Shown here: positions 1 to 64,000 of the stretch, piece by piece
How the letters are laid out: each line of letters begins with the position of its first letter
Numbering within the stretch: position 1 is the stretch's first letter
Origin: Fodinicola acaciae
GTDB taxonomy: Bacteria; Actinomycetota; Actinomycetes; Mycobacteriales; HKI-0501
Direction: 5' to 3'
Assembly: GCF_010993745.1 (NCBI RefSeq)
Contig: NZ_WOTN01000002.1
Coordinates: 1 to 64,000 of the forward strand
DNA length: 64,000 nt
Position numbers and translations under genes: made by a program
The notes under the pieces: model-generated
Database searches by the model: none
What the model was told of the DNA's origin: nothing
What the model saw: the letters and a program-made list of their open reading frames with translations, nothing else

Positions 1-10
1 CCCCGCCCCA

Positions 11-50
11 GGGGAAAAAAAGGGGGGGGGGGGGGGGGGGGGGGGGGGGG
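11..50. repeat. Poly-A/poly-G low-complexity run at contig edge
   Basis: GGGG, then seven A, then 29 consecutive G (22-50). This looks like a sequencing or assembly artefact at a contig end rather than biology. It means the sequence to the left is missing and the mobile element is cut here. Confidence 0.8.
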
Positions 51-158
51 TATCTCGTTGCGGGTTTGGTCATCGTGTCACTCGCTGGCAGTAATCTTGG
101 ACCCGCTGGAAAGTACCTCGCGCATGCCCTACCTGGACTGTATTATGATCTTGCCTGA
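51..158 (+). CDS. Possible C-terminal fragment of an unknown hydrophobic protein (partial)
   Basis: An open frame runs from the end of the poly-G tract to TGA at 156-158 (35 codons). The readable part begins YLVAGLVIVSLAGSNLG, a short hydrophobic stretch, and ends GLYYDLA. There is no start inside the window, so this would be the 3' end of a gene cut by the contig edge. I recognise no family. A chance open frame of this length is quite possible, so confidence is low. Confidence 0.2.
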   Translation, partial: YLVAGLVIVSLAGSNLGPAGKYLAHALPGLYYDLA

Positions 159-291
159 CCGGCTGGTCAAGAATATTGACGCATGACAACCAGGCATAAT
201 GGTTCTTGTGCTGAAAGCGATTGTGCTTTCAATTGCTGTGCCAGTGAGATAGGTAGAACGGCGCAACAGGGCTAAGGCTCGGACCGTTCTC

Positions 292-729
292 TTACTGATC
301 GCCCACCAGGGCCGTCTGGATTGCGCTGGTTATGCCGGACAGGTCGCCATCCTGCGTTGCCTGTACCTCGTACGCCGCTTGCTGTGCGGCCGCCCGCGGA
401 TCGATGCCAAGCGCATCGGCCACCGCCGTCAGCATGCGTGCTTCCTTGAACAGTCGGGACTCGGCTGCTTCGTCGCCGGCATCCTGCGCTGCGAAGTAGC
501 GCTCATCGGCGGCATCGGCAGCCGCCTGGATCGATTGCCGCAACGTCTCGTCGCCGGTCTGGCCGGTCCGCAGCGTGGCCAACGCCTGATCGAGCCCCTC
601 AACCCGCACTGGTACCTGCGACAGGCCGTACTCGACAACCGCCAGCGCCACCCGTCGCTGCGTAGCGGCGTCAGCCTGGTTAATGCGCGCCGACAGATCC
701 GGCAGAACGGTGGTCAAGCCGTCAACCAC
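292..729 (-). CDS. Hypothetical protein, possible immunity partner of the upstream deaminase
   Basis: 145 residues, GTG start, overlapping the 3' end of the deaminase gene by 8 bp, so the two are translationally coupled. The protein is acidic, alanine-rich and predominantly helical, with no signal peptide, membrane segment or cysteine. I recognise no family. A small soluble acidic helical protein encoded directly behind a stand-alone deaminase domain fits an immunity protein that blocks the toxin in the cytoplasm, but this rests on position only. It could also be an unrelated element gene. Confidence 0.6.
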   Translation of the reverse strand: MVDGLTTVLPDLSARINQADAATQRRVALAVVEYGLSQVPVRVEGLDQALATLRTGQTGDETLRQSIQAAADAADERYFAAQDAGDEAAESRLFKEARMLTAVADALGIDPRAAAQQAAYEVQATQDGDLSGITSAIQTALVGDQ

Positions 730-1414
730 GACGGGGTCCCCCTTGGTTTGGTCGGTGATTCGGTTGGGTGCCTGGTGGCGGCGACAGACCTGACCGTTGG
801 GTTGGTGTCGCCGGCGTACCGGGCAGCGGATTCTTGAATGGTGTGGTCGGGTTGATGTCTCGGTCGATCATGGTATCCCGGCACGGATCACACATCGGCC
901 GGCCCGCGCCGACCGACTCGACCGTCATACCAACCGCTTCGCCGTAGTCGGCGATCCGCACCTCGGCGTGTTCTTTGCCGCGCTGCTGGGCCGGCGTCTC
1001 GTCGTCCTTGAGCTCGGCCAACACTTCCTTGCGGATATAGCCGTTCGGCTCGGACGAGCTGATGACCTTGTGTCGGTTGCCGTGCTCGTCGACGACGACA
1101 CCAGCGCCCATGGTGATCCGGCCGCGGCGATCTTCCGGCAATGCCGCTTGCAGCTCGGCCGACCGATACTCTGACCACTCGGCGGCCAGCTCGGCTTCTG
1201 TCGCCTCGTTCCACATGGCCCGCGGTTTGAACGGTGTCTCGGTCGCCCACTTCTCGTAGTGTTCGGGCTTCGCGGCCGGACCGATCGCCAAGCGCTGAGC
1301 CCAGCTCGGTGGCTGCTTCGCTGGCGTGGCAGCCGGCGCCTGGCGCTTAGCGCGTGCCAGCTGCTCCTTCGAGCGCGCCAGCATCGCGGCCAGCCGCTGC
1401 TCGTCCCCGTTCAT
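722..1414 (-). CDS. Stand-alone deaminase-fold protein, candidate toxin
   Basis: 230 residues. The central part carries the cytidine-deaminase superfamily zinc signature: H149-A-E151 (zinc ligand and catalytic glutamate) and, 24 residues on, the pair C175-D-P-C178. This HxE...CxxC layout is shared by nucleic-acid deaminases, including the DddA/SCP1.201-like and YwqJ-like toxin families; I cannot say which is closest. The N-terminus (about 1-60) is polar, with no secretion signal, WXG or PAAR-like domain. The last 45 residues are proline- and glycine-rich and probably disordered. It is followed by an overlapping small acidic gene, the usual order for toxin and immunity. Roles as an editing enzyme or a defence effector of the mobile element are alternatives. 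Confidence 0.7.
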   Translation of the reverse strand: MNGDEQRLAAMLARSKEQLARAKRQAPAATPAKQPPSWAQRLAIGPAAKPEHYEKWATETPFKPRAMWNEATEAELAAEWSEYRSAELQAALPEDRRGRITMGAGVVVDEHGNRHKVISSSEPNGYIRKEVLAELKDDETPAQQRGKEHAEVRIADYGEAVGMTVESVGAGRPMCDPCRDTMIDRDINPTTPFKNPLPGTPATPTQRSGLSPPPGTQPNHRPNQGGPRRG

Positions 1415-1943
1415 GGTCAGTCATCTTGCCTGTGGATAACCGCTGACGGCAACCGTCCGACTACGGCAAGATGGATCGCGGCGTCGAGGTCACGTCGCAG
1501 CCGAGCCGGCCATGCCTGCGGGGAAATGGGGCTGAGGTACTGCCACGAAGGCCAACGCCATCCTGATGGTTCGCGGCAATGGCGCCGTCATCACAGGCTT
1601 GATGTTAGAAAGCGTTGGAATTTCTGTGCGAAGAAAGATGCCGCGATTAACATCCTACGGCCGTGTCGCGTGTTTGAGCTCGCACTGTGGAATGTCAAGC
1701 ATTCGTTGAAAAAGCATAGATAATATGCGGGCCGCGCACTCGACAGTCCGACGCGCCCAGTATGCTGGTGGAACGGAAACGGGTCGACAGCTGTCACTGC
1801 CGACCCGAATGCCGTACGTTCCAAGAACATGCATGCAAGCTCTGGAACCCGCAACTGAACCATACAGAGTTTGCACGGCTTGCACAATATGGAGCCGGCC
1901 TGCGTGTTCTCCTTCGTTCCCCACGTCGTAAGGAGAAACATTC
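1415..1943. other. Gene-free stretch inside the mobile element
   Basis: About 530 bp upstream of the deaminase gene and before the small membrane-protein gene. It looks visibly less GC-rich than the chromosome. The open frames here have atypical composition and no family resemblance. It probably holds the promoters for the two divergent flanking genes. I see no clear repeat or RNA gene. Confidence 0.5.
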
Positions 1944-2084
1944 GTGAACACCCTCGCTCTGCCGGGCCAGACTTCAACGGAAGTGCTGGTGATTCTGGTC
2001 GTCATCGTCTGCCTGTTGGGCTGGCGTCGGCTGAGTATTGAGTGCACTCGGCGGCGGTTGCGTATCAGCTGCAGCCGGCGGTAA
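1944..2084 (+). CDS. 46-residue single-span membrane microprotein
   Basis: GTG start at 1944, 8 bp after a strong ribosome-binding site (AAGGAG, 1929-1934), ending at TAA 2082-2084. Residues 13-26 (EVLVILVVIVCLLG) form one hydrophobic span, followed by a strongly basic tail (RRxxxxxxRRRxRxxxxRR) that would lie in the cytoplasm with the N-terminus outside. Small basic-tailed membrane proteins of this kind are common in actinobacterial conjugative elements, but I recognise no family. It is followed 14 bp later by a strong hairpin, so it looks like a monocistronic unit. Confidence 0.6.
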   Translation: MNTLALPGQTSTEVLVILVVIVCLLGWRRLSIECTRRRLRISCSRR

Positions 2085-2098
2085 CGCAGACAAAGGCT

Positions 2099-2127
2099 GA
2101 CCCCGGTCGCAGCACGCGACCGGGGTC
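2099..2127. terminator. Perfect 12-bp hairpin, probable bidirectional terminator
   Basis: Arms GACCCCGGTCGC (2099-2110) and GCGACCGGGGTC (2116-2127) pair perfectly around the loop AGCAC. It lies between the small membrane-protein gene (+) and the end of the gene at 2194-3303 (-), which converge here. There is no long T-run on either side, as is common for GC-rich actinobacterial terminators. Confidence 0.7.
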
Positions 2128-2193
2128 GGAAACAGAAGAGTGACGCCAGCAGGATAGGCGTCACGAATGTGGAATGGCGACCTAAGCTGAAGT

Positions 2194-3303
2194 CTACGGA
2201 GACGAAGACCGTCGCTGTGAGCCATACGGGCGTTGTCGCGGCGGTCCAACTGATATGCGACCACGTCGATTGACGCCAATCGGAAATGAGGCATCCCGAC
2301 CATCAGTGCGTCGTGAGTATGGCGTGAAAGCCGTTAGACCGCCTAGTGGTGCAATCCGAACCGGTGATGACGGCAACGGCGACGTACTTCGCAGAATATT
2401 GGGCCCCGACGTCATTCGTCGTCGTTCAAACACGCTGTCAGCGTGCCGTGCGGGATCTAATCGACGGACACCGTCCTTGACTACCTCAAGTTCTTGCTTG
2501 AGCAAAGCGCTTGATTGTCGCAACGCGACTATTTCGCTCGCAAGCTCGCAGTTCATGGCCGTCATTACGTCGGCACGCTCCTCGGCAATGGCCGCATCGA
2601 ACCGTGATTCGGCAAAACGCGCCTCGAAACCGTGCCATAGCCACTGGCGTAGCTGCCGTGTCGAGAGCGCAGGCCACCAGCGGCGGCGCTGTGACAGGGG
2701 CACAGAACGAGATCGTGCCGGCCGCTGCGCCAACCAACGCTCCAACTTTAGTCGAATCATAATGCTGACAGCCAGGCCAGCGCCTATTCCAACACCGTAG
2801 GTAAGAATCCAACCAAGCTGCGAGGTTGGATGACTCGATAGGATGACGATCGGCAAGACAGCAGCGAGAATATGTAGGGCACTCGCCACCTGTCGTATTC
2901 GCCGTTGCAACGGTCCGGGTGGCTGGAGTAGGTGCCGAAGTCCTAAGGCGGGCAACGCCGGGAAGGACGCTTCTTTATCCTCGTCACGGACGTACAGCCG
3001 TCGCCGCGCTTCGTCGTCGCCCGTTAGGCGGGTCAACTCGCTCGTCGTTTCGCCGGCCAGAATAGATCGCGTGACGTCGTCTTGGTCGCTTCGGCCGCTG
3101 GCGTGTGCCACGGTAGCCGCTTGGAGCGCCGCCTCCTGCTTCAGGCGTAGTAACCCTTGCTGAATCTCGCCTTCCGAGTGCAAAGACGTGAGAAACTGGT
3201 CGTCCAGCGCTTGCATCCAGTCTTCAATCTCGTCGTCACCATCTTCATCGTCGACATCGTCGGGCATCTGCTCACCCCAGCGCCCATGTCCGCTCATTGT
3301 CAC
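2194..3303 (-). CDS. Membrane protein with acidic N-terminus and coiled coil, partner of the sigma-like gene
   Basis: 369 residues; GTG start at 3303 overlaps the stop of the upstream sigma-like gene (GTGA), so the two are coupled; an in-frame ATG lies two codons on. Residues about 12-36 are very acidic. Two membrane spans lie near 139-156 and 163-184. Residues 240-275 look like a coiled coil, and the C-terminal 80 residues are basic and low-complexity. I recognise no family. A membrane protein directly behind a sigma factor is often an anti-sigma factor, but no zinc-binding anti-sigma domain is visible. It may instead be a structural or transfer protein of the mobile element. Confidence 0.6.
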   Translation of the reverse strand: MTMSGHGRWGEQMPDDVDDEDGDDEIEDWMQALDDQFLTSLHSEGEIQQGLLRLKQEAALQAATVAHASGRSDQDDVTRSILAGETTSELTRLTGDDEARRRLYVRDEDKEASFPALPALGLRHLLQPPGPLQRRIRQVASALHILAAVLPIVILSSHPTSQLGWILTYGVGIGAGLAVSIMIRLKLERWLAQRPARSRSVPLSQRRRWWPALSTRQLRQWLWHGFEARFAESRFDAAIAEERADVMTAMNCELASEIVALRQSSALLKQELEVVKDGVRRLDPARHADSVFERRRMTSGPNILRSTSPLPSSPVRIAPLGGLTAFTPYSRRTDGRDASFPIGVNRRGRISVGPPRQRPYGSQRRSSSP

Positions 3304-3848
3304 CCTCCGGTTTCCCCCAACTGAACTGGACTTGCTTCCTGCGACCGGAGGAGGTCGCAGGCCCCCTTCTTTATCGTTTTCCTGGCATAGCGAACGTTCG
3401 AGCGGATCGTCACGGCCGGCTTGTTGATTACTCCAGAAATGACCTTGTAAGGAAACTTTTCCAGCCTCCAGACGTACGCCTGACGCTGAGCAAACGGCAA
3501 CGCGCGAATTGTCCGCACATGGTGGTGCACCTTGGCATCAAACAACTCCAGCTCTGCATCCGACAGCTGCGACGAGATCTCCCACTCGTGCAGGTCTTCG
3601 AGCGTGCAGCCGACGCGGCTCGTTAGGAATTCGCGTTGAGTGACACTGAAGGCCGTCAATTTGTGATTGAACTCGTTCCAACCGATGTGGACCGCCCGCA
3701 AACCCTTCTCTGCCGCAGCGACAGCCTCAGGCTTGATGCCGCCGAGATAGATCACAAACCGAACAAGGCGCGGCATGCACGCCAGGTAGAAGTCGTCGAA
3801 TTCAACGCAGGCCTCATCCAGTGGCCCCCGGTTCTGGCTCGCGACCAT
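3300..3848 (-). CDS. RNA polymerase sigma-70-like factor of the mobile element
   Basis: 182 residues. I chose ATG 3848 because an AGAAAG-type ribosome-binding site precedes it and the stretch upstream of it is not protein-like. The N-terminal part (DDFYLACMPRLVRFVIYLGG) resembles the sigma region 2 helix of ECF-type factors. The C-terminal part (LPFAQRQAYVWRLEKFPYKV...) resembles the region 4 helix-turn-helix that reads the -35 element. It is coupled by a 4-bp overlap to a membrane-protein gene. The match is to fold pattern rather than conserved signature residues, so a non-sigma DNA-binding role is possible. Confidence 0.6.
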   Translation of the reverse strand: MVASQNRGPLDEACVEFDDFYLACMPRLVRFVIYLGGIKPEAVAAAEKGLRAVHIGWNEFNHKLTAFSVTQREFLTSRVGCTLEDLHEWEISSQLSDAELELFDAKVHHHVRTIRALPFAQRQAYVWRLEKFPYKVISGVINKPAVTIRSNVRYARKTIKKGACDLLRSQEASPVQLGETGG

Positions 3849-4328
3849 TTCACTTCTTTCTAGGTTTCGTCTGCCATGGCAGCCTGGGTGGGCGGTTACA
3901 TACCCAGACGATCCAATCCAGAGCCCGACCGTCGTTCCTGTTCGGTATCCCCCCGCGTATCCGACTGTCGACGGCCGCCCTCTGAATGGATCAGCCCGAT
4001 GGTCCGAATGCAAGCGAAGGACGCGTGCATCTTCACACCGAACGAGGCGGACTCTAGCTGTTAGGCAGTTCCTGACGAAAAGCGAGGTCGTAGGTGCAAA
4101 GCGTGCAATGGGGTGTGTGGCGCTTCCTGGTGTCTGCAACGTTGCATGGTTAGGCATCGCAATCGTTCGGCCACCGATTCTTAAATTTGCCAGAGCGGCA
4201 GGCGTGAGTCGCAACGCGACTGTCGATCCTAATTACCGTTAAGTAGTAGCGCGGCGATGCCGTATTACCGGAAAACGACCGCTCGTCTTGTTAAGCGGCG
4301 TCGAGTCGCGTGGCAGCACCTGGCGCGC
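3849..4328. other. Gene-free stretch between sigma-like gene and integrase
   Basis: About 480 bp between the 3' end of the integrase gene (-) and the start of the sigma-like gene (-). It should contain the promoter of the sigma-like operon. The open frames here read as non-coding. I see no repeat, attachment site or RNA gene. Confidence 0.45.
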
Positions 4329-5978
4329 CTATCGGAGCCAGACGATCTCGACCAAGCTTGGGTCGAAGCGCCAGCCGTCGCTGTCCGGCCAAAGCTGGGC
4401 GCCGGGTCGACCGGGATGGATGATCACCTTGTCGACGACGAGCTTGATAACGCTCGCTCGCCATTCCAGGCTGGCCGAGGACCAGACGGTCGGCAGACCA
4501 CCATCGAACGGGATGGCGAGACGACGTACCTCGTCGGCAAGGAGGCGTTGCTCGTCAGCTTCGGCGACGATGATCTGGTCCTTGATCGACCGCAACATGA
4601 CCTGGTAGTCAGCCTTGTCGTGCTCGCCGGCGGCATACTCAGCTGCCAACTCCTGCCGGCGTAGGCGCAGATGTGCGAGGTGCCGTACCACGTCAGCCAT
4701 CTCCTCATCGCTGCCGGGCGGTGCCAAGGCTTCGGCGATGTGTGGAGAACTGAAGCGTTGCAATACCTGCTCGGTCACATAGGCTTCGACGGCATCGGCG
4801 ATGCGAAACACTGAGCAACAGCCAATGCGGCTGCCGTCGCCATCCCATTTCTTGCAGGCGTAGCGACGCTCGTATCGCTTCTGGCCAGCTTTGTTTGTGT
4901 GCGTCTTTCCTTGTCCGTACATTTGGCCACCACACGGCTGGCCGACCCGCTCGGTATCCCGCCAGGTACCACCACAGTAGACCGTGCCGCTGAGCAGGTA
5001 GGTCCGGCGCCGGATGTGGCCACTGTTCGACCAGTACTTGTCGCGACCGTTGAACACCGCGACCATGGCGCGGTGCTCGGCGACCGTAAATATGCCTGGC
5101 CATTTGGCGCGGTGGCGCTCGTTGTAGTGAATCCGCGTACCGCCAGATGGGTCATTGCGAAGGCATGGGCAGTCTGCGGGATGACCGGTGCGATCGAAGA
5201 TTATGTAGCTTTCGTTCAGCAGCGTACGTTTGAACTTGCCGACATCCCAGCGGCCGTCGCAGATTGACTCTTTGCCGCGGTATTTGGTTTTCTGGCCGGC
5301 CAGTGTTGTCTGGAGGCCGCGCTCGTTCCAATCTCTGACGATGGTGAATTGGCTGTCGCCGGCCAGTGTGCGGCGCTTGCCCTCCTGTAAGATGGCGACT
5401 TCCGCATCAACCTGCTGGTATGGATCGCGTACCTCTTTGCCGGTGGCTGGATCGTTGCCAATGACCTTGCCGTAGCCGTAGGTGCGACGGCCGCCCTTGG
5501 CCTTTCCTTCCCGCGCATCTTCCAGTTTCTTGCGTTTGACACGCTCCTGGATGTCTTCAGCCTCACCGGTGTCATTGACGGCGAGGCTGCGATACATGCG
5601 CCGTCCGGCTGCGGTCGTCAGGTCGCAGAATGGAGAAGCAACGTAGTGCGGGCTAATGCCGCTAATTCGAGCTTGGGTAATGACGCGCTCGGCTACTGTG
5701 TTATCGCGAGTAATGCGGCCGGTGGTGTAGGCCAGTGGAACTTCAAACTTTCCGGCTGCCCAGTCAGCCATAAAGTCTTCAAATTCGCGACGATCGGCAT
5801 TGGCAATGGTGCTCGCGCTGACGTCGTTTTCGATGTAGACCTTGTAGATCTTGGTTCCGAGTCGGTTGGAAAGGTGGCGACAATCATCTTCTTGACGGCC
5901 AACGCCAAAAGCGCGGCCCTCGCGGTCGTCACTGATCCGAACCAGAATTCCCGCTAGTTTGTCCTGAACATCCCACAT
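4329..5978 (-). CDS. Large serine recombinase (integrase)
   Basis: 549 residues. It catalyses site-specific integration and excision of the element through a covalent phosphoserine intermediate. The N-terminal resolvase domain begins GILVRISDD, with S16 as the likely nucleophile. A middle recombinase domain follows (YGYGKV..., LLNESYI). A cysteine-rich zinc-ribbon region is visible (YCGG, GQPCGG, YACKK, IGCC), then a coiled coil and C-terminal tail, the layout of phiC31-type integrases. I chose ATG 5978 because AAGGA lies about 10 bp upstream; the open frame continues upstream only through chromosomal pilus-gene sequence on the other strand. The gene abuts the disrupted DUF4244 gene, as expected for an integrase next to its att site. 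Confidence 0.9.
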   Translation of the reverse strand: MWDVQDKLAGILVRISDDREGRAFGVGRQEDDCRHLSNRLGTKIYKVYIENDVSASTIANADRREFEDFMADWAAGKFEVPLAYTTGRITRDNTVAERVITQARISGISPHYVASPFCDLTTAAGRRMYRSLAVNDTGEAEDIQERVKRKKLEDAREGKAKGGRRTYGYGKVIGNDPATGKEVRDPYQQVDAEVAILQEGKRRTLAGDSQFTIVRDWNERGLQTTLAGQKTKYRGKESICDGRWDVGKFKRTLLNESYIIFDRTGHPADCPCLRNDPSGGTRIHYNERHRAKWPGIFTVAEHRAMVAVFNGRDKYWSNSGHIRRRTYLLSGTVYCGGTWRDTERVGQPCGGQMYGQGKTHTNKAGQKRYERRYACKKWDGDGSRIGCCSVFRIADAVEAYVTEQVLQRFSSPHIAEALAPPGSDEEMADVVRHLAHLRLRRQELAAEYAAGEHDKADYQVMLRSIKDQIIVAEADEQRLLADEVRRLAIPFDGGLPTVWSSASLEWRASVIKLVVDKVIIHPGRPGAQLWPDSDGWRFDPSLVEIVWLR

Positions 5979-6035
5979 TACTGTACGTATCCTTACGTAA
6001 CCTATTGTAATGGATGCACAGGAATTTGACGAGTA
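5979..6035. other. Putative attachment-site junction (element/chromosome)
   Basis: Left of here are the integrase start and its ribosome-binding site (AAGGATACG on the minus strand). From about 6030 rightwards the sequence encodes the conserved EYAVGT start of a DUF4244 membrane helix. The crossover should lie in this interval, probably around 6015-6035. The core dinucleotide cannot be fixed without the other att half, which is off-window. Confidence 0.55.
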
Positions 6036-6150
6036 CGCGGTCGGCACCATCGCGGCGGTGGCGTTCGCCGGGATCCTGCTGAAGGTGGTGACCAGTCCAG
6101 GCGTGCAGTCGGCTCTGCAGGCGATCATCAGCAAGGCCCTGCACACCTGA
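6010..6150 (+). pseudogene. 5'-truncated DUF4244 (Flp-pilin-like) gene
   Basis: A 46-codon frame with residues EYAVGTIAAVAFAGILLKVV followed by a segment ending in ISKALHT. This is the conserved core of actinobacterial DUF4244 proteins, small single-span proteins encoded in tad-type pilus loci just before TadE-like genes. Family members normally have a longer N-terminal part ending in a GMSTAEYAVGT-like stretch. Here residues before EYAVGT (MDAQEFD) do not match, the ATG has no ribosome-binding site, and TAA (5998-6000) closes the frame just upstream. The natural explanation is that the mobile element inserted in the 5' part. A short functional product started within element DNA cannot be excluded. 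Confidence 0.65.
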
Positions 6151-6174
6151 GAGCCGCCGTCCGGAGGGCCTGCC

Positions 6175-6524
6175 GATGGTGGTCGCGCGATCGTGGCCAC
6201 GCCACCGCGGAGCTGGCTGTCGGTCTGCCGGTGCTGGTCGTGCTGCTCGCCGCCGCGTTGCTGGCGGTGTCGGCGGTGACGACCCAGCTCCGGTGCTTCG
6301 ACGCGGCACGTGAGGCGGCTCGCGCGGCCGCCCGTGGCGAGCGCAACCCCGCCGCGTACGGCCGGCGGCTCGCTCCGAGCGGCGCGACCGTGCGGTTGAC
6401 CTCGTCCGGAGACCTCATCAGAGTGGAGGTGACCGCACGCGTCCGACCACTCGGCCAGCTGCCGGGTCCGGTCGTCGTCGGATCCGCGAGCGCAGCGCGT
6501 GAGCCCGGTGTGGCGGCGCCATGA
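6175..6524 (+). CDS. TadE-like pilus protein, probable 1-nt frameshift near the start
   Basis: The main frame encodes RDRGHATAELAVGLPVLVVL and a long hydrophobic helix, then SAVTTQLRCFDAAREAARAAAR. This is the TadE-like pseudopilin pattern of actinobacterial tad loci: a short N-terminal anchor followed by an exported domain. In that frame no ATG, GTG or TTG occurs before GTG 6231, which would delete the conserved N-terminus. Yet CCGGAGG (6161-6167) followed by ATG 6175 is an ideal start and reads MVVAR before leaving the frame. One missing base in the GCGCG run at 6184-6188 would restore an uninterrupted gene. This is either a sequencing error or a real lesion. It overlaps the next gene by 4 bp (ATGA). 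Confidence 0.65.
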
Positions 6525-6934
6525 GCACCCGTCGCGGAGGTGAGAGTGCGGTCCGGTCTTCACCTCCTTCGGTGACCCGCTCGTCACCTCCGCGGCGGGG
6601 CGAGGAAGGCGGCGCGTCGGTGTGGCTGCTCGCGGTCGGGCTGGTGCTCGTCCTGCTGGCCGCCGGCATGGCGACCGCCGGAGCGGCCAGCGTCACCCGA
6701 CACCGCGCTGAGGCGGCCGCCGACTTCGCCGCACTGGCAGGGGCGGCGCAGGTCCTCAGCGGCGCGGCCGCCGCGTGCGCTCGCGCCACCACGGTCGCGA
6801 CGGCCAACGGGGCGAAGCTGACCGTCTGCCGGCTGGACTACTACGACGTGATCGTCACCGTACGCGTCGCCATGCCTGGCCCCTTCGCGCGCTTTGGCGC
6901 CGCCACCGCGACCTCACGCGCCGGCCCGGCCTGA
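6521..6934 (+). CDS. TadE/Rv3654c-like secreted pilus-locus protein
   Basis: 137 residues, start overlapping the preceding stop (ATGA). The N-terminal 30 residues are charged and serine-rich; residues 30-55 (GGASVWLLAVGLVLVLLAAGM) form one membrane span; then RHRAEAAADFAALAGA, the helix typical of the Rv3654c-like TadE/G family next to the helicase in actinobacteria. Two cysteines in the exported part (CARATTV, VCRLDYY) probably pair. It presumably acts as a minor pilin or secretion partner of the Tad machine, whose ATPase and platform genes must lie beyond the inserted element. The next gene is convergent. Confidence 0.75.
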   Translation: MSTRRGGESAVRSSPPSVTRSSPPRRGEEGGASVWLLAVGLVLVLLAAGMATAGAASVTRHRAEAAADFAALAGAAQVLSGAAAACARATTVATANGAKLTVCRLDYYDVIVTVRVAMPGPFARFGAATATSRAGPA

Positions 6935-6990
6935 CCACCACGAGATCGACGTTTTAGCGCTATCTGCCGTGCAGGTGACCGCCCAAAACG

Positions 6991-9306
6991 TCACCCTCGC
7001 GGTGGGTCGAGGTGGGTGAGCAGGAGGCCGAGGACGGCGATCGCGCCGACCTTGTCCAGCGGCTCGTTGCCGTTGCCGCACTTCGGCGACTGTACGCACG
7101 ACGGGCAGCCGACATCGCAGCCGCACGCCATGATCGCCTCGCGGGTCGCCAGCAACCACTGCGCCGCCGCGGTGTAGCCACGCTCGGCGAAACCGACGCC
7201 ACCGGCATAGCCGTCGTAGACGAAGACGGTCGGCAGCCCCGTGTCCGGATGCGCGGCGGTCGACAGGCCGCCGATGTCCCACCGGTCGCAGCTGGCCACC
7301 AGCGGCAGCAGGCCGATCGCGGCGTGCTCGGCGGCATGCAGCGTGCCGGGGATGTCGCGGTCGCGCAGACCGAGGTCGGCCAGCGCCGCCGGGTCGACCG
7401 TGTAATAGACCGCGACGGTGCGCAGCTGCCGCTCCGGCAGGTCGAGGGGCGCCTCCCCGATCACCTCGCCGCCAGGCAGCCGGCGGCGCAGATACGACAC
7501 GACCTGGCTGGTTACGTCCACTACCGCGAGCCCGAGCGTGACCGGCCCCAGCGACCGGGACACCAGTTCCTCGACGATCGCCACGTCGGTGACCTCACGC
7601 GCCTGGGTTGTCCACTCCGGATCCTCGGCGTGCACCAGCGCGGTCGCCGTCTCCAGGTCGAGCTCGTCGACGACGTACACCTCGCCGCGGTGGATGTAGA
7701 CCGCGCCGTTGTGCACGGTGCTGTGCGAGGCGCCGGCGTCGACGGTGCCGAGCAGCCGGCCGGTGCCGTTTTCGACCACCACGACCGGCTCGCCGCCGGT
7801 GCCGCGGATGTCGGCGTCCGGACGCTGGCGCGAGGTCCAGTACCAGCCGGTGGGCCGGGTCCGCAGCGCGCCGGCCTTCACCAACGCGTCGAGCACGTGG
7901 CGTGCCGGCTCGCCGCCGAACAGCTCCACGTCGGCCTCGGTGAGCGGCAACTCGGCCGCGGCGCAACACAGCTGGGGACCCAGCACATACGGATTGGTGG
8001 GGTCGAGCACGGTCGCCTCGACCGGCCGGCCGAAGATCGCCTCCGGATGGTGGACGAGATACGTGTCGAGCGGGTCGTCGCGTGCGACCAGGACCGCGAG
8101 CGCGTCGCGGCCGGCCCGGCCGGCTCGGCCGGCCTGCTGCCACAGCGAGGCGAGCCGGCCCGGATAGCCGGCGAGCACGACCGCGTCGAGCCCGGTCACG
8201 TCGACGCCGAGCTCCAGGGCGTTGGTCGCGGCGACGCCAAGCAGCTCGCCGGACCGCAACCCCTTCTCGATCGCTCGCCGCTCGTCGGACAGGTAGCCGG
8301 CGCGATAGGCGGCGACCGTGCGCGCCAGCTCCGGCGCGACCTCGGCGAGCGACCGCTGCGCCGACATGGCGACGAGCTCGGCCGATCGCCGTGAGCGTAC
8401 GAATGCCAGCGTCCGCGAGCCGGCGACCACCAGGTCGGTGAGCAGGTCGGCGACCTCGGCGGTCGCCTGCCGGCGCACCGGCGCGCCGTTTTCGCCGTCC
8501 TTGGCGCCGAGCGGCGGCTCCCACAACGCGAACGTGGTCGACCCGCGCGGCGACGCGTCGTCGGTCACGGCGACGGCGGGCACGCCGGTCAGCCGCTGCG
8601 CGGACACCGCCGGCTCGGAGACGGTGGCCGAGGCCAGGATGAACACCGGCTCACTGCCATAACGCGCGCACACGCGGCGCAGCCGGCGCAGCACGGCGGC
8701 CACGTGTGAGCCGAAGACGCCACGATACGAGTGGCACTCGTCCACGACGACGTAGGTCAGCCGGCGCAGGAACGACGACCAGCGGCTGTGCATCGGCAGC
8801 ATGTTGCGATGCACCATGTCCGGGTTGCTGAACACGAACCGCGAATGCTGCCGCACCCAGTCGCGCTCGTCGTTGGGCGTGTCGCCGTCGAAGTTGGCGG
8901 CTCGTACGCCAGGCAGGTCGAGCGCGGTGACGGTCCGCAGCTGGTCGACGGCCAGCGCCTTGGTCGGCGTCAGGTAGAGCGCGGTCGCGCGGTTGTCGGC
9001 CAGCAGCTTCGTCAGCACCGGCAGCTGGTAGGCCAGCGACTTCCCGGACGCGGTGCCGGTGGAGATCACCACCGACTCGCCGTCCCAGGCACTCTGCGCG
9101 GCGGCGATCTGGTGCTGCCACGGCCGGTCGACGCCGGCGCATACGAACGCGTCGACCAGCTGGCCGGGAGCCCAGGCCGGCCAGTCGACCTGGCGGCCCT
9201 CGCGCGGCGCCAGCTGCTCGACGTGGGTCACCGGATCCGTCGCGTGCCGGCGGCCCCGCAGTCCGGCCAGCAGGGTGGCCGGGTCGAGCGATCGGATGAC
9301 GGTCAC
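6991..9306 (-). CDS. DEAD/DEAH-box helicase with C-terminal DUF1998 zinc domain
   Basis: 771 residues with the chosen GTG start. Superfamily 2 helicase: Walker A STGTASGKS, Walker B DECH (VVVDECHSY), and a helicase C-terminal motif QQAGRAGRAGR. The C-terminus has the DUF1998 cysteine cluster CGCDVGCPSCVQSPKC, a likely Zn or Fe-S site. Orthologues sit beside the tad locus and bldG in many actinobacteria (the Rv3649/SCO3550 position); the cellular role is poorly defined, probably nucleic-acid repair. Start choice: GTG 9306 is preceded by CAGTCT with a 7-nt gap, a leaderless layout; an ATG at 9402 would add 32 poorly conserved residues. It is divergent from bldG. Confidence 0.85.
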   Translation of the reverse strand: MTVIRSLDPATLLAGLRGRRHATDPVTHVEQLAPREGRQVDWPAWAPGQLVDAFVCAGVDRPWQHQIAAAQSAWDGESVVISTGTASGKSLAYQLPVLTKLLADNRATALYLTPTKALAVDQLRTVTALDLPGVRAANFDGDTPNDERDWVRQHSRFVFSNPDMVHRNMLPMHSRWSSFLRRLTYVVVDECHSYRGVFGSHVAAVLRRLRRVCARYGSEPVFILASATVSEPAVSAQRLTGVPAVAVTDDASPRGSTTFALWEPPLGAKDGENGAPVRRQATAEVADLLTDLVVAGSRTLAFVRSRRSAELVAMSAQRSLAEVAPELARTVAAYRAGYLSDERRAIEKGLRSGELLGVAATNALELGVDVTGLDAVVLAGYPGRLASLWQQAGRAGRAGRDALAVLVARDDPLDTYLVHHPEAIFGRPVEATVLDPTNPYVLGPQLCCAAAELPLTEADVELFGGEPARHVLDALVKAGALRTRPTGWYWTSRQRPDADIRGTGGEPVVVVENGTGRLLGTVDAGASHSTVHNGAVYIHRGEVYVVDELDLETATALVHAEDPEWTTQAREVTDVAIVEELVSRSLGPVTLGLAVVDVTSQVVSYLRRRLPGGEVIGEAPLDLPERQLRTVAVYYTVDPAALADLGLRDRDIPGTLHAAEHAAIGLLPLVASCDRWDIGGLSTAAHPDTGLPTVFVYDGYAGGVGFAERGYTAAAQWLLATREAIMACGCDVGCPSCVQSPKCGNGNEPLDKVGAIAVLGLLLTHLDPPRG

Positions 9307-9614
9307 GACGACGAGACTGCCACGTGCGTCTGACGTTTCCGCGCCGCGACCACCCAGTGGAAGAGGCGCGGTTTGCGGGCCATGATCGGCAAATTCCGGC
9401 AATGTGCGGGTTTACCAGTGCGATCGCCGGAAATCAGGCATGATCAACTTTGTCGGAGGCCACGGCGATGCCGTCTGTTACGCGATACGCATCGCCCCGG
9501 AGGGCCCCGCCATGGTTGGATTCTGCCGTTCGGTCGGTACGCGTCGGCGGGGCGGCGGAGCCGGTACGGCACAATTCGGTACCGGACGCAGGTGCCTGGC
9601 GGGGAGGTTGCGAG

Positions 9615-9953
9615 GTGGAGTTGAAGCTAGCCACCCGGACGGAGGGTGCGCGCACCATCGTCGAGGTCGGCGGGGAGATCGACGTCTACACGGCCCCGCG
9701 GCTGCGGGAGAAGCTGATCGAGCTGGTCGGCGCCGGCAACACGCACATCGTGGTGGACATGGAGCGGGTCGAGTTCCTCGACTCGACCGGTCTCGGTGTG
9801 CTGGCCGGCGCGCTCAAGCGGGTCAGTGCGCAGAACGGCTCGTTGCGACTGGTGTGTACGCAGGACCGGATCCTGAAGATCTTCCGGATCACCGGCCTGG
9901 AAAAGGTGTTTCCGATCTTCGCCACGGTGACCGAAGCGGTGGCCGCCGACTAG
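9615..9953 (+). CDS. bldG: BldG-type anti-sigma factor antagonist (STAS domain)
   Basis: 112 residues. Single STAS domain; residues [11 protein letters not shown] carry S57, matching the serine phosphorylated in Streptomyces BldG. The unphosphorylated form binds partner anti-sigma kinases and frees sigma factors that control differentiation and stress. Start: GTG 9615 with GGGGAGG seven bases upstream, giving [11 protein letters not shown], the family's usual N-terminus; the upstream open frame is untranslated leader. The next gene encodes an ATP-binding anti-sigma protein 3 bp later, and the helicase is divergent, exactly as around bldG in Streptomyces. Confidence 0.93.
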
Positions 9954-9956
9954 CCG

Positions 9957-10421
9957 ATGGCAACTGTTCGCCTGGAGATCTCACCGACCCCTGCGCACGT
10001 ACGGACCGCTCGGCTCGTCGCCGTGGCGGTCGCTCGGCGCAGCGGGCTGGAGGAGCCGGTCCTGGACGAGATCCGGCTGGCCGTCGGTGAGGCGTGTTCG
10101 CGGGCGGTCGGCCTGCACCAGCAACACGGCAACACCGACCCCGTCGTACTCGACCTGCAGGACGCGCCGGCCTTCACGGTCGTGGTGACCGACAGCGCCG
10201 GCACCGAGCTGCGCCCGGACGACCTCGGTTTGGCCGAAGGCGCGGCGGCTCCTGACCCGGTGCGGATCGCGCGCGACGAGGCCAACGGCGCCGAGCTCTC
10301 CGAGGAGGCGATCGCCGCCGGCGTCGGACTCGCGCTGATCGCCGGCCTGGTCGACGACCTGCAGGTCGAGGCCAACCACGACGGCCCCGGCACCAGCGTA
10401 CGGATGACCTGGCCGCTCTGA
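9957..10421 (+). CDS. ATP-binding anti-sigma factor (HATPase), BldG partner
   Basis: 154 residues, 3 bp after bldG. It has a GHKL/RsbW-like fold: helix LDEIRLAVGEACSRAV (N-box region, with the usual Asn replaced around EACSRAV) and the glycine-rich ATP-lid segment GVGLALIAGLVDDLQVE near the end. Family role: binds a sigma factor and phosphorylates or binds the STAS antagonist. It corresponds to the gene after bldG in Streptomyces (SCO3548 position). The acidic insertion at residues 80-110 is typical of this subgroup. The target sigma factor is not visible nearby. Confidence 0.85.
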   Translation: MATVRLEISPTPAHVRTARLVAVAVARRSGLEEPVLDEIRLAVGEACSRAVGLHQQHGNTDPVVLDLQDAPAFTVVVTDSAGTELRPDDLGLAEGAAAPDPVRIARDEANGAELSEEAIAAGVGLALIAGLVDDLQVEANHDGPGTSVRMTWPL

Positions 10422-10423
10422 AA

Positions 10424-10512
10424 CACCTGCTACGGCGCGAAACTGTCACACCCACCCCGTTGAATTGCCCCCACCCAAACGGGCGGGGGGTGGGTTGAGA
10501 GGTTTTTACACG
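10424..10512. repeat. Dispersed intergenic repeat, copy A
   Basis: One of five copies in this window of an ~85-115-bp element. Shared blocks in this orientation are CCTGCTACGGCG, GAAACTGTC, then CCCCCACCC and GGGTGGGGGGTGGGTT-like arms that pair as a hairpin. It lies just after the bldG operon in opposite orientation to copy B, with a GTTGCAAC palindrome between them. It may double as a terminator. Confidence 0.75.
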
Positions 10513-10527
10513 ACGTTGCAACTTTTT

Positions 10528-10612
10528 CCGCGCGAACCCACCCCCCGCCCGATCTGGGTGGGGGCCCAGATTGGCAGGTGGGTACGACAGTTTCGGCCTG
10601 TAGCGGGTAAAT
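10528..10612. repeat. Dispersed intergenic repeat, copy B (inverted relative to A)
   Basis: Contains ACCCACCCCCCGCCCGATC, TGGGTGGGGG, GGTACGACAGTTT and GTAGCGGGTAAAT in that order. Its reverse complement is nearly identical to copy D at 26243-26343 over the CTGCCAATCTGGGC segment. It sits upstream of the nitrate reductase gene. Confidence 0.75.
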
Positions 10613-10735
10613 GGGGCGGCTCGCGGTGTGACAGCGGCCGTGTGAGGCGGAATTCTCACCGTTGAAACCGGCCGTTACACGCCGGCAAGAATCCGCTGCT
10701 GGAATCGGAGCCTCCGACCGGCGCAGGAGGTGCCG

Positions 10736-12799
10736 ATGCCCGCGCACACCGGCACGCACTGTCCCTACTGCGCGCTTCAGTGCGCCATCACCGTCGACAC
10801 GTCCGGCGCCGAGCCCGTGGTCGAGCCGCGCGAGTTTCCGACCAACCGCGGCGGCCTGTGCCGGAAAGGCTGGACCTCGGCGGCGCTGCTGAGCAGCCGG
10901 GCCGACCGCTTGACGCAGCCTCTGATGCGCGACGGCGGCCAGCTGAGGCCGGTCAGCTGGGAGACCGCGCTCGGCCGGGTCGCGGATGAGCTGACGAGCC
11001 TGCGACACGTGTACGGTCCGGACGCCGTCGCGGTCTTCGGCGGCGGCGGCCTCACCAACGAGAAGGCGTACGCGCTCGGCAAGTTCGCGCGCGTCGCGCT
11101 CGGCACCTCGCAGATCGACTACAACGGCCGCTTCTGCATGTCCTCTGCCGCCGCGGCTGGCACGCGCGCGTTCGGCCTGGACAGAGGCCTGCCGTTCCCG
11201 GTCACCGACCTGGACGACGCCGAGGTGGTGCTGCTGGCCGGCGCGAACGTGGCCGAGACGATGCCGCCGTTCGTCGGCCATCTCCGCCGCGCCGTCCAGA
11301 TCGTCGTCGATCCACGCCGTACGGCCACCGCCGAGCAGGCGATCGCGACCGGCGGCCTGCATCTGCCGGCGGCACCTGGCACCGACCTCGTCCTCGCGCT
11401 CGCCATGTTCCACGCGGCCGTCACCGACGGCTGGCTGGACAAGTCCTATGTGGACAGTCGGACCACCGGTTTCGATGAGACCTGGCGGCTGGCGTCGACC
11501 TGGTGGCCGGAGCGAGCCGAGCGTGTCACCGGCGTGGCCGCCGCCGACATCCGTACGGCCGTCTCGCTCCTTGCCTCCGCGGAGCGCGCGTATGTGCTCA
11601 CCGCGCGCGGTGTGGAGCAACACGCGCACGGCACGGACACCGCACAGGCGTGGATCAACCTGGCGCTCGCGCTCGGACTGCCGGGCCGTCCCGGCTCCGG
11701 CTACGGCACGATCACCGGACAGGGAAACGGTCAGGGCGGCCGCGAACACGGCCAGAAAGCCGACCAGCTCCCCGGCGGCCGCAAGCTGGACGACCCGGCG
11801 GCTCGCGCGCACGTCGCCGGCGTCTGGGGTGTCGATCCGGACAGCCTGCCGCGACCCGGCCGTTCGGCGTACGAACTGCTGGACGCGCTCGGCGAGCCGG
11901 ATGGTCCGCGGGCATTGCTCGTCTTCGGGTCGAACATCGCGGTCAGTGCGCCAAATCTCAACAATATCCGGGAAAAGCTGAGCAGGCTGTCGTTTCTGGC
12001 GGTCGCGGACGTGGTGTTGTCGGAGACAGCGGCGATGGCTGATGTCGTGTTTCCGGTCGCGCAGTTCGCCGAAGAAGAAGGCACGCTGACAAACCTCGAA
12101 GGCCGCGTTCTACGCCGAAAACAAGCGATGAAACCACCGCCTGGCGTACGTACGGATCTGCAGCTGCTGGCCAGCCTGGCGAGCCATCTCGGTCAGCCGA
12201 AGCACCGTTTCCCCACCGATCCGCGTACGGTCTTCGAGGAACTGCGCGCGGCATCGGCCGGCGGTTTGGCGGATTATTCCGGCATCACCTACGAGCGGCT
12301 GGAAAACGAGGCGCTGCACTGGCCGTGTCCGGCGACCGACCATCCCGGTACGCCGCGGCCTTTCCTGGACCGTTTCGCACATCCGGACGGACTGGCCAGG
12401 TTCGTCACGGTGGAATCGGCTGCTCCGGCCGAAAATCTCGACGCCGCGTATCCGCTGTACGCGACGACGGGCCGCCTGCTCGAGCACTACCAGTCCGGTG
12501 CGCAGACGCGACGCGTCGGCGAGCTGATGGAAGTCACCAACGAGCAGCGCGTCGACATACATCCCGACACGGCGGAGCGCGCCGGCCTCACCGACGGCGG
12601 TTACGCCGACGTCGTGTCGCGGCGCGGTCGTACGCGCGCACGCGTGCGGTGTGTGTCGTCGATGCGGCTTGACACGGTCTTCCTGCCGTTTCACTTCGCG
12701 GCCGAGCAGTCCGCGAACCTCGTGACCAACGCGGCGCTCGACCCGGTGAGCCGGATGCCGGAGTTCAAGGTGGCCGCCGTCCGGTTGGAGCCGGTGTGA
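10736..12799 (+). CDS. nasA: Assimilatory nitrate reductase, molybdopterin catalytic subunit
   Basis: 687 residues. A member of the Mo-bisMGD oxidoreductase family that reduces nitrate to nitrite in the cytoplasm. The N-terminal [4Fe-4S] ligands are C9, C12, C16 and C42 (HCPYCALQC...GLCRKGW). The Mo-cofactor region includes NGRFCMSSAAAAG, where C is the likely Mo ligand, and GQGNGQGGREHG. A C-terminal molydopterin dinucleotide-binding domain ends the protein. ATG 10736 is five bases after AGGAGG (10725-10730); GTG 10730 would sit inside that site. The stop overlaps the reductase gene start by 4 bp. Formate dehydrogenase is the main alternative, but the partner protein and length fit NasA better. 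Confidence 0.88.
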   Translation: MPAHTGTHCPYCALQCAITVDTSGAEPVVEPREFPTNRGGLCRKGWTSAALLSSRADRLTQPLMRDGGQLRPVSWETALGRVADELTSLRHVYGPDAVAVFGGGGLTNEKAYALGKFARVALGTSQIDYNGRFCMSSAAAAGTRAFGLDRGLPFPVTDLDDAEVVLLAGANVAETMPPFVGHLRRAVQIVVDPRRTATAEQAIATGGLHLPAAPGTDLVLALAMFHAAVTDGWLDKSYVDSRTTGFDETWRLASTWWPERAERVTGVAAADIRTAVSLLASAERAYVLTARGVEQHAHGTDTAQAWINLALALGLPGRPGSGYGTITGQGNGQGGREHGQKADQLPGGRKLDDPAARAHVAGVWGVDPDSLPRPGRSAYELLDALGEPDGPRALLVFGSNIAVSAPNLNNIREKLSRLSFLAVADVVLSETAAMADVVFPVAQFAEEEGTLTNLEGRVLRRKQAMKPPPGVRTDLQLLASLASHLGQPKHRFPTDPRTVFEELRAASAGGLADYSGITYERLENEALHWPCPATDHPGTPRPFLDRFAHPDGLARFVTVESAAPAENLDAAYPLYATTGRLLEHYQSGAQTRRVGELMEVTNEQRVDIHPDTAERAGLTDGGYADVVSRRGRTRARVRCVSSMRLDTVFLPFHFAAEQSANLVTNAALDPVSRMPEFKVAAVRLEPV

Positions 12800-14190
12800 G
12801 ACATGTGCTGATCGCCGGCTACGGCATGGTCGGAGCGCGGCTGGCCGAGGAGATCCGGCGGCGCGACCCGCGCGGCAGGCAGGTGCGGCTGACGGTCGTC
12901 GGCGACGAGCCGGCGTACAACCGGATCCTGCTCCCCAGTGTCGTCGCCGGTCAGCTGGACGAGGAGCAGCTGCTGACGCACGACCGGGGATGGGCCTTCC
13001 GGCACCGGACAGACCTGCGGCTCGGTCTACGTGTGGACACCGTCGATCCGCTGGCGCGCAAGGCCTGGCTCAGCGACGGCCAGGTGCTCGCGTACGACGA
13101 CCTGGTGATCGCCACCGGCAGCACCGCAAGAAAGCTGCCGGGGCTCGACGGCGGTTTCCGTACGCTGGCCGACTGCCGGCGGCTGCGCGACCGCGACGGC
13201 TCGGTGGCGGTGCTCGGTGGCGGCGTGCTGGGCGTCGAGGTCGCCGTGGCGCTCGCCGAGCGAGGTCAGGATGTGACGCTCGTCCATCCCGGCGACGTCC
13301 TTATGGATCGCCAACTCGACGCCACCGCCGGCGCCATCGTCGCGGACGTCGTCAGCCGGCTTGGTGTGGGCGTACGGCTGGGCCAGCGCGCCAACGGATG
13401 GACGGATCGTGGCCTGCGGCTGGAGGACGGCGAGGTCGTCGCCGCCGACTCGTTGGTGGTCACCGCCGGAGCGATCGCGGAGACGGGGTTGGCGCGGTCG
13501 GTCGGGGCGGACGTGGACGCCGGCGTGTTGGTCGACGACCGGCTGGCGACATCGGTGCCCGGGGTTCACGCGATCGGCGACTGTGCGCAGCACACCGGAG
13601 CGGTCAGCGGCTTCGTCCAGCCCGGCTGGGAACAGGCCGAGGTGCTCGCCGACCTGCTGACCGGCGCCGATCTCGGAGCGCGCTATCTGGGTACGCCGGC
13701 CGTCGCGCGGCTGAAGGCGCGTGGCCTGGACCTGGTGTCGGTCGGCTCGCTGGACGGCGACGAGGAGCTGGCCTTCAGCGACCCGCGCCGTGGCCGCTAC
13801 GCGCGGGTCGCGCTGGATGGCGACCGAGTGGCCGGCGCGGTCGTGCTCGGCCTGCCGGATGCCGGCGCGGCTGTGACGCAGCATTTCGTACGCGGCATCC
13901 CGGCGCCGTCGGACCGCCTTGGCCTGCTGCTCGGGCGCGCGCTGCCCCCGGAGAGCGCGGCGCACGGCGGCCCGTCGCGGCTGCCGGCCGAGGCGGAGAT
14001 CTGCCGCTGCAACCGGGTCACCAAGCGGCAGCTCGTACACGCCTGGCAGGCCGGCTCGCGGTCGGTGCGACAACTCGCCGGCGCCACCCGCGCCACCACC
14101 GGCTGCGGCACGTGTACGGACGCCGTGGACGGCATCTGCTCGTGGCTGGCCGCCGCCGACTCGCCGGATGGCGCCGAGCTCGCCGGCTGA
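12796..14190 (+). CDS. FAD-dependent NAD(P)H reductase with C-terminal [2Fe-2S] domain (NasB/NirB-N-like)
   Basis: 464 residues, GTG start overlapping the nasA stop. N-terminal FAD-binding motif (VLIAGYGMVGARLAEE), NAD(P)-binding motif (VAVLGGGVLGVEVAVAL), and the FAD C-motif GVHAIGDCAQH. The last 60 residues form a BFD-like [2Fe-2S] domain with C403-x-C405 and C437-x-x-C440. This is the layout of the electron-transfer half of assimilatory nitrate and nitrite reductases, so it should pass electrons from NAD(P)H to NasA. No nitrite reductase sirohaem subunit is in the window. There is no visible nitrate transporter either. Confidence 0.88.
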   Translation: MRHVLIAGYGMVGARLAEEIRRRDPRGRQVRLTVVGDEPAYNRILLPSVVAGQLDEEQLLTHDRGWAFRHRTDLRLGLRVDTVDPLARKAWLSDGQVLAYDDLVIATGSTARKLPGLDGGFRTLADCRRLRDRDGSVAVLGGGVLGVEVAVALAERGQDVTLVHPGDVLMDRQLDATAGAIVADVVSRLGVGVRLGQRANGWTDRGLRLEDGEVVAADSLVVTAGAIAETGLARSVGADVDAGVLVDDRLATSVPGVHAIGDCAQHTGAVSGFVQPGWEQAEVLADLLTGADLGARYLGTPAVARLKARGLDLVSVGSLDGDEELAFSDPRRGRYARVALDGDRVAGAVVLGLPDAGAAVTQHFVRGIPAPSDRLGLLLGRALPPESAAHGGPSRLPAEAEICRCNRVTKRQLVHAWQAGSRSVRQLAGATRATTGCGTCTDAVDGICSWLAAADSPDGAELAG

Positions 14191-14194
14191 CCTC

Positions 14195-14311
14195 GACCAA
14201 GATCAACTTTTCTACTTATACAAGTTTCCACACGGACCCACCCCCCACCCGTTGTTGGGTGGGGGCCATATTTACCAGTAGGTACGACAGTTTCACGCCG
14301 TAGCAGGTATT
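14195..14311. repeat. Dispersed intergenic repeat, copy C
   Basis: Starts GACCAAGATCAACTT (14195-14209), then after a variable spacer ACCCACCCCCCACCC, TTGGGTGGGGG, GGTACGACAGTTT and GTAGCAGGTA. Same orientation as copies B and E. It begins five bases after the reductase stop and ends about 65 bp before the next start, so it may act as the operon's terminator. Confidence 0.75.
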
Positions 14312-14377
14312 GCGGCGGCCCAATCGGGACAACCGGGGCTCTGGTGGCGGATCGGTCGTGCTGGCGATACTGGCACG

Positions 14378-15583
14378 ATGCGGATCCGGATCGCGGTCCT
14401 CAGTGCCGCGCTGTTCGTCAGTGTCGCGGCGGCGCCGGTGCACGCGGCGGCCGTCGGTGCGGGCCCAGGCACGGTGGAAGAGCAGCGGCTCGACAAAGCC
14501 GTGCCGCAGGAGATCCTGAAGCTCAGCGGCTTCGACACGGCGACGAGTGCGTTCGCGCGAGCGCTCCACGCGAGTCGCTCGTACGCGCAGGCGGCGGCCG
14601 TCACCGAGCTGCACGGCCGGCTGCTCTGGCGACGTGCGGTCGACCGCGCTCACGGCCACGGTCCGGCCGGTGCGATCAGCCGCGACGACGACCGGCCGCT
14701 CTACTGGGCCCGGCTCGCGATGAGCCGCGAGCTGCGCGGCTGGCCGGACGCCGGCCAGCGCGCCAAGCTCATCGAGCGGCTGGAGACCGCCTCGCGAGGC
14801 CAAGACGACATCCGGTTTCCCGGTCACACCAAGCGCATCCTGATCACCGGCTTCGACCCGTTCACGCTTGACAGGGACATCCGGATCAGCAATCCGTCCG
14901 GCGCCATCGCGCTCGCGCTGGACGGCACGCTGGTGCGCACCTCGCACGGCCTCGCGCGCGTCGAGGCGGCCGTCTTCCCGGTGCGCTGGCAGGACTTCGC
15001 CGACGGCGAGGTGGAGCGTACGTTGCGCGCGCAGCTGCCGAAGGTGGACATGTTCACCACGATCAGCCAGGGCCGCGTCGGCCGGATCGACGTGGAGCGT
15101 ACGAACGGCGCCTGGCGCGGCGGCTTCCCCGACAACGACAACGCCTCGAGCGCCGGGACCATCCCGGTCACCGACCCGGCGACCCAGCCGCAGTGGACCG
15201 TGACGACCTTGCCGTACGCGCGGATCGTGGCGGCGAAGACCGGCCGCTTCCCGGTCTACGACCACACCGAGGTGACCGAGATCCCGGCCGGTGGCACGAC
15301 GCCGGTCGTACGGCCCGACGGCCCCACTCCCGGATCGACCGCGCGCGCCGGCGGTGGCGGCGACTACCTGTCCAACGAGATCGCCTATCGGGTGACCCTG
15401 CTCCGCGAGCGCCTCGGCCTGCACGACCGGCTGCCAGGCGGTCACGTACACACGCCGGTGCTGCAGTTCGGCGCCGGCAACACCGACCCGGCGACCGGCC
15501 AGGTCACCGATCCGCAGTTCGTCCAGAACCGGTTGGACATCATCGCGCAGGTCAGGGCGATCCTGATCGTCGCGGCAAGCTGA
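14378..15583 (+). CDS. Secreted pyroglutamyl-peptidase-like protein with Cys-to-Ser replacement
   Basis: 401 residues. Signal peptide 1-24 (cleavage near VHAAA). Residues about 150-395 match the peptidase C15 fold: RILITGFDPF, SNPSGAIALAL, E240 in VGRIDVERTNG, and HVHTPVL near 356-362. In C15 enzymes, Glu-Cys-His form the catalytic set; the Cys lies in a TYLCN-type motif. Here the equivalent segment is DYLSNEIAYR, so S332 replaces the cysteine. Either the enzyme uses serine, or it is a non-catalytic binder. The ~125-residue N-terminal helical region is extra to the family. GATACT six bases before the ATG suggests a leaderless transcript. No linked genes indicate a substrate. Confidence 0.75.
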   Translation: MRIRIAVLSAALFVSVAAAPVHAAAVGAGPGTVEEQRLDKAVPQEILKLSGFDTATSAFARALHASRSYAQAAAVTELHGRLLWRRAVDRAHGHGPAGAISRDDDRPLYWARLAMSRELRGWPDAGQRAKLIERLETASRGQDDIRFPGHTKRILITGFDPFTLDRDIRISNPSGAIALALDGTLVRTSHGLARVEAAVFPVRWQDFADGEVERTLRAQLPKVDMFTTISQGRVGRIDVERTNGAWRGGFPDNDNASSAGTIPVTDPATQPQWTVTTLPYARIVAAKTGRFPVYDHTEVTEIPAGGTTPVVRPDGPTPGSTARAGGGGDYLSNEIAYRVTLLRERLGLHDRLPGGHVHTPVLQFGAGNTDPATGQVTDPQFVQNRLDIIAQVRAILIVAAS

Positions 15584-15800
15584 ATCGATTCGCCGCGACC
15601 CATTGACAAGTCCGCAGGTCGTGGCCGTAGTTCTACGGAGTGACGAACACCCCCGGCACTGACCCCAGGTGCTTGCGAGTGGGACGTTTCGCCTAGACTC
15701 CGCGAGTCTGCGTGCCTTCACCAAAGAGGGTGGCGCTTTCTCGCGTCTGCTCCGGCGGCGGCCGGTCGGCGCGTCCAGGAATGTTCGTACAGGAGGACGC

Positions 15801-18161
15801 ATGCCCGGGAATGAGACCTACCTCGCCGAAGCGGCGAAGGTGGACCTCACCGGCCCCAACGTGACCTACGTGGTCATCGTGGCCGTCATCGCACTGATAG
15901 CGCTCGCCGCTTCGTTCGCACTGGTGCGAGTGGTGCTCGCCGCACCGCAGGGGACACCGAAGATGCAGACGATCGCTGCCGGTGTCCAGGAAGGAGCCTC
16001 GGCGTTCCTCAACCGCCAGTTCAGGACGCTCGCCATCTTCGGCGTGCTCGCGCTGGTGCTGCTGTCGCTGTTGCCGGCCGACACCGTCGGCATCCGGATC
16101 GGCCGTTCGGTCTTCTTCCTGGTCGGCGCGGTGTTCTCCGGCATCATCGCGTACGCCGGCATGGGGATGGCCACTCGCGCCAACCTGCGGGTCGCGGCGG
16201 CCGCGCGGGACGGCGCCAAGGGCTCCGCGACCGCGATGGGGATCGCCTTCAAGACCGGCGGCGTGGTCGGCTTCATGACCGTCGGCCTCGGCCTGCTGGG
16301 CGCCAGCCTGGTGGTCTTCATCTTCCAGGGTGAGGCCCCGAAGGTGCTGGAGGGCTTCGGCTTCGGCGCCGCCCTGCTGGCCATGTTCATCCGTGTCGGT
16401 GGCGGCATCTTCACCAAGGCCGCGGACGTCGGCGCCGACCTGGTCGGCAAGGTCGAGCAGGGGATCCCGGAGGACGACCCGCGTAACGCCGCGACCATCG
16501 CCGACAACGTCGGCGACAACGTCGGCGACTGCGCCGGCATGGCCGCCGACCTGTTCGAGTCGTACGCGGTCACCCTGGTCGCCGCGCTGATCCTCGGTGG
16601 CGCCGCGTTCGGCTCCGCGGGCCTGGTCTTCCCGCTGATCGTGCCGGGCATCGGTGTCATCACCGCCATCCTCGGCGTGCTGATCACCCGGCTGCGGCCG
16701 AGCGACAAGAGCGGCATGACCGCGATCAACCGCGCGTTCTTCATCTCGGCCGCGGTCTCCGCGGTGCTCTGCGCGATCGCCGTCTTCCTCTACCTGCCGA
16801 GCAAGGTCTCCGCGCTGCCCGGCATCGCGGCCGAGGTGGCCAGCCAGTCCGGCAACCTCAACCCGCAGGTCATCGCGCTCGGCGCGGTGCTGATCGGCAT
16901 CGTGCTGGCGGTCGTCATCCAGCAGCTCACCGGCTATTTCACCGAGGTCGGCGGCAAGCCGGTCACCGAGGTCGGCAAGACCTCGCTGACCGGTCCGGCC
17001 ACCGTGGTGCTGTCCGGCTTCACGCTGGGCCTGGAGTCGGCCGTCTACACCGCCGTCATCATCGGCATCGCGGTCTTCGGGGCGTTCATCCTCGGCGGCG
17101 GCTCGATCATCCTCGGCCTGTTCGCCATCTCGCTGGCCGGCTGCGGCCTGCTGACCACCGTCGGCGTCATCGTCGCGATGGACACCTTCGGCCCGATCTC
17201 GGACAACGCGCAGGGCATCGCCGAGATGTCCGGTGACATCGACGAGGCCGGCGCGCGCGTGCTGACCGACCTGGACGCGGTCGGCAACACCACCAAGGCC
17301 ATCACCAAGGGCATCGCGATCGCGACCGCCGTGCTGGCCGCCACGGCGCTGTTCGGCGCCTTCAGCGACGAGGTCAAGGCGGCCGTGCCGGCCGGGGCAC
17401 TCAACGGCCTGGACGAGGCCGCCAAGTACGCGTACGAAGGCGTGCTGAACGTCGCCAACCCGGCCAACCTGATCGGCCTGATCATCGGTGCCGCGGTGGT
17501 GTTCCTGTTCTCCGGCCTGGCGATCAACGCGGTCACCCGCGCGGCCGGCGCCATCGTGTTCGAGGTGCGGCGGCAGTTCAAGGAGATCCCCGGCATCATG
17601 GAGGGGACGACCCGGCCGGAGTACGGCAAGGTGGTCGACATCTGCACCAAGGACTCGCTGCGTGAGCTGGCCACTCCCGGCCTGCTCGCGGTGATGGCGC
17701 CGATCGCGGTCGGCTTCGGCCTCGGCGTCGGCGCTCTCGGCGCGTATCTGGCCGGCGCCATCGCCACCGGCGTGCTGATGGCGATCCTGCTGGCCAACTC
17801 CGGCGGTGCCTGGGACAACGCGAAGAAGATGGTCGAGGACGGCGAGTTCGGCGGCAAGGGGACCGACGCGCATGCCGCGACCGTCATCGGCGACACCGTC
17901 GGCGACCCGTTCAAGGACACCGCGGGCCCGTCGATCAACCCGCTGATCAAGGTGATGAACCTGGTCTCGCTGCTGATCGCGCCGGCGATCGTGTACTTCT
18001 CGCTCGGTGCCGGCGACAACCCGGCGGTGCGCTACAGCATCGCCGCGGTGGCGGTGATCGTCATCATCGCGGCCGTGTGGGTCAGCAAGCGGCGCGCCAC
18101 CTCGGTCGGCGGCGACACGCCGTCCAACTCCGAGAAGGCGACCGCTGGCAACGCGGCCTAG
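15801..18161 (+). CDS. hppA: Membrane H+-translocating pyrophosphatase (K+-independent type)
   Basis: 786 residues with about 16 membrane helices. It hydrolyses pyrophosphate and pumps protons across the cell membrane. Signature segments are all present: DVGADLVGKVEQG, NVGDNVGDCAGMAADLFESY, and near the C-terminus DTVGDPFKDTAGPS. The cation-dependence position reads GNTTKAITKG (K near residue 499), the lysine typical of K+-independent enzymes; K+-dependent ones have Ala there. Start ATG 15801 has AGGAGG five bases upstream (15791-15796). The gene occupies the same neighbourhood (between bldG and topA) as in Streptomyces. The 215 bp upstream hold its promoter; I see no riboswitch. Confidence 0.95.
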   Translation: MPGNETYLAEAAKVDLTGPNVTYVVIVAVIALIALAASFALVRVVLAAPQGTPKMQTIAAGVQEGASAFLNRQFRTLAIFGVLALVLLSLLPADTVGIRIGRSVFFLVGAVFSGIIAYAGMGMATRANLRVAAAARDGAKGSATAMGIAFKTGGVVGFMTVGLGLLGASLVVFIFQGEAPKVLEGFGFGAALLAMFIRVGGGIFTKAADVGADLVGKVEQGIPEDDPRNAATIADNVGDNVGDCAGMAADLFESYAVTLVAALILGGAAFGSAGLVFPLIVPGIGVITAILGVLITRLRPSDKSGMTAINRAFFISAAVSAVLCAIAVFLYLPSKVSALPGIAAEVASQSGNLNPQVIALGAVLIGIVLAVVIQQLTGYFTEVGGKPVTEVGKTSLTGPATVVLSGFTLGLESAVYTAVIIGIAVFGAFILGGGSIILGLFAISLAGCGLLTTVGVIVAMDTFGPISDNAQGIAEMSGDIDEAGARVLTDLDAVGNTTKAITKGIAIATAVLAATALFGAFSDEVKAAVPAGALNGLDEAAKYAYEGVLNVANPANLIGLIIGAAVVFLFSGLAINAVTRAAGAIVFEVRRQFKEIPGIMEGTTRPEYGKVVDICTKDSLRELATPGLLAVMAPIAVGFGLGVGALGAYLAGAIATGVLMAILLANSGGAWDNAKKMVEDGEFGGKGTDAHAATVIGDTVGDPFKDTAGPSINPLIKVMNLVSLLIAPAIVYFSLGAGDNPAVRYSIAAVAVIVIIAAVWVSKRRATSVGGDTPSNSEKATAGNAA

Positions 18162-18171
18162 GTTGGTCTCG

Positions 18172-18702
18172 ATGCGGGGCCGGCGACCTTCGTGGTTGCT
18201 GGCCCCGCTTCTTTGTCTGGCGCTTGCCGCCTGCGGCAGCGGAAAAGTGCCGCCGGAACAGTGGGCCGCCAGGGTGTGCCTTGCGGTGAAACCGTGGTCG
18301 ACGTCGATCAACTCGGCGGTCACCGCGGCACAGCAGAAGATCACCTCCGGGTCGAGTCCGGTGCAGATCAAGGCCGACCTGCTGACGCTCTACGGCGGAG
18401 CCCGCGACGCGTCGACGAAGGCGCTCGGCCAGGTGCAGGCGGCCGGCATTCCGGACGCCGACAACGGTGAGGACGTCGCGAAACAGTTCACCGCGGCGCT
18501 GACGACCGCACGTAACGCTTTCGCGCACGCCGCGACGCGTACGGCCGCACTGTCCACATCGGACAAGGGCGCGTTCTATTCAGCGGTCGTCACGATCGGC
18601 CAGCAGCTGACCCAGGAAAACAGCCAGAACTCGGCCGGGTTCTCCAACGTTTCCTCGACACAGCTGCAAAAAGCGTTCGACACCGTGCCGGAATGTCAGT
18701 GA
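18172..18702 (+). CDS. Hypothetical lipoprotein
   Basis: 176 residues. Lipoprotein signal peptide with lipobox LAAC (MRGRRPSWLLAPLLCLALAACGSG), so it should be anchored on the outer face of the membrane. The mature part is helical, threonine-, serine- and alanine-rich, with two further cysteines (VCLAVKPW and the terminal ECQ) that could form a disulfide. No family recognised. It starts 10 bp after hppA and is probably co-transcribed; a TTG three codons earlier is an unlikely alternative start. Its end overlaps the convergent esterase gene by 7 bp. Confidence 0.75.
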   Translation: MRGRRPSWLLAPLLCLALAACGSGKVPPEQWAARVCLAVKPWSTSINSAVTAAQQKITSGSSPVQIKADLLTLYGGARDASTKALGQVQAAGIPDADNGEDVAKQFTAALTTARNAFAHAATRTAALSTSDKGAFYSAVVTIGQQLTQENSQNSAGFSNVSSTQLQKAFDTVPECQ

Positions 18703-19667
18703 CCGGCTAGATCCCGCGCGGCGAGCCAGTCGATCTGCTCGAGGATCTGGTGGTCGCCGCCGCCTTCGTGCTCGTTCCATTCCCAGACGCGGATGTCCCG
18801 CTCGCCGGCATAATGGTTGTACGCCGCGAAAACCGTCGACGGCGGACAGACCGGATCGCGCAGCGCGACCGAGAAAAGTGCCGGCGGCAGGGATTTCCGG
18901 GCGAGGACGGCACCGTCGAAATAGGACAGTGCGGTGAAGGCGTCCTCGGCCAGCAGGCGATGTGTCTTGCACCAGCGTACGAGCTCCGGATAGGGGCCTT
19001 CGACGGCGAGATCCACGGCACGCCGGAAATGGCACAGGAACGGCACGTCCGACAATACGGCGTCGACACCGTCGGCGAGTGCCCCGGCGGCCAGCGCCAG
19101 TCCGCCGCCCTGGCTGCCGCCAAAGGTGATGACCTTGTCGACGACCGGATGCGTCTTCGCCGCCTCGACCGCGCGTACGGCATCGGCGTAGACGCGGCGA
19201 TAGTAGTAGTTGTCGCGATCCGGCAGGCCGAGCGTGAGAAATCCCGGCACGTGCGGCGTGGCGACCGGCTCGTCCGGCGTGATGCCGACCGACCAGGAGC
19301 TGCCTTGGCCGCGCGTGTCCATGACGAAATGCGCATAGCCAAATGAGGCCCAGGTGAGCGCCTGATGCGGCAACCCGCGGCCGCCGCCATAGCCGACGTA
19401 CTGCACGATGCACGGCAGCTTTTCGTTGTGATGCTTGGGAAGTATGAACCAGCCGGCGACACGCTGGCCGCCGTAGCCGGCGAACCGCACGTCGTACACC
19501 TCGACCGTCCGCAACGCCGTCTCGACCTTCTCGAAGGTCGCGTCGAGCGGATGTCGCCGGGTCTGCTCCAGCGTGTCCGACCAGAACTCGGTCAGGTCAC
19601 TGGGGACGTGCAGGTCAGGTCGGTAGTCGCGCAGCTCGTCGAGCGGACGGTCGATCGCAGCGGTCAT
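18696..19667 (-). CDS. Acetylxylan esterase / cephalosporin-C deacetylase family hydrolase
   Basis: 323 residues. Alpha/beta hydrolase of the AXE1 (CE7) family, which removes acetyl groups from xylo-oligosaccharides and cephalosporin C. Visible: the substrate-pocket segment VQYVGYGGGRG, RGQGSSW (family motif RGQ), GGSQGGG with the nucleophilic serine near residue 183, DPVCPPST for the aspartate, and HEGGGDHQ for the histidine. These order as Ser-Asp-His. No signal peptide, so it is intracellular. ATG 19667 is seven bases after CAGAGT on the minus strand, a leaderless layout. Confidence 0.87.
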   Translation of the reverse strand: MTAAIDRPLDELRDYRPDLHVPSDLTEFWSDTLEQTRRHPLDATFEKVETALRTVEVYDVRFAGYGGQRVAGWFILPKHHNEKLPCIVQYVGYGGGRGLPHQALTWASFGYAHFVMDTRGQGSSWSVGITPDEPVATPHVPGFLTLGLPDRDNYYYRRVYADAVRAVEAAKTHPVVDKVITFGGSQGGGLALAAGALADGVDAVLSDVPFLCHFRRAVDLAVEGPYPELVRWCKTHRLLAEDAFTALSYFDGAVLARKSLPPALFSVALRDPVCPPSTVFAAYNHYAGERDIRVWEWNEHEGGGDHQILEQIDWLAARDLAGH

Positions 19668-19756
19668 GTCGATCACTCTGCCATTGGCCGCCGCGCTTGC
19701 TCACGGCAGAGCCGGCCGGCCCGAGCGACGATGGTCGGGCCGGCCGGCGAACGGTG

Positions 19757-20290
19757 TCAGCAGGCTGTTGAGGTGCTGTAGATCAGCAGCGAGCTCAGCT
19801 TGTCGTTGTCCGCCGCGCCGACGACGGCGACCTTCGCGCCGGCACCCATGCAGCGGGACGTGCCGCCTTTGTTGTCGTCGTAGTACCAGCGCGCGTCCAG
19901 GCCGCGGCGGTTGTACCAGGAGGACATCTGGTCGTTGAAGCCGTACGTGTACATGTTGCGATAGCCGATGGTGTTGAACTGCAGCATCCGCTTGTTGTGG
20001 TCGTACGGTCCGGTGTTGTAGTTGTCCGTCTCGTAAAGGCAGACATAGCCGGGATCGCAGGCGGACAGGCCGTAGACCGCCGGCGAGAGGATCACCGAGC
20101 CGTTGTCCCAGACGACCCGCTGGCCGTCGACCTTCCAGCCGGGAGCGAGCGTCGCTGGATTGATGCCGTGTGCGGCGAGGAATGACTCGCCGGCCGGGGC
20201 GGCGGCAGCCGCCGGTGTGGCCGTCGTGCTCAGCGCCGCGGTCAGCGCGAGCGCTCCGGCCAGCGCGGCCGCGAGGTGTCGCATCCGCAT
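19757..20290 (-). CDS. Secreted peptidase-inhibitor I36 / crystallin-like protein
   Basis: 177 residues. A strong ribosome-binding site (GGGAGGA) precedes ATG 20290, followed by a typical signal peptide (to about residue 31, TATPAAAAAP). The mature protein contains CDPGYVCLYETDNYNTGP, the motif of the peptidase-inhibitor I36 / beta-gamma-crystallin fold family found in secreted actinobacterial proteins, and two more cysteines (SRCMGAG and the terminal TAC) consistent with two disulfides. Family members inhibit metalloproteases, but activity cannot be judged from sequence. Monocistronic. Confidence 0.75.
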   Translation of the reverse strand: MRMRHLAAALAGALALTAALSTTATPAAAAAPAGESFLAAHGINPATLAPGWKVDGQRVVWDNGSVILSPAVYGLSACDPGYVCLYETDNYNTGPYDHNKRMLQFNTIGYRNMYTYGFNDQMSSWYNRRGLDARWYYDDNKGGTSRCMGAGAKVAVVGAADNDKLSSLLIYSTSTAC

Positions 20291-20386
20291 GGTTCCTCCC
20301 TCGAATTCACCGGCGCCTCCGCGGCGCCGGCCCGCAGACACGATGGCCGGCGGCGCTATGCGGTGACTAACCTCGCGCTAACCGGC

Positions 20387-22099
20387 TCAGCGCTGCCAGG
20401 CGTAGCGGCCCGGTGCGTCGGCGAGTACGCGGTGGTTGTGGTTGCCGACGGTCGGTGGCCGGCGGAGTTTTCCGGAGCGTGCGCTCAGCCAGTTTGTCCA
20501 GTCAGGCCACCAACTGCCGGGTGTCTCCTGCGCGCCGGCAAACCACTGGTCCGGCGGTGTCGCGTACGGCCCGTCGCCGGACAGGAAGCTGTCGCAGGCG
20601 AGCAGGCTGCGTACGCGGCCACCGGAGGCGAGGACGAAGCGGGTCGGTCCAGGCAGCAGGCGCAGGCTGGCATAAGCCGACCGCCACGGTGCCAGCTGGT
20701 CCGCCTGACCGGCGACGACGTACGCGGCGGCGCGGATCGACGACGGCGTGACCGCGCGGCCGGCCAGCGCCAGCGTGCCGTCGGCAAACCTGTTGTTCAG
20801 ATAGAAAGTCCGCAGATACGAGGCCAGTGCGGCGGCCGGCACGCGTACGGTGTCGCCGTTCCAGGTCATCACGTCCGAGGCCGGCGGTTCGCGGCCGAGC
20901 ATCCAGTCGTTGACCAGGAAACGCCACCGCAGCGGGTCGGCGCGTACGGCGTCGAAGAAGGCCGCGATGGTGGCGCCCGGCACGAGCGCGCGCTCGGGCA
21001 GCCGGTCCAGCCGCTCCAGCGCCTCCTCGACCGCCAGGCCGACCGGCCCGGGCTCGGAAAAGTCCAGCAACGACCCCAAAAGCGTCAGCGACGAGACACC
21101 GGAGTCGGCGGCGACCGCGGCCAGAGTGCCACCCATGCCAAAGCCGGTCACGTTGACCAGCGGCGAGCCGGTGATGTCACGTATCGCCGCCAACGCCGGC
21201 CGGATGCTCTCGGTGAGATAGTCGTCGAGCGTGATCGAACCGATCGACTCGTCCGGATTTCGATAGCTGATCGCGAAACTCGTGTGTCCACTGTGGACGG
21301 TCCAGTCGACCAGGCTGCGGCCGGGCGCCAGGTCGAGAAGGTAGTACTTGTTGATCCACGGCGGCACGAAGAGCATCGGCGTCGCGTACGTTTTCGGGGT
21401 CCGCGGCTCGTACTGGATGAGCTCGCACAGCCGGTCGCGGAAGACCACGCCGCCCTTGGTCGTCGCCAGGTCCTGGCCGAGGGTGTACGCGCCGTGGTTG
21501 ACCTGCAGCGGCCGGCCGGCGTTGGACACCAGGTCGCGGACCAGGTTGCGGCCACCGCGTACGACGCTGGCGCCGCCGGTGTCGAAGGCCTCCTTCACCG
21601 CGGTCGGGTTGCTGGCGGGAAAATTCGACGGCGCGATCGCGTGTGCGATCTGCTCGACCGCCAGCGTCGCCTTGGCGCGGCTGTCGTCGTCGAGCTCGGC
21701 TTCCAGCACGAGCTGGCGCAGGTGCCGCACGAACGCGGCATGTTGTTGAGCCCAGTGGAAATACCAGGCGTTGTGCAGCCAGGCCGGATCGGTGAACCGC
21801 GGATCGGTGCGGTCGAACTCGATCTCGTCGTCGATTTCCAACCCGGCGCCACGCAATGCCGCGATCAGCGTCAGCCGTACGCTGTCGGCCGCGGTTTCGG
21901 TGGCGATCCGGTTGAACAGCCCGGGATCGCGGCCGAGCGCGCGAGCCAGCTCGGCCAGCCCTTCGCGCAGGCCGGCCGGGTCGATCCGGCTGGACAGCTC
22001 GCTGGCGGCCACCGCGTCGGCGGCGAGCACCGGCAGCGACACCACCGTGCGTACGGCGACGTCGACCACGCTGCGCAGGCTGAATGCCACGATCGGCAC
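20387..22099 (-). CDS. PHA synthase (PhaC)-like protein lacking the catalytic Cys and His
   Basis: 570 residues, GTG start at 22099 preceded by AAGGA (start could also be GTG 22090). It aligns along its length with polyhydroxyalkanoate synthases: TPMLFVPPWINKYYLLDL, GHTSFAISYRNPDES, DDYL, LDFSEPG, MTWNGD, YLNN. However, the lipase-like box GFCxGG reads GFGMGG, so the nucleophilic cysteine is Gly (about residue 321). The Asp of the EDHIVPW-type motif is kept (QADQLAPW, about 467). The last catalytic His (SGHI) is Arg (GGRV, about 495). Thus the polymerisation triad is broken. No phaA, phaB or phasin genes are near. It may bind PHA or CoA esters or have an unrelated role. Confidence 0.8.
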   Translation of the reverse strand: MPIVAFSLRSVVDVAVRTVVSLPVLAADAVAASELSSRIDPAGLREGLAELARALGRDPGLFNRIATETAADSVRLTLIAALRGAGLEIDDEIEFDRTDPRFTDPAWLHNAWYFHWAQQHAAFVRHLRQLVLEAELDDDSRAKATLAVEQIAHAIAPSNFPASNPTAVKEAFDTGGASVVRGGRNLVRDLVSNAGRPLQVNHGAYTLGQDLATTKGGVVFRDRLCELIQYEPRTPKTYATPMLFVPPWINKYYLLDLAPGRSLVDWTVHSGHTSFAISYRNPDESIGSITLDDYLTESIRPALAAIRDITGSPLVNVTGFGMGGTLAAVAADSGVSSLTLLGSLLDFSEPGPVGLAVEEALERLDRLPERALVPGATIAAFFDAVRADPLRWRFLVNDWMLGREPPASDVMTWNGDTVRVPAAALASYLRTFYLNNRFADGTLALAGRAVTPSSIRAAAYVVAGQADQLAPWRSAYASLRLLPGPTRFVLASGGRVRSLLACDSFLSGDGPYATPPDQWFAGAQETPGSWWPDWTNWLSARSGKLRRPPTVGNHNHRVLADAPGRYAWQR

Positions 22100-22116
22100 T
22101 CTAACGAATGATCCTT

Positions 22117-22134
22117 GTTGCCCTATCGGGCAAC
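22117..22134. promoter_or_regulatory. Inverted repeat in divergent promoter
   Basis: GTTGCCC (22117-22123) and GGGCAAC (22128-22134) pair perfectly around TATC. The site lies between the divergent PhaC-like and DUF4157 genes and may be a repressor operator for one or both. No regulator gene is adjacent. Confidence 0.45.
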
Positions 22135-22227
22135 ATGCGCTGCCCTCGCCATGACTGCACGGACCCTTGTCGCTGTGCCGGCCGGCCGGCACCATCGAAA
22201 CGAGGACTCTATCCGCAGGGAGCGGCG

Positions 22228-23028
22228 ATGCGCGGGCACGGCACCGAGAACGACCTGGAACAGACCTTCCGGCCCAAAGGCGACCGGATCGAGCGCGACG
22301 AACCGGCTGGGGAACTGGCTGAGAGCCCGGCACTGATGGGGAAGGCCGCGGCGGCCGGACGCACCGACGTCCTCGGCGCCGCCGGCATGCTCGGCCTGCA
22401 GCGCGCGGTCGGCAACGCGGCCGCCGGCACGCTGATGGAGGAGGAGCGCTCCCCCGTACACGACGTGGTGAACTCCGGCGGCGGCTCGGCGCTGGACGAC
22501 GACACGCGCGCCGACATGGAGTCGCGGATTGGCGCCGACTTCGGCGACGTGCGCGTGCACACCGACAGCGCGGCGCACGAGTCCGCGCAGTCGGTCAACG
22601 CGCACGCGTACACGGTCGGCAACAACATCGTCTTCCAGCGCGACAAGTACGACCCGAGCTCGGACGCCGGCAAGCACATGCTGGCGCACGAGCTGACCCA
22701 CGTCGTGCAGCAGCGCAGCGGGCCGGTGGACGGCACCGACGCCGGCGGCGGCATCCAGGTCAGCGACCCGTCGGACCGGTTCGAGCGCGACGCGGTGGCC
22801 AACGCCGACCGCGTCATGTCGGCGCCGGCACCGGTGCAGACGGCCGCGGCCGGTGGCGCAGGCGCCGCCGTGCAGCGGTGCGGCGACGGCTCGGATCACG
22901 ACCACGGCGCCGAGGTGCAGACGTACGTCCAGCGCGACGAGGCTCCGGCGGAGGAGACCGAGGAGGACCCCACCGCGCAGACTTTCGTCCAGCGCGAGGG
23001 CGAGGAGGAAGAGGAAGCCGCCGAGTAG
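22228..23028 (+). CDS. DUF4157 (eCIS-core) domain protein with VQR repeat tail
   Basis: 266 residues; ATG 22228 follows GCAGGGAG. Residues about 95-170 form the DUF4157 domain: LDDDTRADMESRIGADFGDV, RVHTDSAAHESAQ, NAHAYTVGNNIVFQ, and AHELTHVVQQ, which includes an HExxH zinc-protease-like motif (HELTH). DUF4157 proteins are often cargo or accessory factors of extracellular contractile injection systems. The C-terminus has repeated VQR units (AAVQRCG, TYVQRDE, TFVQREG) in an acidic tail. No injection-system genes are in the window, so this is an orphan. No signal peptide. A strong terminator follows. Confidence 0.78.
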   Translation: MRGHGTENDLEQTFRPKGDRIERDEPAGELAESPALMGKAAAAGRTDVLGAAGMLGLQRAVGNAAAGTLMEEERSPVHDVVNSGGGSALDDDTRADMESRIGADFGDVRVHTDSAAHESAQSVNAHAYTVGNNIVFQRDKYDPSSDAGKHMLAHELTHVVQQRSGPVDGTDAGGGIQVSDPSDRFERDAVANADRVMSAPAPVQTAAAGGAGAAVQRCGDGSDHDHGAEVQTYVQRDEAPAEETEEDPTAQTFVQREGEEEEEAAE

Positions 23029-23041
23029 CTCGTTCCGGATG

Positions 23042-23092
23042 GCCGCAGGGCCTCCCTACGTGCGCCACGCGCACGCGGGGAGGCCCTGCGGC
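23042..23092 (+). terminator. Strong intrinsic terminator after the DUF4157 gene
   Basis: Perfect 15-bp arms GCCGCAGGGCCTCCC (23042-23056) and GGGAGGCCCTGCGGC (23078-23092); the loop itself has a second stem CGTGCGC/GCGCACG. AATTTT follows. It ends transcription 14 bp after the DUF4157 stop. Confidence 0.88.
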
Positions 23093-23393
23093 AATTTTGC
23101 CGGGGTGATCTGAGCGCGACCGCGTCGGTTCGTACAGTGGTCCTACGCGGGGAAGAAATTTTTCCGGCCGCCGGGCCTTCCGGCGCCGGCTCGTACGCGC
23201 GGCGAATCCGCCGGTCAACGGGCCTGTCGCCGGCCTCGGTGTGGGCCTGGCCACGTGGCCGAGGAACAAGCCGGCCGCGCGGTTACGTTTGCTTTTTGGG
23301 TACGTGGGGGTTCACACTCCCCGCCGAACGCATCATGCGTTCACAGACGGTGAGACGACGTTGCAAGTGACGACGCAAGTAATAAGGAGAGCC

Positions 23394-26216
23394 GTGCCAG
23401 CCGACAGGACGAGCCCGCCGCGCAAGACCGCTGCCCGCGGTCGTGGCAGGACCGGCGGGACCCGCCTGGTCATCGTCGAGTCGCCGGCGAAGGCCAAGAC
23501 GATCGCCGGCTATCTGGGCTCCGACTACATCGTCGAAGCCAGCATCGGTCACATCCGTGACCTGCCGCGCAACGCCGCCGACGTACCGGCGAAGTACAAG
23601 GGTGAGGCGTGGGCCCGGCTCGGCGTGGACGTGGACAACGGCTTCGAGCCGCTGTACGTGGTCAGCCCCGACCGCAAGCAACAGGTGGCCAAGCTGCGCG
23701 ACGCGCTGAAGAGCGCCTCCGAGGTCTATCTGGCAACGGATGAGGACCGCGAGGGTGAGGCGATCGCCTGGCATCTCGCGGAGACCCTGAAGCCGAACGT
23801 GCCGGTGCGCCGGATGGTGTTCCACGAGATCACCCGGTCGGCCATCGAGCAGGCCGCGGCCAACCCGCGCGAGCTGGACATCAACCTGGTCGACGCGCAG
23901 GAGACCCGGCGGATCCTGGACCGGCTGTACGGCTATGAGGTCTCGCCGGTGCTGTGGAAGAAGGTCATGCCGAAGCTCTCGGCCGGCCGCGTGCAGTCCG
24001 TCGCGACCCGGATCGTGGTCGAGCGCGAGAAGGCCCGGATGGCCTTCAAGGCCGCGTCGTACGCCGACGTCGAGGGCACCTTCACCGTCACCGAGCCCGC
24101 CAAAGCCGACGATCCAAGATCCTTCAACGCGACCCTGATCGCCCTGGACGGTGACCGGATCGCGACCGGGAAGGACTTCGACCCGGCCACCGGGAAGGTC
24201 GCCTCCGGCGTCATCCACCTCGACGAGTCCGGCGCCGCCGGGCTCGCGGCACGTCTGGACGGCGTGCCGTTCGCGGTCAGCCGGGTCGAGGAGAAGCCGT
24301 ACCGCCGCCGGCCGTACGCGCCGTTCATGACCTCCACGCTGCAGCAGGAGGCCGGCCGCAAGCTGCGCTGGTCGGCCGCGCAGGTGATGCGGGTCGCGCA
24401 GCGGCTCTACGAGAACGGCTACATCACCTACATGCGTACCGACTCGACCAACCTGTCGGAGACCGCGATCAACGCGGCCCGCCAGCAGGTGCGCGAGCTC
24501 TACGGCGACCGGTACGTACCGGCCGAGCCGCGCCGCTATGCGAAGAAGGTCAAGAACGCGCAGGAGGCGCACGAGGCGATCCGGCCGTCCGGCGACGCCT
24601 TCCAGACGCCCGGCGCGCTGGCCGGCCGGCTGGAGCGCGACGAGTTCCTGCTTTACGAGCTGATCTGGAAGCGGACGATCGCCAGCCAGATGACCGACGC
24701 GGTCGGCCGCAGCGTGTCCGTACGGCTGTCCGGCACGTCCACCTCCGGCGAGGTCGCCGACTTCTCCGCCTCCGGCAAGACGATCACCGACCCCGGCTTT
24801 CTCCGCGCGTACGTCGAGTCGCTGGACGAAGGCGCCGGCGACGAGTCCGACGACGCCGAGCGGCGGCTGCCGACGCTGGCCAAGGGTGACCGGCTGGACG
24901 CCAGCAACCTGGCCGCGCGCGGTCACACCACGCAACCGCCGGCCCGCTACACCGAGGCCAGCCTGGTGAAGGCGATGGAGGAGCTGGGCATCGGCCGGCC
25001 GTCCACGTACGCGTCGATCATGCAGACGATCCAGGACCGCGGCTATGTGTGGAAGAAGGGGTCGGCGCTGATCCCGTCCTTCGTCGCGTTCGCGGTGAAC
25101 CAGCTGCTGGAGCAGCACTTCGCGCGGTTGGTCGACTATGGCTTCACCGCCTCGGTCGAGGAGGACCTGGACCGGATCGCCGCCGGTGACCGGCAGCGTG
25201 TCGACTGGCTGACCAGGTTTTACTTCGGTGCGGCCGACGGTGTCGAAGGCGGCATCGCGCGCGCCGGTGGCCTGCGCAAGATGGTCGCGGAGAACCTCGG
25301 CGACATCGACGCGCGCGGCGTCAACTCGATCCCGCTGTTCAAGGACGACCAGGACCGCGACGTGGTCGTACGGGTCGGTCGTTACGGACCGTACATCCAG
25401 GCCGGCGGTGACGACGGCGACCGCGTGTCGCTGCCGGAGGACATCATCCCGGACGAGCTGACCCCGGAGCGGGTCGCCGAGCTGCTGTCCGCGCCGAGTG
25501 ACGGCCGGACGTTGGGGACCGATCCGGACACCGGTCACGAGCTGATCGTGAAGGCCGGCCGCTATGGACCGTACGTGACCGAGGTGCTGCCGGAAGGCGA
25601 CGAGTCCAAGCCGCGCACCGGCAGCCTGTTCGCCACCATGTCGCCGGACTCGGTGACCCTCGATGACGCGCTGAAGCTGCTGTCGCTGCCGCGGATGCTC
25701 GGCTTCACCGAAGGCGGCGAGGAGGTCACCGCGCAGAACGGCCGCTATGGCCCGTACATCAAGGCCGGCAAGGAGTCGCGTTCGCTCGGCTCGGAGCCGG
25801 AGCTGTTCACCATCGACCTTCCTGGCGCCTTGGCGCTGCTGGCGCAGCCGAAGACCCGCGGCCGCGCGGCCGCGAAGCCGCCGCTGCGTGAGCTCGGCGA
25901 GGACCCGGTCAGCGGCAAGCCGATGGTGATCAAGGAGGGCCGCTTTGGCCCGTACGTGACCGACGGCGAGACCAACGCGAGCCTGCGCAAGGGTGACGAC
26001 ATCGCCACCATCTCCGACGAACGTGCCGCCGAACTACTCGCCGACCGCCGCGCCCGCGGCCCGGTGAAGAAGACCGCCCGCAAGACCGCCGCCAAGAAGG
26101 CCCCGGCCAAGACCGCGGCGGCCAAGAGCACGGCGAAGAAAACCGTCACCAAGGCCGCGAAGAAAGCCCCAGCCAAGAAGACCGCCGCCAAGAAGGCGAC
26201 TCGGCCCAAGAACTAA
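23394..26216 (+). CDS. topA: DNA topoisomerase I
   Basis: 940 residues. Type IA topoisomerase that relaxes negative supercoils. Toprim motif LVIVESPAKAKTIAGYLG, DEDREGEAIAWHL, and active-site tyrosine Y346 in YITYMRTDSTN. The C-terminus has four topo-C repeats (RYGPYIQAG, RYGPYVTEV, RYGPYIKAG, RFGPYVTDG) in place of zinc fingers, then a 50-residue Lys/Ala-rich tail typical of actinobacterial TopA. Start: GTG 23394, four bases after AAGGAG (23384-23389); the frame extends upstream but that segment contains no comparable site. 365 bp upstream are gene-free and hold the terminator of the previous gene and the topA promoter. Confidence 0.97.
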   Translation: MPADRTSPPRKTAARGRGRTGGTRLVIVESPAKAKTIAGYLGSDYIVEASIGHIRDLPRNAADVPAKYKGEAWARLGVDVDNGFEPLYVVSPDRKQQVAKLRDALKSASEVYLATDEDREGEAIAWHLAETLKPNVPVRRMVFHEITRSAIEQAAANPRELDINLVDAQETRRILDRLYGYEVSPVLWKKVMPKLSAGRVQSVATRIVVEREKARMAFKAASYADVEGTFTVTEPAKADDPRSFNATLIALDGDRIATGKDFDPATGKVASGVIHLDESGAAGLAARLDGVPFAVSRVEEKPYRRRPYAPFMTSTLQQEAGRKLRWSAAQVMRVAQRLYENGYITYMRTDSTNLSETAINAARQQVRELYGDRYVPAEPRRYAKKVKNAQEAHEAIRPSGDAFQTPGALAGRLERDEFLLYELIWKRTIASQMTDAVGRSVSVRLSGTSTSGEVADFSASGKTITDPGFLRAYVESLDEGAGDESDDAERRLPTLAKGDRLDASNLAARGHTTQPPARYTEASLVKAMEELGIGRPSTYASIMQTIQDRGYVWKKGSALIPSFVAFAVNQLLEQHFARLVDYGFTASVEEDLDRIAAGDRQRVDWLTRFYFGAADGVEGGIARAGGLRKMVAENLGDIDARGVNSIPLFKDDQDRDVVVRVGRYGPYIQAGGDDGDRVSLPEDIIPDELTPERVAELLSAPSDGRTLGTDPDTGHELIVKAGRYGPYVTEVLPEGDESKPRTGSLFATMSPDSVTLDDALKLLSLPRMLGFTEGGEEVTAQNGRYGPYIKAGKESRSLGSEPELFTIDLPGALALLAQPKTRGRAAAKPPLRELGEDPVSGKPMVIKEGRFGPYVTDGETNASLRKGDDIATISDERAAELLADRRARGPVKKTARKTAAKKAPAKTAAAKSTAKKTVTKAAKKAPAKKTAAKKATRPKN

Positions 26217-26242
26217 GCATCCCTTCCCACCCAGCCACCCAC

Positions 26243-26343
26243 CCCCAAACTGTCACACCCCCCTGCCAATCTGGGCCCCCACCCAGATCGGGTGGGGGGT
26301 GGGTTCGCGTTGGAAACTTACCTAAGTTAAAAGTTGATCTTGG
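26243..26343. repeat. Dispersed intergenic repeat, copy D
   Basis: Reads AAACTGTCACACCC, CTGCCAATCTGGGC, CCCCCACCCAGATCGGGTGG, GGGTGGGTT and ends with AAGTTGATCTTGG (26331-26343). Inverted relative to copy E. It is just downstream of topA and could terminate it. Confidence 0.75.
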
Positions 26344-26408
26344 CCTACGCCTCAATAGGCTCGCTGGTTACTTTGATCACTTCAGTCACAACTGTCACAT
26401 GACGCCAT

Positions 26409-26461
26409 GCACGTAAGGCTCCCTTGCTTGCACTGGATGCACGCAAGGGGGCCTTGCGTGC
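26409..26461. repeat. Two-copy long hairpin (copy 1), CTGGA loop
   Basis: 24-bp arms (26409-26432 and 26438-26461) with three mismatches around the loop CTGGA. A related sequence at 30667-30711 has the same loop and similar arms (core CAAGG...CCTTGCGTGC). About 30 bases later both copies have GCATTTAGCG. No T-run follows. It lies between the inverted repeats D and E. Confidence 0.7.
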
Positions 26462-26526
26462 GTTCGCTAGATCGACAAAAGCCGCATTTAGCGCTCCAAT
26501 GCGCTGCAGCGCGAAGACTATGCGGC

Positions 26527-26643
26527 GACCAAGATCAACTTCGAACTTGGCTAACGAAACCTCTCAACCCACCCCCCACCCGATTTGGGTGGGGGTCAAC
26601 ATAAGCGCAGGGGTACGACAGTTTTGGGGTGTAGCGGGTAAAT
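26527..26643. repeat. Dispersed intergenic repeat, copy E
   Basis: Starts GACCAAGATCAACTT, then ACCCACCCCCCACCCGATT, GGGTGGGGGT, GGTACGACAGTTTT and GTAGCGGGTAAATCG. Inverted relative to D; together they flank the hairpin at 26409. The 520-bp gene-free region between topA and the next gene consists almost wholly of these repeats. Confidence 0.75.
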
Positions 26644-26736
26644 CGAAGCGTGCAAAGGGAATATTTCATCCCATAACCATCGATTCATGGTACGCATACG
26701 GGCGCCAGGGGTAGGTGATGCGCCGATAATCGGTGA

Positions 26737-29022
26737 GTGGCCGCCGGAGCGTCGGAGGTGGCCGCTACGCTCGGAGCGGCGGATGCCGACCGGAACCGCC
26801 GCATTCCGTGTAGGTCCCCGACGATCAGGGAGGCCGCCATCAGCAGCCCCGAGACCAACCAGGGCCACTCGACCAGGCAGGACGCCGCCGCACTGGTCGC
26901 GGCGTTAAGGATCCGGCCGGCGCGCCGGCTGTGGCTCGCCATCGGGCTGTCCAGCCTCGGTGACTGGCTGGGCCTGCTCGCCATCAGCCTGTTCGTCTTC
27001 GGCCACCTGACCGGCACGCTCGCACAGGGCGCCGGGTTCGCCGGAGTGCTGGTGATGAAGCTGCTGCCGGCGCTGGTCCTGCTGCCGGTGGCCGGCGCGC
27101 TCGCCGGCAAGCTCGACCGGCGGATCACGCTGGCGGCCTGCGATCTGGCCAGGTTCGTGCTGTTGGTCAGCATCCCGCTGGTCGGCCTGGCCGGTCCCGG
27201 ACCGGCCGTCGGCTGGGCCGTGGTGGCCACCTTCCTGATCGAGACGCTGCGGCTGATCCGGGCCGCCGCACAGGAGGCCGCGCTGGCCGACCTGGCGCCG
27301 GGCGAGGCGTCCGGTCAGCTCGTCCAGGTCATCGGGTACGGCGTCGCGCCGGTGCTGGCCGGCCTGCTGCTCGGGGCAGTCGAGCGGGGCGTACGCGGCC
27401 TGGTCCACGAGCGCACCGCCGGCCTGCTCGTCCAGCCGGTCGACATCGCGCTCTACCTGACCGCCGCGCTCTTCCTGTCGGTCGCGATCGTCAGCTACCT
27501 GTCGCCGGAGACCGCCGGCCGCGGCGCGACGCCAAACCGCCGCGGCTGGGCCGGCTCGCTGGTGGACGGCTGGCAGTTCCTGCACCACAACGCGTCGCTG
27601 CGCGGACTCGTGCTCGGCGTGTGTGGCGCGCTGGCCGCCGGCGCCGTGGTGCTCGGCGTCAGCGTCTTGTACGTCGCCAGCCTGAGCGCCGGCAACGCCG
27701 CATACGCGCTGGAGTTCGCCGCGCTGTTCCTCGGCCTGGGGCTCGGCGTCGGCACCGGCGCGCGGCTGATCGGCAAGCTGTCCCGGCGGCGCTGGTTCGG
27801 CATGAGCCTGGTGTTCGCCGCCGCCATGGTCGCGCTGCTCGGCCTGGCGCCACATCTGTCGATCGCGGTCATCCTGACCGTCGCGGCCGGCTACGGCTCC
27901 GGCATGGCGCTGCTGTCCGGCCTCACGCTGCTGGCCAGCGAGACCCGCGACTGGGTACGCGCTCGCGTGTTCGCCTTCACCCAGGCCGCCGGCCGACTGG
28001 TCCTGCTGGTGGTCGTGCTGCTCAGCGCGCTGCTGGCCGGCCTCGGCGGCACGCACGTGCTCAACGTCGGCGTCCTCCAGCCGACCATCAGCGGCGCCCG
28101 TGTGCTGCTGCTGGTCGCCGGCATCGCCGGTGTGATCGCCGGCGTGATCGCGTTCCGCCGGATGGACGACCGCCGCGGCGTACCGGTCTTCGCCGACCTG
28201 CTCAGCTCGATGGGGGGCCGACCGCTCGGCGTACCCGACGCGCCGATCACCAGCGGCCTGTTCGTCTCCTTCGAAGGCGGCGAGGGTGCCGGCAAGTCCA
28301 CCCAGGCGGTCAAGCTGGCCGCCTGGCTGCGGATGTCCGGCCGGCAGTGCGTGGTGACCCGCGAGCCAGGCGCCACTCCGGCCGGTGCGCGGATGCGCGG
28401 CATCCTGCTCGACCCGCGCGGCGACAAGCTGTCCAGCCGCGCCGAGGCGCTGCTGTACGCCGCCGACCGCGCCGAGCACGTGTCGACGGTGATCCGGCCG
28501 GCGCTGGCGCAGGGTGCGGTCGTCATCACCGACCGATACGTCGACTCCTCGCTGGCCTATCAGGGCACCGGCCGGGAGCTGCCGGTCGAGGAGATCCGGT
28601 GGCTGTCCGGCTGGGCCACCGGCGAGCTGCGGCCGCATCTGACCGTGCTGCTCGACGTCGATCCGCGGCTCGGTCTGGAGCGCGCTCGCGCGCGCGGGGC
28701 CATCGACCGGCTGGAAGGCGAAGAGCTGGTCTTCCACGACCGCGTACGGGACAGCTTCCGCGCGCTCGCCGCCGCCGACCCCGAGCGCTACCTGATCGTC
28801 GACGCCAGCGCGAGCGAGGAGGACATCGCCGCGCAGATTCGCGTACGGGTCGCGCAGCTGATGCCGGACGCGCCGGACCCGATGGTCGCGCAGCCGTGGG
28901 ACGTGGAGGCGACCCGCACACTGGACCCCGACCTCGACTCGATGCTCGCGGTCGCCGAGACGCAGGACCTGCGCAGTCTGCAGACCGGCGTGGATGACGC
29001 CACCCAGCGGCTGGACCGATGA
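26737..29022 (+). CDS. tmk: MFS-like membrane domain fused to thymidylate kinase
   Basis: 761 residues. Residues about 50-475 form a major-facilitator-like membrane domain with about 12 hydrophobic spans. Residues about 506-720 are dTMP kinase: P-loop GGEGAGKST near 515-523, TREPGATPAG, ITDRYVDSSLAYQGTGRE with the DRY motif, and a lid-region RARARGAIDRLEGE. It phosphorylates dTMP to dTDP, an essential step in DNA synthesis. The fusion is known in actinobacteria next to topA and holB; the membrane part's substrate is unknown. Start: GTG 26737 is six bases after GATAAT, a leaderless layout. The stop overlaps the holB start (ATGA). Confidence 0.92.
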   Translation: MAAGASEVAATLGAADADRNRRIPCRSPTIREAAISSPETNQGHSTRQDAAALVAALRIRPARRLWLAIGLSSLGDWLGLLAISLFVFGHLTGTLAQGAGFAGVLVMKLLPALVLLPVAGALAGKLDRRITLAACDLARFVLLVSIPLVGLAGPGPAVGWAVVATFLIETLRLIRAAAQEAALADLAPGEASGQLVQVIGYGVAPVLAGLLLGAVERGVRGLVHERTAGLLVQPVDIALYLTAALFLSVAIVSYLSPETAGRGATPNRRGWAGSLVDGWQFLHHNASLRGLVLGVCGALAAGAVVLGVSVLYVASLSAGNAAYALEFAALFLGLGLGVGTGARLIGKLSRRRWFGMSLVFAAAMVALLGLAPHLSIAVILTVAAGYGSGMALLSGLTLLASETRDWVRARVFAFTQAAGRLVLLVVVLLSALLAGLGGTHVLNVGVLQPTISGARVLLLVAGIAGVIAGVIAFRRMDDRRGVPVFADLLSSMGGRPLGVPDAPITSGLFVSFEGGEGAGKSTQAVKLAAWLRMSGRQCVVTREPGATPAGARMRGILLDPRGDKLSSRAEALLYAADRAEHVSTVIRPALAQGAVVITDRYVDSSLAYQGTGRELPVEEIRWLSGWATGELRPHLTVLLDVDPRLGLERARARGAIDRLEGEELVFHDRVRDSFRALAAADPERYLIVDASASEEDIAAQIRVRVAQLMPDAPDPMVAQPWDVEATRTLDPDLDSMLAVAETQDLRSLQTGVDDATQRLDR

Positions 29023-30221
29023 CCACGGCAGTCCAGGAAGACGTCTTCAGCTCGCTCGTCGGTCAGCCGGATGCCAGCGCCACGCTGCGCCGCGCGACCG
29101 TGGCCGCCGCCAGGCTGGTCTCCGGCGAGCCGGTGCCGCCTGGCGAGATGACGCACGCCTGGCTGTTCACTGGCCCGCCGGGGTCGGGCCGGTCGGTGGC
29201 CGCGAAGGCCTTCGCGGCGGCGTTGCAGTGCGAGCGCGGCTTCGGCTGCGGCGAGTGTGGCGGCTGCCGGACGACCCTGCACGGCACACACGCCGACGTG
29301 CGTACGGTCGAGCCGGAAGGCCTGTCGATCGGCGTGACCGAGGTGCGCAGCCTGGTCGTACAGGCCGCCGGAGCCCCCAACGGGGGCCGCTGGCAGGTCG
29401 TCCTGATCGCCGACGCCGACCGGCTCACCGAGTCGGCCTCCAACGCGCTGCTGAAGGCCGTCGAGGAGCCGCCGGACCGCACGGTCTTCCTGCTCTGCGC
29501 ACCGTCCGCGCATCCGGACGACGTGGCGATCACCATCCGCTCCCGGTGCCGGCTGGTGCCGCTGCGTACGCCGTCGGCCGAGTCGGTCGCCGAGGTCCTG
29601 CTGCGCTCCGGCGTCGACTCCGCCACCGCCGCCTGGGCCGCCGCCGCATCGCAAGGCCACGTCGGCCGCGCGCGCTGGCTTGCGCGCGACAGCAACGCGC
29701 GCGACCGCCGCAAAGAGGTGCTGGACGTGCCGCGGTCGCTGACCAACCTCGGGGCCTGCTTCACCGCCGCCGAGAAGTTCATCGCCGCCGCCGAGGCCGA
29801 GGCCGACGCGTCGCTGGAAGGCGTCGCCGACAAGGAGACCGCCGATCTCAAGCAGGCGCTCGGCGCAGGTGGTACGGGCAAGGGCGCGGCGACCGCGGCT
29901 CGTGGCAGCGCCGGCGCGCTGAAGGAGCTGGAGCGCCGGCAGAAGTCGCGCGCCACCAGGTCACGCCGCGACACCTTGGACCGTGCGCTGGTCGATCTGG
30001 CCGCCTTCTATCGGGACGTGCTGATCAGCCGGCTCGGCGCCGAGGTGCCGCGCGTACACCCCGACATCGCCGACCTGACCACGCGGGCGGCAGCCGCCTG
30101 GACACCGGAGTCGGTGCTGCGCCGGCTCAACGCCGTGCTGGCCTGCCGCGAGGCGATCGAGCTCAACGTCAAGCCCCGCATCGCCGTCGAGGACATGATG
30201 ATCGCCCTCTGGCAGGGCTGA
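29019..30221 (+). CDS. holB: DNA polymerase III subunit delta'
   Basis: 400 residues, start overlapping the tmk stop. Clamp-loader AAA+ subunit: GPPGSGRSVAAKAFA in the Walker A position, four cysteines (CERGFGCGECGGC) for the zinc module, the segment LLKAVEEPPDRTVFLL near the sensor-1 region, and SRCRLVPLRTP with the SRC motif. It works with the delta and tau/gamma subunits to load the sliding clamp. About 60 residues of alanine- and lysine-rich linker (residues about 255-310) precede the C-terminal domain, as in other actinobacteria. Confidence 0.92.
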   Translation: MTTAVQEDVFSSLVGQPDASATLRRATVAAARLVSGEPVPPGEMTHAWLFTGPPGSGRSVAAKAFAAALQCERGFGCGECGGCRTTLHGTHADVRTVEPEGLSIGVTEVRSLVVQAAGAPNGGRWQVVLIADADRLTESASNALLKAVEEPPDRTVFLLCAPSAHPDDVAITIRSRCRLVPLRTPSAESVAEVLLRSGVDSATAAWAAAASQGHVGRARWLARDSNARDRRKEVLDVPRSLTNLGACFTAAEKFIAAAEAEADASLEGVADKETADLKQALGAGGTGKGAATAARGSAGALKELERRQKSRATRSRRDTLDRALVDLAAFYRDVLISRLGAEVPRVHPDIADLTTRAAAAWTPESVLRRLNAVLACREAIELNVKPRIAVEDMMIALWQG

Positions 30222-30666
30222 CCTTCTGGTCACCTGGCCACCATGCGTGCGTCCAGCTTGAGTTTCCATCCGGTGGTTGGAGGCCAGGTGCGCTGTTGAG
30301 GCGGCGTGGGTCGCTAGATCGATTGCTTGATGTGAACTGGTTAGGTTGTCGGTGGTTTCTGGTTGGTGCGGTTTGGTGGGTGGTTGAGTTTTTCTGTTTG
30401 GTGCGTTGGGTGGGTGGTGGCGCCTTCGCGGCGGGCGACCTCAAGGGGAGGGCGCGGGGTTTGGTTGGTGGTGGGGTTGGGGTGCCGCGGTGCGGTTGGG
30501 TTTGTGGGTGGACATCGGTGTGGCTAGGGAGCCCTTCGTGTGGCGGGTGCGGCTTGCGGTGGCGAAATGTCAGGTTTGATGTCTTGTTAGGCAAGTATTG
30601 CAGCCGTGGAGCGCCTCAACTGAGTCGTCGGCCACAGTCGTCACCTTGGTAACAGTGTCGATGCGA
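30222..30666. other. Gene-free, strongly G/T-skewed block
   Basis: The plus strand from about 30310 to 30500 is dominated by G and T, with clusters such as GGGTGGGTGGTGG and GGTTGGTGGTGGGG that could form G-quadruplexes. The minus-strand open frame through it is proline/threonine-rich low complexity and not convincing as a gene. The block lies between holB (+) and the LPxTG gene (-), which converge here. Confidence 0.5.
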
Positions 30667-30711
30667 GCAAGGCGTCCTTGCGTGCGCTGGACGCACGCAA
30701 GGACGCCTTGC
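30667..30711. repeat. Two-copy long hairpin (copy 2), perfect 20-bp arms
   Basis: Left arm 30667-30686 and right arm 30692-30711 pair perfectly around CTGGA. The arms contain CAAGGCGTCCTTGCGTGCG. It is related to the hairpin at 26409-26461. It lies between convergent genes and could terminate both despite lacking a T-run. Confidence 0.75.
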
Positions 30712-30784
30712 CACCATCACCCAAACCGGCAAGGCCGGCATTTAGCGTTACAGCGCAGCGGCGGCGAGATAGGCCCCGACCGAA

Positions 30785-32197
30785 TCAGCGGCGGGCGGCG
30801 ATCACCATGGCGAAGCGGCCGAGCAGCAGCAGGCCGCCGGCGGCGAGCAGGATGACGGTCAGCTGTACGCCGGTGACCGGCAGCGTGCCACCGGAGGACG
30901 GGTTGGAGATCGGCTGCGCCGGCGGCTTGGCGGCGGTGTGGCAGATCACGCCGCCCTTGGGGGCCTCGGCGTGCGCGTACAGGTCGCCGAGCGACAGCGA
31001 CACCAGCGGCGTCACGCCGTCCAGCGACAGCAGGTCGAGGCGCAGCATGCTCAGCCGCGCGCTGGCCACCTTGGTGCTCTCGACCCGGTCGGACAGCTCG
31101 CCGATGGTGATCTTGGCCAGGTAGGCATTGCTGATGTCCGGCAACGGGTTGGTCTGGTCGGACGGTGTGATGTCGCTACGCAGCTTGCCGGCCGGCTGCA
31201 GCAGGCCCGGCAGGCCGACGCCCTTCAGGCCCGGCAGGCCAGCCAGGCCGGCCATACCGATCTCGATGGTCTGGCCGGGCGCCGACACCGTCTGCGACTT
31301 GCCGTCCGGTCCGGTGACGGTCAGGCCCGGCGCCGAGTACGTGACGCTGGAGCTGTCGGCGCCGGACGCGGTCGCGGTCAGCTTGGCCGGCGAGGTCAGC
31401 CGCAGGCTGGTCTGCGCCGGCGTACCAGCGAAGAGCACCAGGTCGGCCAGGCCGAGGGTGGACTGCGAGGTGACGCCGAGGCCCTTCTGGCCGGCCACCT
31501 TCACCAGGCCGCCGCGCGAGTCGGTGTATGCCACGGCCGGCGCGTCGGCGGCGGTGAAGCTCTTGTTGCCGACGGCGTCGGACAGCACCGGGACGCCGTT
31601 GCCCAGCGGCAGCTTGGCACCCGGCAGCAGCTGCGAGAGCGGGTTGCCGACCGGCACGGGCAGCGAGCCGCCGCTCAGCGACAGGACCTTGAGGTTGAGC
31701 AGGTTGGTCTGCGCGGCGCCGATGATCGCCGCCGAGCCGGGACAGCCGGCCCACCTGGCCTGCGCGGCCAGCTTGCCGACCTGGCCGGACAGCAGCGGGT
31801 TGTCCGGGATGGTGACGATGTCGGAGGTGGCCGGCTTGGCGTTGTCCGGCGGCGCCAGCTGGCTGACCGCGTTTTTCGGGATCTGGTCGGCCGGCCCGCC
31901 GACCAGGAAGGCGGACTGCGCGTTGACCTTGTAGACCGCGTCGGAACGGATCGTGGTGGCCGATCGGTCGAAGGCGAACGCGGTCGACGGCAGGCCGTTG
32001 AAGGACGGGCTGCCCGGCACCGCCACGGTCAGCGACCCCATCGCCGCGGTGCTGTCGGACCGGAACAGCTCGCTCGGCAGCGGGTTCTGGCCGCTCGGCG
32101 GGTTGGCCGCGGCCGGAGCCGCCGTCACAGGCACGGTGAGCAATCCCACTGCCGCGGCGGTGACCAGAGCGGCCAGCCGAGAACGTTTGTGCTGCAC
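30785..32197 (-). CDS. Secreted LPxTG-anchored surface protein (choice-of-anchor-P-like)
   Basis: 470 residues. Signal peptide 1-31 (ending AAPAAAN). A long exported region is rich in serine, leucine, glycine and proline. At the C-terminus LPVTG is followed by a hydrophobic span and RR (GGTLPVTGVQLTVILLAAGG...ARR), a complete sortase signal, so it should be attached to the cell wall. The middle resembles choice-of-anchor P proteins of actinobacteria, whose role is unknown. Two cysteines (AGCPGS, VICHTA). No sortase gene is in the window. Confidence 0.82.
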   Translation of the reverse strand: MQHKRSRLAALVTAAAVGLLTVPVTAAPAAANPPSGQNPLPSELFRSDSTAAMGSLTVAVPGSPSFNGLPSTAFAFDRSATTIRSDAVYKVNAQSAFLVGGPADQIPKNAVSQLAPPDNAKPATSDIVTIPDNPLLSGQVGKLAAQARWAGCPGSAAIIGAAQTNLLNLKVLSLSGGSLPVPVGNPLSQLLPGAKLPLGNGVPVLSDAVGNKSFTAADAPAVAYTDSRGGLVKVAGQKGLGVTSQSTLGLADLVLFAGTPAQTSLRLTSPAKLTATASGADSSSVTYSAPGLTVTGPDGKSQTVSAPGQTIEIGMAGLAGLPGLKGVGLPGLLQPAGKLRSDITPSDQTNPLPDISNAYLAKITIGELSDRVESTKVASARLSMLRLDLLSLDGVTPLVSLSLGDLYAHAEAPKGGVICHTAAKPPAQPISNPSSGGTLPVTGVQLTVILLAAGGLLLLGRFAMVIAARR

Positions 32198-32306
32198 AAG
32201 TGCCTCCTGCGGCGTTGCAAGCCCCCCTGGGCCACCGAGCCGACCAGCGATCCGTATCTACCCAACGACGAATCGTCATCTTAGTGACGGGGGTTACGCT
32301 TCAGTA

Positions 32307-33149
32307 GTGGGGATGCTTTGTGCAGTGACATTCAACCGGTATGGCCGGCTTTATTACTTTCAGCCTGGGAAATTCTCACCGGCGGTGGGTGACCAGGTGC
32401 TCGTACCGACCGATGACGGCACCGAGGTCGCGCAGTGTGTCTGGGCTCCGCAGTGGGTCTCGGAGGACACCGACGGTTTCCCGGAGATCGCCGGCGTGGC
32501 CGGTCCGGAGGACCTGAGTCGCGACCACGACCAGCGGCGGCTGAAAGCGCGTGCCCGGGTGGCCGCCAAGCGGCTGATCCGCGAGCACGAGCTGCCGATG
32601 AAGGTGGTCGGTGTCGACCACGCGCCGGACGACAACCGCACGACGATCTACTTCACCGCGGCGCACCGGGTCGACTTCCGTGCTCTCGTACGGGACCTCG
32701 GCGCCACCCTGAAGGCGCGGGTCGAGCTGCGGCAGCTGTCGGCGCGTGACTCGGCGCGGCTGCAGGGTGGCATCGGCTCGTGCGGGCGTGACCTGTGCTG
32801 TTCGACGTTCCTGGTGGACTTCGAGCCGGTCAGCATCCGGATGGCCAAGGACCAGGACCTGCCGCTCAACCCGATGCGGATCTCCGGCGCGTGCGGGCGG
32901 CTGATGTGCTGCCTGAAGTACGAGCACCCGCTCTACGCCGACTTCAAGTCCAAGGCACCTGCGGTCGGCGAGACGGTCGAGACCGAGCAGGGTCGTGGCC
33001 GGGTGGTCGGCCACGACGTGCCGCGCGAGTCGGTGGTCGTGCGCATGGAGGCCGACGGTTCGCGCTGTGCCTGCCCGCTGGCCAGCGTCTGCGGCTCTCG
33101 CCAGGCGTACGAGTCCTCGCCCGCCGCGCAGGGACCGGTCGGTGGCTAG
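32307..33149 (+). CDS. ricT: RicT-like PSP1-domain protein
   Basis: 280 residues. PSP1 C-terminal domain protein. It keeps the conserved cysteines (GSCGRDLCCSTFL and SGACGRLMCCLKYEH) that, in the Bacillus RicAFT complex, help bind Fe-S clusters; that complex controls RNA processing and development. In actinobacteria it lies near holB. Start GTG 32307 is six bases after TACGCT, giving a leaderless transcript (N-terminus MGMLCAVTFNRYG); ATG 32313 is the alternative. No RicA or RicF gene is nearby. Its end overlaps the convergent VOC gene by 4 bp. Confidence 0.87.
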   Translation: MGMLCAVTFNRYGRLYYFQPGKFSPAVGDQVLVPTDDGTEVAQCVWAPQWVSEDTDGFPEIAGVAGPEDLSRDHDQRRLKARARVAAKRLIREHELPMKVVGVDHAPDDNRTTIYFTAAHRVDFRALVRDLGATLKARVELRQLSARDSARLQGGIGSCGRDLCCSTFLVDFEPVSIRMAKDQDLPLNPMRISGACGRLMCCLKYEHPLYADFKSKAPAVGETVETEQGRGRVVGHDVPRESVVVRMEADGSRCACPLASVCGSRQAYESSPAAQGPVGG

Positions 33150-33586
33150 CTGACCCGCTCGGCCAGCTCGACGATGATGCCGGCCGGTCCACGCAGATAG
33201 CACAGCCAGAAGCTGTTCTCGTAGTTCACCAGCTCGCCGACCAGCTCGGCGCCGTGCTTCCTGAGCCGGTCGATCACGTCCTGGATGTCCTGCACCTCGA
33301 ACAGCACGTGGCGCAGGCCGGACACGTTCGCCGGCGCCGCCGCGTCTCCGTCGGGCGCCGCCGGCGCGTGGTATTTGATCAGCTCGAGCGCCGCGTGGCC
33401 GTCCGGCGTACGGACCATCGCGACGTCCGACCGCACTCCGTCGAGGCCGACGATACGGTCGACCGCGCTGCTGTCCGCCAGCGACGACTCGCCTTCCAGC
33501 TTGAGGCCGAGCTCGGTGAAGAACGCGACAGCGGCAGGCAGGTCGTCGACGACGATGCCGAGGTGTTCGAAACGAGGGAAACTCAT
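33146..33586 (-). CDS. VOC-family (glyoxalase-like) protein
   Basis: 146 residues forming two beta-alpha-beta-beta-beta modules. Likely metal ligands are H8 (FEHLGIVV), E (ALELIKY), H (LRHVLFEV) and E near the end (IIVELAE), in the order seen in glyoxalase I and methylmalonyl-CoA epimerase. The pattern is closest in layout to methylmalonyl-CoA epimerase, but the substrate cannot be decided. CAGGCT six bases upstream of the ATG suggests a leaderless message. Confidence 0.8.
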   Translation of the reverse strand: MSFPRFEHLGIVVDDLPAAVAFFTELGLKLEGESSLADSSAVDRIVGLDGVRSDVAMVRTPDGHAALELIKYHAPAAPDGDAAAPANVSGLRHVLFEVQDIQDVIDRLRKHGAELVGELVNYENSFWLCYLRGPAGIIVELAERVS

Positions 33587-33640
33587 GGCCCCAGCCTGCC
33601 TGGCGGGCAGGTGAAGGTCGTCACCAGAACTGATGATTTC

Positions 33641-34093
33641 CTAGGATTCGGCGGCATGCCGCGGTGGTGCCATCGGCTCGGGCTCGTCGTCCGGCTGGTC
33701 GATCGGCGGCAGCGGAGGCCGGCGGGGTTGCGGCCGCCGGCGTGTCCCGGCCGGCTCGGTCGAGTCGTCGATGACCGGCAGCTCGGCCGTCGGATACGTG
33801 TCGTCCTTGACCTGCGGCTCCGGTGCGGCCGGCGGCGCCTTGTCGAAGGACGGTGGGTCCGACGGGTCGGCGATCGGCGCCGCGCTGGACGCCGACGGCC
33901 GGAAGGACGCGGCCGCGTACGGTGGCAGGACCACCGCCTGGGCGACGATCGTCCGCGTGCCGTCGTGCGTGATCGACGGACTGCCGTGCAGCTCGTAGCC
34001 CTCGTCCAGGGCCATCGACACCCGGCGGCAGAACTCGGCGTCGTCCGGGCCGGTGAGCACCCGGTAGCGCAGTCGTTCCGACACAGTCGCCAT
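33641..34093 (-). CDS. DUF1737-domain protein with disordered proline-rich tail
   Basis: 150 residues. The first 60 residues (YRVLTGPDDAEFCRRVSMALDEGYELHGSPSIT...VAQAVV) match DUF1737, a small domain of unknown function. The remaining 90 residues are acidic, proline-rich and probably disordered. No membrane segment. It appears to be a single-gene unit between the VOC gene and the two-component system. Confidence 0.75.
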   Translation of the reverse strand: MATVSERLRYRVLTGPDDAEFCRRVSMALDEGYELHGSPSITHDGTRTIVAQAVVLPPYAAASFRPSASSAAPIADPSDPPSFDKAPPAAPEPQVKDDTYPTAELPVIDDSTEPAGTRRRPQPRRPPLPPIDQPDDEPEPMAPPRHAAES

Positions 34094-34161
34094 GGTCCGC
34101 CTCTCGCCGCGGTCAGTCTCTCCAGCGTATGAGGTCAGCCGCGATCGTGCGCAGCAGGCTC

Positions 34162-34821
34162 CTACACGAGATCGGCGTCGTGTACGAGCAGCGCGATCTG
34201 TACGCGGTTGTTGAGATCCAGCTTGGTGAGGATCCGCGAGACGTGTGCTTTCACCGTGGGGACGCTGAGATAGAGCGCGGCGCCGATCTCGGCGTTGGAT
34301 TTTCCTTCGCCGACAGCGACCGCGATCTGCCGCTCGCGCTCGCTGAGTGCGTCGAGTCGCCGCAGCGCTCGGTCGCGGCGGGTGTCGGTGTCGGAGGCGG
34401 CGACACGCGACATCAGCCGGCGGGTCACCGCCGGCGAGAGCACCGGCATGCCGCTGGCGACCCGGCGGATCGCCTCGACGATGTCGGCCGGCGGAGTGTC
34501 CTTCAGTACGAAGCCGGAGGCGCCGGCCCGCAGTGCACGCAGGACGTGCTCGTCGGCGTCGAAGGTGGTCAGCACGATCACCTCCGGCGCGTCCGGTCGG
34601 CCGCGGAGCGCCTCGGTCGCGGCCAGGCCGTCCATCGCCGGCATCCGGATGTCCATCAGCACCACGTCCGGCCGGTGCTCCGTGACCAGCGCCGGCACTT
34701 GCGTGCCGTCGCCGGCCTCGCCGACCACGGCCAGGTCAGCCGCGCCGCTGAGCATCATCGTCAGGCCAGCGCGCAGCAGCGGGTCGTCGTCGACGATCAG
34801 CACCCGGATGGCCTCGGTCAT
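34162..34821 (-). CDS. NarL/LuxR-family response regulator
   Basis: 219 residues. N-terminal receiver domain (VLIVDDDPLLRAGL; phosphorylated Asp in VVLMDIRMP near residue 53; Thr and Lys switch residues in VLTTFD and FVLKD). The C-terminal helix-turn-helix reads LSERERQIAVAVGEGKSNAEIGAALYLSVPTVKAHVSRI, of the LuxR type. ATG 34821 overlaps the kinase stop, so the pair is translationally coupled. The target genes are unknown; an ABC transporter operon 2 kb away is a plausible candidate, but no shared operator is visible. Confidence 0.92.
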   Translation of the reverse strand: MTEAIRVLIVDDDPLLRAGLTMMLSGAADLAVVGEAGDGTQVPALVTEHRPDVVLMDIRMPAMDGLAATEALRGRPDAPEVIVLTTFDADEHVLRALRAGASGFVLKDTPPADIVEAIRRVASGMPVLSPAVTRRLMSRVAASDTDTRRDRALRRLDALSERERQIAVAVGEGKSNAEIGAALYLSVPTVKAHVSRILTKLDLNNRVQIALLVHDADLV

Positions 34822-35960
34822 GACGGCCACGGTAGCCAGCCCGCCAGCCGGAAGCCGCCGTCCGGTGTGCGGTCGTGCTCCAGCCGGCCGCCGGCCAGCG
34901 CGACCCGCTCGGCCAGGCCGGCCAGGCCGTGACCGGAGCCGGGTCGCCCGGTCGTACGGTCCGCCGCGCCGTTGCGCACCTCGACCGACAGCCCGTCGCC
35001 GGGCGTACGTTCGACGGTCACCGTCACCTCGGCGCCCGGAGCGTGCTGGCGCGCGTTGGTGAGGGCCTCGCGGACGATCCGGTATGCCGTGCGGCCGGCA
35101 CGCTCCGGCACCTCACCCTCGCCACGTTCGACCAGCTCGACGCGCATGCCGCCGCGCGCGGACTCGGCGATCAGCGCCGGCAGGTCGGCGTACGTCGGCT
35201 GGGGCAGCTCGCTGGTCGGCGCGCGCAGGACGCCGATCACCTCGCGCAGATCCTGCATCGCCTGGTGGGTGCTCTCGCGGATCACCGCGGCGGCTCGCGC
35301 GACCTGCTCCGGCGGCGCGTCCGGATGAAACTCCAGCGCCCCGGCGTGCACGCTCAGCAGCGACAGCCGGTGGCCGAGTAGGTCGTGCATCTCGCGCGCG
35401 ATCTCCTCGCGTACGAGGTGCTGCGCCTGTTCCGTACGCAGCTTCGCCTCGGCTTCCGCGCGCTCGGCACGGTCGCGCAGCGACATGATCAGCTGCCGGC
35501 GGTGCCGGACGAACAGCCCCCAGCCGACGACGCCGACGCTGGTCGCCACCGCGAACGCCACGACCCACGCCACCACGTCGGCCGGCAGCACCGACGAGGC
35601 CCGCACCGGCACGTAGACCGACACCGCGAGGACCCGCAGCGCACAGACGACTGCCGTGGTCTTCACCGGCCGATGGATCGCCACGGTCAGCAGCGCCACC
35701 AGCTGTGCGCCCGCGGACAGGTCGACGACGGTCGACACCGGGATCATCGCCACGGCAACTGCCACCGGCCAGCGCCGGCGAAACGCGACGGCCAGCACCG
35801 AGGCGACGATGGCGACGCCGACACCGATCGTCAGCGGACCGGCCTTCTTGCCCGGGTCGGCCAGCGCGAGCAGATAGAACCAGGCCGCATAGCCGACCGC
35901 CGCGCCGAACAGCGCGAGGTCGGCGGCCCAGTCCCGGCCGGAGCGCCGCACCTGCGTCAT
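34818..35960 (-). CDS. Sensor histidine kinase (HisKA_3 type)
   Basis: 380 residues. About five membrane spans in residues 15-175, then a dimerisation/phosphoacceptor helix EIAREMHDLLGHRLSLLS with the His near residue 190, and an HATPase domain (TAYRIVREALTNARQHAPGA; GSGHGLAGLAERVAL). It phosphorylates the downstream NarL-type regulator. There is no recognisable periplasmic sensor domain, as in the DesK-like/intramembrane-sensing class. ATG 35960 was chosen because the first span begins soon after it; the long upstream frame is not protein-like. Confidence 0.9.
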   Translation of the reverse strand: MTQVRRSGRDWAADLALFGAAVGYAAWFYLLALADPGKKAGPLTIGVGVAIVASVLAVAFRRRWPVAVAVAMIPVSTVVDLSAGAQLVALLTVAIHRPVKTTAVVCALRVLAVSVYVPVRASSVLPADVVAWVVAFAVATSVGVVGWGLFVRHRRQLIMSLRDRAERAEAEAKLRTEQAQHLVREEIAREMHDLLGHRLSLLSVHAGALEFHPDAPPEQVARAAAVIRESTHQAMQDLREVIGVLRAPTSELPQPTYADLPALIAESARGGMRVELVERGEGEVPERAGRTAYRIVREALTNARQHAPGAEVTVTVERTPGDGLSVEVRNGAADRTTGRPGSGHGLAGLAERVALAGGRLEHDRTPDGGFRLAGWLPWPS

Positions 35961-36096
35961 GCCGCGAAACGTACCAACCCGGATGCCGGTTTTGCGGCCG
36001 GATATGCCGAAGTCACCGCAGGCCGATACTTTCGGCTCGAGGCCGCAGACCGCGGTCCGATGCGCTCGATATGACGGTTTTCCTAGCGTCGAAGGC

Positions 36097-36768
36097 ATGT
36101 CGCATTTCGCACCGATCACGGTGGCGCCGCCGGTGTGGCAGCGCGCGCTGGTGTGGCTCGGACTGCCGGCGGCCGGCGCCGGCCTCGGCTGGCTGGTGCA
36201 CCTGGTCGCCGGCTGGGTCGCGTCGCTGCCGTCGATCCCGTTCCAGGGTCCGTTCAAGATCGTGGCGGCGCTGCCCCGGCCGTACGGCCTGATCGGTGTG
36301 CTGGCGGTCGGCGTCGCGGCTGGTCTGGTGCTGGCTTTCCTCGCACATCTGGACGAGCTGGCGGTCACCGTCGACGCCGCCGGAGTACGGCTGGCGCGCG
36401 GTGACATCGTCGACGACTTCGACCGCGGATCGGTGGCGGCGGCCTTCTCCGACAAGAGCGAGCTCGTCTTGCTGCGCTCGGACGGAAAGGAGCTGGCCAG
36501 AGAGAAACACGACCTCAAACCTGGACGGCTCGCCGGCGCGTTCGGCGCGTTCGGCATCCGCTGGCTCGACCACGATCCGTACGAGGAGACCTACCGGCGC
36601 TGGGTCGACGGGACGCCTGGCCTGTCGACCGCCGCCAACGCCCTGCTGAAGGCCCGTGCGGAGGCGCTGAAGAACGGCGACCAGGACGACCTGCGCGAGC
36701 TGCGGCGCGAGCTGGCGCGGCTCAACGTGGTCGTACGCGACCGGAACAAGAAGCAGTTCTGGCGCTGA
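36097..36768 (+). CDS. YqeB-like membrane protein
   Basis: 223 residues. Two membrane spans at the N-terminus (LPAAGAGLGWLVHLVAGWVA; GLIGVLAVGVAAGLVLAFL) separated by SLPSIPFQGPFKIVAALP, the pattern of Bacillus YqeB. A cytoplasmic beta-rich PH-like domain follows (VTVDAAGVRLARGD...), then a helical tail rich in charged residues. Function unknown. ATG 36097 is seven bases after TAGCGT, a leaderless layout. It ends 57 bp before the drrA gene and is probably separate, since a strong regulated promoter lies between them. Confidence 0.72.
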   Translation: MSHFAPITVAPPVWQRALVWLGLPAAGAGLGWLVHLVAGWVASLPSIPFQGPFKIVAALPRPYGLIGVLAVGVAAGLVLAFLAHLDELAVTVDAAGVRLARGDIVDDFDRGSVAAAFSDKSELVLLRSDGKELAREKHDLKPGRLAGAFGAFGIRWLDHDPYEETYRRWVDGTPGLSTAANALLKARAEALKNGDQDDLRELRRELARLNVVVRDRNKKQFWR

Positions 36769-36774
36769 CAGCCG

Positions 36775-36819
36775 GTGTCAGGCCGGCGGCAGGCCGGTGT
36801 CAGCCCGGCCGGTGACAGT
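36775..36819 (+). promoter_or_regulatory. SARP-type triple heptamer and -10 element for the exporter operon
   Basis: Three direct heptamers at an 11-bp period: GTGTCAG (36775), GCGGCAG (36786) and GTGTCAG (36797). Then 10 bp and GACAGT (36814-36819) as a -10-like hexamer, six bases before the ATG, so the message would be leaderless. The same layout precedes three other genes in the window. Confidence 0.8.
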
Positions 36820-36825
36820 GTCGCC

Positions 36826-37770
36826 ATGACGAACGTGGCGATCACGGCCTCCGGACTGCGGAAGGCCTATCAGGACAAGGTCGTGCTGGACGGCATCGAT
36901 CTCAACGTGTCCGCGGGGACGGTCTTCTCGCTGCTCGGTCCCAACGGAGCCGGCAAGACGACCACGGTCAACGTGCTGACCACGCTGGTGAGGCCGGACG
37001 GCGGGACCGTACGCGTCGCCGGGCACGACCTCGCGTCCGAGACGAAGGCCGTACGCGCGGCGATCGGTGTCACCGGGCAGTTCGCGTCGGTGGACGACCT
37101 GTTGACCGGCGAGGAAAACCTGCGGCTGATGGCCGATCTGCAGCACCTCGGTGGCCGCGAAGGCAGACGCGTCGTCGAGCAGCTGCTGGACCGCTTCGAC
37201 CTGACCGACGCAGCGCGCAAGATGGCGGCGACGTACTCCGGCGGCATGCGGCGCAAGCTCGACCTCGCGATGACGCTGGTCGGCCGGCCGCGGATCGTCT
37301 TCCTGGACGAGCCGACCACCGGCCTGGATCCGCGTAGCCGGCGGACGATGTGGGACATCGTGCGTGAGCTGGTGGCCGATGGCATGACGATCTTCCTCAC
37401 CACGCAGTATCTGGAGGAGGCCGACCAGTTGGCCGATCGGATCGCGGTGCTCGACCAGGGACGGCTGGTCGCCGAAGGCACGCCGGAGCAGCTCAAGCGG
37501 CGGATCCCCGGCAGCCACGTGCGGCTGCGGTTCGCCGAGAGCGCGCGGCTGGACGCGGCCGTACGCGTGCTGACCGATGCGACGCCGGACCGGGAAAACC
37601 TGGTGCTCCGGGTGCCGAGCGACGCCGACGTGAAGTCGTTGCGGGCGGTGCTGGACCGGCTCGACGAGTACGCCATCGAGGTCGCCGAGTTTTCCGTACA
37701 CACACCGGACCTGGACGACGTTTTCCTTTCCCTGACTGGACATTCGAGCACGAAGGCAGTGGCGAAATGA
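36826..37770 (+). CDS. DrrA-type ABC transporter ATP-binding protein
   Basis: 314 residues. Daunorubicin-resistance subfamily ABC ATPase: Walker A GPNGAGKTT, signature YSGGMRRKL, Walker B IVFLDEPTTGLD, and the family's C-terminal extension. It powers drug export through the coupled permease gene (ATGA overlap). In antibiotic producers such pairs give self-resistance or export a product. The promoter carries the SARP-like triple heptamer. Confidence 0.93.
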   Translation: MTNVAITASGLRKAYQDKVVLDGIDLNVSAGTVFSLLGPNGAGKTTTVNVLTTLVRPDGGTVRVAGHDLASETKAVRAAIGVTGQFASVDDLLTGEENLRLMADLQHLGGREGRRVVEQLLDRFDLTDAARKMAATYSGGMRRKLDLAMTLVGRPRIVFLDEPTTGLDPRSRRTMWDIVRELVADGMTIFLTTQYLEEADQLADRIAVLDQGRLVAEGTPEQLKRRIPGSHVRLRFAESARLDAAVRVLTDATPDRENLVLRVPSDADVKSLRAVLDRLDEYAIEVAEFSVHTPDLDDVFLSLTGHSSTKAVAK

Positions 37771-38516
37771 CTTCTCTCACCGATTCGGCGATCATGTTGC
37801 GGCGCAATTTCCGGCACACCATGCGCAGCCCGGTCGTGCTGTTCAACGCGATCCTGTTTCCGATCGTGATGATGTTCATGTTCGTGTACGTGCTCGGCGG
37901 CGGCTTCAGCGTCGGCGGCGACTACGTCGACTACGCGACGCCGGGCATGGTCATGCTGGCCATCTGTTACGGCATGGGCGCGACGGCGACCGCGGTGAAC
38001 TCCGACATGACAAAGGGGATCATCAACCGGTTCCGGGTCATGGACGTGTCGCGTGGCGCGGTGCTGACCGGCCATGTCGTCGCGACGGTGCTGCGTACGG
38101 TCATCGGCATGGCGGCCATCGTCGGAGTCGCTTTCCTGATGGGTTTCCGTCCGTCGGCGAGCTTCGGGCAATGGCTTGCGGTGTGCGGCATTCTCGTGCT
38201 CGCCGTGGTCGCGGTCACCTGGCTGACCATCGCCTGCGGCCTGGCCGCGAAAACCCCGGAGTCGGCCGGATTCGCCGCCGTACCGCTGATCATGCTGCCG
38301 TTTTTCAGCAGCGCGATCATCCCGGCGGAGAAAATGGGGCCGGTCGTCCGGGAATTCGCCGAATACCAGCCGTTCACGCCGATCATTGAGACCGTACGCG
38401 GACTTTTCCACGGCACACCGCCAATCGGCTCCACGATTGCCGCGATCGCCTGGTGCGTGGGAATCGGCCTCGTCGGTTACGTGTGGGCGATGTGGAAGTT
38501 CAACCGGCGAGTGTGA
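37767..38516 (+). CDS. DrrB-type ABC transporter permease
   Basis: 249 residues with about six membrane spans. ABC-2 type permease of the DrrB family; the N-terminus (MLRRNFRHTMRSPVVLFNAILFP) and the segment VPLIMLPFFSSAIIPAEKMGPVVREFAEYQPFTP are typical. It forms the membrane channel for the DrrA-like ATPase. Its end overlaps the convergent SARP gene by 17 bp. Confidence 0.92.
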   Translation: MTSLTDSAIMLRRNFRHTMRSPVVLFNAILFPIVMMFMFVYVLGGGFSVGGDYVDYATPGMVMLAICYGMGATATAVNSDMTKGIINRFRVMDVSRGAVLTGHVVATVLRTVIGMAAIVGVAFLMGFRPSASFGQWLAVCGILVLAVVAVTWLTIACGLAAKTPESAGFAAVPLIMLPFFSSAIIPAEKMGPVVREFAEYQPFTPIIETVRGLFHGTPPIGSTIAAIAWCVGIGLVGYVWAMWKFNRRV

Positions 38517-41500
38517 CCGCGGCCAGCTCGCGCCAGTTTTCCGGCGACTCCCGCGCCACCTCGGTGAATGTCGCGTCACCGAGGTGGCGCCGCGCTGTCC
38601 GCTCGATCCGTGCCGCATCTGGTTGCGAGTGGTCCGGCAGGCCGCGTACGGCCGTGCTCGCCGCGAGCAGCCGCGCCGCTTGCTCGTAGTTTTCCTGGCG
38701 CAGCGCCAAATCCGCGATGCCGGTGAGCACGGCCGAGAGCAGCGGGGCGATCGGCAGCTCGGACACCGCCGCCAAGGCCGCGGCGTGATGGTCGCGTGCG
38801 TCGTCCAGGTTTTCCGCGAGATAGCCGAGCAACGTGTGCGTCACGGCGCGTACGTTGGCGCGCTCGGCGTCCTTGCCGAGCATCTCCGTCGCAGCCCGCA
38901 GATGCTGGCGTGCCTGCTCGGCGTCGCCACTCCAGCGCGCGATGCCGGCTTTCGCCAGCGCCAGCTCGGCCAAGGCCTCCGGCCACGCGACCCGTTCGGC
39001 GACGCGCTGTGCCTCCGCCATCGCGGCGGCGCTGGACTCCTCGTCACCGGACAACCAGTGCAGCTCGGCCTGCCGTGACCGCATGCGTACGACATCCTCG
39101 ATGGCACCGACCTCGACGACGATCGCGATCGCCTGCTCATAGCGCGCACACGCACCGGCGAAGTCACCGCGCGTGGCTATGCAGTCGGCCAGCTCGGTGA
39201 ACGCGAACGCGATCCCCCACCGGTCGCCGATCTCGCGAAACTCGGCGAGCGACCGCTCCAGGTTGCCGGCCGCGTCGTTCTCGGTGTCGCCGGTCATGAT
39301 CTGCGCCTTGCCCAGCTGCAGCCGCCCCAGCGCGCGGACCCACGGGTCTTCGTCGGTGAGCAGCGGCTCGAACACCGCCTCGCCGCCCTCCGGTGTCTCC
39401 ACCATCCGATGCAGCCAGGCGATGAACCCGAGCGCCGGATGGAGCCGCTGGTCGACGCGCCGGCCGACGTCGTACGCCCGGCGGATCCAGTCCGCGCCGG
39501 AAAACTGGTCGCTGCGGCCCGAGGTCACCAGCATGACGACGTACCCATAGACCAGCGCCTTGACCTCGTCGCCAACCTCGCCGGGCAGCGCGACGGCCGC
39601 CATGATCAGCTCGTTGCCTTCGGCCTTGTGACCGCCGAGCCACCAGTACCAGCCGGCCGCAGCGGCCAGCCGCATCGCACCATCGGCGTCGCCGCCGGCG
39701 ATCGCGCCACGCATCGCGGCGCCGATGTTGTCGTGCTCGGCCTCCAGCACGGCGAGCCAGTCCAGCTGCTCGGCGCGCCGCAGGTGCGGCTCGGCGGTGT
39801 TGGCCAGCTCGGTGACGTACGCGAGGTGCGCGCGGCGAGCCGACTCCGACTCGCCGGCCTCGGCCAGCCGCTGCTGCGCGTACTCCTTGATCGTGCCGAG
39901 CATCCGATAGCGCGGCGCGCTGTCGCCGTAGGTGACCACCAGTGACTTCTCGGCCAGCGCGGTCAGCAGTTCGAGCACGTCGCCGGTGGCACAGACGCGT
40001 TCCGCCGCTTCCAGGCTCGCGCCACCGGCGAAGACCGACAGCCGGCGCAGCACCACGCGCTCGGCGTCGGTGAGCAGTTCCCAGCTCCAGTCGATCACCG
40101 CGCGCAGCGTCCGGTGGCGCGGCAATGCCGTACGGCTGCCGCCGGTGAGCAGCCGGAACCGGTCGTCCAGCCGGTTGGCGAGCTGGTCGAGCGAGATCGT
40201 CCGCAGCCGGGCCGCGGCCAGCTCGATGGCCAGCGGCATGCCGTCCAGCGCCTGGCAGATCCGCGCCATGGTCGCCAGCGTGCCGGCATCGGTGGCGAGG
40301 TCGCCGCGTACGGCGGTGGCCCGGTCGCGCAGCAGCCGTACGGCCGGCGCGGCCTCGATCTCGCTCGGATCGGCCCGCTCGGACGGCAGGACCAGCGGCG
40401 CGACCTGCCACAATGCCTCGCCGGTGATGCCGAGCGGCTCGCGGCTGGTCGCGAGGATCCGCAGCCGCTGGCACTCGCCGAGCACGCGGTGCGCGAACGT
40501 CGCCGCCGACTCGATCACGTGCTCGCAGTTGTCCAGGACCAGCACCATCGTGCGTTCGCGGGCGGCGGCGATGAAGCGGTCGACCGGCTCCGCGTCCGTC
40601 ACGTCACCAAGCAGGGCGTCTCGCAGCCTGAGCGCGTCGAGCGCCGCCTGCGCCACGTCACCGTCGGCGCCGATGGCGGCCAGCTCGACCAGCCAGGCCC
40701 CGTCCGGCAGGTCGCCGAGCAGCGTACGCGCGGTCTCGGTGGCCAGCCGCGTCTTTCCGGAGCCGCCCGGACCGATCAGCGTGGTGAGCCGGTGGCCGGC
40801 GACCAGCTCGCGTACGGCCGCAAGATCGGCGTCCTTGCCGACGAAGCTGGTCAGCTCGGCGCGCAGGTTGGTCTTCGGTACGCCGTCCGGCCGACCCAGC
40901 TCGCCGCGCAACAGGGCGACGTGCAGCGCGGACAGCTCCTGCGACGGGTCGACGCCGAGGTCGTCGGCCAGTTTTTCCCGCGTACGCTCGTAAACCTGCA
41001 GTGCCTCGGCGTCGCGGCCGGTCGCGACGAGCGCACGCATCAACGCGGCGACCAGCCGCTCGCGGGCCGGATGCGCGGCGACCACATCGGTCAGCTCGGT
41101 GACCAGCCGCGCGCTGTTGCCGAGACCGATCTCTGCGTCGAACCGGTCCTCCATCGCGGTCAGCCGGAGGCTTTCCAGCCGCGTCACGGCCGCGTCGAAG
41201 GCCTCGCTTTCGGTCAGGCCGACGTCCTGCATGGCCGCGCCGCGCCACAACGCGAGGGCATCGCGCAGCCGTTGCAGCCGCAATGGATCGGCGCCGTCGC
41301 GTGCCTGGCTGACCAGGCGCTCGAACCGTACGGCGTCGACCGCGTCCGGCTCGACGGCCAGCCGATAGCCGTTTGGCTGGCCGTCGACCACGCCGTCCGG
41401 CAATGCCTTGCGCAGCCGGGACACCAGGCGCTGCAGGGCGTTGGCCGCGTCGGCCGGCGGCTGCTCACCCCAGATCCAGTCGACCAGCGTGGTCTTCGAG

Positions 41501-41622
41501 ACGACGTGTCCCGGATCGAGCGCGAGCGCGACGAGCAGGCCGCGCAGCCGCGCGCCAGGCACGTCGGCGAGGACGCCGTCGTCCGTACGAACCTCGAACG
41601 AACCAAGCATCCGGATCTGCAC
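38500..41622 (-). CDS. AfsR/SARP-family regulator with NB-ARC and TPR-like domains
   Basis: 1040 residues with the chosen start. The N-terminus has an OmpR-type winged helix (VQIRMLGSFEV...GARLRGLLVALAL...LVDWIWG...LQRLVSRLRKAL) then a bacterial transcriptional activation (BTAD) domain to about residue 240, the SARP signature. An NTPase domain follows: Walker A GPGGSGKT near 282 and MVLVLDNCEHV. A long helical repeat region fills the rest. SARPs bind direct heptamer repeats and activate secondary-metabolism genes. GTG 41622 is seven bases after CAAAAT (leaderless); ATG 41652 is an alternative. Divergent from the P450 gene across a promoter with the heptamers. Confidence 0.9.
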   Translation of the reverse strand: MQIRMLGSFEVRTDDGVLADVPGARLRGLLVALALDPGHVVSKTTLVDWIWGEQPPADAANALQRLVSRLRKALPDGVVDGQPNGYRLAVEPDAVDAVRFERLVSQARDGADPLRLQRLRDALALWRGAAMQDVGLTESEAFDAAVTRLESLRLTAMEDRFDAEIGLGNSARLVTELTDVVAAHPARERLVAALMRALVATGRDAEALQVYERTREKLADDLGVDPSQELSALHVALLRGELGRPDGVPKTNLRAELTSFVGKDADLAAVRELVAGHRLTTLIGPGGSGKTRLATETARTLLGDLPDGAWLVELAAIGADGDVAQAALDALRLRDALLGDVTDAEPVDRFIAAARERTMVLVLDNCEHVIESAATFAHRVLGECQRLRILATSREPLGITGEALWQVAPLVLPSERADPSEIEAAPAVRLLRDRATAVRGDLATDAGTLATMARICQALDGMPLAIELAAARLRTISLDQLANRLDDRFRLLTGGSRTALPRHRTLRAVIDWSWELLTDAERVVLRRLSVFAGGASLEAAERVCATGDVLELLTALAEKSLVVTYGDSAPRYRMLGTIKEYAQQRLAEAGESESARRAHLAYVTELANTAEPHLRRAEQLDWLAVLEAEHDNIGAAMRGAIAGGDADGAMRLAAAAGWYWWLGGHKAEGNELIMAAVALPGEVGDEVKALVYGYVVMLVTSGRSDQFSGADWIRRAYDVGRRVDQRLHPALGFIAWLHRMVETPEGGEAVFEPLLTDEDPWVRALGRLQLGKAQIMTGDTENDAAGNLERSLAEFREIGDRWGIAFAFTELADCIATRGDFAGACARYEQAIAIVVEVGAIEDVVRMRSRQAELHWLSGDEESSAAAMAEAQRVAERVAWPEALAELALAKAGIARWSGDAEQARQHLRAATEMLGKDAERANVRAVTHTLLGYLAENLDDARDHHAAALAAVSELPIAPLLSAVLTGIADLALRQENYEQAARLLAASTAVRGLPDHSQPDAARIERTARRHLGDATFTEVARESPENWRELAAVTLAG

Positions 41623-41674
41623 GTGGCCGATTTTGCCACGCGCGACCCGCATCGCTCTTTGACCGGAAATGCCG

Positions 41675-41719
41675 GTGTCCGAGCCGTGTCAGGCCTGTGT
41701 CAGCGCGCTCGGCGAGGGT
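41675..41719 (+). promoter_or_regulatory. SARP-type triple heptamer and -10 element for the P450 gene
   Basis: GTGTCCG (41675), GTGTCAG (41686) and GTGTCAG (41697), at an 11-bp period, then 10 bp and GAGGGT (41714-41719). The P450 ATG is 32 bp downstream of the -10 with a GAGAGGA ribosome-binding site. The site also lies 52 bp upstream of the divergent SARP gene, so autoregulation is possible. Confidence 0.8.
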
Positions 41720-41751
41720 GACCGCGACGAACCGCCACGAGAGGAAAAACG

Positions 41752-42960
41752 ATGAGTCAGGTCTCCGTCCCGCACGGTCTCCCGATGGACCGCGACGTCA
41801 GTCCCTTCGATCCGCCCCGCCAGGTCAGTCTGCTGCGCGAGGGCCGGCCGGTCAGCCCGATGATCTTCCCGGACGGCCACCAGGGTTGGCTCGTCACCGG
41901 CTACGACGCGGTGCGCCAGGTGATGGCCGACACCCGCTTCAGCTCGCGCCAGGACCTCGGTGTCATGCACGTGCCGTACGAGATCCCCGGCATGCCGGTG
42001 GCGACCGAGCCGTCGCCGCCGATGCCGGGCGTGTTCATCGCGATGGACCCGCCGGACCACAGCCGGCTGCGCAAGCGGCTCACCGGCGCGTTCACCGTCA
42101 AACGGATGAAGACGCTGGAGGAGCAGATCCTGGCGATCACCGAGCGCCAGCTCGACCACCTGGCCGGCCTGACCCCGCCGGTCGACCTGGTCAGGGAGTT
42201 CGCGCTGCCGGTGCCGTCGCTGGTGATCTGCGAGCTGCTCGGCGTGCCGTACGCGGACCGGGACACCTTCCAGGCCAACTCCGCGCAGTTTCTGGTCAGG
42301 GACCAGTCGCTGGAGAAGAAGATGGCCGCGCTCGGCGCGCTGATGACGTATCTGACCGAGCTGGTCACCCGCAAGCGCGCGGAGCCGGAGGAGGACATCC
42401 TGTCCGACCTGGCCGGCCATGACGACCTCAGCGTCGAGGAGTTGACCGGCGCCGCCTTCCTGCTGTTGCTGGCCGGTCACGAGACCACCGCCAACATGCT
42501 GGGGCTGGGCACCTTCGCGCTGCTGGAACATCCTGACCAGCTGTCCGAGCTGCGCGCCGACCCGGAGCTGATCCCCGGTGCGGTCGAGGAGCTGCTGCGC
42601 TATCTGGCCATCGCGGACATCTTCTATCGGTACGCGACCGAGGACATCGAGGTCGGTGGCGAGGTCATCCAGAAAGGGTCGACCGTCGTCGTCTCGCTGT
42701 TGGCCGCCAACCACGACTCCCAGCGCTTCCCGGATGCCGACAAGCTCGACATTCATCGCCAGGCGCGCGGCCACATGTCCTTCGGCCACGGCGTACACCA
42801 GTGCCTCGGCCAGCAGCTGGCGCGGATCGAGATGCGCGCCGGTTTCGCCGGGCTGCTGCGCCGGTTTCCCTCGCTCCGGCTGGCCGTCCCGGCGGCCGAG
42901 GTGAAGCTGCGTACGGACATGAACATCTACGGCGTACACGAGCTGCCGGTCGCCTGGTAG
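41752..42960 (+). CDS. Cytochrome P450
   Basis: 402 residues; soluble bacterial class I P450. I-helix oxygen-activation motif LLAGHETTAN near residues 241-249, ExxR as EELLR near 278, and the haem-binding loop FGHGVHQCLG with Cys near 351. The lack of a membrane anchor and the length suit the CYP105/107-like monooxygenases used for tailoring or drug breakdown. No ferredoxin gene is adjacent. The promoter carries the SARP-like triple heptamer; the ribosome-binding site is GAGAGG. Confidence 0.95.
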   Translation: MSQVSVPHGLPMDRDVSPFDPPRQVSLLREGRPVSPMIFPDGHQGWLVTGYDAVRQVMADTRFSSRQDLGVMHVPYEIPGMPVATEPSPPMPGVFIAMDPPDHSRLRKRLTGAFTVKRMKTLEEQILAITERQLDHLAGLTPPVDLVREFALPVPSLVICELLGVPYADRDTFQANSAQFLVRDQSLEKKMAALGALMTYLTELVTRKRAEPEEDILSDLAGHDDLSVEELTGAAFLLLLAGHETTANMLGLGTFALLEHPDQLSELRADPELIPGAVEELLRYLAIADIFYRYATEDIEVGGEVIQKGSTVVVSLLAANHDSQRFPDADKLDIHRQARGHMSFGHGVHQCLGQQLARIEMRAGFAGLLRRFPSLRLAVPAAEVKLRTDMNIYGVHELPVAW

Positions 42961-42964
42961 CGCG

Positions 42965-43303
42965 TCAGCCCTGGTTGATGACGTGCAGCAGGCCGACGAT
43001 CGCGGCGGTGACGGCCATCCCGGCGACCGTCGCCAGCGAGCCGATCGCGATCGCTGACCGCAGCCGAGCCGCCAGGGCCGCGGTCAGCACCAGCGCGACG
43101 ATCAGGCTGGCGACGACGATCGGCAGCCCGAGGAAGATCACGGTCATGACGGCCGCGATCGGACCCCAACCGCCCCGCTGTGCGGGATCGGTGACCTGAG
43201 CGACGGCCCAGGCCACCACCCCGCCGGCGGCGAGCAGGTGGACCGAAACCGGCACGACCGAGGCGCGAAGGGCGGTTTTCGCCATGTCAGCCGGAAAATC
43301 CAT
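42965..43303 (-). CDS. Small membrane protein of unknown function
   Basis: 112 residues with three likely membrane spans (residues about 14-35, 48-74 and 85-108) and no conserved charged motif. GAGGA precedes the ATG by five bases. No family recognised. It is convergent with the P450 gene (4-bp gap) and may be the first gene in a separate unit. Confidence 0.7.
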   Translation of the reverse strand: MDFPADMAKTALRASVVPVSVHLLAAGGVVAWAVAQVTDPAQRGGWGPIAAVMTVIFLGLPIVVASLIVALVLTAALAARLRSAIAIGSLATVAGMAVTAAIVGLLHVINQG

Positions 43304-43332
43304 CTGGTCCTCGCTGTCTCGATGGCGCGAGT

Positions 43333-43980
43333 TTAGCGCTCCAGCGCGCCGATGACGCAGGCCACCGGTGGATCGAGGTCGAGCATTTCGGTCCGTTGGT
43401 GCTGGAAACCGGCATCCGTCAGCTGTCTGGTCAGCTCGTCGACGGCCGCGGCCGAGGTCGCCGCGGTGGCGCCTTGACAGCGCGGTTGCGACACGATGGC
43501 GATACGTCCGCCAGGACGCAACAGTCGCGAGATCTCACGGAGCCGGTCGACCGGGTCGGGCCACATGCCGAGGGTGTTGACCGCGAGCGCGATGTCGAAC
43601 GGCTCGTCGTCGATGGACAGTTTTTGGACCGAGGCCTGGATGAAACGTGCGCGGCCAGCGCGTACGGCCGCCTTGTTGCGTCGGCCGGCCTGGCCGATCA
43701 TCACCGGCGACTGGTCGACGCCGACCACATAGCTCGCCTTGGCCGCGAGCGCGGCGATCGCCACACCGGGACCGCAGCCAAACTCGATCACGCGGTCGGT
43801 CGGCTGAACGTCCAGGAGACGTACGGCCCAGTGGTTGCGCGCCACGTTCGACGGCCGCCGGCCCATGATCCAGCCGGCGAGATGGCCGCCGGCTCCGGTC
43901 GGCCGGTGAAACTGCGCCACGCCGCCGTGCAGACCCCACCACAGGATGAAACGGTCGAGCGCTTTCTGTCCGATGCTCAT
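43333..43980 (-). CDS. Class I SAM-dependent methyltransferase
   Basis: 215 residues. SAM-binding motif I VIEFGCGPGVAIAAL, motif II around VVGVDQSPVMI, and FDIALAVNTLGMWPDPVDRLREISRLLRPGGRIAIVSQP. The substrate is unknown; the pattern is of the small-molecule (UbiE-like) group. It is divergent from a MerR-type regulator with a perfect palindrome between them, so it is probably induced by the ligand of that regulator. Confidence 0.85.
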   Translation of the reverse strand: MSIGQKALDRFILWWGLHGGVAQFHRPTGAGGHLAGWIMGRRPSNVARNHWAVRLLDVQPTDRVIEFGCGPGVAIAALAAKASYVVGVDQSPVMIGQAGRRNKAAVRAGRARFIQASVQKLSIDDEPFDIALAVNTLGMWPDPVDRLREISRLLRPGGRIAIVSQPRCQGATAATSAAAVDELTRQLTDAGFQHQRTEMLDLDPPVACVIGALER

Positions 43981-43994
43981 CCGGCGAGCGAATC

Positions 43995-44014
43995 ACTTCA
44001 AGTACGCTTGAAGT
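43995..44014. promoter_or_regulatory. Perfect palindrome, MerR-type operator
   Basis: ACTTCAAG (43995-44002), TACG, CTTGAAGT (44007-44014). It overlaps a possible -10 (TACGCT) of the MerR gene and lies between the divergent methyltransferase and regulator genes. Confidence 0.75.
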
Positions 44015-44016
44015 CA

Positions 44017-44448
44017 ATGACCGCCATCCAGGGCTCGCTGTCGATCGGCGAGCTGTCCGCGCGCACCGGCGTGCCGACCAGCACGTTGCGCTATTACGAC
44101 GAGCTTGGCCTGGTGCGTCCGGCCGCTCGCGATGCCGGACGGCGCCGTTACGCCGAGTCGGCCGTCCGCGATGTCGGCCTGATCCTGTGTTTTCGCGAGA
44201 TCGGCTTCTCGCTTGCCGAGATCGAGAGTTTCGTTGCCGGCGAACGGGAAAGCCGGCAGGAGCTGATCGACCGGAAACTGGCTGAGCTGGCCGAGCGGCA
44301 GCACCGCATCGAGGTGGCGCGGTCGGCGCTCGAGCACGGTCGGCGGTGTCCGGCCAGCGAGCCGATGGCCTGTACGCGGTTCTGGTCGATCATCGAAGAC
44401 CGGCTGAGCGGTCTTTCGCTGGAAGAAAGCCACGAACGAGCACACTGA
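44017..44448 (+). CDS. MerR-family transcriptional regulator
   Basis: 143 residues. N-terminal winged helix LSIGELSARTGVPTSTLRYYDELGLVRPAARDAGRRRYAES (MerR signature), then a coiled-coil dimerisation helix (ELIDRKLAELAERQHRIEVAR). Two cysteines (RRCPASEPMACTR) near the C-terminus could serve as a metal- or thiol-sensing site, like the SoxR and ZntR groups. It is divergent from the methyltransferase and likely controls both through the palindrome at 43995-44014. Confidence 0.87.
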   Translation: MTAIQGSLSIGELSARTGVPTSTLRYYDELGLVRPAARDAGRRRYAESAVRDVGLILCFREIGFSLAEIESFVAGERESRQELIDRKLAELAERQHRIEVARSALEHGRRCPASEPMACTRFWSIIEDRLSGLSLEESHERAH

Positions 44449-44449
44449 C

Positions 44450-45079
44450 TCAGGCCGCGGCGCTGACCACCAGGAGCGCGGCCAGCAGGCCGTAGACCGC
44501 GCCGGCCAGCCGGTTCAGCCAGCGGTTCGCCGCGGCGTGCCGGCGCAGAAACCGTCCGACGTGGCCGGCGCTGCCGCCGACGGTCAGGTCGACAGCGAGG
44601 CCGAGCGCCAGCATCGTCAGGCCGAGCAGGAACAGCTGCAGCGGCAGCCGGCCGAGGCTCGGGTCGACGAACTGCGGCAGGAACGCGACATAGAACAGCA
44701 TGATCTTCGGATTGGTCAGGTTGTTGATCAGGCCGCGCAGATAGACGGTGCCAAACGGGTCGCGCGCCGGTGCGCCGGAGGCGTCGACGAGCGGTGTGGC
44801 CGCGCGGAACGACCGTACGGCCAGCCACAACAGGTAGGCCGCGCCGGCCAGCCGCAGCACCTGCATCGCCGCTGGTATGGCCTGCAGCGCGGCCGCGAGG
44901 CCGACCGAGACGGCCGCGGTGTGCACCAACATCCCCGACGCGGTGCCGCAGGCGGCGGCTCGTCCGGCGCGGATGCCGCCGGCCATCCCCTGCGCGACGA
45001 TGAACAGCATTCCGGGGCCCGGCGTGAGCTGCAGGATCACGGCCGCGAGCAGGAACGTGGCGAAGAGCTGCGCGTTCAT
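44450..45079 (-). CDS. LysE/RhtB-family exporter
   Basis: 209 residues with six membrane spans. LysE-family features include the N-terminal LTPGPGMLFIVAQGMAGG (family motif LTPGPxxx) and the central NLTNPKIMLFYVAFLPQFV. These proteins export amino acids such as lysine, threonine or homoserine lactones. It is divergent from a LysR regulator, a common arrangement for substrate-induced export. The convergent MerR gene ends 1 bp before its end. Confidence 0.87.
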   Translation of the reverse strand: MNAQLFATFLLAAVILQLTPGPGMLFIVAQGMAGGIRAGRAAACGTASGMLVHTAAVSVGLAAALQAIPAAMQVLRLAGAAYLLWLAVRSFRAATPLVDASGAPARDPFGTVYLRGLINNLTNPKIMLFYVAFLPQFVDPSLGRLPLQLFLLGLTMLALGLAVDLTVGGSAGHVGRFLRRHAAANRWLNRLAGAVYGLLAALLVVSAAA

Positions 45080-45145
45080 GGGTCTTCCTTCTGCCGGAGA
45101 GGTCTGTGCGAATCAGCATGAGGCAGAAGCGATATGACGTCTAAT

Positions 45146-45176
45146 GCCAAACTTGGCGATGATCTATTGATATTGT
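45146..45176. promoter_or_regulatory. LysR-type operator and leaderless -10 element
   Basis: GCCAA (45146-45150), AC, TTGGC (45153-45157) is an inverted repeat of the LysR-box kind between the divergent exporter and LysR genes. TATTGT (45171-45176) is six bases before the ATG of the LysR gene. Confidence 0.5.
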
Positions 45177-45182
45177 GAATCC

Positions 45183-46043
45183 ATGCTGAACCTCGTCCAT
45201 CTCAGCGTCCTGGCGGCGGTCGCTCGGCACGGATCGGTGACCGAGGCGGCCAAGGAGCTGCACTATTCGCAGCCGTCGGTGAGCCATCACCTGTCCCGGC
45301 TGGAGGCGGCCACCGGCGTCAAGCTCGTGCAGCGGGTCAGCCGCGGCATCCGGTTGACGCCGGAGGGGCAGCTGCTGGCCAACCGCGCGATCGAGATCCT
45401 CGGACGGGTCGAGGCGGCCAGCAACGAGCTGGCGGCGCAGGCCGGCCTGCAGTCCGGGCGCGTACGCCTGGCGGCCAACGCGTCCGCGCTCAGCACCATC
45501 GTGCCGAAGGCCGCGGCCACGCTGGCCGCCGCGCATCCAGGTCTTGAGCTGAGCCTCTACGACCGTCATCCGGTCGAGTCGCTGGAGATGCTGCGACGCG
45601 GCGAGCTCGATATCGCGCTGATCTTCCGGCACGCGGACGCCGCCGTCCAAGACGAGGGCTTCCGCCTCGTCGACGTCGGCGGCGACTCGATCTATCTGAT
45701 CAGCCAGCAGCCGGACGACAGCCTCGCCAACCACCGGCATTCGGCCTGGATCGGCGGTTGCGAACGCTGTCGCGAGGAGCTGGCCGCCGTGTGCGCGGAG
45801 GAGGGCTTCACGCCGCGCATCGGCTCGTACAGCGATGACATGGTCGTCGTGCAGGCTCTGGTCGCCGCCGGAGCCGGCGTCGCGACGCTGCCTGGCCTGG
45901 CGCTGCGGGCACATCGCCGGCCGGACATCCACGCGACCGAGCTGACCGGCTTCCGGCGCCGGATCTACGCCGCCACGTACGGTGATCCGCCTGATCCGCC
46001 TGCCGTCGCGGCCGTGTTGGCGGCGCTCACCGAGGCGACGTGA
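45183..46043 (+). CDS. LysR-family transcriptional regulator
   Basis: 286 residues. N-terminal winged helix-turn-helix (LSVLAAVARHGSVTEAAKELHYSQPSVSHHLSRLEAATGVKLVQRVSRGIRLTPEG); the C-terminal part is the periplasmic-binding-like effector domain. It probably regulates the divergent LysE-type exporter in response to an amino-acid-like ligand. Leaderless start (TATTGT six bases before the ATG). The end overlaps the convergent hydrolase gene by 17 bp. Confidence 0.9.
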   Translation: MLNLVHLSVLAAVARHGSVTEAAKELHYSQPSVSHHLSRLEAATGVKLVQRVSRGIRLTPEGQLLANRAIEILGRVEAASNELAAQAGLQSGRVRLAANASALSTIVPKAAATLAAAHPGLELSLYDRHPVESLEMLRRGELDIALIFRHADAAVQDEGFRLVDVGGDSIYLISQQPDDSLANHRHSAWIGGCERCREELAAVCAEEGFTPRIGSYSDDMVVVQALVAAGAGVATLPGLALRAHRRPDIHATELTGFRRRIYAATYGDPPDPPAVAAVLAALTEAT

Positions 46044-48003
46044 CCGGCTGGTGCAGCGTACGCACCCGCGGGTCGGCGGCCGGCGGAAACGCGCTGCCGT
46101 GCGACACGTGGTCGGCGAAGGCGACGACATACCGGTTGGTGATGACCAGGCCCTGGTCGCCGTCGATCGGTCCGAGCGGGATCAACGTGTTGAGCGGCGG
46201 CGCGAGGTAATAGGCCGCATAGTCGGTGAAATTGAAGTGTTGCGTGCCGCCGATGCTGAAACACCACGCATGTGGACTGGCTGTCAGCATTGTCTGCGCG
46301 ACCTGGCGTTCTCGCTGTTCTTCGGTGTCAGACGACGAACAGGTGCCGGTGGTGCAGGAGTTGTCGCTGCCGACGATCATGACCGGCGCGCGTACGCCGT
46401 CGCGTGCGACCGATCCGAACTGCGTGCCGTCGAGGTCGATGGCGCCGCCACAATGCGCGTCCAGATGGCATTCCTGCAACGCCGAGGCGCCGCCGAAGGA
46501 GTGTCCAATGTAGAGCGTACGGCTGGCGTCGACGTGACCGGCGAACCGCGCGGCGGCTTTCCCGGCGGCGAATTTTCCGTCCGCGGCCCACACATTGACG
46601 ACGCGTGTGCCGTTGGGCTCGGACGGATCGTCGGGGTTGCCGGCCGCTGTGGAGCCGAGTACGCGGCCGTGCACGACGGTGACGTTGGCGCTGTAGGTCG
46701 GTGTGACGCCGGCGACGACGTATCCGTGACTGGCCAGGTTTTCCGCGATGGTGGCGAACATCGGCGCCGACAGACCCATCCCTGGTTCGAGCACCACCAG
46801 CGGAAACCGGCCGCTCGCGATTGCTGCGCGGTCGATGGAATGTCCTTGCATGGCAAGGAAACTGCCTTCGAGAAAGCCGAACGGCGGCGGAAAGTGCATC
46901 GCCGACCACAATCCTGGTGCGTACGGTCCCGGCGCCGCGTGTGCACGCGTCGGATACCAGGTCCACACGGACAGATCGCGGTGTGCGGCCGGGCCGAGCG
47001 GATCCGGCCGGGACTGGTCGGTCCAGTCGAACATCATCCGGCCGACCGCGTACGTGCCGGTCGGCGCCGGCAGCCGAATCGGTTGTGTGGCCGCGATTTC
47101 CACCACCGCCAGATATCCGACCAGCAGCAGCGGCACCGCCAGGACGATCCGCCAGACGCGGCCGAGCTTGATGCGTCGTACGACCTCGACAACGCCCGCG
47201 CACACGATCGCCGACACGATCGCCATGACCGCCAGGACGCCGAGGCTGGTCACCGGTCCGTCGTGGCCAGTGACGACCCAGATGCTGTCACGCAGGGCGA
47301 TCGCCGCCTGGATCCCAAGCAGCGCCCCGACAACTGCCGCCGGCAGCCGGAGCTCAGACGCCGCGACTCGCATGACGGAGTTGGCGATCAGGCAGAAGGC
47401 GAACAGTCCGGCGGCGTACGCGACGACGAAGAACGCCACCATCAGCGGTTGCGTCCAGCCTTCGCCGATCGCCAACGCGCCGATGACGACGATGCTGCCG
47501 GCCAGGCTCAGCAAAGTCGTGGCGAGAAGCAGGTTTGCTCGTACGAACCGGGGAAAAACCGGGATGTCGTCCAACCAGTCGCCAGGCTCGTCTTCGGTGC
47601 CGCGCAATGCGACGGCGATGAGCACCAGGCTCACGATCGTGGCGACGGCCAGCGCCAGCAGCATCCAGACCTGGCCGACCGTACGCGGGCCCCACCGGTC
47701 GTGATCGGCCTTCACGGCGACGGCGATCGCGTCCGTGCCGACCGTGATCGCCACCAACACGGTCATCAGCTGCGTGGCACGCAGCAGTTGGAAGGTGCGC
47801 CTTGGCCCTCTCCACCTCCTGATGAGGATCAGGATCACCAATGTTGGCACCAAAAAGACCGTGTAGGAGGCGACCGTGACGTACGGGTCGTCCTGCCACG
47901 GACTTTGCGCGCGGACCTCGCGCACCTGGGTCGTCAGGAAAGCGAAAACGGTGAAGGCGACCCCGGTCACGAGCGGGATCCACAAAGCCAGACGTGTTCT
48001 CAC
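46027..48003 (-). CDS. Polytopic membrane protein with C-terminal alpha/beta hydrolase domain
   Basis: 658 residues; GTG start at 48003. The first about 330 residues have eight or nine membrane spans. The C-terminal 320 residues form an alpha/beta hydrolase similar to platelet-activating-factor acetylhydrolases (LVVLEPGMGLSAPMF, nucleophile elbow GHSFGG, and TQHFNFTDY with the likely His). It probably acts on lipids or esters at the outer face of the membrane. It is divergent from a PadR gene and likely repressed by it. Four cysteines in the enzyme domain (ECHLDAHCGG, SCTTGTCSS) may be disulfide-bonded. Confidence 0.78.
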   Translation of the reverse strand: MRTRLALWIPLVTGVAFTVFAFLTTQVREVRAQSPWQDDPYVTVASYTVFLVPTLVILILIRRWRGPRRTFQLLRATQLMTVLVAITVGTDAIAVAVKADHDRWGPRTVGQVWMLLALAVATIVSLVLIAVALRGTEDEPGDWLDDIPVFPRFVRANLLLATTLLSLAGSIVVIGALAIGEGWTQPLMVAFFVVAYAAGLFAFCLIANSVMRVAASELRLPAAVVGALLGIQAAIALRDSIWVVTGHDGPVTSLGVLAVMAIVSAIVCAGVVEVVRRIKLGRVWRIVLAVPLLLVGYLAVVEIAATQPIRLPAPTGTYAVGRMMFDWTDQSRPDPLGPAAHRDLSVWTWYPTRAHAAPGPYAPGLWSAMHFPPPFGFLEGSFLAMQGHSIDRAAIASGRFPLVVLEPGMGLSAPMFATIAENLASHGYVVAGVTPTYSANVTVVHGRVLGSTAAGNPDDPSEPNGTRVVNVWAADGKFAAGKAAARFAGHVDASRTLYIGHSFGGASALQECHLDAHCGGAIDLDGTQFGSVARDGVRAPVMIVGSDNSCTTGTCSSSDTEEQRERQVAQTMLTASPHAWCFSIGGTQHFNFTDYAAYYLAPPLNTLIPLGPIDGDQGLVITNRYVVAFADHVSHGSAFPPAADPRVRTLHQPVTSPR

Positions 48004-48025
48004 GATCGGTGATAGTACACGCCGC

Positions 48026-48049
48026 GTACTACTTGGCGCGTAGTAGACT
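48026..48049. promoter_or_regulatory. PadR-type operator and -10 element
   Basis: Inverted repeat TACTAC (48027-48032), seven bases, GTAGTA (48040-48045), overlapping TAGACT (48044-48049), the -10 of the PadR gene. Lies between divergent genes, as expected for a PadR autorepressor. Confidence 0.55.
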
Positions 48050-48056
48050 CCGGCGT

Positions 48057-48356
48057 GTGCAGATGAACGACGCTCAGATCCTGGTGCTGTGCGCACTCGC
48101 GGACGGTCCGTTGCACGGATACGCGATCAACACGGCCATCGAGGCGATCGCCGGCAAGCGGCTCGGTCCCGGCAGCCTCTACGGCGCGCTGACCCGGCTG
48201 GAGGCCAAGGGCCTGGTGGAGGCGCTGGACGGCACCGGCCGCCAGCATCCGGTCAAGCTCACCGCCGCCGGCCGCGAGGTGCTCGAGGCCGAGCTGCGCG
48301 CGATGGCCAAGATCGCCGCCGTCGGGCTGCGCAACCTGCGCGTCGAGCCGGCGTGA
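48057..48356 (+). CDS. PadR-family transcriptional regulator
   Basis: 99 residues. Winged helix (MNDAQILVLCALADGPLHGYAINTAIE...GPGSLYGALTRLEAKGLVEAL...YLTAAGREVL pattern). GTG 48057 is seven bases after TAGACT, suggesting a leaderless start; ATG 48063 is the alternative. The gene overlaps the following membrane-protein gene by 4 bp. PadR proteins commonly repress adjacent membrane or exporter genes and respond to small phenolic or drug-like ligands. Confidence 0.85.
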   Translation: MQMNDAQILVLCALADGPLHGYAINTAIEAIAGKRLGPGSLYGALTRLEAKGLVEALDGTGRQHPVKLTAAGREVLEAELRAMAKIAAVGLRNLRVEPA

Positions 48357-49072
48357 ACGTCACCAAGGCGCTGGTCTGGCTCTATCCGCGGCCGATGCGC
48401 GAGCGATGGGACATCCAGGCCGACTGGCGGCAGCTGCCGGACCTGCTGCGCGGCATCGCCGACAGCTGGCTGCATCCGGCTTTCTGGCCGGCGACGACAC
48501 CGGCGCAACGGCGTCGCCGCGCCACCGCCGCCGCGGCGACCATGATGTTCCTGGCCTGGCTGGCCGGCCATGCCGTACTCGAACAGGACCCGCTGCTGCC
48601 GGCCACGCTGACGCACGCGTGGCAGCTGAGCGCCATCGAGGTGGTCGCGCTGGTCGGCCTGGCCACCATCGCGCCGCTGCCTCGGCTCACGGTCGCGACC
48701 ATCCGCCGCGCGGCCGCTCGCCTTGTTCCACCTGCCGGCCTCGCGGCGGTGGTGGTCGTCGTCGCGAACTCGCCGCACGTGCCGCCGGGTCCCGTACGAG
48801 GGCTCGTCCTCATCGGTTGGTGGTTCGCGCTGCTCGTCGGCGGCCTGCAGGTGTGCCGGCTGGTCGCGGACGTCGACGGCCGTACGCCGGGACCGCTGCG
48901 GCTGCGCCTCGGCCTCTGGGCCGTGCTGGTCGCCGCCGGCGCCACCGCCGCCGCGATTCTCGGTTTCGCGGTCACCCTTCGCGATCCGTACGCCGGCGTC
49001 GTCGGAGCCGGCATCGCCGCGGTGGCGCTGGTCGTCCTGACGACCGCTCGGGACGTACGCGAGTTGGCGTAG
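48353..49072 (+). CDS. Membrane protein of unknown function coupled to PadR
   Basis: 239 residues; GTG start overlapping the PadR stop. About six membrane spans after residue 55. The soluble N-terminus (about 50 residues: ALVWLYPRPMRERWDIQADW) may be cytoplasmic. Similar genes follow PadR regulators in many actinobacteria; the function is not known to me. The coupling suggests it is the regulator's partner or target. Confidence 0.75.
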   Translation: MNVTKALVWLYPRPMRERWDIQADWRQLPDLLRGIADSWLHPAFWPATTPAQRRRRATAAAATMMFLAWLAGHAVLEQDPLLPATLTHAWQLSAIEVVALVGLATIAPLPRLTVATIRRAAARLVPPAGLAAVVVVVANSPHVPPGPVRGLVLIGWWFALLVGGLQVCRLVADVDGRTPGPLRLRLGLWAVLVAAGATAAAILGFAVTLRDPYAGVVGAGIAAVALVVLTTARDVRELA

Positions 49073-49074
49073 CG

Positions 49075-49119
49075 GTGTCAGGCTCGTGTCAGCGCCGTGT
49101 TCGAGCGCCGCGCGATCGT
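49075..49119 (+). promoter_or_regulatory. SARP-type triple heptamer and -10 element for the pentapeptide-repeat gene
   Basis: GTGTCAG (49075), GTGTCAG (49086) and GTGTTCG (49097), at an 11-bp period, then 10 bp and GATCGT (49114-49119). A GAGGAG ribosome-binding site and the ATG follow 35 bp later. Confidence 0.8.
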
Positions 49120-49154
49120 CTCCTCAGCACACCAACCGACTGAGGAGAGAAAAG

Positions 49155-49775
49155 ATGAACGCGACCCGCTTCGACGCCAACGACCTGGCCGGCACGGACT
49201 TCGCCGGTGTCACCGTACGGAACGGCAGCTTCGCCGCGAGCATGCTGCGCGGCTCGGACTTCTCGCACGCCGACCTCACCGGCAGCTCGTTTCGCAGCAG
49301 TGACCTGGCGGACGCGAGCTTCGACGGCGCCGACCTGACTGACGCGGTGCTGACCAAGCTGGAGCTGGCGCGCGCGAGCTTCCGCGGATCGACCCTGGTG
49401 CGCACCGATTTCACCGCGTCCGGCCTGGTCGAGGCACAGTTCGCCGACGCGACGCTGACCGACGTGGTCTTTCGCAAGACCGACCTGCGGCACACCGTCT
49501 TCGCCGGCTGCACCTTCGTCGGCGTGGACTTCTCGTACGCGGATCTGAGTGGCCACAACCTCGACGGCGTGAGCTTCAGTGGCGTGAAGTTCGACCATGC
49601 GGGGCTCAAAGGCGTCAGCTTCCGCGGCGCGATCCTGCGCGACGTGTCGTTCCGTACGTGGAGCAACCGGCAGTTTCGTACGGTGGACTTCGCCGGAGCA
49701 TGGATGGACAAGCTGACCTACGCCGGTCTCAAGAACCTCGGCGCGGACCTGTCCAAGGTGTCGATGCTGGGATAG
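49155..49775 (+). CDS. Pentapeptide-repeat protein
   Basis: 206 residues of pentapeptide repeats (A[D/N]LxG-type): for example ANDLAGTDFAG, GSDFSHADLTG, SSDLADASFDG and ADLSGHNLDG. The fold is a right-handed quadrilateral beta-helix. Many such proteins mimic DNA and protect DNA gyrase from quinolones or gyrase-targeting peptides (MfpA, Qnr, McbG). It has no transmembrane segment. Its promoter carries the SARP-like triple heptamer found before the exporter operon, which supports a resistance role, though this is inferred. No target or toxin gene is visible. Confidence 0.88.
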   Translation: MNATRFDANDLAGTDFAGVTVRNGSFAASMLRGSDFSHADLTGSSFRSSDLADASFDGADLTDAVLTKLELARASFRGSTLVRTDFTASGLVEAQFADATLTDVVFRKTDLRHTVFAGCTFVGVDFSYADLSGHNLDGVSFSGVKFDHAGLKGVSFRGAILRDVSFRTWSNRQFRTVDFAGAWMDKLTYAGLKNLGADLSKVSMLG

Positions 49776-49813
49776 GTGACGACAGGATCGCGACCGTGGT
49801 GCAGGCTGCTGGC

Positions 49814-50197
49814 ATGAAATCGCGAACCGGTGACATGTGGTGGGGGACGGCGATCGAGGCGCCGGACCCCGGCGGCCTGGCCAGGTTCTACGCCGAGCTG
49901 CTTGGCTGGCACGTCGGACACGAGGAGCCGGGAACGGCCATCGTCGCCGCCTCGCCGCGGGGGCCGTACTTCGTGTTCCAGCAGGCGGAGGGTTATCGAG
50001 CACCGGCCTGGCCGCCGGTCGCCGGCGAGCAGCGGCCGATGATGCACTTCGACTTCCAGGTCGGCGACCTGGACTCCGCCACCGCCGAGGCGGTCGCTTT
50101 AGGTGCCACGGTGGCGGAGTCACAGCCGCAGGAGAACGTCCGGGTGATGCTCGACCCCGCCGGCCATCCCTTCTGCCTGTGCTTCGACCAGGGATGA
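49814..50197 (+). CDS. VOC-family protein
   Basis: 127 residues; single VOC module pair (AIEAPDPGGLARFYAELLGWHV; DPAGHPFCLCFDQG). Similar proteins include fosfomycin/bleomycin-type resistance relatives and uncharacterised glyoxalase-like enzymes. The metal ligands are incomplete: the His expected at the first strand is absent. CAGGCT is six bases before the ATG (leaderless). No substrate can be inferred. Confidence 0.8.
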   Translation: MKSRTGDMWWGTAIEAPDPGGLARFYAELLGWHVGHEEPGTAIVAASPRGPYFVFQQAEGYRAPAWPPVAGEQRPMMHFDFQVGDLDSATAEAVALGATVAESQPQENVRVMLDPAGHPFCLCFDQG

Positions 50198-50206
50198 CTG
50201 GACGGG

Positions 50207-51001
50207 TCAGCGGCTGGCGGGTTCGGGCCAGGCCAGGTCGGCGCCGAGTGCCTTGACCAGCCGAGCGATCGCCTCGCGCGTGGCCTGATCGCCGACGCGA
50301 TCCGGCAACCAGGCGCAGGCGATGCCGGCGCCGACCACGTCGGCGGCGGCGCAGACGGCGGCCAGGCATTCCTCGATCTGAGCGAGGGACGGTCCGGGGC
50401 CTGCTGGAAAGCGCAGGTCGGACAGTTGCGAGCTGTCGACGACGTCGATGTCCAGGTGCAGGTAGACCGGCGTACGGCCGTCCAGAGCGGCGGTGATCGC
50501 GGCCGGGTCGGCGGTGACGCGGTGGACCTGGCTGGCGGCCAGCGCGTCGCGTTCGGCCGGGTCGAGGTCTCTGGCGTCGGCGAGCACGACGTTGGTCTCG
50601 GCCACTGGCCGCAGCTTGAGCGCGTCGCCGAACAGCTCCGGTGTCCGGCCGGTCAGCATCGACAGCGCCATGCCGCCGACGTAGCCGCTGGTCGAGATGG
50701 CTGGCGTGTTGAAGTCGCCGTGCGCGTCCAGCCACACCACGGCCAGGTCGCGATGACGGCGTTGTAGTCCGGCGACCGACGCGCGCGCGGTGGGACAGTC
50801 ACCGGAGAGCACCAGCGGTCTGGCGGTCCGGCTCACCGCGTCGGCCACCGCCTGGTGCAGCACGTTCATCCGCACGGGGACCGGGCCGGCCGGAAGGTCT
50901 GGCCAGGTCATCTCGGTCGCACCGGCGGGGACCGGAAAGGCGGGGATGTGCTCGTCGAGGTGCCACGGTGCGGTGATCAGGTCCCAGCTGTGGTCAGCCA
51001 T
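50207..51001 (-). CDS. Arginase/ureohydrolase-fold protein
   Basis: 264 residues. Metal-binding segments of the arginase fold are present: WLDAHGDFN (DAHxD) and YLHLDIDVVD (DxDxxD). The first motif, normally GGDHS, reads SGDCPTA, so a Mn ligand His is replaced by Cys. The substrate specificity loop is short. It may be an amidinohydrolase with altered metal binding or a non-arginine enzyme. Its start lies within the end of the GntR gene (8-bp overlap), so the two are co-transcribed; the regulator may sense the enzyme's substrate. Confidence 0.78.
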   Translation of the reverse strand: MADHSWDLITAPWHLDEHIPAFPVPAGATEMTWPDLPAGPVPVRMNVLHQAVADAVSRTARPLVLSGDCPTARASVAGLQRRHRDLAVVWLDAHGDFNTPAISTSGYVGGMALSMLTGRTPELFGDALKLRPVAETNVVLADARDLDPAERDALAASQVHRVTADPAAITAALDGRTPVYLHLDIDVVDSSQLSDLRFPAGPGPSLAQIEECLAAVCAAADVVGAGIACAWLPDRVGDQATREAIARLVKALGADLAWPEPASR

Positions 51002-51701
51002 CAGGTGTCTCCTTGTCTTCGAGTTCCTTGCGCCTGGCGAGCAGGTCGAGCAGCCGCCGCAGCTCGGCGGCACCGGCTCGCAGATGCGCGGTGAGTTCCG
51101 CTCTGGCCTGCTCCGGGCTGCCGCGCAGCGCGTCCAGGAGCTGGCGGTGGTCGTCCGCCGTACGGCCGAGCTCACGGTGAGAGCGCTCGGACAGCGCCAG
51201 AGCCAGACGCTGCTCCTGCTGGAGCTGTCCGTGGAAGCGGCGCAGCCTGGGGCTGCCGGTGGCTGCGACCAAGGTGGCGTGGAAGAGCCGGTCAGCGTCT
51301 AGTACGGCTTTGGTGTCGCCATCGTCGAAGGCGCGTTCTATCTGGTCGACCAGGTCGGCGAGGCTGGCGTAGATCGCCGGGTCGCGGTGCTCGGTGAGAG
51401 CGTCGACCGCGGCCAACTCCACGGCGGCGCGCGCCGCGTAGATGTCGGCGACGTCCGGTCCGGTGACGTCCGCGACCACGATGCCGCGGTTCATCTGATA
51501 GCGGACCAGGCCTTCGCTTTCCAGGATCCGCGCGGCCTCGCGCAGCGTACTGCGGGAGATGCCGAGCTCGGCGGCGAGCGCGACCTCACGCAGCGGCATG
51601 CCTGGCAGCAGCCGGCCGGACAGGATCGCCTGCCGTACGACCTCGGTGGCCTGCTCGGTCGTGCTCTGTCGCTGGATGTTCGCGCCCAAGCCCGTGATCA
51701 C
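50994..51701 (-). CDS. GntR/FadR-family transcriptional regulator
   Basis: 235 residues; GTG start. N-terminal winged helix (ATEVVRQAILSGRLLPGMPLREVALAAELGISRSTLREAARILESEGLVRY) and an all-helical FCD ligand-binding domain with likely metal-binding residues (DRLFHATL and the segment SHRELGRTADDHRQLL). It shares a transcript with the arginase-like gene. An inverted repeat at 51711-51729 just upstream is a possible operator. Confidence 0.9.
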   Translation of the reverse strand: MITGLGANIQRQSTTEQATEVVRQAILSGRLLPGMPLREVALAAELGISRSTLREAARILESEGLVRYQMNRGIVVADVTGPDVADIYAARAAVELAAVDALTEHRDPAIYASLADLVDQIERAFDDGDTKAVLDADRLFHATLVAATGSPRLRRFHGQLQQEQRLALALSERSHRELGRTADDHRQLLDALRGSPEQARAELTAHLRAGAAELRRLLDLLARRKELEDKETPDG

Positions 51702-51710
51702 CGCTTCAGA

Positions 51711-51729
51711 TTGCCATATTGTCCGGCAA
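51711..51729. promoter_or_regulatory. Possible GntR operator
   Basis: TTGCC (51711-51715) and GGCAA (51725-51729) with nine bases between, ten bases upstream of the GntR start on the minus strand; this would be a promoter-proximal autorepression site. Confidence 0.4.
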
Positions 51730-51830
51730 TCCGGCAAGACGCCGTATGGGAAAGCGATCGGTCGTTGTGGCGAAGAGCCGGTGTCAGGTGATGATCCGCA
51801 GGGAGGTTTCCCGATGAGGAAGAGACAGTT

Positions 51831-52382
51831 ATGACGGCTGATGCCGACGTGCGCTCGGCGAGCGCCGTCGGGTTCGGCGACTTCACCGCCGTCTTCGACC
51901 GGTACTTCGGGGATGTCTATCGGTATGTGGCGGCGCGGCTGGGACCGCAGGTGGCCGAGGACGTGGCGGCCGAGACGTTCCTGGTCGCCTACCGGCGACG
52001 TGGCCGGTTCGACGCCGCGCGTGGCCAGGTCCGACCGTGGTTGTACGGCATCGCGACCAACCTGGTCGCTCGCCACCGCCGCGCGGAGGCACGGCATTTT
52101 CGCGCGTTGGCGCGCGCCGGCGTCGAGCCGCCGGCCGGAAGTTGCGAGGACGAGGTCGTCACCGCGGTCGCGGCGCGGCGGATGCGGCCCGCGTTGGCGC
52201 GCGCCCTTGCCACGCTGACCGCCGGCGAACGGGACGTGCTCCTGCTGGTCGCCCTCGGCCAGCTCAGCCACGAGGACATCGCCACCGCGCTCGGTGTCGC
52301 ACCGGGCACGGTCGGCTCACGACTGAACCGCGCACGCGGAAAACTGCGCCGCATTCTCGACCGGGAGGCATTTCATGGATGA
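51831..52382 (+). CDS. ECF-type RNA polymerase sigma factor
   Basis: 183 residues. Region 2 (YFGDVYRYVAARLGPQVAEDVAAETFLVAYRRRGRFDAARGQVRPWLYGIATNLVARHRR) and region 4 (LTAGERDVLLLVALGQLSHEDIATALGVAPGTVGSRLNRARGKLR) are clear. The gene overlaps the next one by 8 bp, and that gene encodes its probable membrane anti-sigma partner. A single GTGTCAG at 51781 upstream lacks the repeated partners, so I do not count it as a SARP site. Confidence 0.9.
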   Translation: MTADADVRSASAVGFGDFTAVFDRYFGDVYRYVAARLGPQVAEDVAAETFLVAYRRRGRFDAARGQVRPWLYGIATNLVARHRRAEARHFRALARAGVEPPAGSCEDEVVTAVAARRMRPALARALATLTAGERDVLLLVALGQLSHEDIATALGVAPGTVGSRLNRARGKLRRILDREAFHG

Positions 52383-53172
52383 CAGCCAGATCGCCACGCT
52401 GCTGGCGCAGCCGGAGCCGTCCGCGGAGGTCGTCGGTCGCGGTCGCCGCAAGCTCGTCGCCGCGATGTCGCCGGCGTCTCGCCGCCACCGGCACTGGGTC
52501 CCGATCGGTACGGCGGTGACCGGTGCGGCGGTCGCCGTCGTGATCGGCATCGCCACCCTCGGCGCCGACACGACCGCCGCCAGCGCGAGACAGGTCCTGG
52601 TCGAAGCGGCCAACACCGCCGGCAAGGTGCCGCAGCACAGGGCGACGTACTGGCACCGCAGGAACGAGGTCAGGCATGGTTCGTACGTCACCAGCGCCGA
52701 CGAGATCTGGTGGACCACGACAGGCACGTGCTGGATACGCCAGGAAATGTCCAAGCCGGTGACGGCGTGTGGCCGTGACTCGGCGAGCTGGTCGGTGCTT
52801 CCCGGCCTCAGGATCGGCGACATCGCTAGGTTGCCGACCGAGCCGGATGCGCTCCGCGACCGGATGGTCGCCGCCGACAACGGCAGTGACGGCCAGCTGG
52901 TGTTGACGTTGACCGAGCTGGTCTGCGGGTTTCCGGCACCTGCCGGCGTACGCGCGGCAGGCTTTCGTGCGCTGGCCGAGATGCGCGATGTGAGGCAGCT
53001 GCCGGACAACGGCGGCCGCAAACGCATCGCGGTGAGTGCCGGAGCCGATCCGCTGGTCATCTCGATCAACCCGGTCACCTCGGACGTGGTCCTGTCCTAC
53101 GACTTCACCGACAGCTACGGATCCGGAACAGCGATCATGAGCGGTGAATGGACCGATACGCTGCCGCATTAG
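52375..53172 (+). CDS. Membrane-anchored anti-sigma-like protein (CU044_5270-like)
   Basis: 265 residues, overlapping the sigma gene by 8 bp. One membrane span (residues about 43-64) separates a short cytoplasmic part from a large extracellular domain containing two cysteines (TTTGTCWIRQ, TELVCGF). It matches the general pattern of CU044_5270-family proteins that follow ECF sigma factors; direct anti-sigma activity is inferred from position. There is no HxxxCxxC zinc motif. Confidence 0.72.
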   Translation: MDDSQIATLLAQPEPSAEVVGRGRRKLVAAMSPASRRHRHWVPIGTAVTGAAVAVVIGIATLGADTTAASARQVLVEAANTAGKVPQHRATYWHRRNEVRHGSYVTSADEIWWTTTGTCWIRQEMSKPVTACGRDSASWSVLPGLRIGDIARLPTEPDALRDRMVAADNGSDGQLVLTLTELVCGFPAPAGVRAAGFRALAEMRDVRQLPDNGGRKRIAVSAGADPLVISINPVTSDVVLSYDFTDSYGSGTAIMSGEWTDTLPH

Positions 53173-53200
53173 ATCGGAAACCAGGGAGGACAGGCAGCGG

Positions 53201-53668
53201 ATGAGGCACGTCAAGGTGGCGGCGACCGGGACCGGCAACTTCCTCGATCCGGACGCATATCTGGATCTGTTGCCGGGATTGGTCGACGCTCTTCCGCCGG
53301 GCGCGCGCGCATTCGCTGCCGACCCAGATCATTACGATTTCTCCGGCCAGCGATGCGTCAAGGATCTCAAGCCCGACACGCTGGAGCACGGGGAAACCGC
53401 TGGCGAACGTTGGTTGCGACTCGGTTTCCGGCACAACTGCTGGAAACACGAAGAAGATCTGACCATCCGCTATGTCGGCGTCGACAACTTCAGCCTCGAC
53501 CCGACCGGTGAGTCCGACTGGACCAGCTTCGGCGCCGTCACGCTGGACGAGATACTGCCGCACCCGCACGGATGCAGCCATGAGATCGGCTTCCTCGACG
53601 GAGCGCTCACGGTCGTCAGCGCCGATCTGATCGCGACCTGGACCGAGGCGGAGTGCCCCGACAAGTAG
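53201..53668 (+). CDS. Hypothetical protein
   Basis: 155 residues; ATG 53201 is preceded by CAGGGAGGACAG. Acidic soluble protein with aromatic and cysteine residues (RCVKDLK, HNCWKHEED, HGCSHE); no membrane segment or signal peptide. The spaced Cys and His residues could bind metal, but no family is recognised. It follows the anti-sigma-like gene by 28 bp and is possibly in the same operon. Confidence 0.6.
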   Translation: MRHVKVAATGTGNFLDPDAYLDLLPGLVDALPPGARAFAADPDHYDFSGQRCVKDLKPDTLEHGETAGERWLRLGFRHNCWKHEEDLTIRYVGVDNFSLDPTGESDWTSFGAVTLDEILPHPHGCSHEIGFLDGALTVVSADLIATWTEAECPDK

Positions 53669-53696
53669 TCTGCCCGTACGCCTCGGCCCGCGGGGG

Positions 53697-54701
53697 ATGT
53701 CTTCGGACAGGTATGCCTGGCACTACCTGGTTTTGGGGGCTGGTCGTCATGACCGCGTGACCATCGCACGGTTTGCTTGTGCGGTGCGAAAACTGGTCCG
53801 CGGACATCCGCTGCTCTGCTATTTCGTCCTGACCAACGCGTTGAGCTGGCTGGCCTGGGCTCCGTACGTTCTGTCGTTGAACGGCATGGGCCTGCTGCCC
53901 TTCCGGTTTCCCGAGCTGCTCGGGGACGGACAGCTCCTCGGCCTGGTGCCTGGCGCGTACCTCGGTCCCATCTGCGCCGCATTCGTGGTGACGGTCCTCG
54001 CCGACGGCAGGACGGGTCTGCGGGTGTGGGCGCGCCGGCTGGTACGGTGGCGCGTCGGCTGGCCCTGGTATGCGGCGATCCTGGTCGGCGTACCGGCCGT
54101 GTTGCTGCTTGCCACTCTCCCGCTGCCCGGCGCGTTGAGCGCTATACGGTTTCCGAGCCTCGACGTGCTCGCCTTCTATCTTCCGTTCCTCGCACTGCAG
54201 ATGATCACCACCGGCGTCGCCGAGGAACCCGGCTGGCGCGACTTCGCGCAGCCGCGGCTGCAGAACCGGTACGGTCCGCTGGCCGGCACGCTCATCCTCG
54301 GGCCGTTGTGGGCCGGCTGGCATCTGCCGCTTTTCCTGACCGAATGGGGAGGATGGCCGCACGTCAGCGTGCTGTACGTGGCCGAGTTCCTCGTCACCGG
54401 CACCCTCCTCAGCATCTCGATGACCTGGGTGTTCAACCGGACCAACGAAAGCCTGCCGCTGGTCATGTTGCTGCACGCGAGCATCAACACGTTTCTGTCC
54501 GGAATCTGGCCGTCGATGTTCGCCGGGCTCGACCGCATCGGCGACGGAACGTTGCACGCACTGCTCATTGCGTCCGCGGCAGCGGCGGTCGTACTCCTCA
54601 TCGCCACCCGCGGCCGGCTCGGTTATCGGCCGCGCGGTGCTGAGGAGTTGCCGAGCGAACGACAACGTCAGGAGGCAAGGGTGGCCTCAAGCCAGTCGTA
54701 G
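53697..54701 (+). CDS. CPBP-family intramembrane metalloprotease
   Basis: 334 residues with about eight membrane spans. CPBP (Abi-type) motifs: EEPGWRDF (EExxxR with catalytic Glu residues), and WAGWHLPLF with the catalytic His; NRTNESLPLVMLLHASINTF supplies the last motif, H near the C-terminus. The family cleaves membrane substrates (Rce1-like), or serves in bacteriocin self-immunity. GTG 53757, 20 codons on, is an equally plausible start. The 3' end overlaps the convergent hydrolase gene by 34 bp. Confidence 0.82.
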   Translation: MSSDRYAWHYLVLGAGRHDRVTIARFACAVRKLVRGHPLLCYFVLTNALSWLAWAPYVLSLNGMGLLPFRFPELLGDGQLLGLVPGAYLGPICAAFVVTVLADGRTGLRVWARRLVRWRVGWPWYAAILVGVPAVLLLATLPLPGALSAIRFPSLDVLAFYLPFLALQMITTGVAEEPGWRDFAQPRLQNRYGPLAGTLILGPLWAGWHLPLFLTEWGGWPHVSVLYVAEFLVTGTLLSISMTWVFNRTNESLPLVMLLHASINTFLSGIWPSMFAGLDRIGDGTLHALLIASAAAAVVLLIATRGRLGYRPRGAEELPSERQRQEARVASSQS

Positions 54702-55876
54702 ATCCGGCCGGCCGCCAGCCGTTGCGCGCCGACGTGGCAGTGCGCGTCGGCGCCTTCCTCGGCGGTGAACGACATCATGGTTTTCGGGCCGGTGAGGTGC
54801 TCGTACAGGAGTTCCGGCTGCCCCTTTGTTTTTTCGTCACCGGCGAAGAAAAGATCGTCGGCGGCCGCGCATACCAGCGCGGGGCAGCTGATCCGCTCGG
54901 CCACGCCGTCGCGTAGGTGATAGTCGAGATACTTCGCCACGAACTCGCGGTCGCTGCCGGCGCCGACGACGTAACGACCGTGATCCATGGCCCAGCGGAT
55001 CGTCGGGTTTTGGCTGCGGGCGCGGGTGAAAATCGCGTCGAGATCGGGATCGGAATCGGCGCGCGTACGCCGGAGGAGCTCCTCGCGGCTGAATGGCAGC
55101 ATCGAGGTGATCGCTGCCGCCGCGTCGTACACGCCGTCCACGGCGATCACCGCGGCCAGCCGCGGCTCGTACGCCGCCGCGCGTGGCGCGAGCATGCCGC
55201 CGAGGCTCAGGCCGAGGAGCGCGATGCGGTCCGGGTCGACGCCGGGCTGAGCGACGGCGAAGTCGAGCACCGGCCCGACGACGTTCTCCCAGTCCGGGCG
55301 AAAGACCAGTCCGCCGCGGTGGATCGCGGACGGCTGGCCCGGACCGTCGAAGGTGAGAGCGTGACAGCCGCGTTCGGCTGCCGCGGCGGCGCCGAAGAAA
55401 TGCATCTCCTCGGCCGCACCGTCGAAACCGTTGTGCATGACCAGCAGCGGCTTGGACTCCGTCCCCGGTGCGCGATAGAAGTAGCCGCGTAAAACCGTGT
55501 CCTCATAGGGGATCTCCACCGGCTGGACGGATTCGTCAGTCGCGGAGCGAAAACACTCGACGCTGCGGTCGTAGGCGTTGGCGATTCGGGGGTCGGCCGG
55601 GTTGCCGTGCAGGAAGAACTCGGCGCAGCGATAGTAGGTCGAGGCACGCATGTTCAGCTCGCGTGCGGTGACCGGTCTGGACCGCCGGGCTTCGGCGGCC
55701 AGCCGGTCGGCGGTCGCCAGCCAGGCGTCGTGCCAGCTGTCGTAGTCGCCGGCGGTGATCCGGCTCGCGGTCGTGACCACCTCGCCGAAGTCGGCACCGC
55801 CATAGGCGGCGTGACCGAAAACTCGCAGCGTCTCGAACCAGAACTGCGCGTCGTCCTCGAACAACAGCGGTTTCAT
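54668..55876 (-). CDS. Alpha/beta hydrolase (FrsA/DUF1100-like)
   Basis: 402 residues. N-terminal 120-residue helical cap, then an alpha/beta hydrolase core: HNGFDGAAEEMHF with the oxyanion-hole region, nucleophile elbow GLSLGG, VCAAADDLFFAGD for the acid residue, and ADAHCHVGA with the His. The arrangement resembles pseudooxynicotine/2,6-dihydroxy-pyridine-type C-C hydrolases. Its ATG overlaps the end of the NmrA-like gene by 4 bp, and both may form an operon with the SnoaL-like gene. Confidence 0.82.
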   Translation of the reverse strand: MKPLLFEDDAQFWFETLRVFGHAAYGGADFGEVVTTASRITAGDYDSWHDAWLATADRLAAEARRSRPVTARELNMRASTYYRCAEFFLHGNPADPRIANAYDRSVECFRSATDESVQPVEIPYEDTVLRGYFYRAPGTESKPLLVMHNGFDGAAEEMHFFGAAAAAERGCHALTFDGPGQPSAIHRGGLVFRPDWENVVGPVLDFAVAQPGVDPDRIALLGLSLGGMLAPRAAAYEPRLAAVIAVDGVYDAAAAITSMLPFSREELLRRTRADSDPDLDAIFTRARSQNPTIRWAMDHGRYVVGAGSDREFVAKYLDYHLRDGVAERISCPALVCAAADDLFFAGDEKTKGQPELLYEHLTGPKTMMSFTAEEGADAHCHVGAQRLAAGRIYDWLEATLAS

Positions 55877-56667
55877 CGCAACTCCTCTGCCACGAAGGAA
55901 CGGAAATCTCGCGGCGGCCGGCCGGTCACCTGTTCGATCGTCGACGTGACGTAGTCCTCGTGACCGGCCTGGATGCGGGTGTCGAGAGCGGCCAGCATCT
56001 GCGCGTACGCGGGCGGCAGCTCGGCGGTCAACAGGTCGACAAGCTCGGCCACGCCGACCGGCCGGTGACGCACCGGACGGCCGGTCGCCGCAGCGATGAT
56101 GGCCGCCGCGTCCGCGTAGCTCAGGGTTTCCGGGCCAGTCAGCACATATTCGGTGTTGGGCGGCTCATCGCTGGTCAACGCGCGTACGGCGACCGCCGCG
56201 ATGTCGCGGGCGTCGACAAAGCCCAGCCGGCCATCGCCGGTGGCCGTCACGATCTCCCCGGCCCGTACCCCACGCGCCACCGGATGGTCGCCGGTGAAGT
56301 TCTGCATGAACCAGGACGGCCGCAGTACTGCCCACTCCGGCACCTTTTCCTTGACCAGACCCGGAACCCCGGCAAGGTCGGGCACCGCCGACGAACCGAG
56401 TACGACGACCCTGCGCAGATCGCCGGCGGACAGGAAATCCGCAGCCAGCGTGGCCGCGTCCAACTCGGCCGGCGGAGCGATCAGGTAGACCGTGTCGACA
56501 CCGCGCAACGCCGCGGCGTACGTCGACCGGTCCGACCACGCGAAGCGCACGTGGCCATCGCGCGGACGCCGGCTGGCCAGGCGTGGCCGTACGCCTCGGT
56601 CGCGCAGGCCCGCGGCGACCCGGCGACCGGTGGTGCCGGTCGCGCCAACGACCAGGATGTCAGCCAT
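55873..56667 (-). CDS. NmrA-like NAD(P)-binding protein
   Basis: 264 residues. Rossmann fold with VVGATGTTGRRVAAGLR (GxxGxxG), then RPSWFMQNF and GFVDARDIAAVAVRAL, the pattern of atypical SDRs such as NmrA, QOR2 and isoflavone-reductase-like proteins. No complete catalytic Tyr-Lys pair is visible, so it may be a redox sensor or a reductase. It overlaps the SnoaL-like gene by 8 bp and is in the operon controlled by the TetR regulator. Confidence 0.8.
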   Translation of the reverse strand: MADILVVGATGTTGRRVAAGLRDRGVRPRLASRRPRDGHVRFAWSDRSTYAAALRGVDTVYLIAPPAELDAATLAADFLSAGDLRRVVVLGSSAVPDLAGVPGLVKEKVPEWAVLRPSWFMQNFTGDHPVARGVRAGEIVTATGDGRLGFVDARDIAAVAVRALTSDEPPNTEYVLTGPETLSYADAAAIIAAATGRPVRHRPVGVAELVDLLTAELPPAYAQMLAALDTRIQAGHEDYVTSTIEQVTGRPPRDFRSFVAEELR

Positions 56668-57085
56668 TGCTGGCAAAACCCGTGCCACCGAGCGCCTCGG
56701 CCGCCGCAACCGGATTCCAGTAGTCGCGGTAGAGCCGGATCTCCCCGTCCCGCACGGTGACCACCGCGACGTAGCGCAACTGGTAGGGCCGTCGCGTACG
56801 CACCGCCACGCCGTCCACCGCGAACTCGGCGACGACGACATCGGGATCCGTAGTCTCGTGCAGGGTTTTCTCCGTGACAGCCCGGATGTCGACGTGGTCC
56901 GGATAGTCGCGCAGGTAGTCGCGTACCGCCTCGCGGCCGGTCAACCGAGCCGGATAACCGGCCGGCGTGAACGGAAACTCCAGCACGCCGTCCGACGCCC
57001 ACAGTCCGGCGAATCCTGCCATGTCTTTGGCCAGCAACAACTCCAGAGCCTTCTCGACGATGTCCCGAGCCTGCATCAGCGTCAC
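56660..57085 (-). CDS. SnoaL/NTF2-fold protein (nuclear transport factor 2-like)
   Basis: 141 residues. Cone-shaped alpha+beta barrel: MQARDIVEKALELLLAKDMAGFAGLWASDGVLEFPFTPAG, and LRYVAVVTVRDGEIRLYRDYWNPVAA, which carry the ketosteroid-isomerase/SnoaL pattern. Such proteins are cyclases, dehydratases or small-molecule binders in polyketide and degradation pathways. It may start at MTLMQAR or at MQAR. First gene of the unit facing away from the TetR gene. Confidence 0.8.
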   Translation of the reverse strand: MTLMQARDIVEKALELLLAKDMAGFAGLWASDGVLEFPFTPAGYPARLTGREAVRDYLRDYPDHVDIRAVTEKTLHETTDPDVVVAEFAVDGVAVRTRRPYQLRYVAVVTVRDGEIRLYRDYWNPVAAAEALGGTGFASNG

Positions 57086-57097
57086 CTCTACGTTTGA

Positions 57098-57112
57098 ACG
57101 ATACGGTAGCGT
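57098..57112. promoter_or_regulatory. TetR-type operator
   Basis: ACGATACGGTAGCGT: ACG-N-TAC and GTA-N-CGT halves around a central G. It lies between the divergent SnoaL-like and TetR genes; TAGACT at 57156-57161, six bases before the TetR ATG, is its -10. Confidence 0.65.
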
Positions 57113-57167
57113 CCCGACGCAGCGTACGTCGGACGGGACCGTCTCGTCCAGCCGTTAGACTGGCCGC

Positions 57168-57764
57168 ATGACACGACGCACACCATCCGGCGCGGCGGTC
57201 CTGCAGCCCGCGATCACCGCCGCCATCGCCGATGCGGTGACCGACGAACTGGTCGAGAAAGGGCTGGCCAGGCTGTCGATGGAAGGCGTCGCGGCGCGGG
57301 CCGGCGTTGGCAAGAGCGCGCTCTATCGGCGCTGGCCGTCCAAGGAGAGGATGGTCCTCGCGGTGCTGGCCGACCTGGTCGTACCACTGGCGGAGGTGCC
57401 CGATACCGGAGCGCTGTACACCGACGTACGTGCGACCGTGGAGGCGGTCACCGCCTGGATCACCCACCCCAAGTTCGGGCCGATACTGCTCGACCTGGCC
57501 GCCGAAGGCACCAGGAACCCGGCGCTGGCCGCGGCCGTCACCGAGGCTATCGGTGGTCCCCGCCGAGAGCGCGCGTTCGCCACGCTGCGCCGCGCGATCG
57601 ACCGCGGCGAGCTGCCGGCAGACCTCGACCTGGAGTTGGCGGCCGACTTCCTCGCCGCGCCGATGGCCTGGCGGATCGTCGTACGGCGCGCGCCCACCGG
57701 ACCCAGCTATCTGGACGACGTCACCGAGATGATCGTCCGTGCGATCGGCGGCACGGCGCCGTGA
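57168..57764 (+). CDS. TetR-family transcriptional regulator
   Basis: 198 residues. N-terminal helix-turn-helix (LVEKGLARLSMEGVAARAGVGKSALYRRWPSKERMVLAVL) and an all-helical ligand-binding domain. Divergent from the SnoaL-like/NmrA-like/hydrolase genes and probably their repressor through the operator at 57098. Leaderless start (TAGACT six bases upstream). Confidence 0.9.
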   Translation: MTRRTPSGAAVLQPAITAAIADAVTDELVEKGLARLSMEGVAARAGVGKSALYRRWPSKERMVLAVLADLVVPLAEVPDTGALYTDVRATVEAVTAWITHPKFGPILLDLAAEGTRNPALAAAVTEAIGGPRRERAFATLRRAIDRGELPADLDLELAADFLAAPMAWRIVVRRAPTGPSYLDDVTEMIVRAIGGTAP

Positions 57765-57840
57765 CCGAACGTGCAGGTTGACAGCCATTCGAACGGGTGT
57801 TCTACAGTCGTGGCGGGGCTGTGCGTTGGGGGAGAGCGAA

Positions 57841-58356
57841 GTGGATCCAGAGTTTGTGGCGAAGATCGCCGGTGCCGGTTGGGTCCGGCAGCGGCAGATC
57901 GCCGAGAGCGTGGTCGGTCTGGTGCTGTCGCGGCCGGCGGACGACACCGCGGCGGGGTTGGCGGCGTTGGCCGCTCACGAATACGGCGACACCGGAGCGT
58001 TGAGGGCCAGGATCGAGGAGCTCGGCGACCACCCGCGGGCGCAGCAGCTGCGCGTGTTGGCGGCCGCGTTGGACGACGATCCGGCGCGAGCGGCGCGGCG
58101 CAGCGTCGAGCTGGCGGTCGAGTTGCTCGGGCCGATGCGGGTCGAGCAGATGGTGGAGCGGATGTTCGCGTTTCCGCCGCGGCTGCTCAAGCACACGCCG
58201 CCCAGCGCCTGGTACGTGGCCGATCGCGAGCCGACCCAGCAGGAGATCGTGGTCGCCTTCCAGAACAACGGCAAGTTCTGGTACGACGCGTCCGGCAACG
58301 GTCCGTACGGCGGCGACCCCACCCAGGCGATGGAGATCTACGCGCTCACTCAGTAG
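57841..58356 (+). CDS. Hypothetical protein
   Basis: 171 residues; GTG 57841 with a GGGGGAGAG ribosome-binding site upstream. Soluble and helical for the first 110 residues. The end has KHTPPSAWYVADREPTQQEIVVAFQNN and then a proline- and glycine-containing tail with several tyrosines. No family recognised. Convergent with the NB-ARC/TPR gene (11-bp overlap). Confidence 0.7.
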   Translation: MDPEFVAKIAGAGWVRQRQIAESVVGLVLSRPADDTAAGLAALAAHEYGDTGALRARIEELGDHPRAQQLRVLAAALDDDPARAARRSVELAVELLGPMRVEQMVERMFAFPPRLLKHTPPSAWYVADREPTQQEIVVAFQNNGKFWYDASGNGPYGGDPTQAMEIYALTQ

Positions 58357-60409
58357 TGCGGACCAGGCTCGCCAGCGTGGCGCGAGCCTTCGCATCACCG
58401 AGCTCGGTGCTGGTGGCCAGCGCACTCTGCCAGGCCAGCCGCGCGTCCGCCGGCCGGCCGAGCGCGCGCAGCGAGCGGCCGGCGTGCATCAGCGTCAGGG
58501 TCTCGTTGCGCCGATCATGGCTCGCGCGGTGCAGCGCGAGCGCCTGCTCGTAATAGCGGACCGCTCTGGTGTGCCGGCCGAGCGAGCCGTACGCGCGGCC
58601 GAGGTTGGCCAGCGAGATCGCCCGTACGGCCGGCTCGGCCCGGCGCCGGTCGCGGCCGAGCTTCAGCGCGCGCCGCCAGCAGGCGATCGCCTTGCCGAAG
58701 TCGTGCCGCTCGAAGTGCAGCGTGCCGATGCTGTCCAGGATGTAGACGGCGGTCCGCCGGTCGTCCAGCCGTTGCGACAGCGCGAGGCCGGCGGTGCAGT
58801 GCGCCAGCGCCGGCTCGTACGCACCGGTCTCGGCGTAGAGCAGGCCGAGGTTGCCGAGCACCTTGGCCTCCCCGAACAGGTCGCCGGCGGCTCGCAGGTC
58901 GGCCAGCGCGGACACGTAGGCCTGCTCCGCCTCGGCGGTGTGGCCCATCTCGGCGTAGGCGTTGCCGAGGCCGTTGCGCAGCAGGCCGCGCAGGCCGCGG
59001 TCGCCGAGCCGGTCGGCCGCACGCAGCGCCGCGTCGTGCAGGTCGCGAATCTCCCGCAGAGTCCGGCAACGCCGCAGGTATGGCTGCAGAGCGACGACGA
59101 TCGCGCACGAGTGCTCCGGCCAGCCGTGGTCGGCGGCCCAGCCGACGATCGCGGCCAGTGTCGGGTATTCGTCGTCGCACCACTGCCGCGCCGCCGCCTC
59201 GTCGGCGAAGGCGAGCGGCTCGACCGGCTCGGCCGGGGTGATCCGGTCGAGCACGCGGCCCGGCGAGAACAGCGCGTCGGCGGCGTAGACGGTCCGCAGA
59301 TACCAGCCGAGGATGCGGTCGAATGCCGCCGACCGGTCCCGTGGATCGCCGTCCTGGTGTGCCTTTTCCAGCGCGTACGCGCGGAGCAGGTCGTGCAGCT
59401 CATAGCGTCCTTCGCCACGCTGCTCCAGCAGATGCGTGGTGACCAGTCCGTCCAGCCGCGGCCGTACGTCGGCGACCGGTTGGCCGACCAGCGCGGCGGC
59501 GGACAGCAAGGTGATCTCCGGTCCCGGATGCAGCCCGAGCAGCCGGAACACTCGCGCGGTGCCGTGGTCGAGGCTGTCGTAGGACCAGGAGAACACCGCA
59601 CGCAGGTCGGTGCCGTCACCGTCGCCGGCGTCGAAGCCGTCCAGCAGGTTCTCGTGCTCGCGCAGCGTGCTCACCAGGTCGGCGAGCCGGATCGACGGAT
59701 GCCGGCCGGCGCGTTCGGCGATGATCCGCAGCGCCAGCGGCGTCTGTCCAGCCAGTGTCGCCAGCGCGGCGGTGGCGATCGGCTCGGCGGCCGTACGGTC
59801 GGCGCCGACGACCCGGCGTAGCAGCGCGATCGAGTCGCGGTCGGTGAGCTGGCCGAGGCTGATCCTGGCCACCGAGTCCCTGGCCGCCAGGCCGCGCAGC
59901 TGGTTGCGGCTGGTGACCAGCGCCATGCAGCTGGACGCCGGCAACAGCGGCCGCACCTGGTCGGCGTCGTAGGCGTTGTCCAGCAGCACCAGCATCCGGC
60001 GGCCGCTGGTGGCGGCCTGCAACAGGGCCCACCGTGACTCCACGTCCGGCGGCAGTGTGCCGGCCTGATAGCCGAGGCTGTGCAACAACATCTCCTGCGC
60101 GAGCACCGGCGGCAGCGGCGGCGTCATGCCATAGCCGCGCAGGTTGACGTAGAGCTGGCCGTCCGGAAACTCGGCGGCGGACCGGCGGGCCCAGTGCACC
60201 GCCAGCGCGGTCTTCCCGATGCCGCCGCTGCCGTCGATCACCGCGACGGCCGGCCGGCGCTGCGAGCGGTCGGCGAGCAGCCCGGTCAGGGTCGCGAGAT
60301 GTGGCGTACGGCCGACGAACGGCGCCACGTCGGCCGGCAGCTGCCGCGGCGGTTGGCAGACGTCGAGGGACGTGCCGTCGAACCAGCCATCCGGCATCTG
60401 TCCGTCCAC
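58346..60409 (-). CDS. NB-ARC/TPR protein lacking a DNA-binding domain (AfsR-like without BTAD)
   Basis: 687 residues with GTG 60409; longer starts exist but have no ribosome-binding site. NTPase domain: VGRTPHLATLTGLL, Walker A DGSGGIGKTALA near residue 60, VLLDNAYD, and ARVFRLLGLHPGPEI (winged-helix-like NB-ARC end). Twelve or so TPR units follow (GNAYAEMGHTAEAEQAYVSALAD, NLGLLYAETGAYEPALAH...). It resembles the C-terminal two-thirds of AfsR-type regulators but has no DNA-binding N-terminus, so it may be a STAND signalling protein. Defence STAND NTPases are an alternative. GAGGA precedes the GTG. Confidence 0.85.
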   Translation of the reverse strand: MDGQMPDGWFDGTSLDVCQPPRQLPADVAPFVGRTPHLATLTGLLADRSQRRPAVAVIDGSGGIGKTALAVHWARRSAAEFPDGQLYVNLRGYGMTPPLPPVLAQEMLLHSLGYQAGTLPPDVESRWALLQAATSGRRMLVLLDNAYDADQVRPLLPASSCMALVTSRNQLRGLAARDSVARISLGQLTDRDSIALLRRVVGADRTAAEPIATAALATLAGQTPLALRIIAERAGRHPSIRLADLVSTLREHENLLDGFDAGDGDGTDLRAVFSWSYDSLDHGTARVFRLLGLHPGPEITLLSAAALVGQPVADVRPRLDGLVTTHLLEQRGEGRYELHDLLRAYALEKAHQDGDPRDRSAAFDRILGWYLRTVYAADALFSPGRVLDRITPAEPVEPLAFADEAAARQWCDDEYPTLAAIVGWAADHGWPEHSCAIVVALQPYLRRCRTLREIRDLHDAALRAADRLGDRGLRGLLRNGLGNAYAEMGHTAEAEQAYVSALADLRAAGDLFGEAKVLGNLGLLYAETGAYEPALAHCTAGLALSQRLDDRRTAVYILDSIGTLHFERHDFGKAIACWRRALKLGRDRRRAEPAVRAISLANLGRAYGSLGRHTRAVRYYEQALALHRASHDRRNETLTLMHAGRSLRALGRPADARLAWQSALATSTELGDAKARATLASLVRTTE

Positions 60410-60535
60410 CGATCTCGTCCTCGCATATCCTCCAGGCACCATAGAACCGGTGCCCTTTCGTCGTCCTGTCATCCGCGCGGAAATGACGTACGTAATGTTT
60501 CGCTTACATCCTCGGCGGACCCGCACGGCGCAGCA

Positions 60536-60565
60536 GAGCGCCTGGACTCCGTTGTCCAGGCGCTC
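60536..60565. terminator. 12-bp hairpin terminator
   Basis: GAGCGCCTGGAC (60536-60547) and GTCCAGGCGCTC (60554-60565) pair perfectly around TCCGTT, then GCTGTTTTA on the plus strand. It lies just after the monooxygenase gene on the minus strand and upstream of the NB-ARC/TPR gene. Confidence 0.8.
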
Positions 60566-60585
60566 GCTGTTTTAGGGCTAAAATG

Positions 60586-61761
60586 CTACCGCGCCAGCAG
60601 GCTCGGACGCGGATATTCCGGCAGATCGATGTCGGACGCGAAGTCGTCGGTCATCTTCATCATCATCGCCATCATGATCTTCGAGCGGAAGGTGAGGTTG
60701 CGCAGCCAGATCCGCAGCCGCGACCTGGGTGCCAGGAACGGACCGGCGCTGCCGAGCTTGGCCACCTTCGCATACCGGCGAAACTTCTCTTCGTAGTTGG
60801 CGAAAGCGGCCACGTGGTCGCCGCCGGCCGCGGCCAGCTCACCGGCCAGGACGTACGCGCCGACGATGGCCAGGCCACTGCCGAACCCGCCGAGCGTGTT
60901 GCCGTAACCGGCGTCGCCCAGCAGCACGATCCGGCCTTTCGCGTAGCTGTCCATCCGCACCTGGCTGAGCGAGTCCAGATAGAAGTCCGGCGAGGCCGGG
61001 ACTTTGGCCAGCATCTCAGGAATCCGCCAACGGCCTCCCTGATATGCGCGCAACAGCACGGCTTTCTGTTGGTCGGTGTCGTAACGGTCGTAGTTCACCT
61101 CCGGTGAGCCGAAGACGAAGAACGCCGGCGCTTTCGTGCCGCCGATGGCGACCATCCGGCCGGGCTCGTTGTACATCAGGCCGTCGCCTTCGATGCCCAG
61201 GTTGGCCAAAGCGTAGTAATAGCCGAGAAACTTCACGTACGACGACTCCGGTCCGAAGGCCAGCCGGCGGACGTTGGAGTGGATGCCGTCGGCTCCGACC
61301 ACCAGGTCGAAGGTGCGCGGTGCGGACTTCTCGAAGGTCACCTGCACGCCGGTGGCGGTCTCGGTCAGCGAGGTGATCGAGTCGCCGAAGACATACTCGC
61401 AGTCGTCCTTCGTACGGTCGTAGAGGATCTCGGACAGGTCGCCGCGCAGGATCTCGACCTCGCCGCTGATGAACTCGGCCGGCATGACCGCCAACCGCTT
61501 CTCGTCGGCGTCGATCATGGTCAGGGACTGGCCGCCGGTCTGCCGGCGCAGGATCTCGTCGAGGATCCCCATCCGCTCCAGGACCTTGCGGTGTGTGTGG
61601 CTCTTGAAGTCGACGGCCTGGCCGCCGCGGCGCAGTTGCGGCGCCTTCTCCACCACGGTGACGGTGCAGCCGTAGCGAGCGAGCCAGAAGGCGATTGCCG
61701 GGCCGGCGATGCTGGCACCCGACACGAGGACTGTGGTGTTCTTCATGGCGGTGTTTGTCAT
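60586..61761 (-). CDS. FAD-dependent monooxygenase (PF01494 type)
   Basis: 391 residues from ATG 61761. Flavin aromatic hydroxylase fold: VLVSGASIAGPAIAFWLARYG (GxGxxG), FDLVVGADGIHSNVR (DG motif), and RIVLLGDAGYGNTLGGFGSGLAIVGA (GD motif). The C-terminus is a helical, methionine-rich tail (KIMMAMMMKM). Relatives include tetracycline-destructase/TetX-like and anthracycline hydroxylases, but the substrate cannot be named. The promoter (61769-61813) has the SARP-like triple heptamer and a GATGCT -10 seven bases before the ATG (leaderless). Confidence 0.9.
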   Translation of the reverse strand: MTNTAMKNTTVLVSGASIAGPAIAFWLARYGCTVTVVEKAPQLRRGGQAVDFKSHTHRKVLERMGILDEILRRQTGGQSLTMIDADEKRLAVMPAEFISGEVEILRGDLSEILYDRTKDDCEYVFGDSITSLTETATGVQVTFEKSAPRTFDLVVGADGIHSNVRRLAFGPESSYVKFLGYYYALANLGIEGDGLMYNEPGRMVAIGGTKAPAFFVFGSPEVNYDRYDTDQQKAVLLRAYQGGRWRIPEMLAKVPASPDFYLDSLSQVRMDSYAKGRIVLLGDAGYGNTLGGFGSGLAIVGAYVLAGELAAAGGDHVAAFANYEEKFRRYAKVAKLGSAGPFLAPRSRLRIWLRNLTFRSKIMMAMMMKMTDDFASDIDLPEYPRPSLLAR

Positions 61762-61768
61762 GGCAGGA

Positions 61769-61813
61769 AGCATCGACCGCGGCGCTGACAGTCCGTCGAC
61801 AATCCGCTGACAG
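61769..61813 (-). promoter_or_regulatory. SARP-type triple heptamer and -10 element for the FAD monooxygenase
   Basis: On the minus strand: CTGTCAG (61813-61807), TTGTCGA (61802-61796) and CTGTCAG (61791-61785), at an 11-bp period, then 10 bp and GATGCT (61774-61769). The ATG is seven bases later. The spacing is identical to the three other sites. Confidence 0.8.
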
Positions 61814-61856
61814 TCGCGCGGGCCCCTGTCAGCGCGGGCTGTGGCAAGGTCGTGCC

Positions 61857-63476
61857 ATGAGCGAGCAGCGGATGACCGGACAGGCGCGGCTCTACGACGC
61901 GCTGACCACCAAGGGGACGGCCTTCACCCGGGATGAGCGGCGTGAGCTCGGCCTGCTCGGCCTGCTGCCGATCGCGGAGAAGACGATCGACCAGCAGGTG
62001 GCGCACTGCTGGGACGAGTTCGGCCGCAACTCCACCGATCTGGACAAGCACGTTTACCTGCGTGCCCTGTAGGACCGCAACGAGACGCTTTTCTACCGGT
62101 TTCTGAGCGAGCACATCGCCGAGGCGATGCCGATCATCTACACGCCGACGGTCGGTGAGGCGTGCCAGCGGTTCAGCCAGATCTATCGCCGGCCGCGCGG
62201 ACTTTTCGTGGCGTATCCGGATCGCGCGCAGTTGCGCGAGGTGCTGCGCAACCGGCCGCAGCAGGATGTCGACGTCATCGTGGTGACCGACGGCCAGCGC
62301 ATTCTCGGCCTCGGGGACCAGGGCATCGGCGGCATGGGGATCCCGATCGGCAAGCTCTCGCTCTACACGCTGATCGGCGGCATCGACCCGGCGCGTACGC
62401 TGCCGATCGTTCTCGACGTCGGCACCGACAACGCCGACCTGTTGGAGGATCCCCAGTATCTGGGCTGGCGGCACCGGCGGATCGGCGACGAGGAGTATGA
62501 CGCGTTCGTCGACGATTTCGTCGCGGCCGTACGCGACGAACTGCCCGATGTCTTGTTGCAGTGGGAGGATTTCGCGACCGCGCACGCGTTGCCGATCCTG
62601 GACCGCTATCGCGACCGGTTGCTCACCTTCAACGACGACATCCAAGGCACCGCCGCCGTCGCGCTCGGCGCCTTGTACGGTGCGACGCGGGTCGCCGGCC
62701 GGCCGCTGGCCGAACAGCGGGTCATCATGCTCGGCGCCGGGTCGGCCGGCATCGGCGTACTCGACATGATCCGCAAGGAAATGTGCGCGCAGGGACTGAC
62801 CGACCAGGAAGCCGCCGACCGGATCTGGGTCGTCGACATCAACGGCCTGCTCACCACGGCCCGGACGGACCTGTCCGAAAGCCAGCGTCTTTACGCCAAG
62901 GCACAGGAAAACTGGGATCTCGCCGAGGTCGTACACCAGGTCGACGCCGGCATCCTGCTCGGCCTGTCGACCGCCGCTGGTGCGTTCACCGAGCCGATCG
63001 TGCGTGAGCTGGCGGGAAAAACCGATCGGCCGATCATCTTTCCGCTGTCGAATCCGACCAGCAACGCCGAAGCGCGGCCGAGCGAGCTGGACGAGTGGAC
63101 CGGCGGTCGCGCGCTGGTCGCCACCGGCTCGCCTTTCGCTCCGGTCGTGCGCGATGGTGTCGCTCGGCGGGTGGCGCAATGCAACAACGTCTACATTTTC
63201 CCGGCCATCGGCCTGGCCGTGACCGCCGCGCAGGCGACCCGGGTCACCGACGAGATGATGCGCGTCGCCGCCCGTGAGCTCGGCGAGGCCTCGCCGGCGC
63301 TGGTCGATCCGGCGGAGCCGTTGCTGCCGGCCTGGCAGGACGTGCCGGACATCGCCGTCCGGATGGCGCACGCGGTCGCGATGCAGGCGGTCGCCGACGA
63401 GGTCGCGCCGGAGCGTACGCCGGAGGACCTGGCCGAGCGCATCAACGCGACCCGCTGGACACCCGCCTATCGCTGA
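61857..63476 (+). pseudogene. NAD-type malic enzyme interrupted by an in-frame amber codon
   Basis: 540 codons, of which codon 72 is TAG (62070-62072). On both sides the frame encodes a typical large bacterial malic enzyme: KGTAFTRDERRELGLLGLLP, VYLRAL-stop-DRNETLFYRFL, MPIIYTPTVGEACQRF, the Mg/NAD motifs LTFNDDIQGTAAVAL and LGAGSAGIGVLDMIR, and FPLSNPTSNAEA. Family members have Gln in the broken position (LQDRNE), so a single CAG to TAG change explains it. It decarboxylates malate to pyruvate with NAD(P)+. Possibilities: recent pseudogene, sequencing error or suppression. A truncated product from ATG 62127 would lack the first 90 residues. CAAGGT is six bases before ATG 61857. Confidence 0.85.
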
Positions 63477-63539
63477 GAGCGGGTGGATTCCGTCACTCGC
63501 CGACTGCCGCCTTTCCTGTGGCGTTCATCGACCGCCGTG

Positions 63540-63790
63540 TTTTTGGTGTCGTTGAGCGTTGAGCGGCGTGTTTTCCGTGGTGTTCGTTGGGCGCCGCGTT
63601 TTCTTCGTCGGTCGCCGAGTGCCGCCTTTTGGGTGTCGTTGAGCGTTGAGTGGCGTGTTTTCCGTGGCGTTCGGCGAGTGGTGTGTTTTCTGCGTGGTTC
63701 GTTGGGTGTCGCGTTTTCTTCGTCGGTCGCCGAGTGTCGTGTTTTTGGTGTCGTTGAGCGTTGAGTGGCGTCTTTCCTTCGTCGCTCGGC
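63540..63790. repeat. Imperfect tandem repeat in a gene-free region
   Basis: The word GTGTCGTTGAGCGTTGAG recurs at 63546, 63633 and 63748 (spacings 87 and 115 bp). Shorter words repeat too, such as GTTTTCTTCGTCGGTCGCCG around 63597 and 63711, and TGGCGTGTTTTCCGTGG. The plus strand is unusually T-rich for this genome. Open frames through it on both strands read as repetitive low complexity, so I do not call them genes. The region 63477-63954 otherwise contains nothing obvious. Confidence 0.7.
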
Positions 63791-63954
63791 CAGTGGCGGA
63801 GTTTGGTGGGGTTCGGCGGGGTGGTGCCGTGGAGCGCTGGTCGGCCGGGGTACGAGCGCAACGACTCCGGTCAGACCGCGAAGCCGGACGTTCGACGTCC
63901 AGCGCTGCCGATCGTGGAGGATAAATCGGTGGACAGGCGGGTTATGTTGGCGCC

Positions 63955-64000
63955 GTGCGACAAGAGGACATCTGGGACAGCGTGGCGGCGCAGGCGTACG
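63955..64000 (+). CDS. Start of a class I SAM-dependent methyltransferase (partial)
   Basis: Only 15 codons (MRQEDIWDSVAAQAY) are in the window; the frame is open at the edge. The phrase IWDSVAAQAYD is the usual N-terminus of a group of actinobacterial SAM methyltransferases. TATGTT (63943-63948) is six bases before the GTG, giving a leaderless start. Identity rests on a short stretch. Confidence 0.6.
   Translation, partial: MRQEDIWDSVAAQAY

What the first reader, a model, noticed from the sequence alone, without database searches (positions are those of the whole stretch)
20387..22099. PhaC-like protein with a broken catalytic triad
Full-length similarity to PHA synthases, but Cys is Gly (GFGMGG) and the final His is Arg (GGRV), while the Asp is kept. 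It has no PHA genes nearby. Conservation of the rest implies a retained non-polymerising role.
Basis: partly seen in the sequence, partly recalled or inferred. Interest (0 to 1): 0.62.

Follow-up and report, generated by a model that had tools for sequence, protein, structure and literature searches.

The report
Catalytically dead PHA synthase-like protein
A soil and plant-root bacterium (Fodinicola) keeps a protein built like the enzyme that makes bacterial bioplastic, but residues that do the chemistry have been replaced, so it probably does some other, non-polymerising job.

Summary
Window 20387-22099 (-) encodes a 570-aa class I-type PHA synthase homologue, in what is most likely Fodinicola acaciae: Cys319 is Gly, His508 is Arg, Asp480 is kept (C. 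necator numbers). All 144 distinct relatives counted (400 or more residues aligned) have Cys, Asp and His. The one close relative found, in F. feengrottensis, sits in the same gene order and also has Gly, but keeps His. So Gly is shared by both species and Arg is particular to the window. Both also share D401P, F420S, L423M, H481Q and loss of P515. A long stem (1.07) precedes two short tips (0.24, 0.19); pairwise dN/dS is 0.30, within the range of five neighbours; the window tip is not detectably faster. A selected pseudoenzyme, probably a binding or regulatory module, fits better than a recent dead copy, but rests on two species. What it binds is unknown. It is the only PhaC_N protein in the genome. 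His-to-Arg is in print for one Paraburkholderia PhaC; two searches for Cys-to-Gly or pseudoenzyme PhaC gave no paper.

The parts
20387..22099 (-). PhaC-like pseudoenzyme gene, 570 aa from the GTG at 22099, stop included (frame open to 22333; start not proven)
   Evidence: ORF and homology; same position in F. feengrottensis
21302..21805 (-). PhaC_N domain; the only match to this family in the 8.86 Mb genome at E up to 0.001
   Evidence: PF07167 183.7 bits
21137..21139 (-). codon 321 (GGC, Gly) at the nucleophile column (C319); also GGC in F. feengrottensis
20933..20935 (-). codon 389 (Pro) at the LID Asp column (D401); Pro in both Fodinicola
   Evidence: role of Asp368 of the Chromobacterium enzyme read as a passage of PMC5509742, correspondence mine
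20876..20878 (-). codon 408 (Ser) at the dimer-interface Phe column (F420); Ser in both Fodinicola
20699..20701 (-). codon 467 (GAC), catalytic Asp kept
20696..20698 (-). codon 468 (CAG, Gln) at the H481 column, where 144 of 144 relatives have His; CAG in both Fodinicola
20615..20617 (-). codon 495 (CGC, Arg) at the catalytic His column; CAC (His) in F. feengrottensis
22228..23028 (+). divergent neighbour, eCIS_core protein (start chosen by me); adjacency kept in both Fodinicola; functional link not shown

Best explanation
It is a PHA-synthase pseudoenzyme maintained in Fodinicola. An ancestral class I-type PhaC lost its nucleophile (Cys to Gly), the His beside the catalytic Asp and several CAP/LID and dimer-interface residues on the stem of the genus, which is a long branch. 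The protein was then held under purifying selection. Without the thiol no acyl-cysteine can form, so it cannot start or extend a polyester chain (inferred from the established mechanism). The PPWINKYY stretch, the glycines of the nucleophile-elbow motif, the W425 column and the catalytic Asp are kept (shown); the fold is predicted to be kept. It most likely works as a binding or scaffolding module that uses the old acyl pocket under the CAP, or a surface, without covalent chemistry (inferred). The later His-to-Arg change in F. acaciae, without a detectable speeding-up of that tip, fits a role that never needed the base.
For: Gly at the nucleophile in both Fodinicola genes, Cys in 144 of 144 distinct relatives. 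Same gene order HPPase-AXE1-PhaC-eCIS-topA-tmk-holB in both species. Pairwise dN/dS 0.298, against 0.174-0.377 for five neighbours. Tajima relative-rate counts for window versus F. feengrottensis 33:34, 37:32, 31:25, 35:21 with four outgroups, p 1.0, 0.63, 0.50, 0.08. Stem 1.07 and tips 0.24/0.19, clade support 100 by SH-aLRT; from the fork with the sister group the window is at 1.31, sister rows L035-L038 at 0.40-0.47. Shared losses C321G, D389P, F408S, L411M, H468Q, P502C/A among 60 columns conserved at 95% or more: 6 of 6 lie within 10 residues of the triad or in the CAP (bounds mine), against 14 of 49 kept columns (p 0.0013; grouping chosen after seeing the data). AlphaFold model mean pLDDT 86.2; the 15 best Foldseek rows are PhaC, TM by target 0.83 to 5t6o and 0.84-0.86 to 5xav. 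No second PhaC_N protein, and no phasin (PF09361) or PHB_depo_C match over the curated cut-off, in the genome. All three triad residues are reported essential in the Chromobacterium enzyme (PMC5509742, passages).
Against: Only two species carry it. PhaC dN/dS is higher than that of four of five neighbours; residues 1-97 give 0.65 and 455-515 give 0.44. One of the four relative-rate counts leans to a faster window tip (35:21, p 0.08). Two of four residues reported near the CoA site, those matching H481 and H508, are lost in the window (PMC10215190 passage; mapping mine), which speaks against unchanged CoA binding. An intact-triad relative, L028, differs at 11 of the 60 columns, more than the window's nine, so such losses alone do not prove a new role. 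The Cys-intact Pseudonocardia dioxanivorans group is almost as far from the fork (1.07-1.13). The model is weakest in the CAP (blocks of 65-77 at 381-420) and its full length superposes poorly on A. caviae PhaC (TM 0.56-0.64, rmsd 15-19). No partner or ligand was identified.
Confidence: 0.6

Rival explanations
1. Slowly decaying relic: function was lost on the Fodinicola stem and the gene is on its way out; the His-to-Arg change is further decay.
For: Second triad residue lost only in the window; dN/dS 0.44 at residues 455-515 and 0.65 at the N-terminus; no phasin or depolymerase match over cut-off in the genome; the F. feengrottensis copy lies in three frames.
Against: Overall dN/dS 0.30 at a protein distance of about 0.44 changes per site, and an intact frame in the window; the F. 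feengrottensis frameshifts are not informative because topA, the H+-pyrophosphatase, AXE1 and tmk are also split between frames in the same stretch and its genome is scored 74% complete.
Confidence: 0.2
2. Altered enzyme: the retained Asp, with other pocket residues, catalyses a non-covalent reaction (for example a lyase or hydrolytic step using activated water) on a hydroxyacyl-type substrate.
For: Catalytic Asp, the W425 column and the elbow glycines kept in both species; F. feengrottensis still has the Asp-His pair.
Against: The window has neither His508 nor His481; of 23 residues shared by the two Fodinicola and rare elsewhere, nine are of polar or charged type, and none stands at the nucleophile or final-His column. 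Distances in the pocket were not measured.
Confidence: 0.12
3. Partner subunit: it dimerises with another PhaC-type protein (the class III-like homologue at G000:C2:1454042-1455253, or in F. feengrottensis also the class I-type copy L003) and modulates it.
For: PhaC forms dimers (PMC5509742 passages); the class III-like homologue is 77% identical between the two species and reads Cys-Asp-His by eye.
Against: The residues matching F420 and H481, both at the published dimer interface, are changed in both species; the class III-like protein is only 28% identical, has no PhaC_N match and lies about 1.4 Mb away.
Confidence: 0.08

Closest known systems
Class I PHA synthase PhaC (C. necator 5t6o/5hz2, Chromobacterium 5xav/6k3c, A. 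caviae 9knj)
   Same: PhaC_N plus alpha/beta-hydrolase catalytic domain with CAP, nearly full-length alignment, model closest to these structures
   Different: No nucleophilic Cys, no catalytic His, no H481; LID Asp and interface Phe changed; below the TIGR01838 cut-off (414.7 of 622.65 bits)
PhaC copy of Paraburkholderia terrae DSM 17804T with Arg in place of the catalytic His (PMC8231600, passages)
   Same: Natural PhaC homologue with the same His-to-Arg change, outside the PhaC groups described there
   Different: The passage reports no Cys change; that strain has six phaC copies, whereas the window genome has one PhaC_N protein
Non-catalytic alpha/beta-hydrolase proteins such as neuroligins and the gibberellin receptor GID1 (recalled, from no call)
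   Same: Hydrolase fold kept for binding after loss of a triad residue (recalled)
   Different: Different subfamily, eukaryotic, known ligands or partners (recalled)
Sister Pseudonocardiales PhaC (L035, L036, L037)
   Same: Closest Cys-bearing group, 42-45% identity
   Different: Intact triad; beside an HTH regulator gene in 3 of 3, and near a DUF3141/PHB_depo_C hydrolase in 2 of 3 (in L036 one ORF at 5393-5815 next to it was not scanned)

Membership tests
Class I PHA synthase (PhaC) | PhaC_N domain and full-length PhaC architecture | tested here: met
   PF07167 180.4 bits against a cut-off of 23.7; residues 70-567 match TIGR01838 16-530 of 532
Class I PHA synthase (PhaC) | TIGR01838 score over the curated cut-off | tested here: not met
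   414.7 against 622.65 bits; the Cys-bearing sister L035 (matched stretch only, not its whole ORF) scores 608.3, also below
Class I PHA synthase (PhaC) | PhaC box G-X-C-X-G-G with nucleophilic Cys | tested here: not met
   GFGMGG in the window, GFGLGG in F. feengrottensis; 144 of 144 relatives have Cys
Class I PHA synthase (PhaC) | Cys-Asp-His catalytic triad | tested here: not met
   Only Asp kept in the window; Asp and His in F. feengrottensis
Class I PHA synthase (PhaC) | Eight universally conserved residues S260, C319, G322, D351, W425, D480, G507, H508 (list read as a passage of PMC11767486) | tested here: not met
   Window 6 of 8, F. feengrottensis 7 of 8 (numbers mapped by hand through)
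Class I PHA synthase (PhaC) | PHA pathway genes in the neighbourhood or genome | tested here: not met
   None among 38 other window ORFs. Genome: Phasin_2 22.8 of 24.9 bits; PHB_depo_C 23.9 of 27, on the class III-like homologue itself; TIGR01829 best 227.4 of 302.1. Thiolase, PhaJ and other phasin types were not searched genome-wide
Class I PHA synthase (PhaC) | Polymerising activity | not testable with these tools
   Expected absent from loss of the nucleophile
Pseudoenzyme of the PhaC family | Family fold kept, catalytic residues lost, loss shared by orthologues | tested here: met
   fold is predicted only; the shared loss is Cys (2 of 2), not His (1 of 2)
Pseudoenzyme of the PhaC family | Maintained by selection | tested here: inconclusive
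   dN/dS 0.298 and no significant tip-rate difference favour it, but there is one species pair only

The most novel reading that the evidence does not exclude
Fodinicola carries a naturally evolved PHA-synthase pseudoenzyme that has taken on a new, selected, non-polymerising role (an acyl or polyester-precursor sensor or scaffold); in F. acaciae it is the only PhaC_N protein. Nucleophile, His-pinning LID Asp and dimer interface were remodelled together on one branch.
Probability: 0.45. Interest if true: 0.6.

Novelty: new variant of a known kind. Interest (0 to 1): 0.4.

Why it matters
PHA synthases are treated as having an invariant Cys-Asp-His triad, and annotation by similarity would probably call this gene a synthase. 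A stable natural form without the nucleophile would show that the PhaC fold can serve outside polymer making, and would give a natural non-polymerising scaffold in which to study substrate entry and dimer opening. It also warns that counting phaC genes can overstate the number of PHA producers.

Tried and rejected
Recent inactive copy of an active PhaC beside it: rejected, as the genome has one PhaC_N protein and the orthologue in the same place already has Gly.

F. feengrottensis gene as a pseudogene: the gene lies in three frames, but conserved neighbours are split too, topA in four pieces; taken as assembly error, so neither for nor against.

Sequencing error as the source of Gly: unlikely, since both species have the codon GGC in a syntenic gene. 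The single-base His/Arg difference (CAC/CGC) cannot be excluded as an error in one genome; both genomes were sequenced with Illumina and PacBio (PMC7232338 passages).

Longer start: the 78 residues between 22333 and 22100 gave only a weak match in F. feengrottensis (51% over residues 2-42, E 0.002), beside the eCIS start; start left open.

Link with the eCIS_core neighbour: both genes present in the two Fodinicola genomes and both absent from the third family genome; n is 3, so no claim.

'PhaC + inactive + pseudoenzyme' and 'PhaC + PHA synthase + cysteine + replaced by glycine' gave no papers. One search listed one review, not read; one search held 43 papers of which 10 were listed, and I looked into two (passages). 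The library is open-access only.

Rows dropped: the holB row used the wrong frame and is not used. One search counted only matches at E up to 1e-20; it left out six matches under 400 residues (from five loci, L003 of F. feengrottensis among them), 13 duplicates, matches with a stop inside, and 16 loci named in the script (own gene, F. feengrottensis, class III-like copies, neighbour stretches). The tree used 62 of 132 aligned rows, residues 98 onward, without columns 321, 468 and 495.

Full report
What is there. The minus-strand frame ending at 20387 is open from 22333 (648 aa); from the GTG at 22099 it gives 570 residues, the form used here. It matches class I PHA synthase TIGR01838 with 414.7 bits over residues 70-567, below the curated cut-off of 622.65, and PhaC_N with 180.4 bits. 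All five distinct PDB sequences matched are PhaC. The genome has 4 contigs and 8.86 Mb, which agrees with Fodinicola acaciae GKU 173T as described in PMC7232338 (passages); the identification is mine.

Active site. Aligned with 144 distinct relatives of 400 or more matched residues, the window has Gly where 144 of 144 have Cys, Gln where 144 of 144 have His (the residue after the catalytic Asp), and Arg where 144 of 144 have the catalytic His; the catalytic Asp is kept. C. necator numbers were mapped by hand through the alignment to 5t6o. Of the eight residues listed as universal (PMC11767486, passages) the window keeps six and F. feengrottensis seven.

The orthologue. The only relative listed above 45-46% identity is in F. 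feengrottensis HKI 0501 (L057 and L145, about 70% over the gene). Gene order is the same: HPPase, AXE1, PhaC, eCIS_core, topA, tmk, holB; the window's I36 inhibitor gene has no match there. This orthologue has GFGLGG, D and H: Gly is shared, Arg is not. It lies in three frames, but topA, HPPase, AXE1 and tmk are also split in that assembly, so this says nothing about the gene itself.

Selection. Between the species, Nei-Gojobori dN/dS with Jukes-Cantor correction is 0.298 for the gene; neighbours are HPPase 0.261, AXE1 0.209, eCIS 0.181, topA 0.174, tmk 0.377. By part: residues 1-97 0.648, 98-273 0.161, 274-400 0.288, 401-570 0.325, and 455-515 0.441. Relative-rate counts of window against F. 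feengrottensis are 33:34, 37:32, 31:25 and 35:21 with four outgroups, lowest p 0.08. So no clear speeding-up of the window lineage is seen after its loss of His, though one count leans that way.

Tree. In a tree of 62 rows made without columns 321, 468 and 495, the two Fodinicola proteins form a clade (SH-aLRT 100) on a stem of 1.07 changes per site with tips 0.24 and 0.19, next to Pseudonocardiales PhaCs (support 85, not starred). From that fork the window lies at 1.31, L035-L038 at 0.40-0.47, but the Cys-intact P. dioxanivorans group at 1.07-1.13, so rate alone is no proof of changed function.

Which residues changed. Among 60 columns conserved at 95% or more, six differ in both species: C321G, D389P, F408S, L411M, H468Q, P502C/A. 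Window only: G371A, H495R, V567A. F. feengrottensis only: D99N, D409Q. The median relative loses none; L028, with an intact triad, loses 11. All six shared changes fall within 10 residues of the triad or in the CAP, against 14 of 49 kept columns (p 0.0013, grouping chosen afterwards; triad proximity alone 3 of 6 against 5 of 49, p 0.034). In the Chromobacterium structure the residue matching D389 (Asp368) holds the helix carrying the catalytic His, and those matching F408 (Phe387) and H468 (His448) are at the dimer interface (PMC5509742, passages; correspondence by offset and alignment is mine). The same paper cites F420S in C. necator as raising activity, so that change alone is not inactivating.

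Fold. AlphaFold2 on a 47-row alignment gave mean pLDDT 86.2, with residues 1-33 below 50 and the CAP stretch 381-420 at 65-77. Foldseek ranks 15 PhaC chains first; TM by target length is 0.83 to 5t6o and 0.86 to 5xav_B, but only 0.62-0.64 to the full-length A. caviae chains, with rmsd of 15-19. A model built on intact relatives cannot by itself show that the altered protein folds.

Pathway context. PhaC_N occurs once in the genome. Phasin_2 (22.8 of 24.9 bits) and PHB_depo_C (23.9 of 27, on the class III-like homologue) stay below cut-off, and no acetoacetyl-CoA reductase model match reaches its cut-off (best 227.4 of 302.1). That distant class III-like homologue, at C2:1454042-1455253, reads Cys-Asp-His by eye and is 77% identical in F. 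feengrottensis. F. feengrottensis also has a class I-type PhaC with Cys, Asp and His (L003). Sister PhaCs lie beside an HTH regulator in 3 of 3 loci and near a DUF3141/PHB_depo_C hydrolase in 2 of 3; the Fodinicola gene does not.

Reading. Loss of the nucleophile rules out the accepted covalent mechanism (established knowledge; all triad residues reported essential). Sharing of Gly, synteny and constraint make a retained protein likely; the exact job is inference. Two of four residues described as near the CoA site (PMC10215190, passage) are lost in the window, so unchanged CoA binding should not be assumed.

Print. His-to-Arg has been reported for one of six phaC copies of Paraburkholderia terrae DSM 17804T (PMC8231600, passages). 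Two searches aimed at pseudoenzyme or Cys-to-Gly PhaC gave no paper, in an open-access library only.

Noticed in passing
window 22228-23028 (+): eCIS_core protein gene divergent from the PhaC-like gene; present with it in both Fodinicola genomes, and both absent from the third genome of the family.
   Followed up: partly
window 19757-20341 (-): Peptidase inhibitor family I36 protein between AXE1 and the PhaC-like gene, without a match in the F. feengrottensis stretch.
   Followed up: no
L145 / L057 (F. feengrottensis HKI 0501): topA, H+-pyrophosphatase, AXE1 and tmk are each split between frames within one stretch of the assembly, so gene-loss claims from it need care.
   Followed up: partly
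L146 1043-2257 (+), G000:C2:1454042-1455253: Class III-like PhaC homologue, 404 aa, below all PHA synthase cut-offs, with an AKK-rich C-terminal tail; 77% identical in F. feengrottensis.
   Followed up: partly
L028 (G276, same order): PhaC-like protein that keeps C, D and H but differs at 11 of 60 near-invariant columns, the most of the 144 relatives.
   Followed up: no
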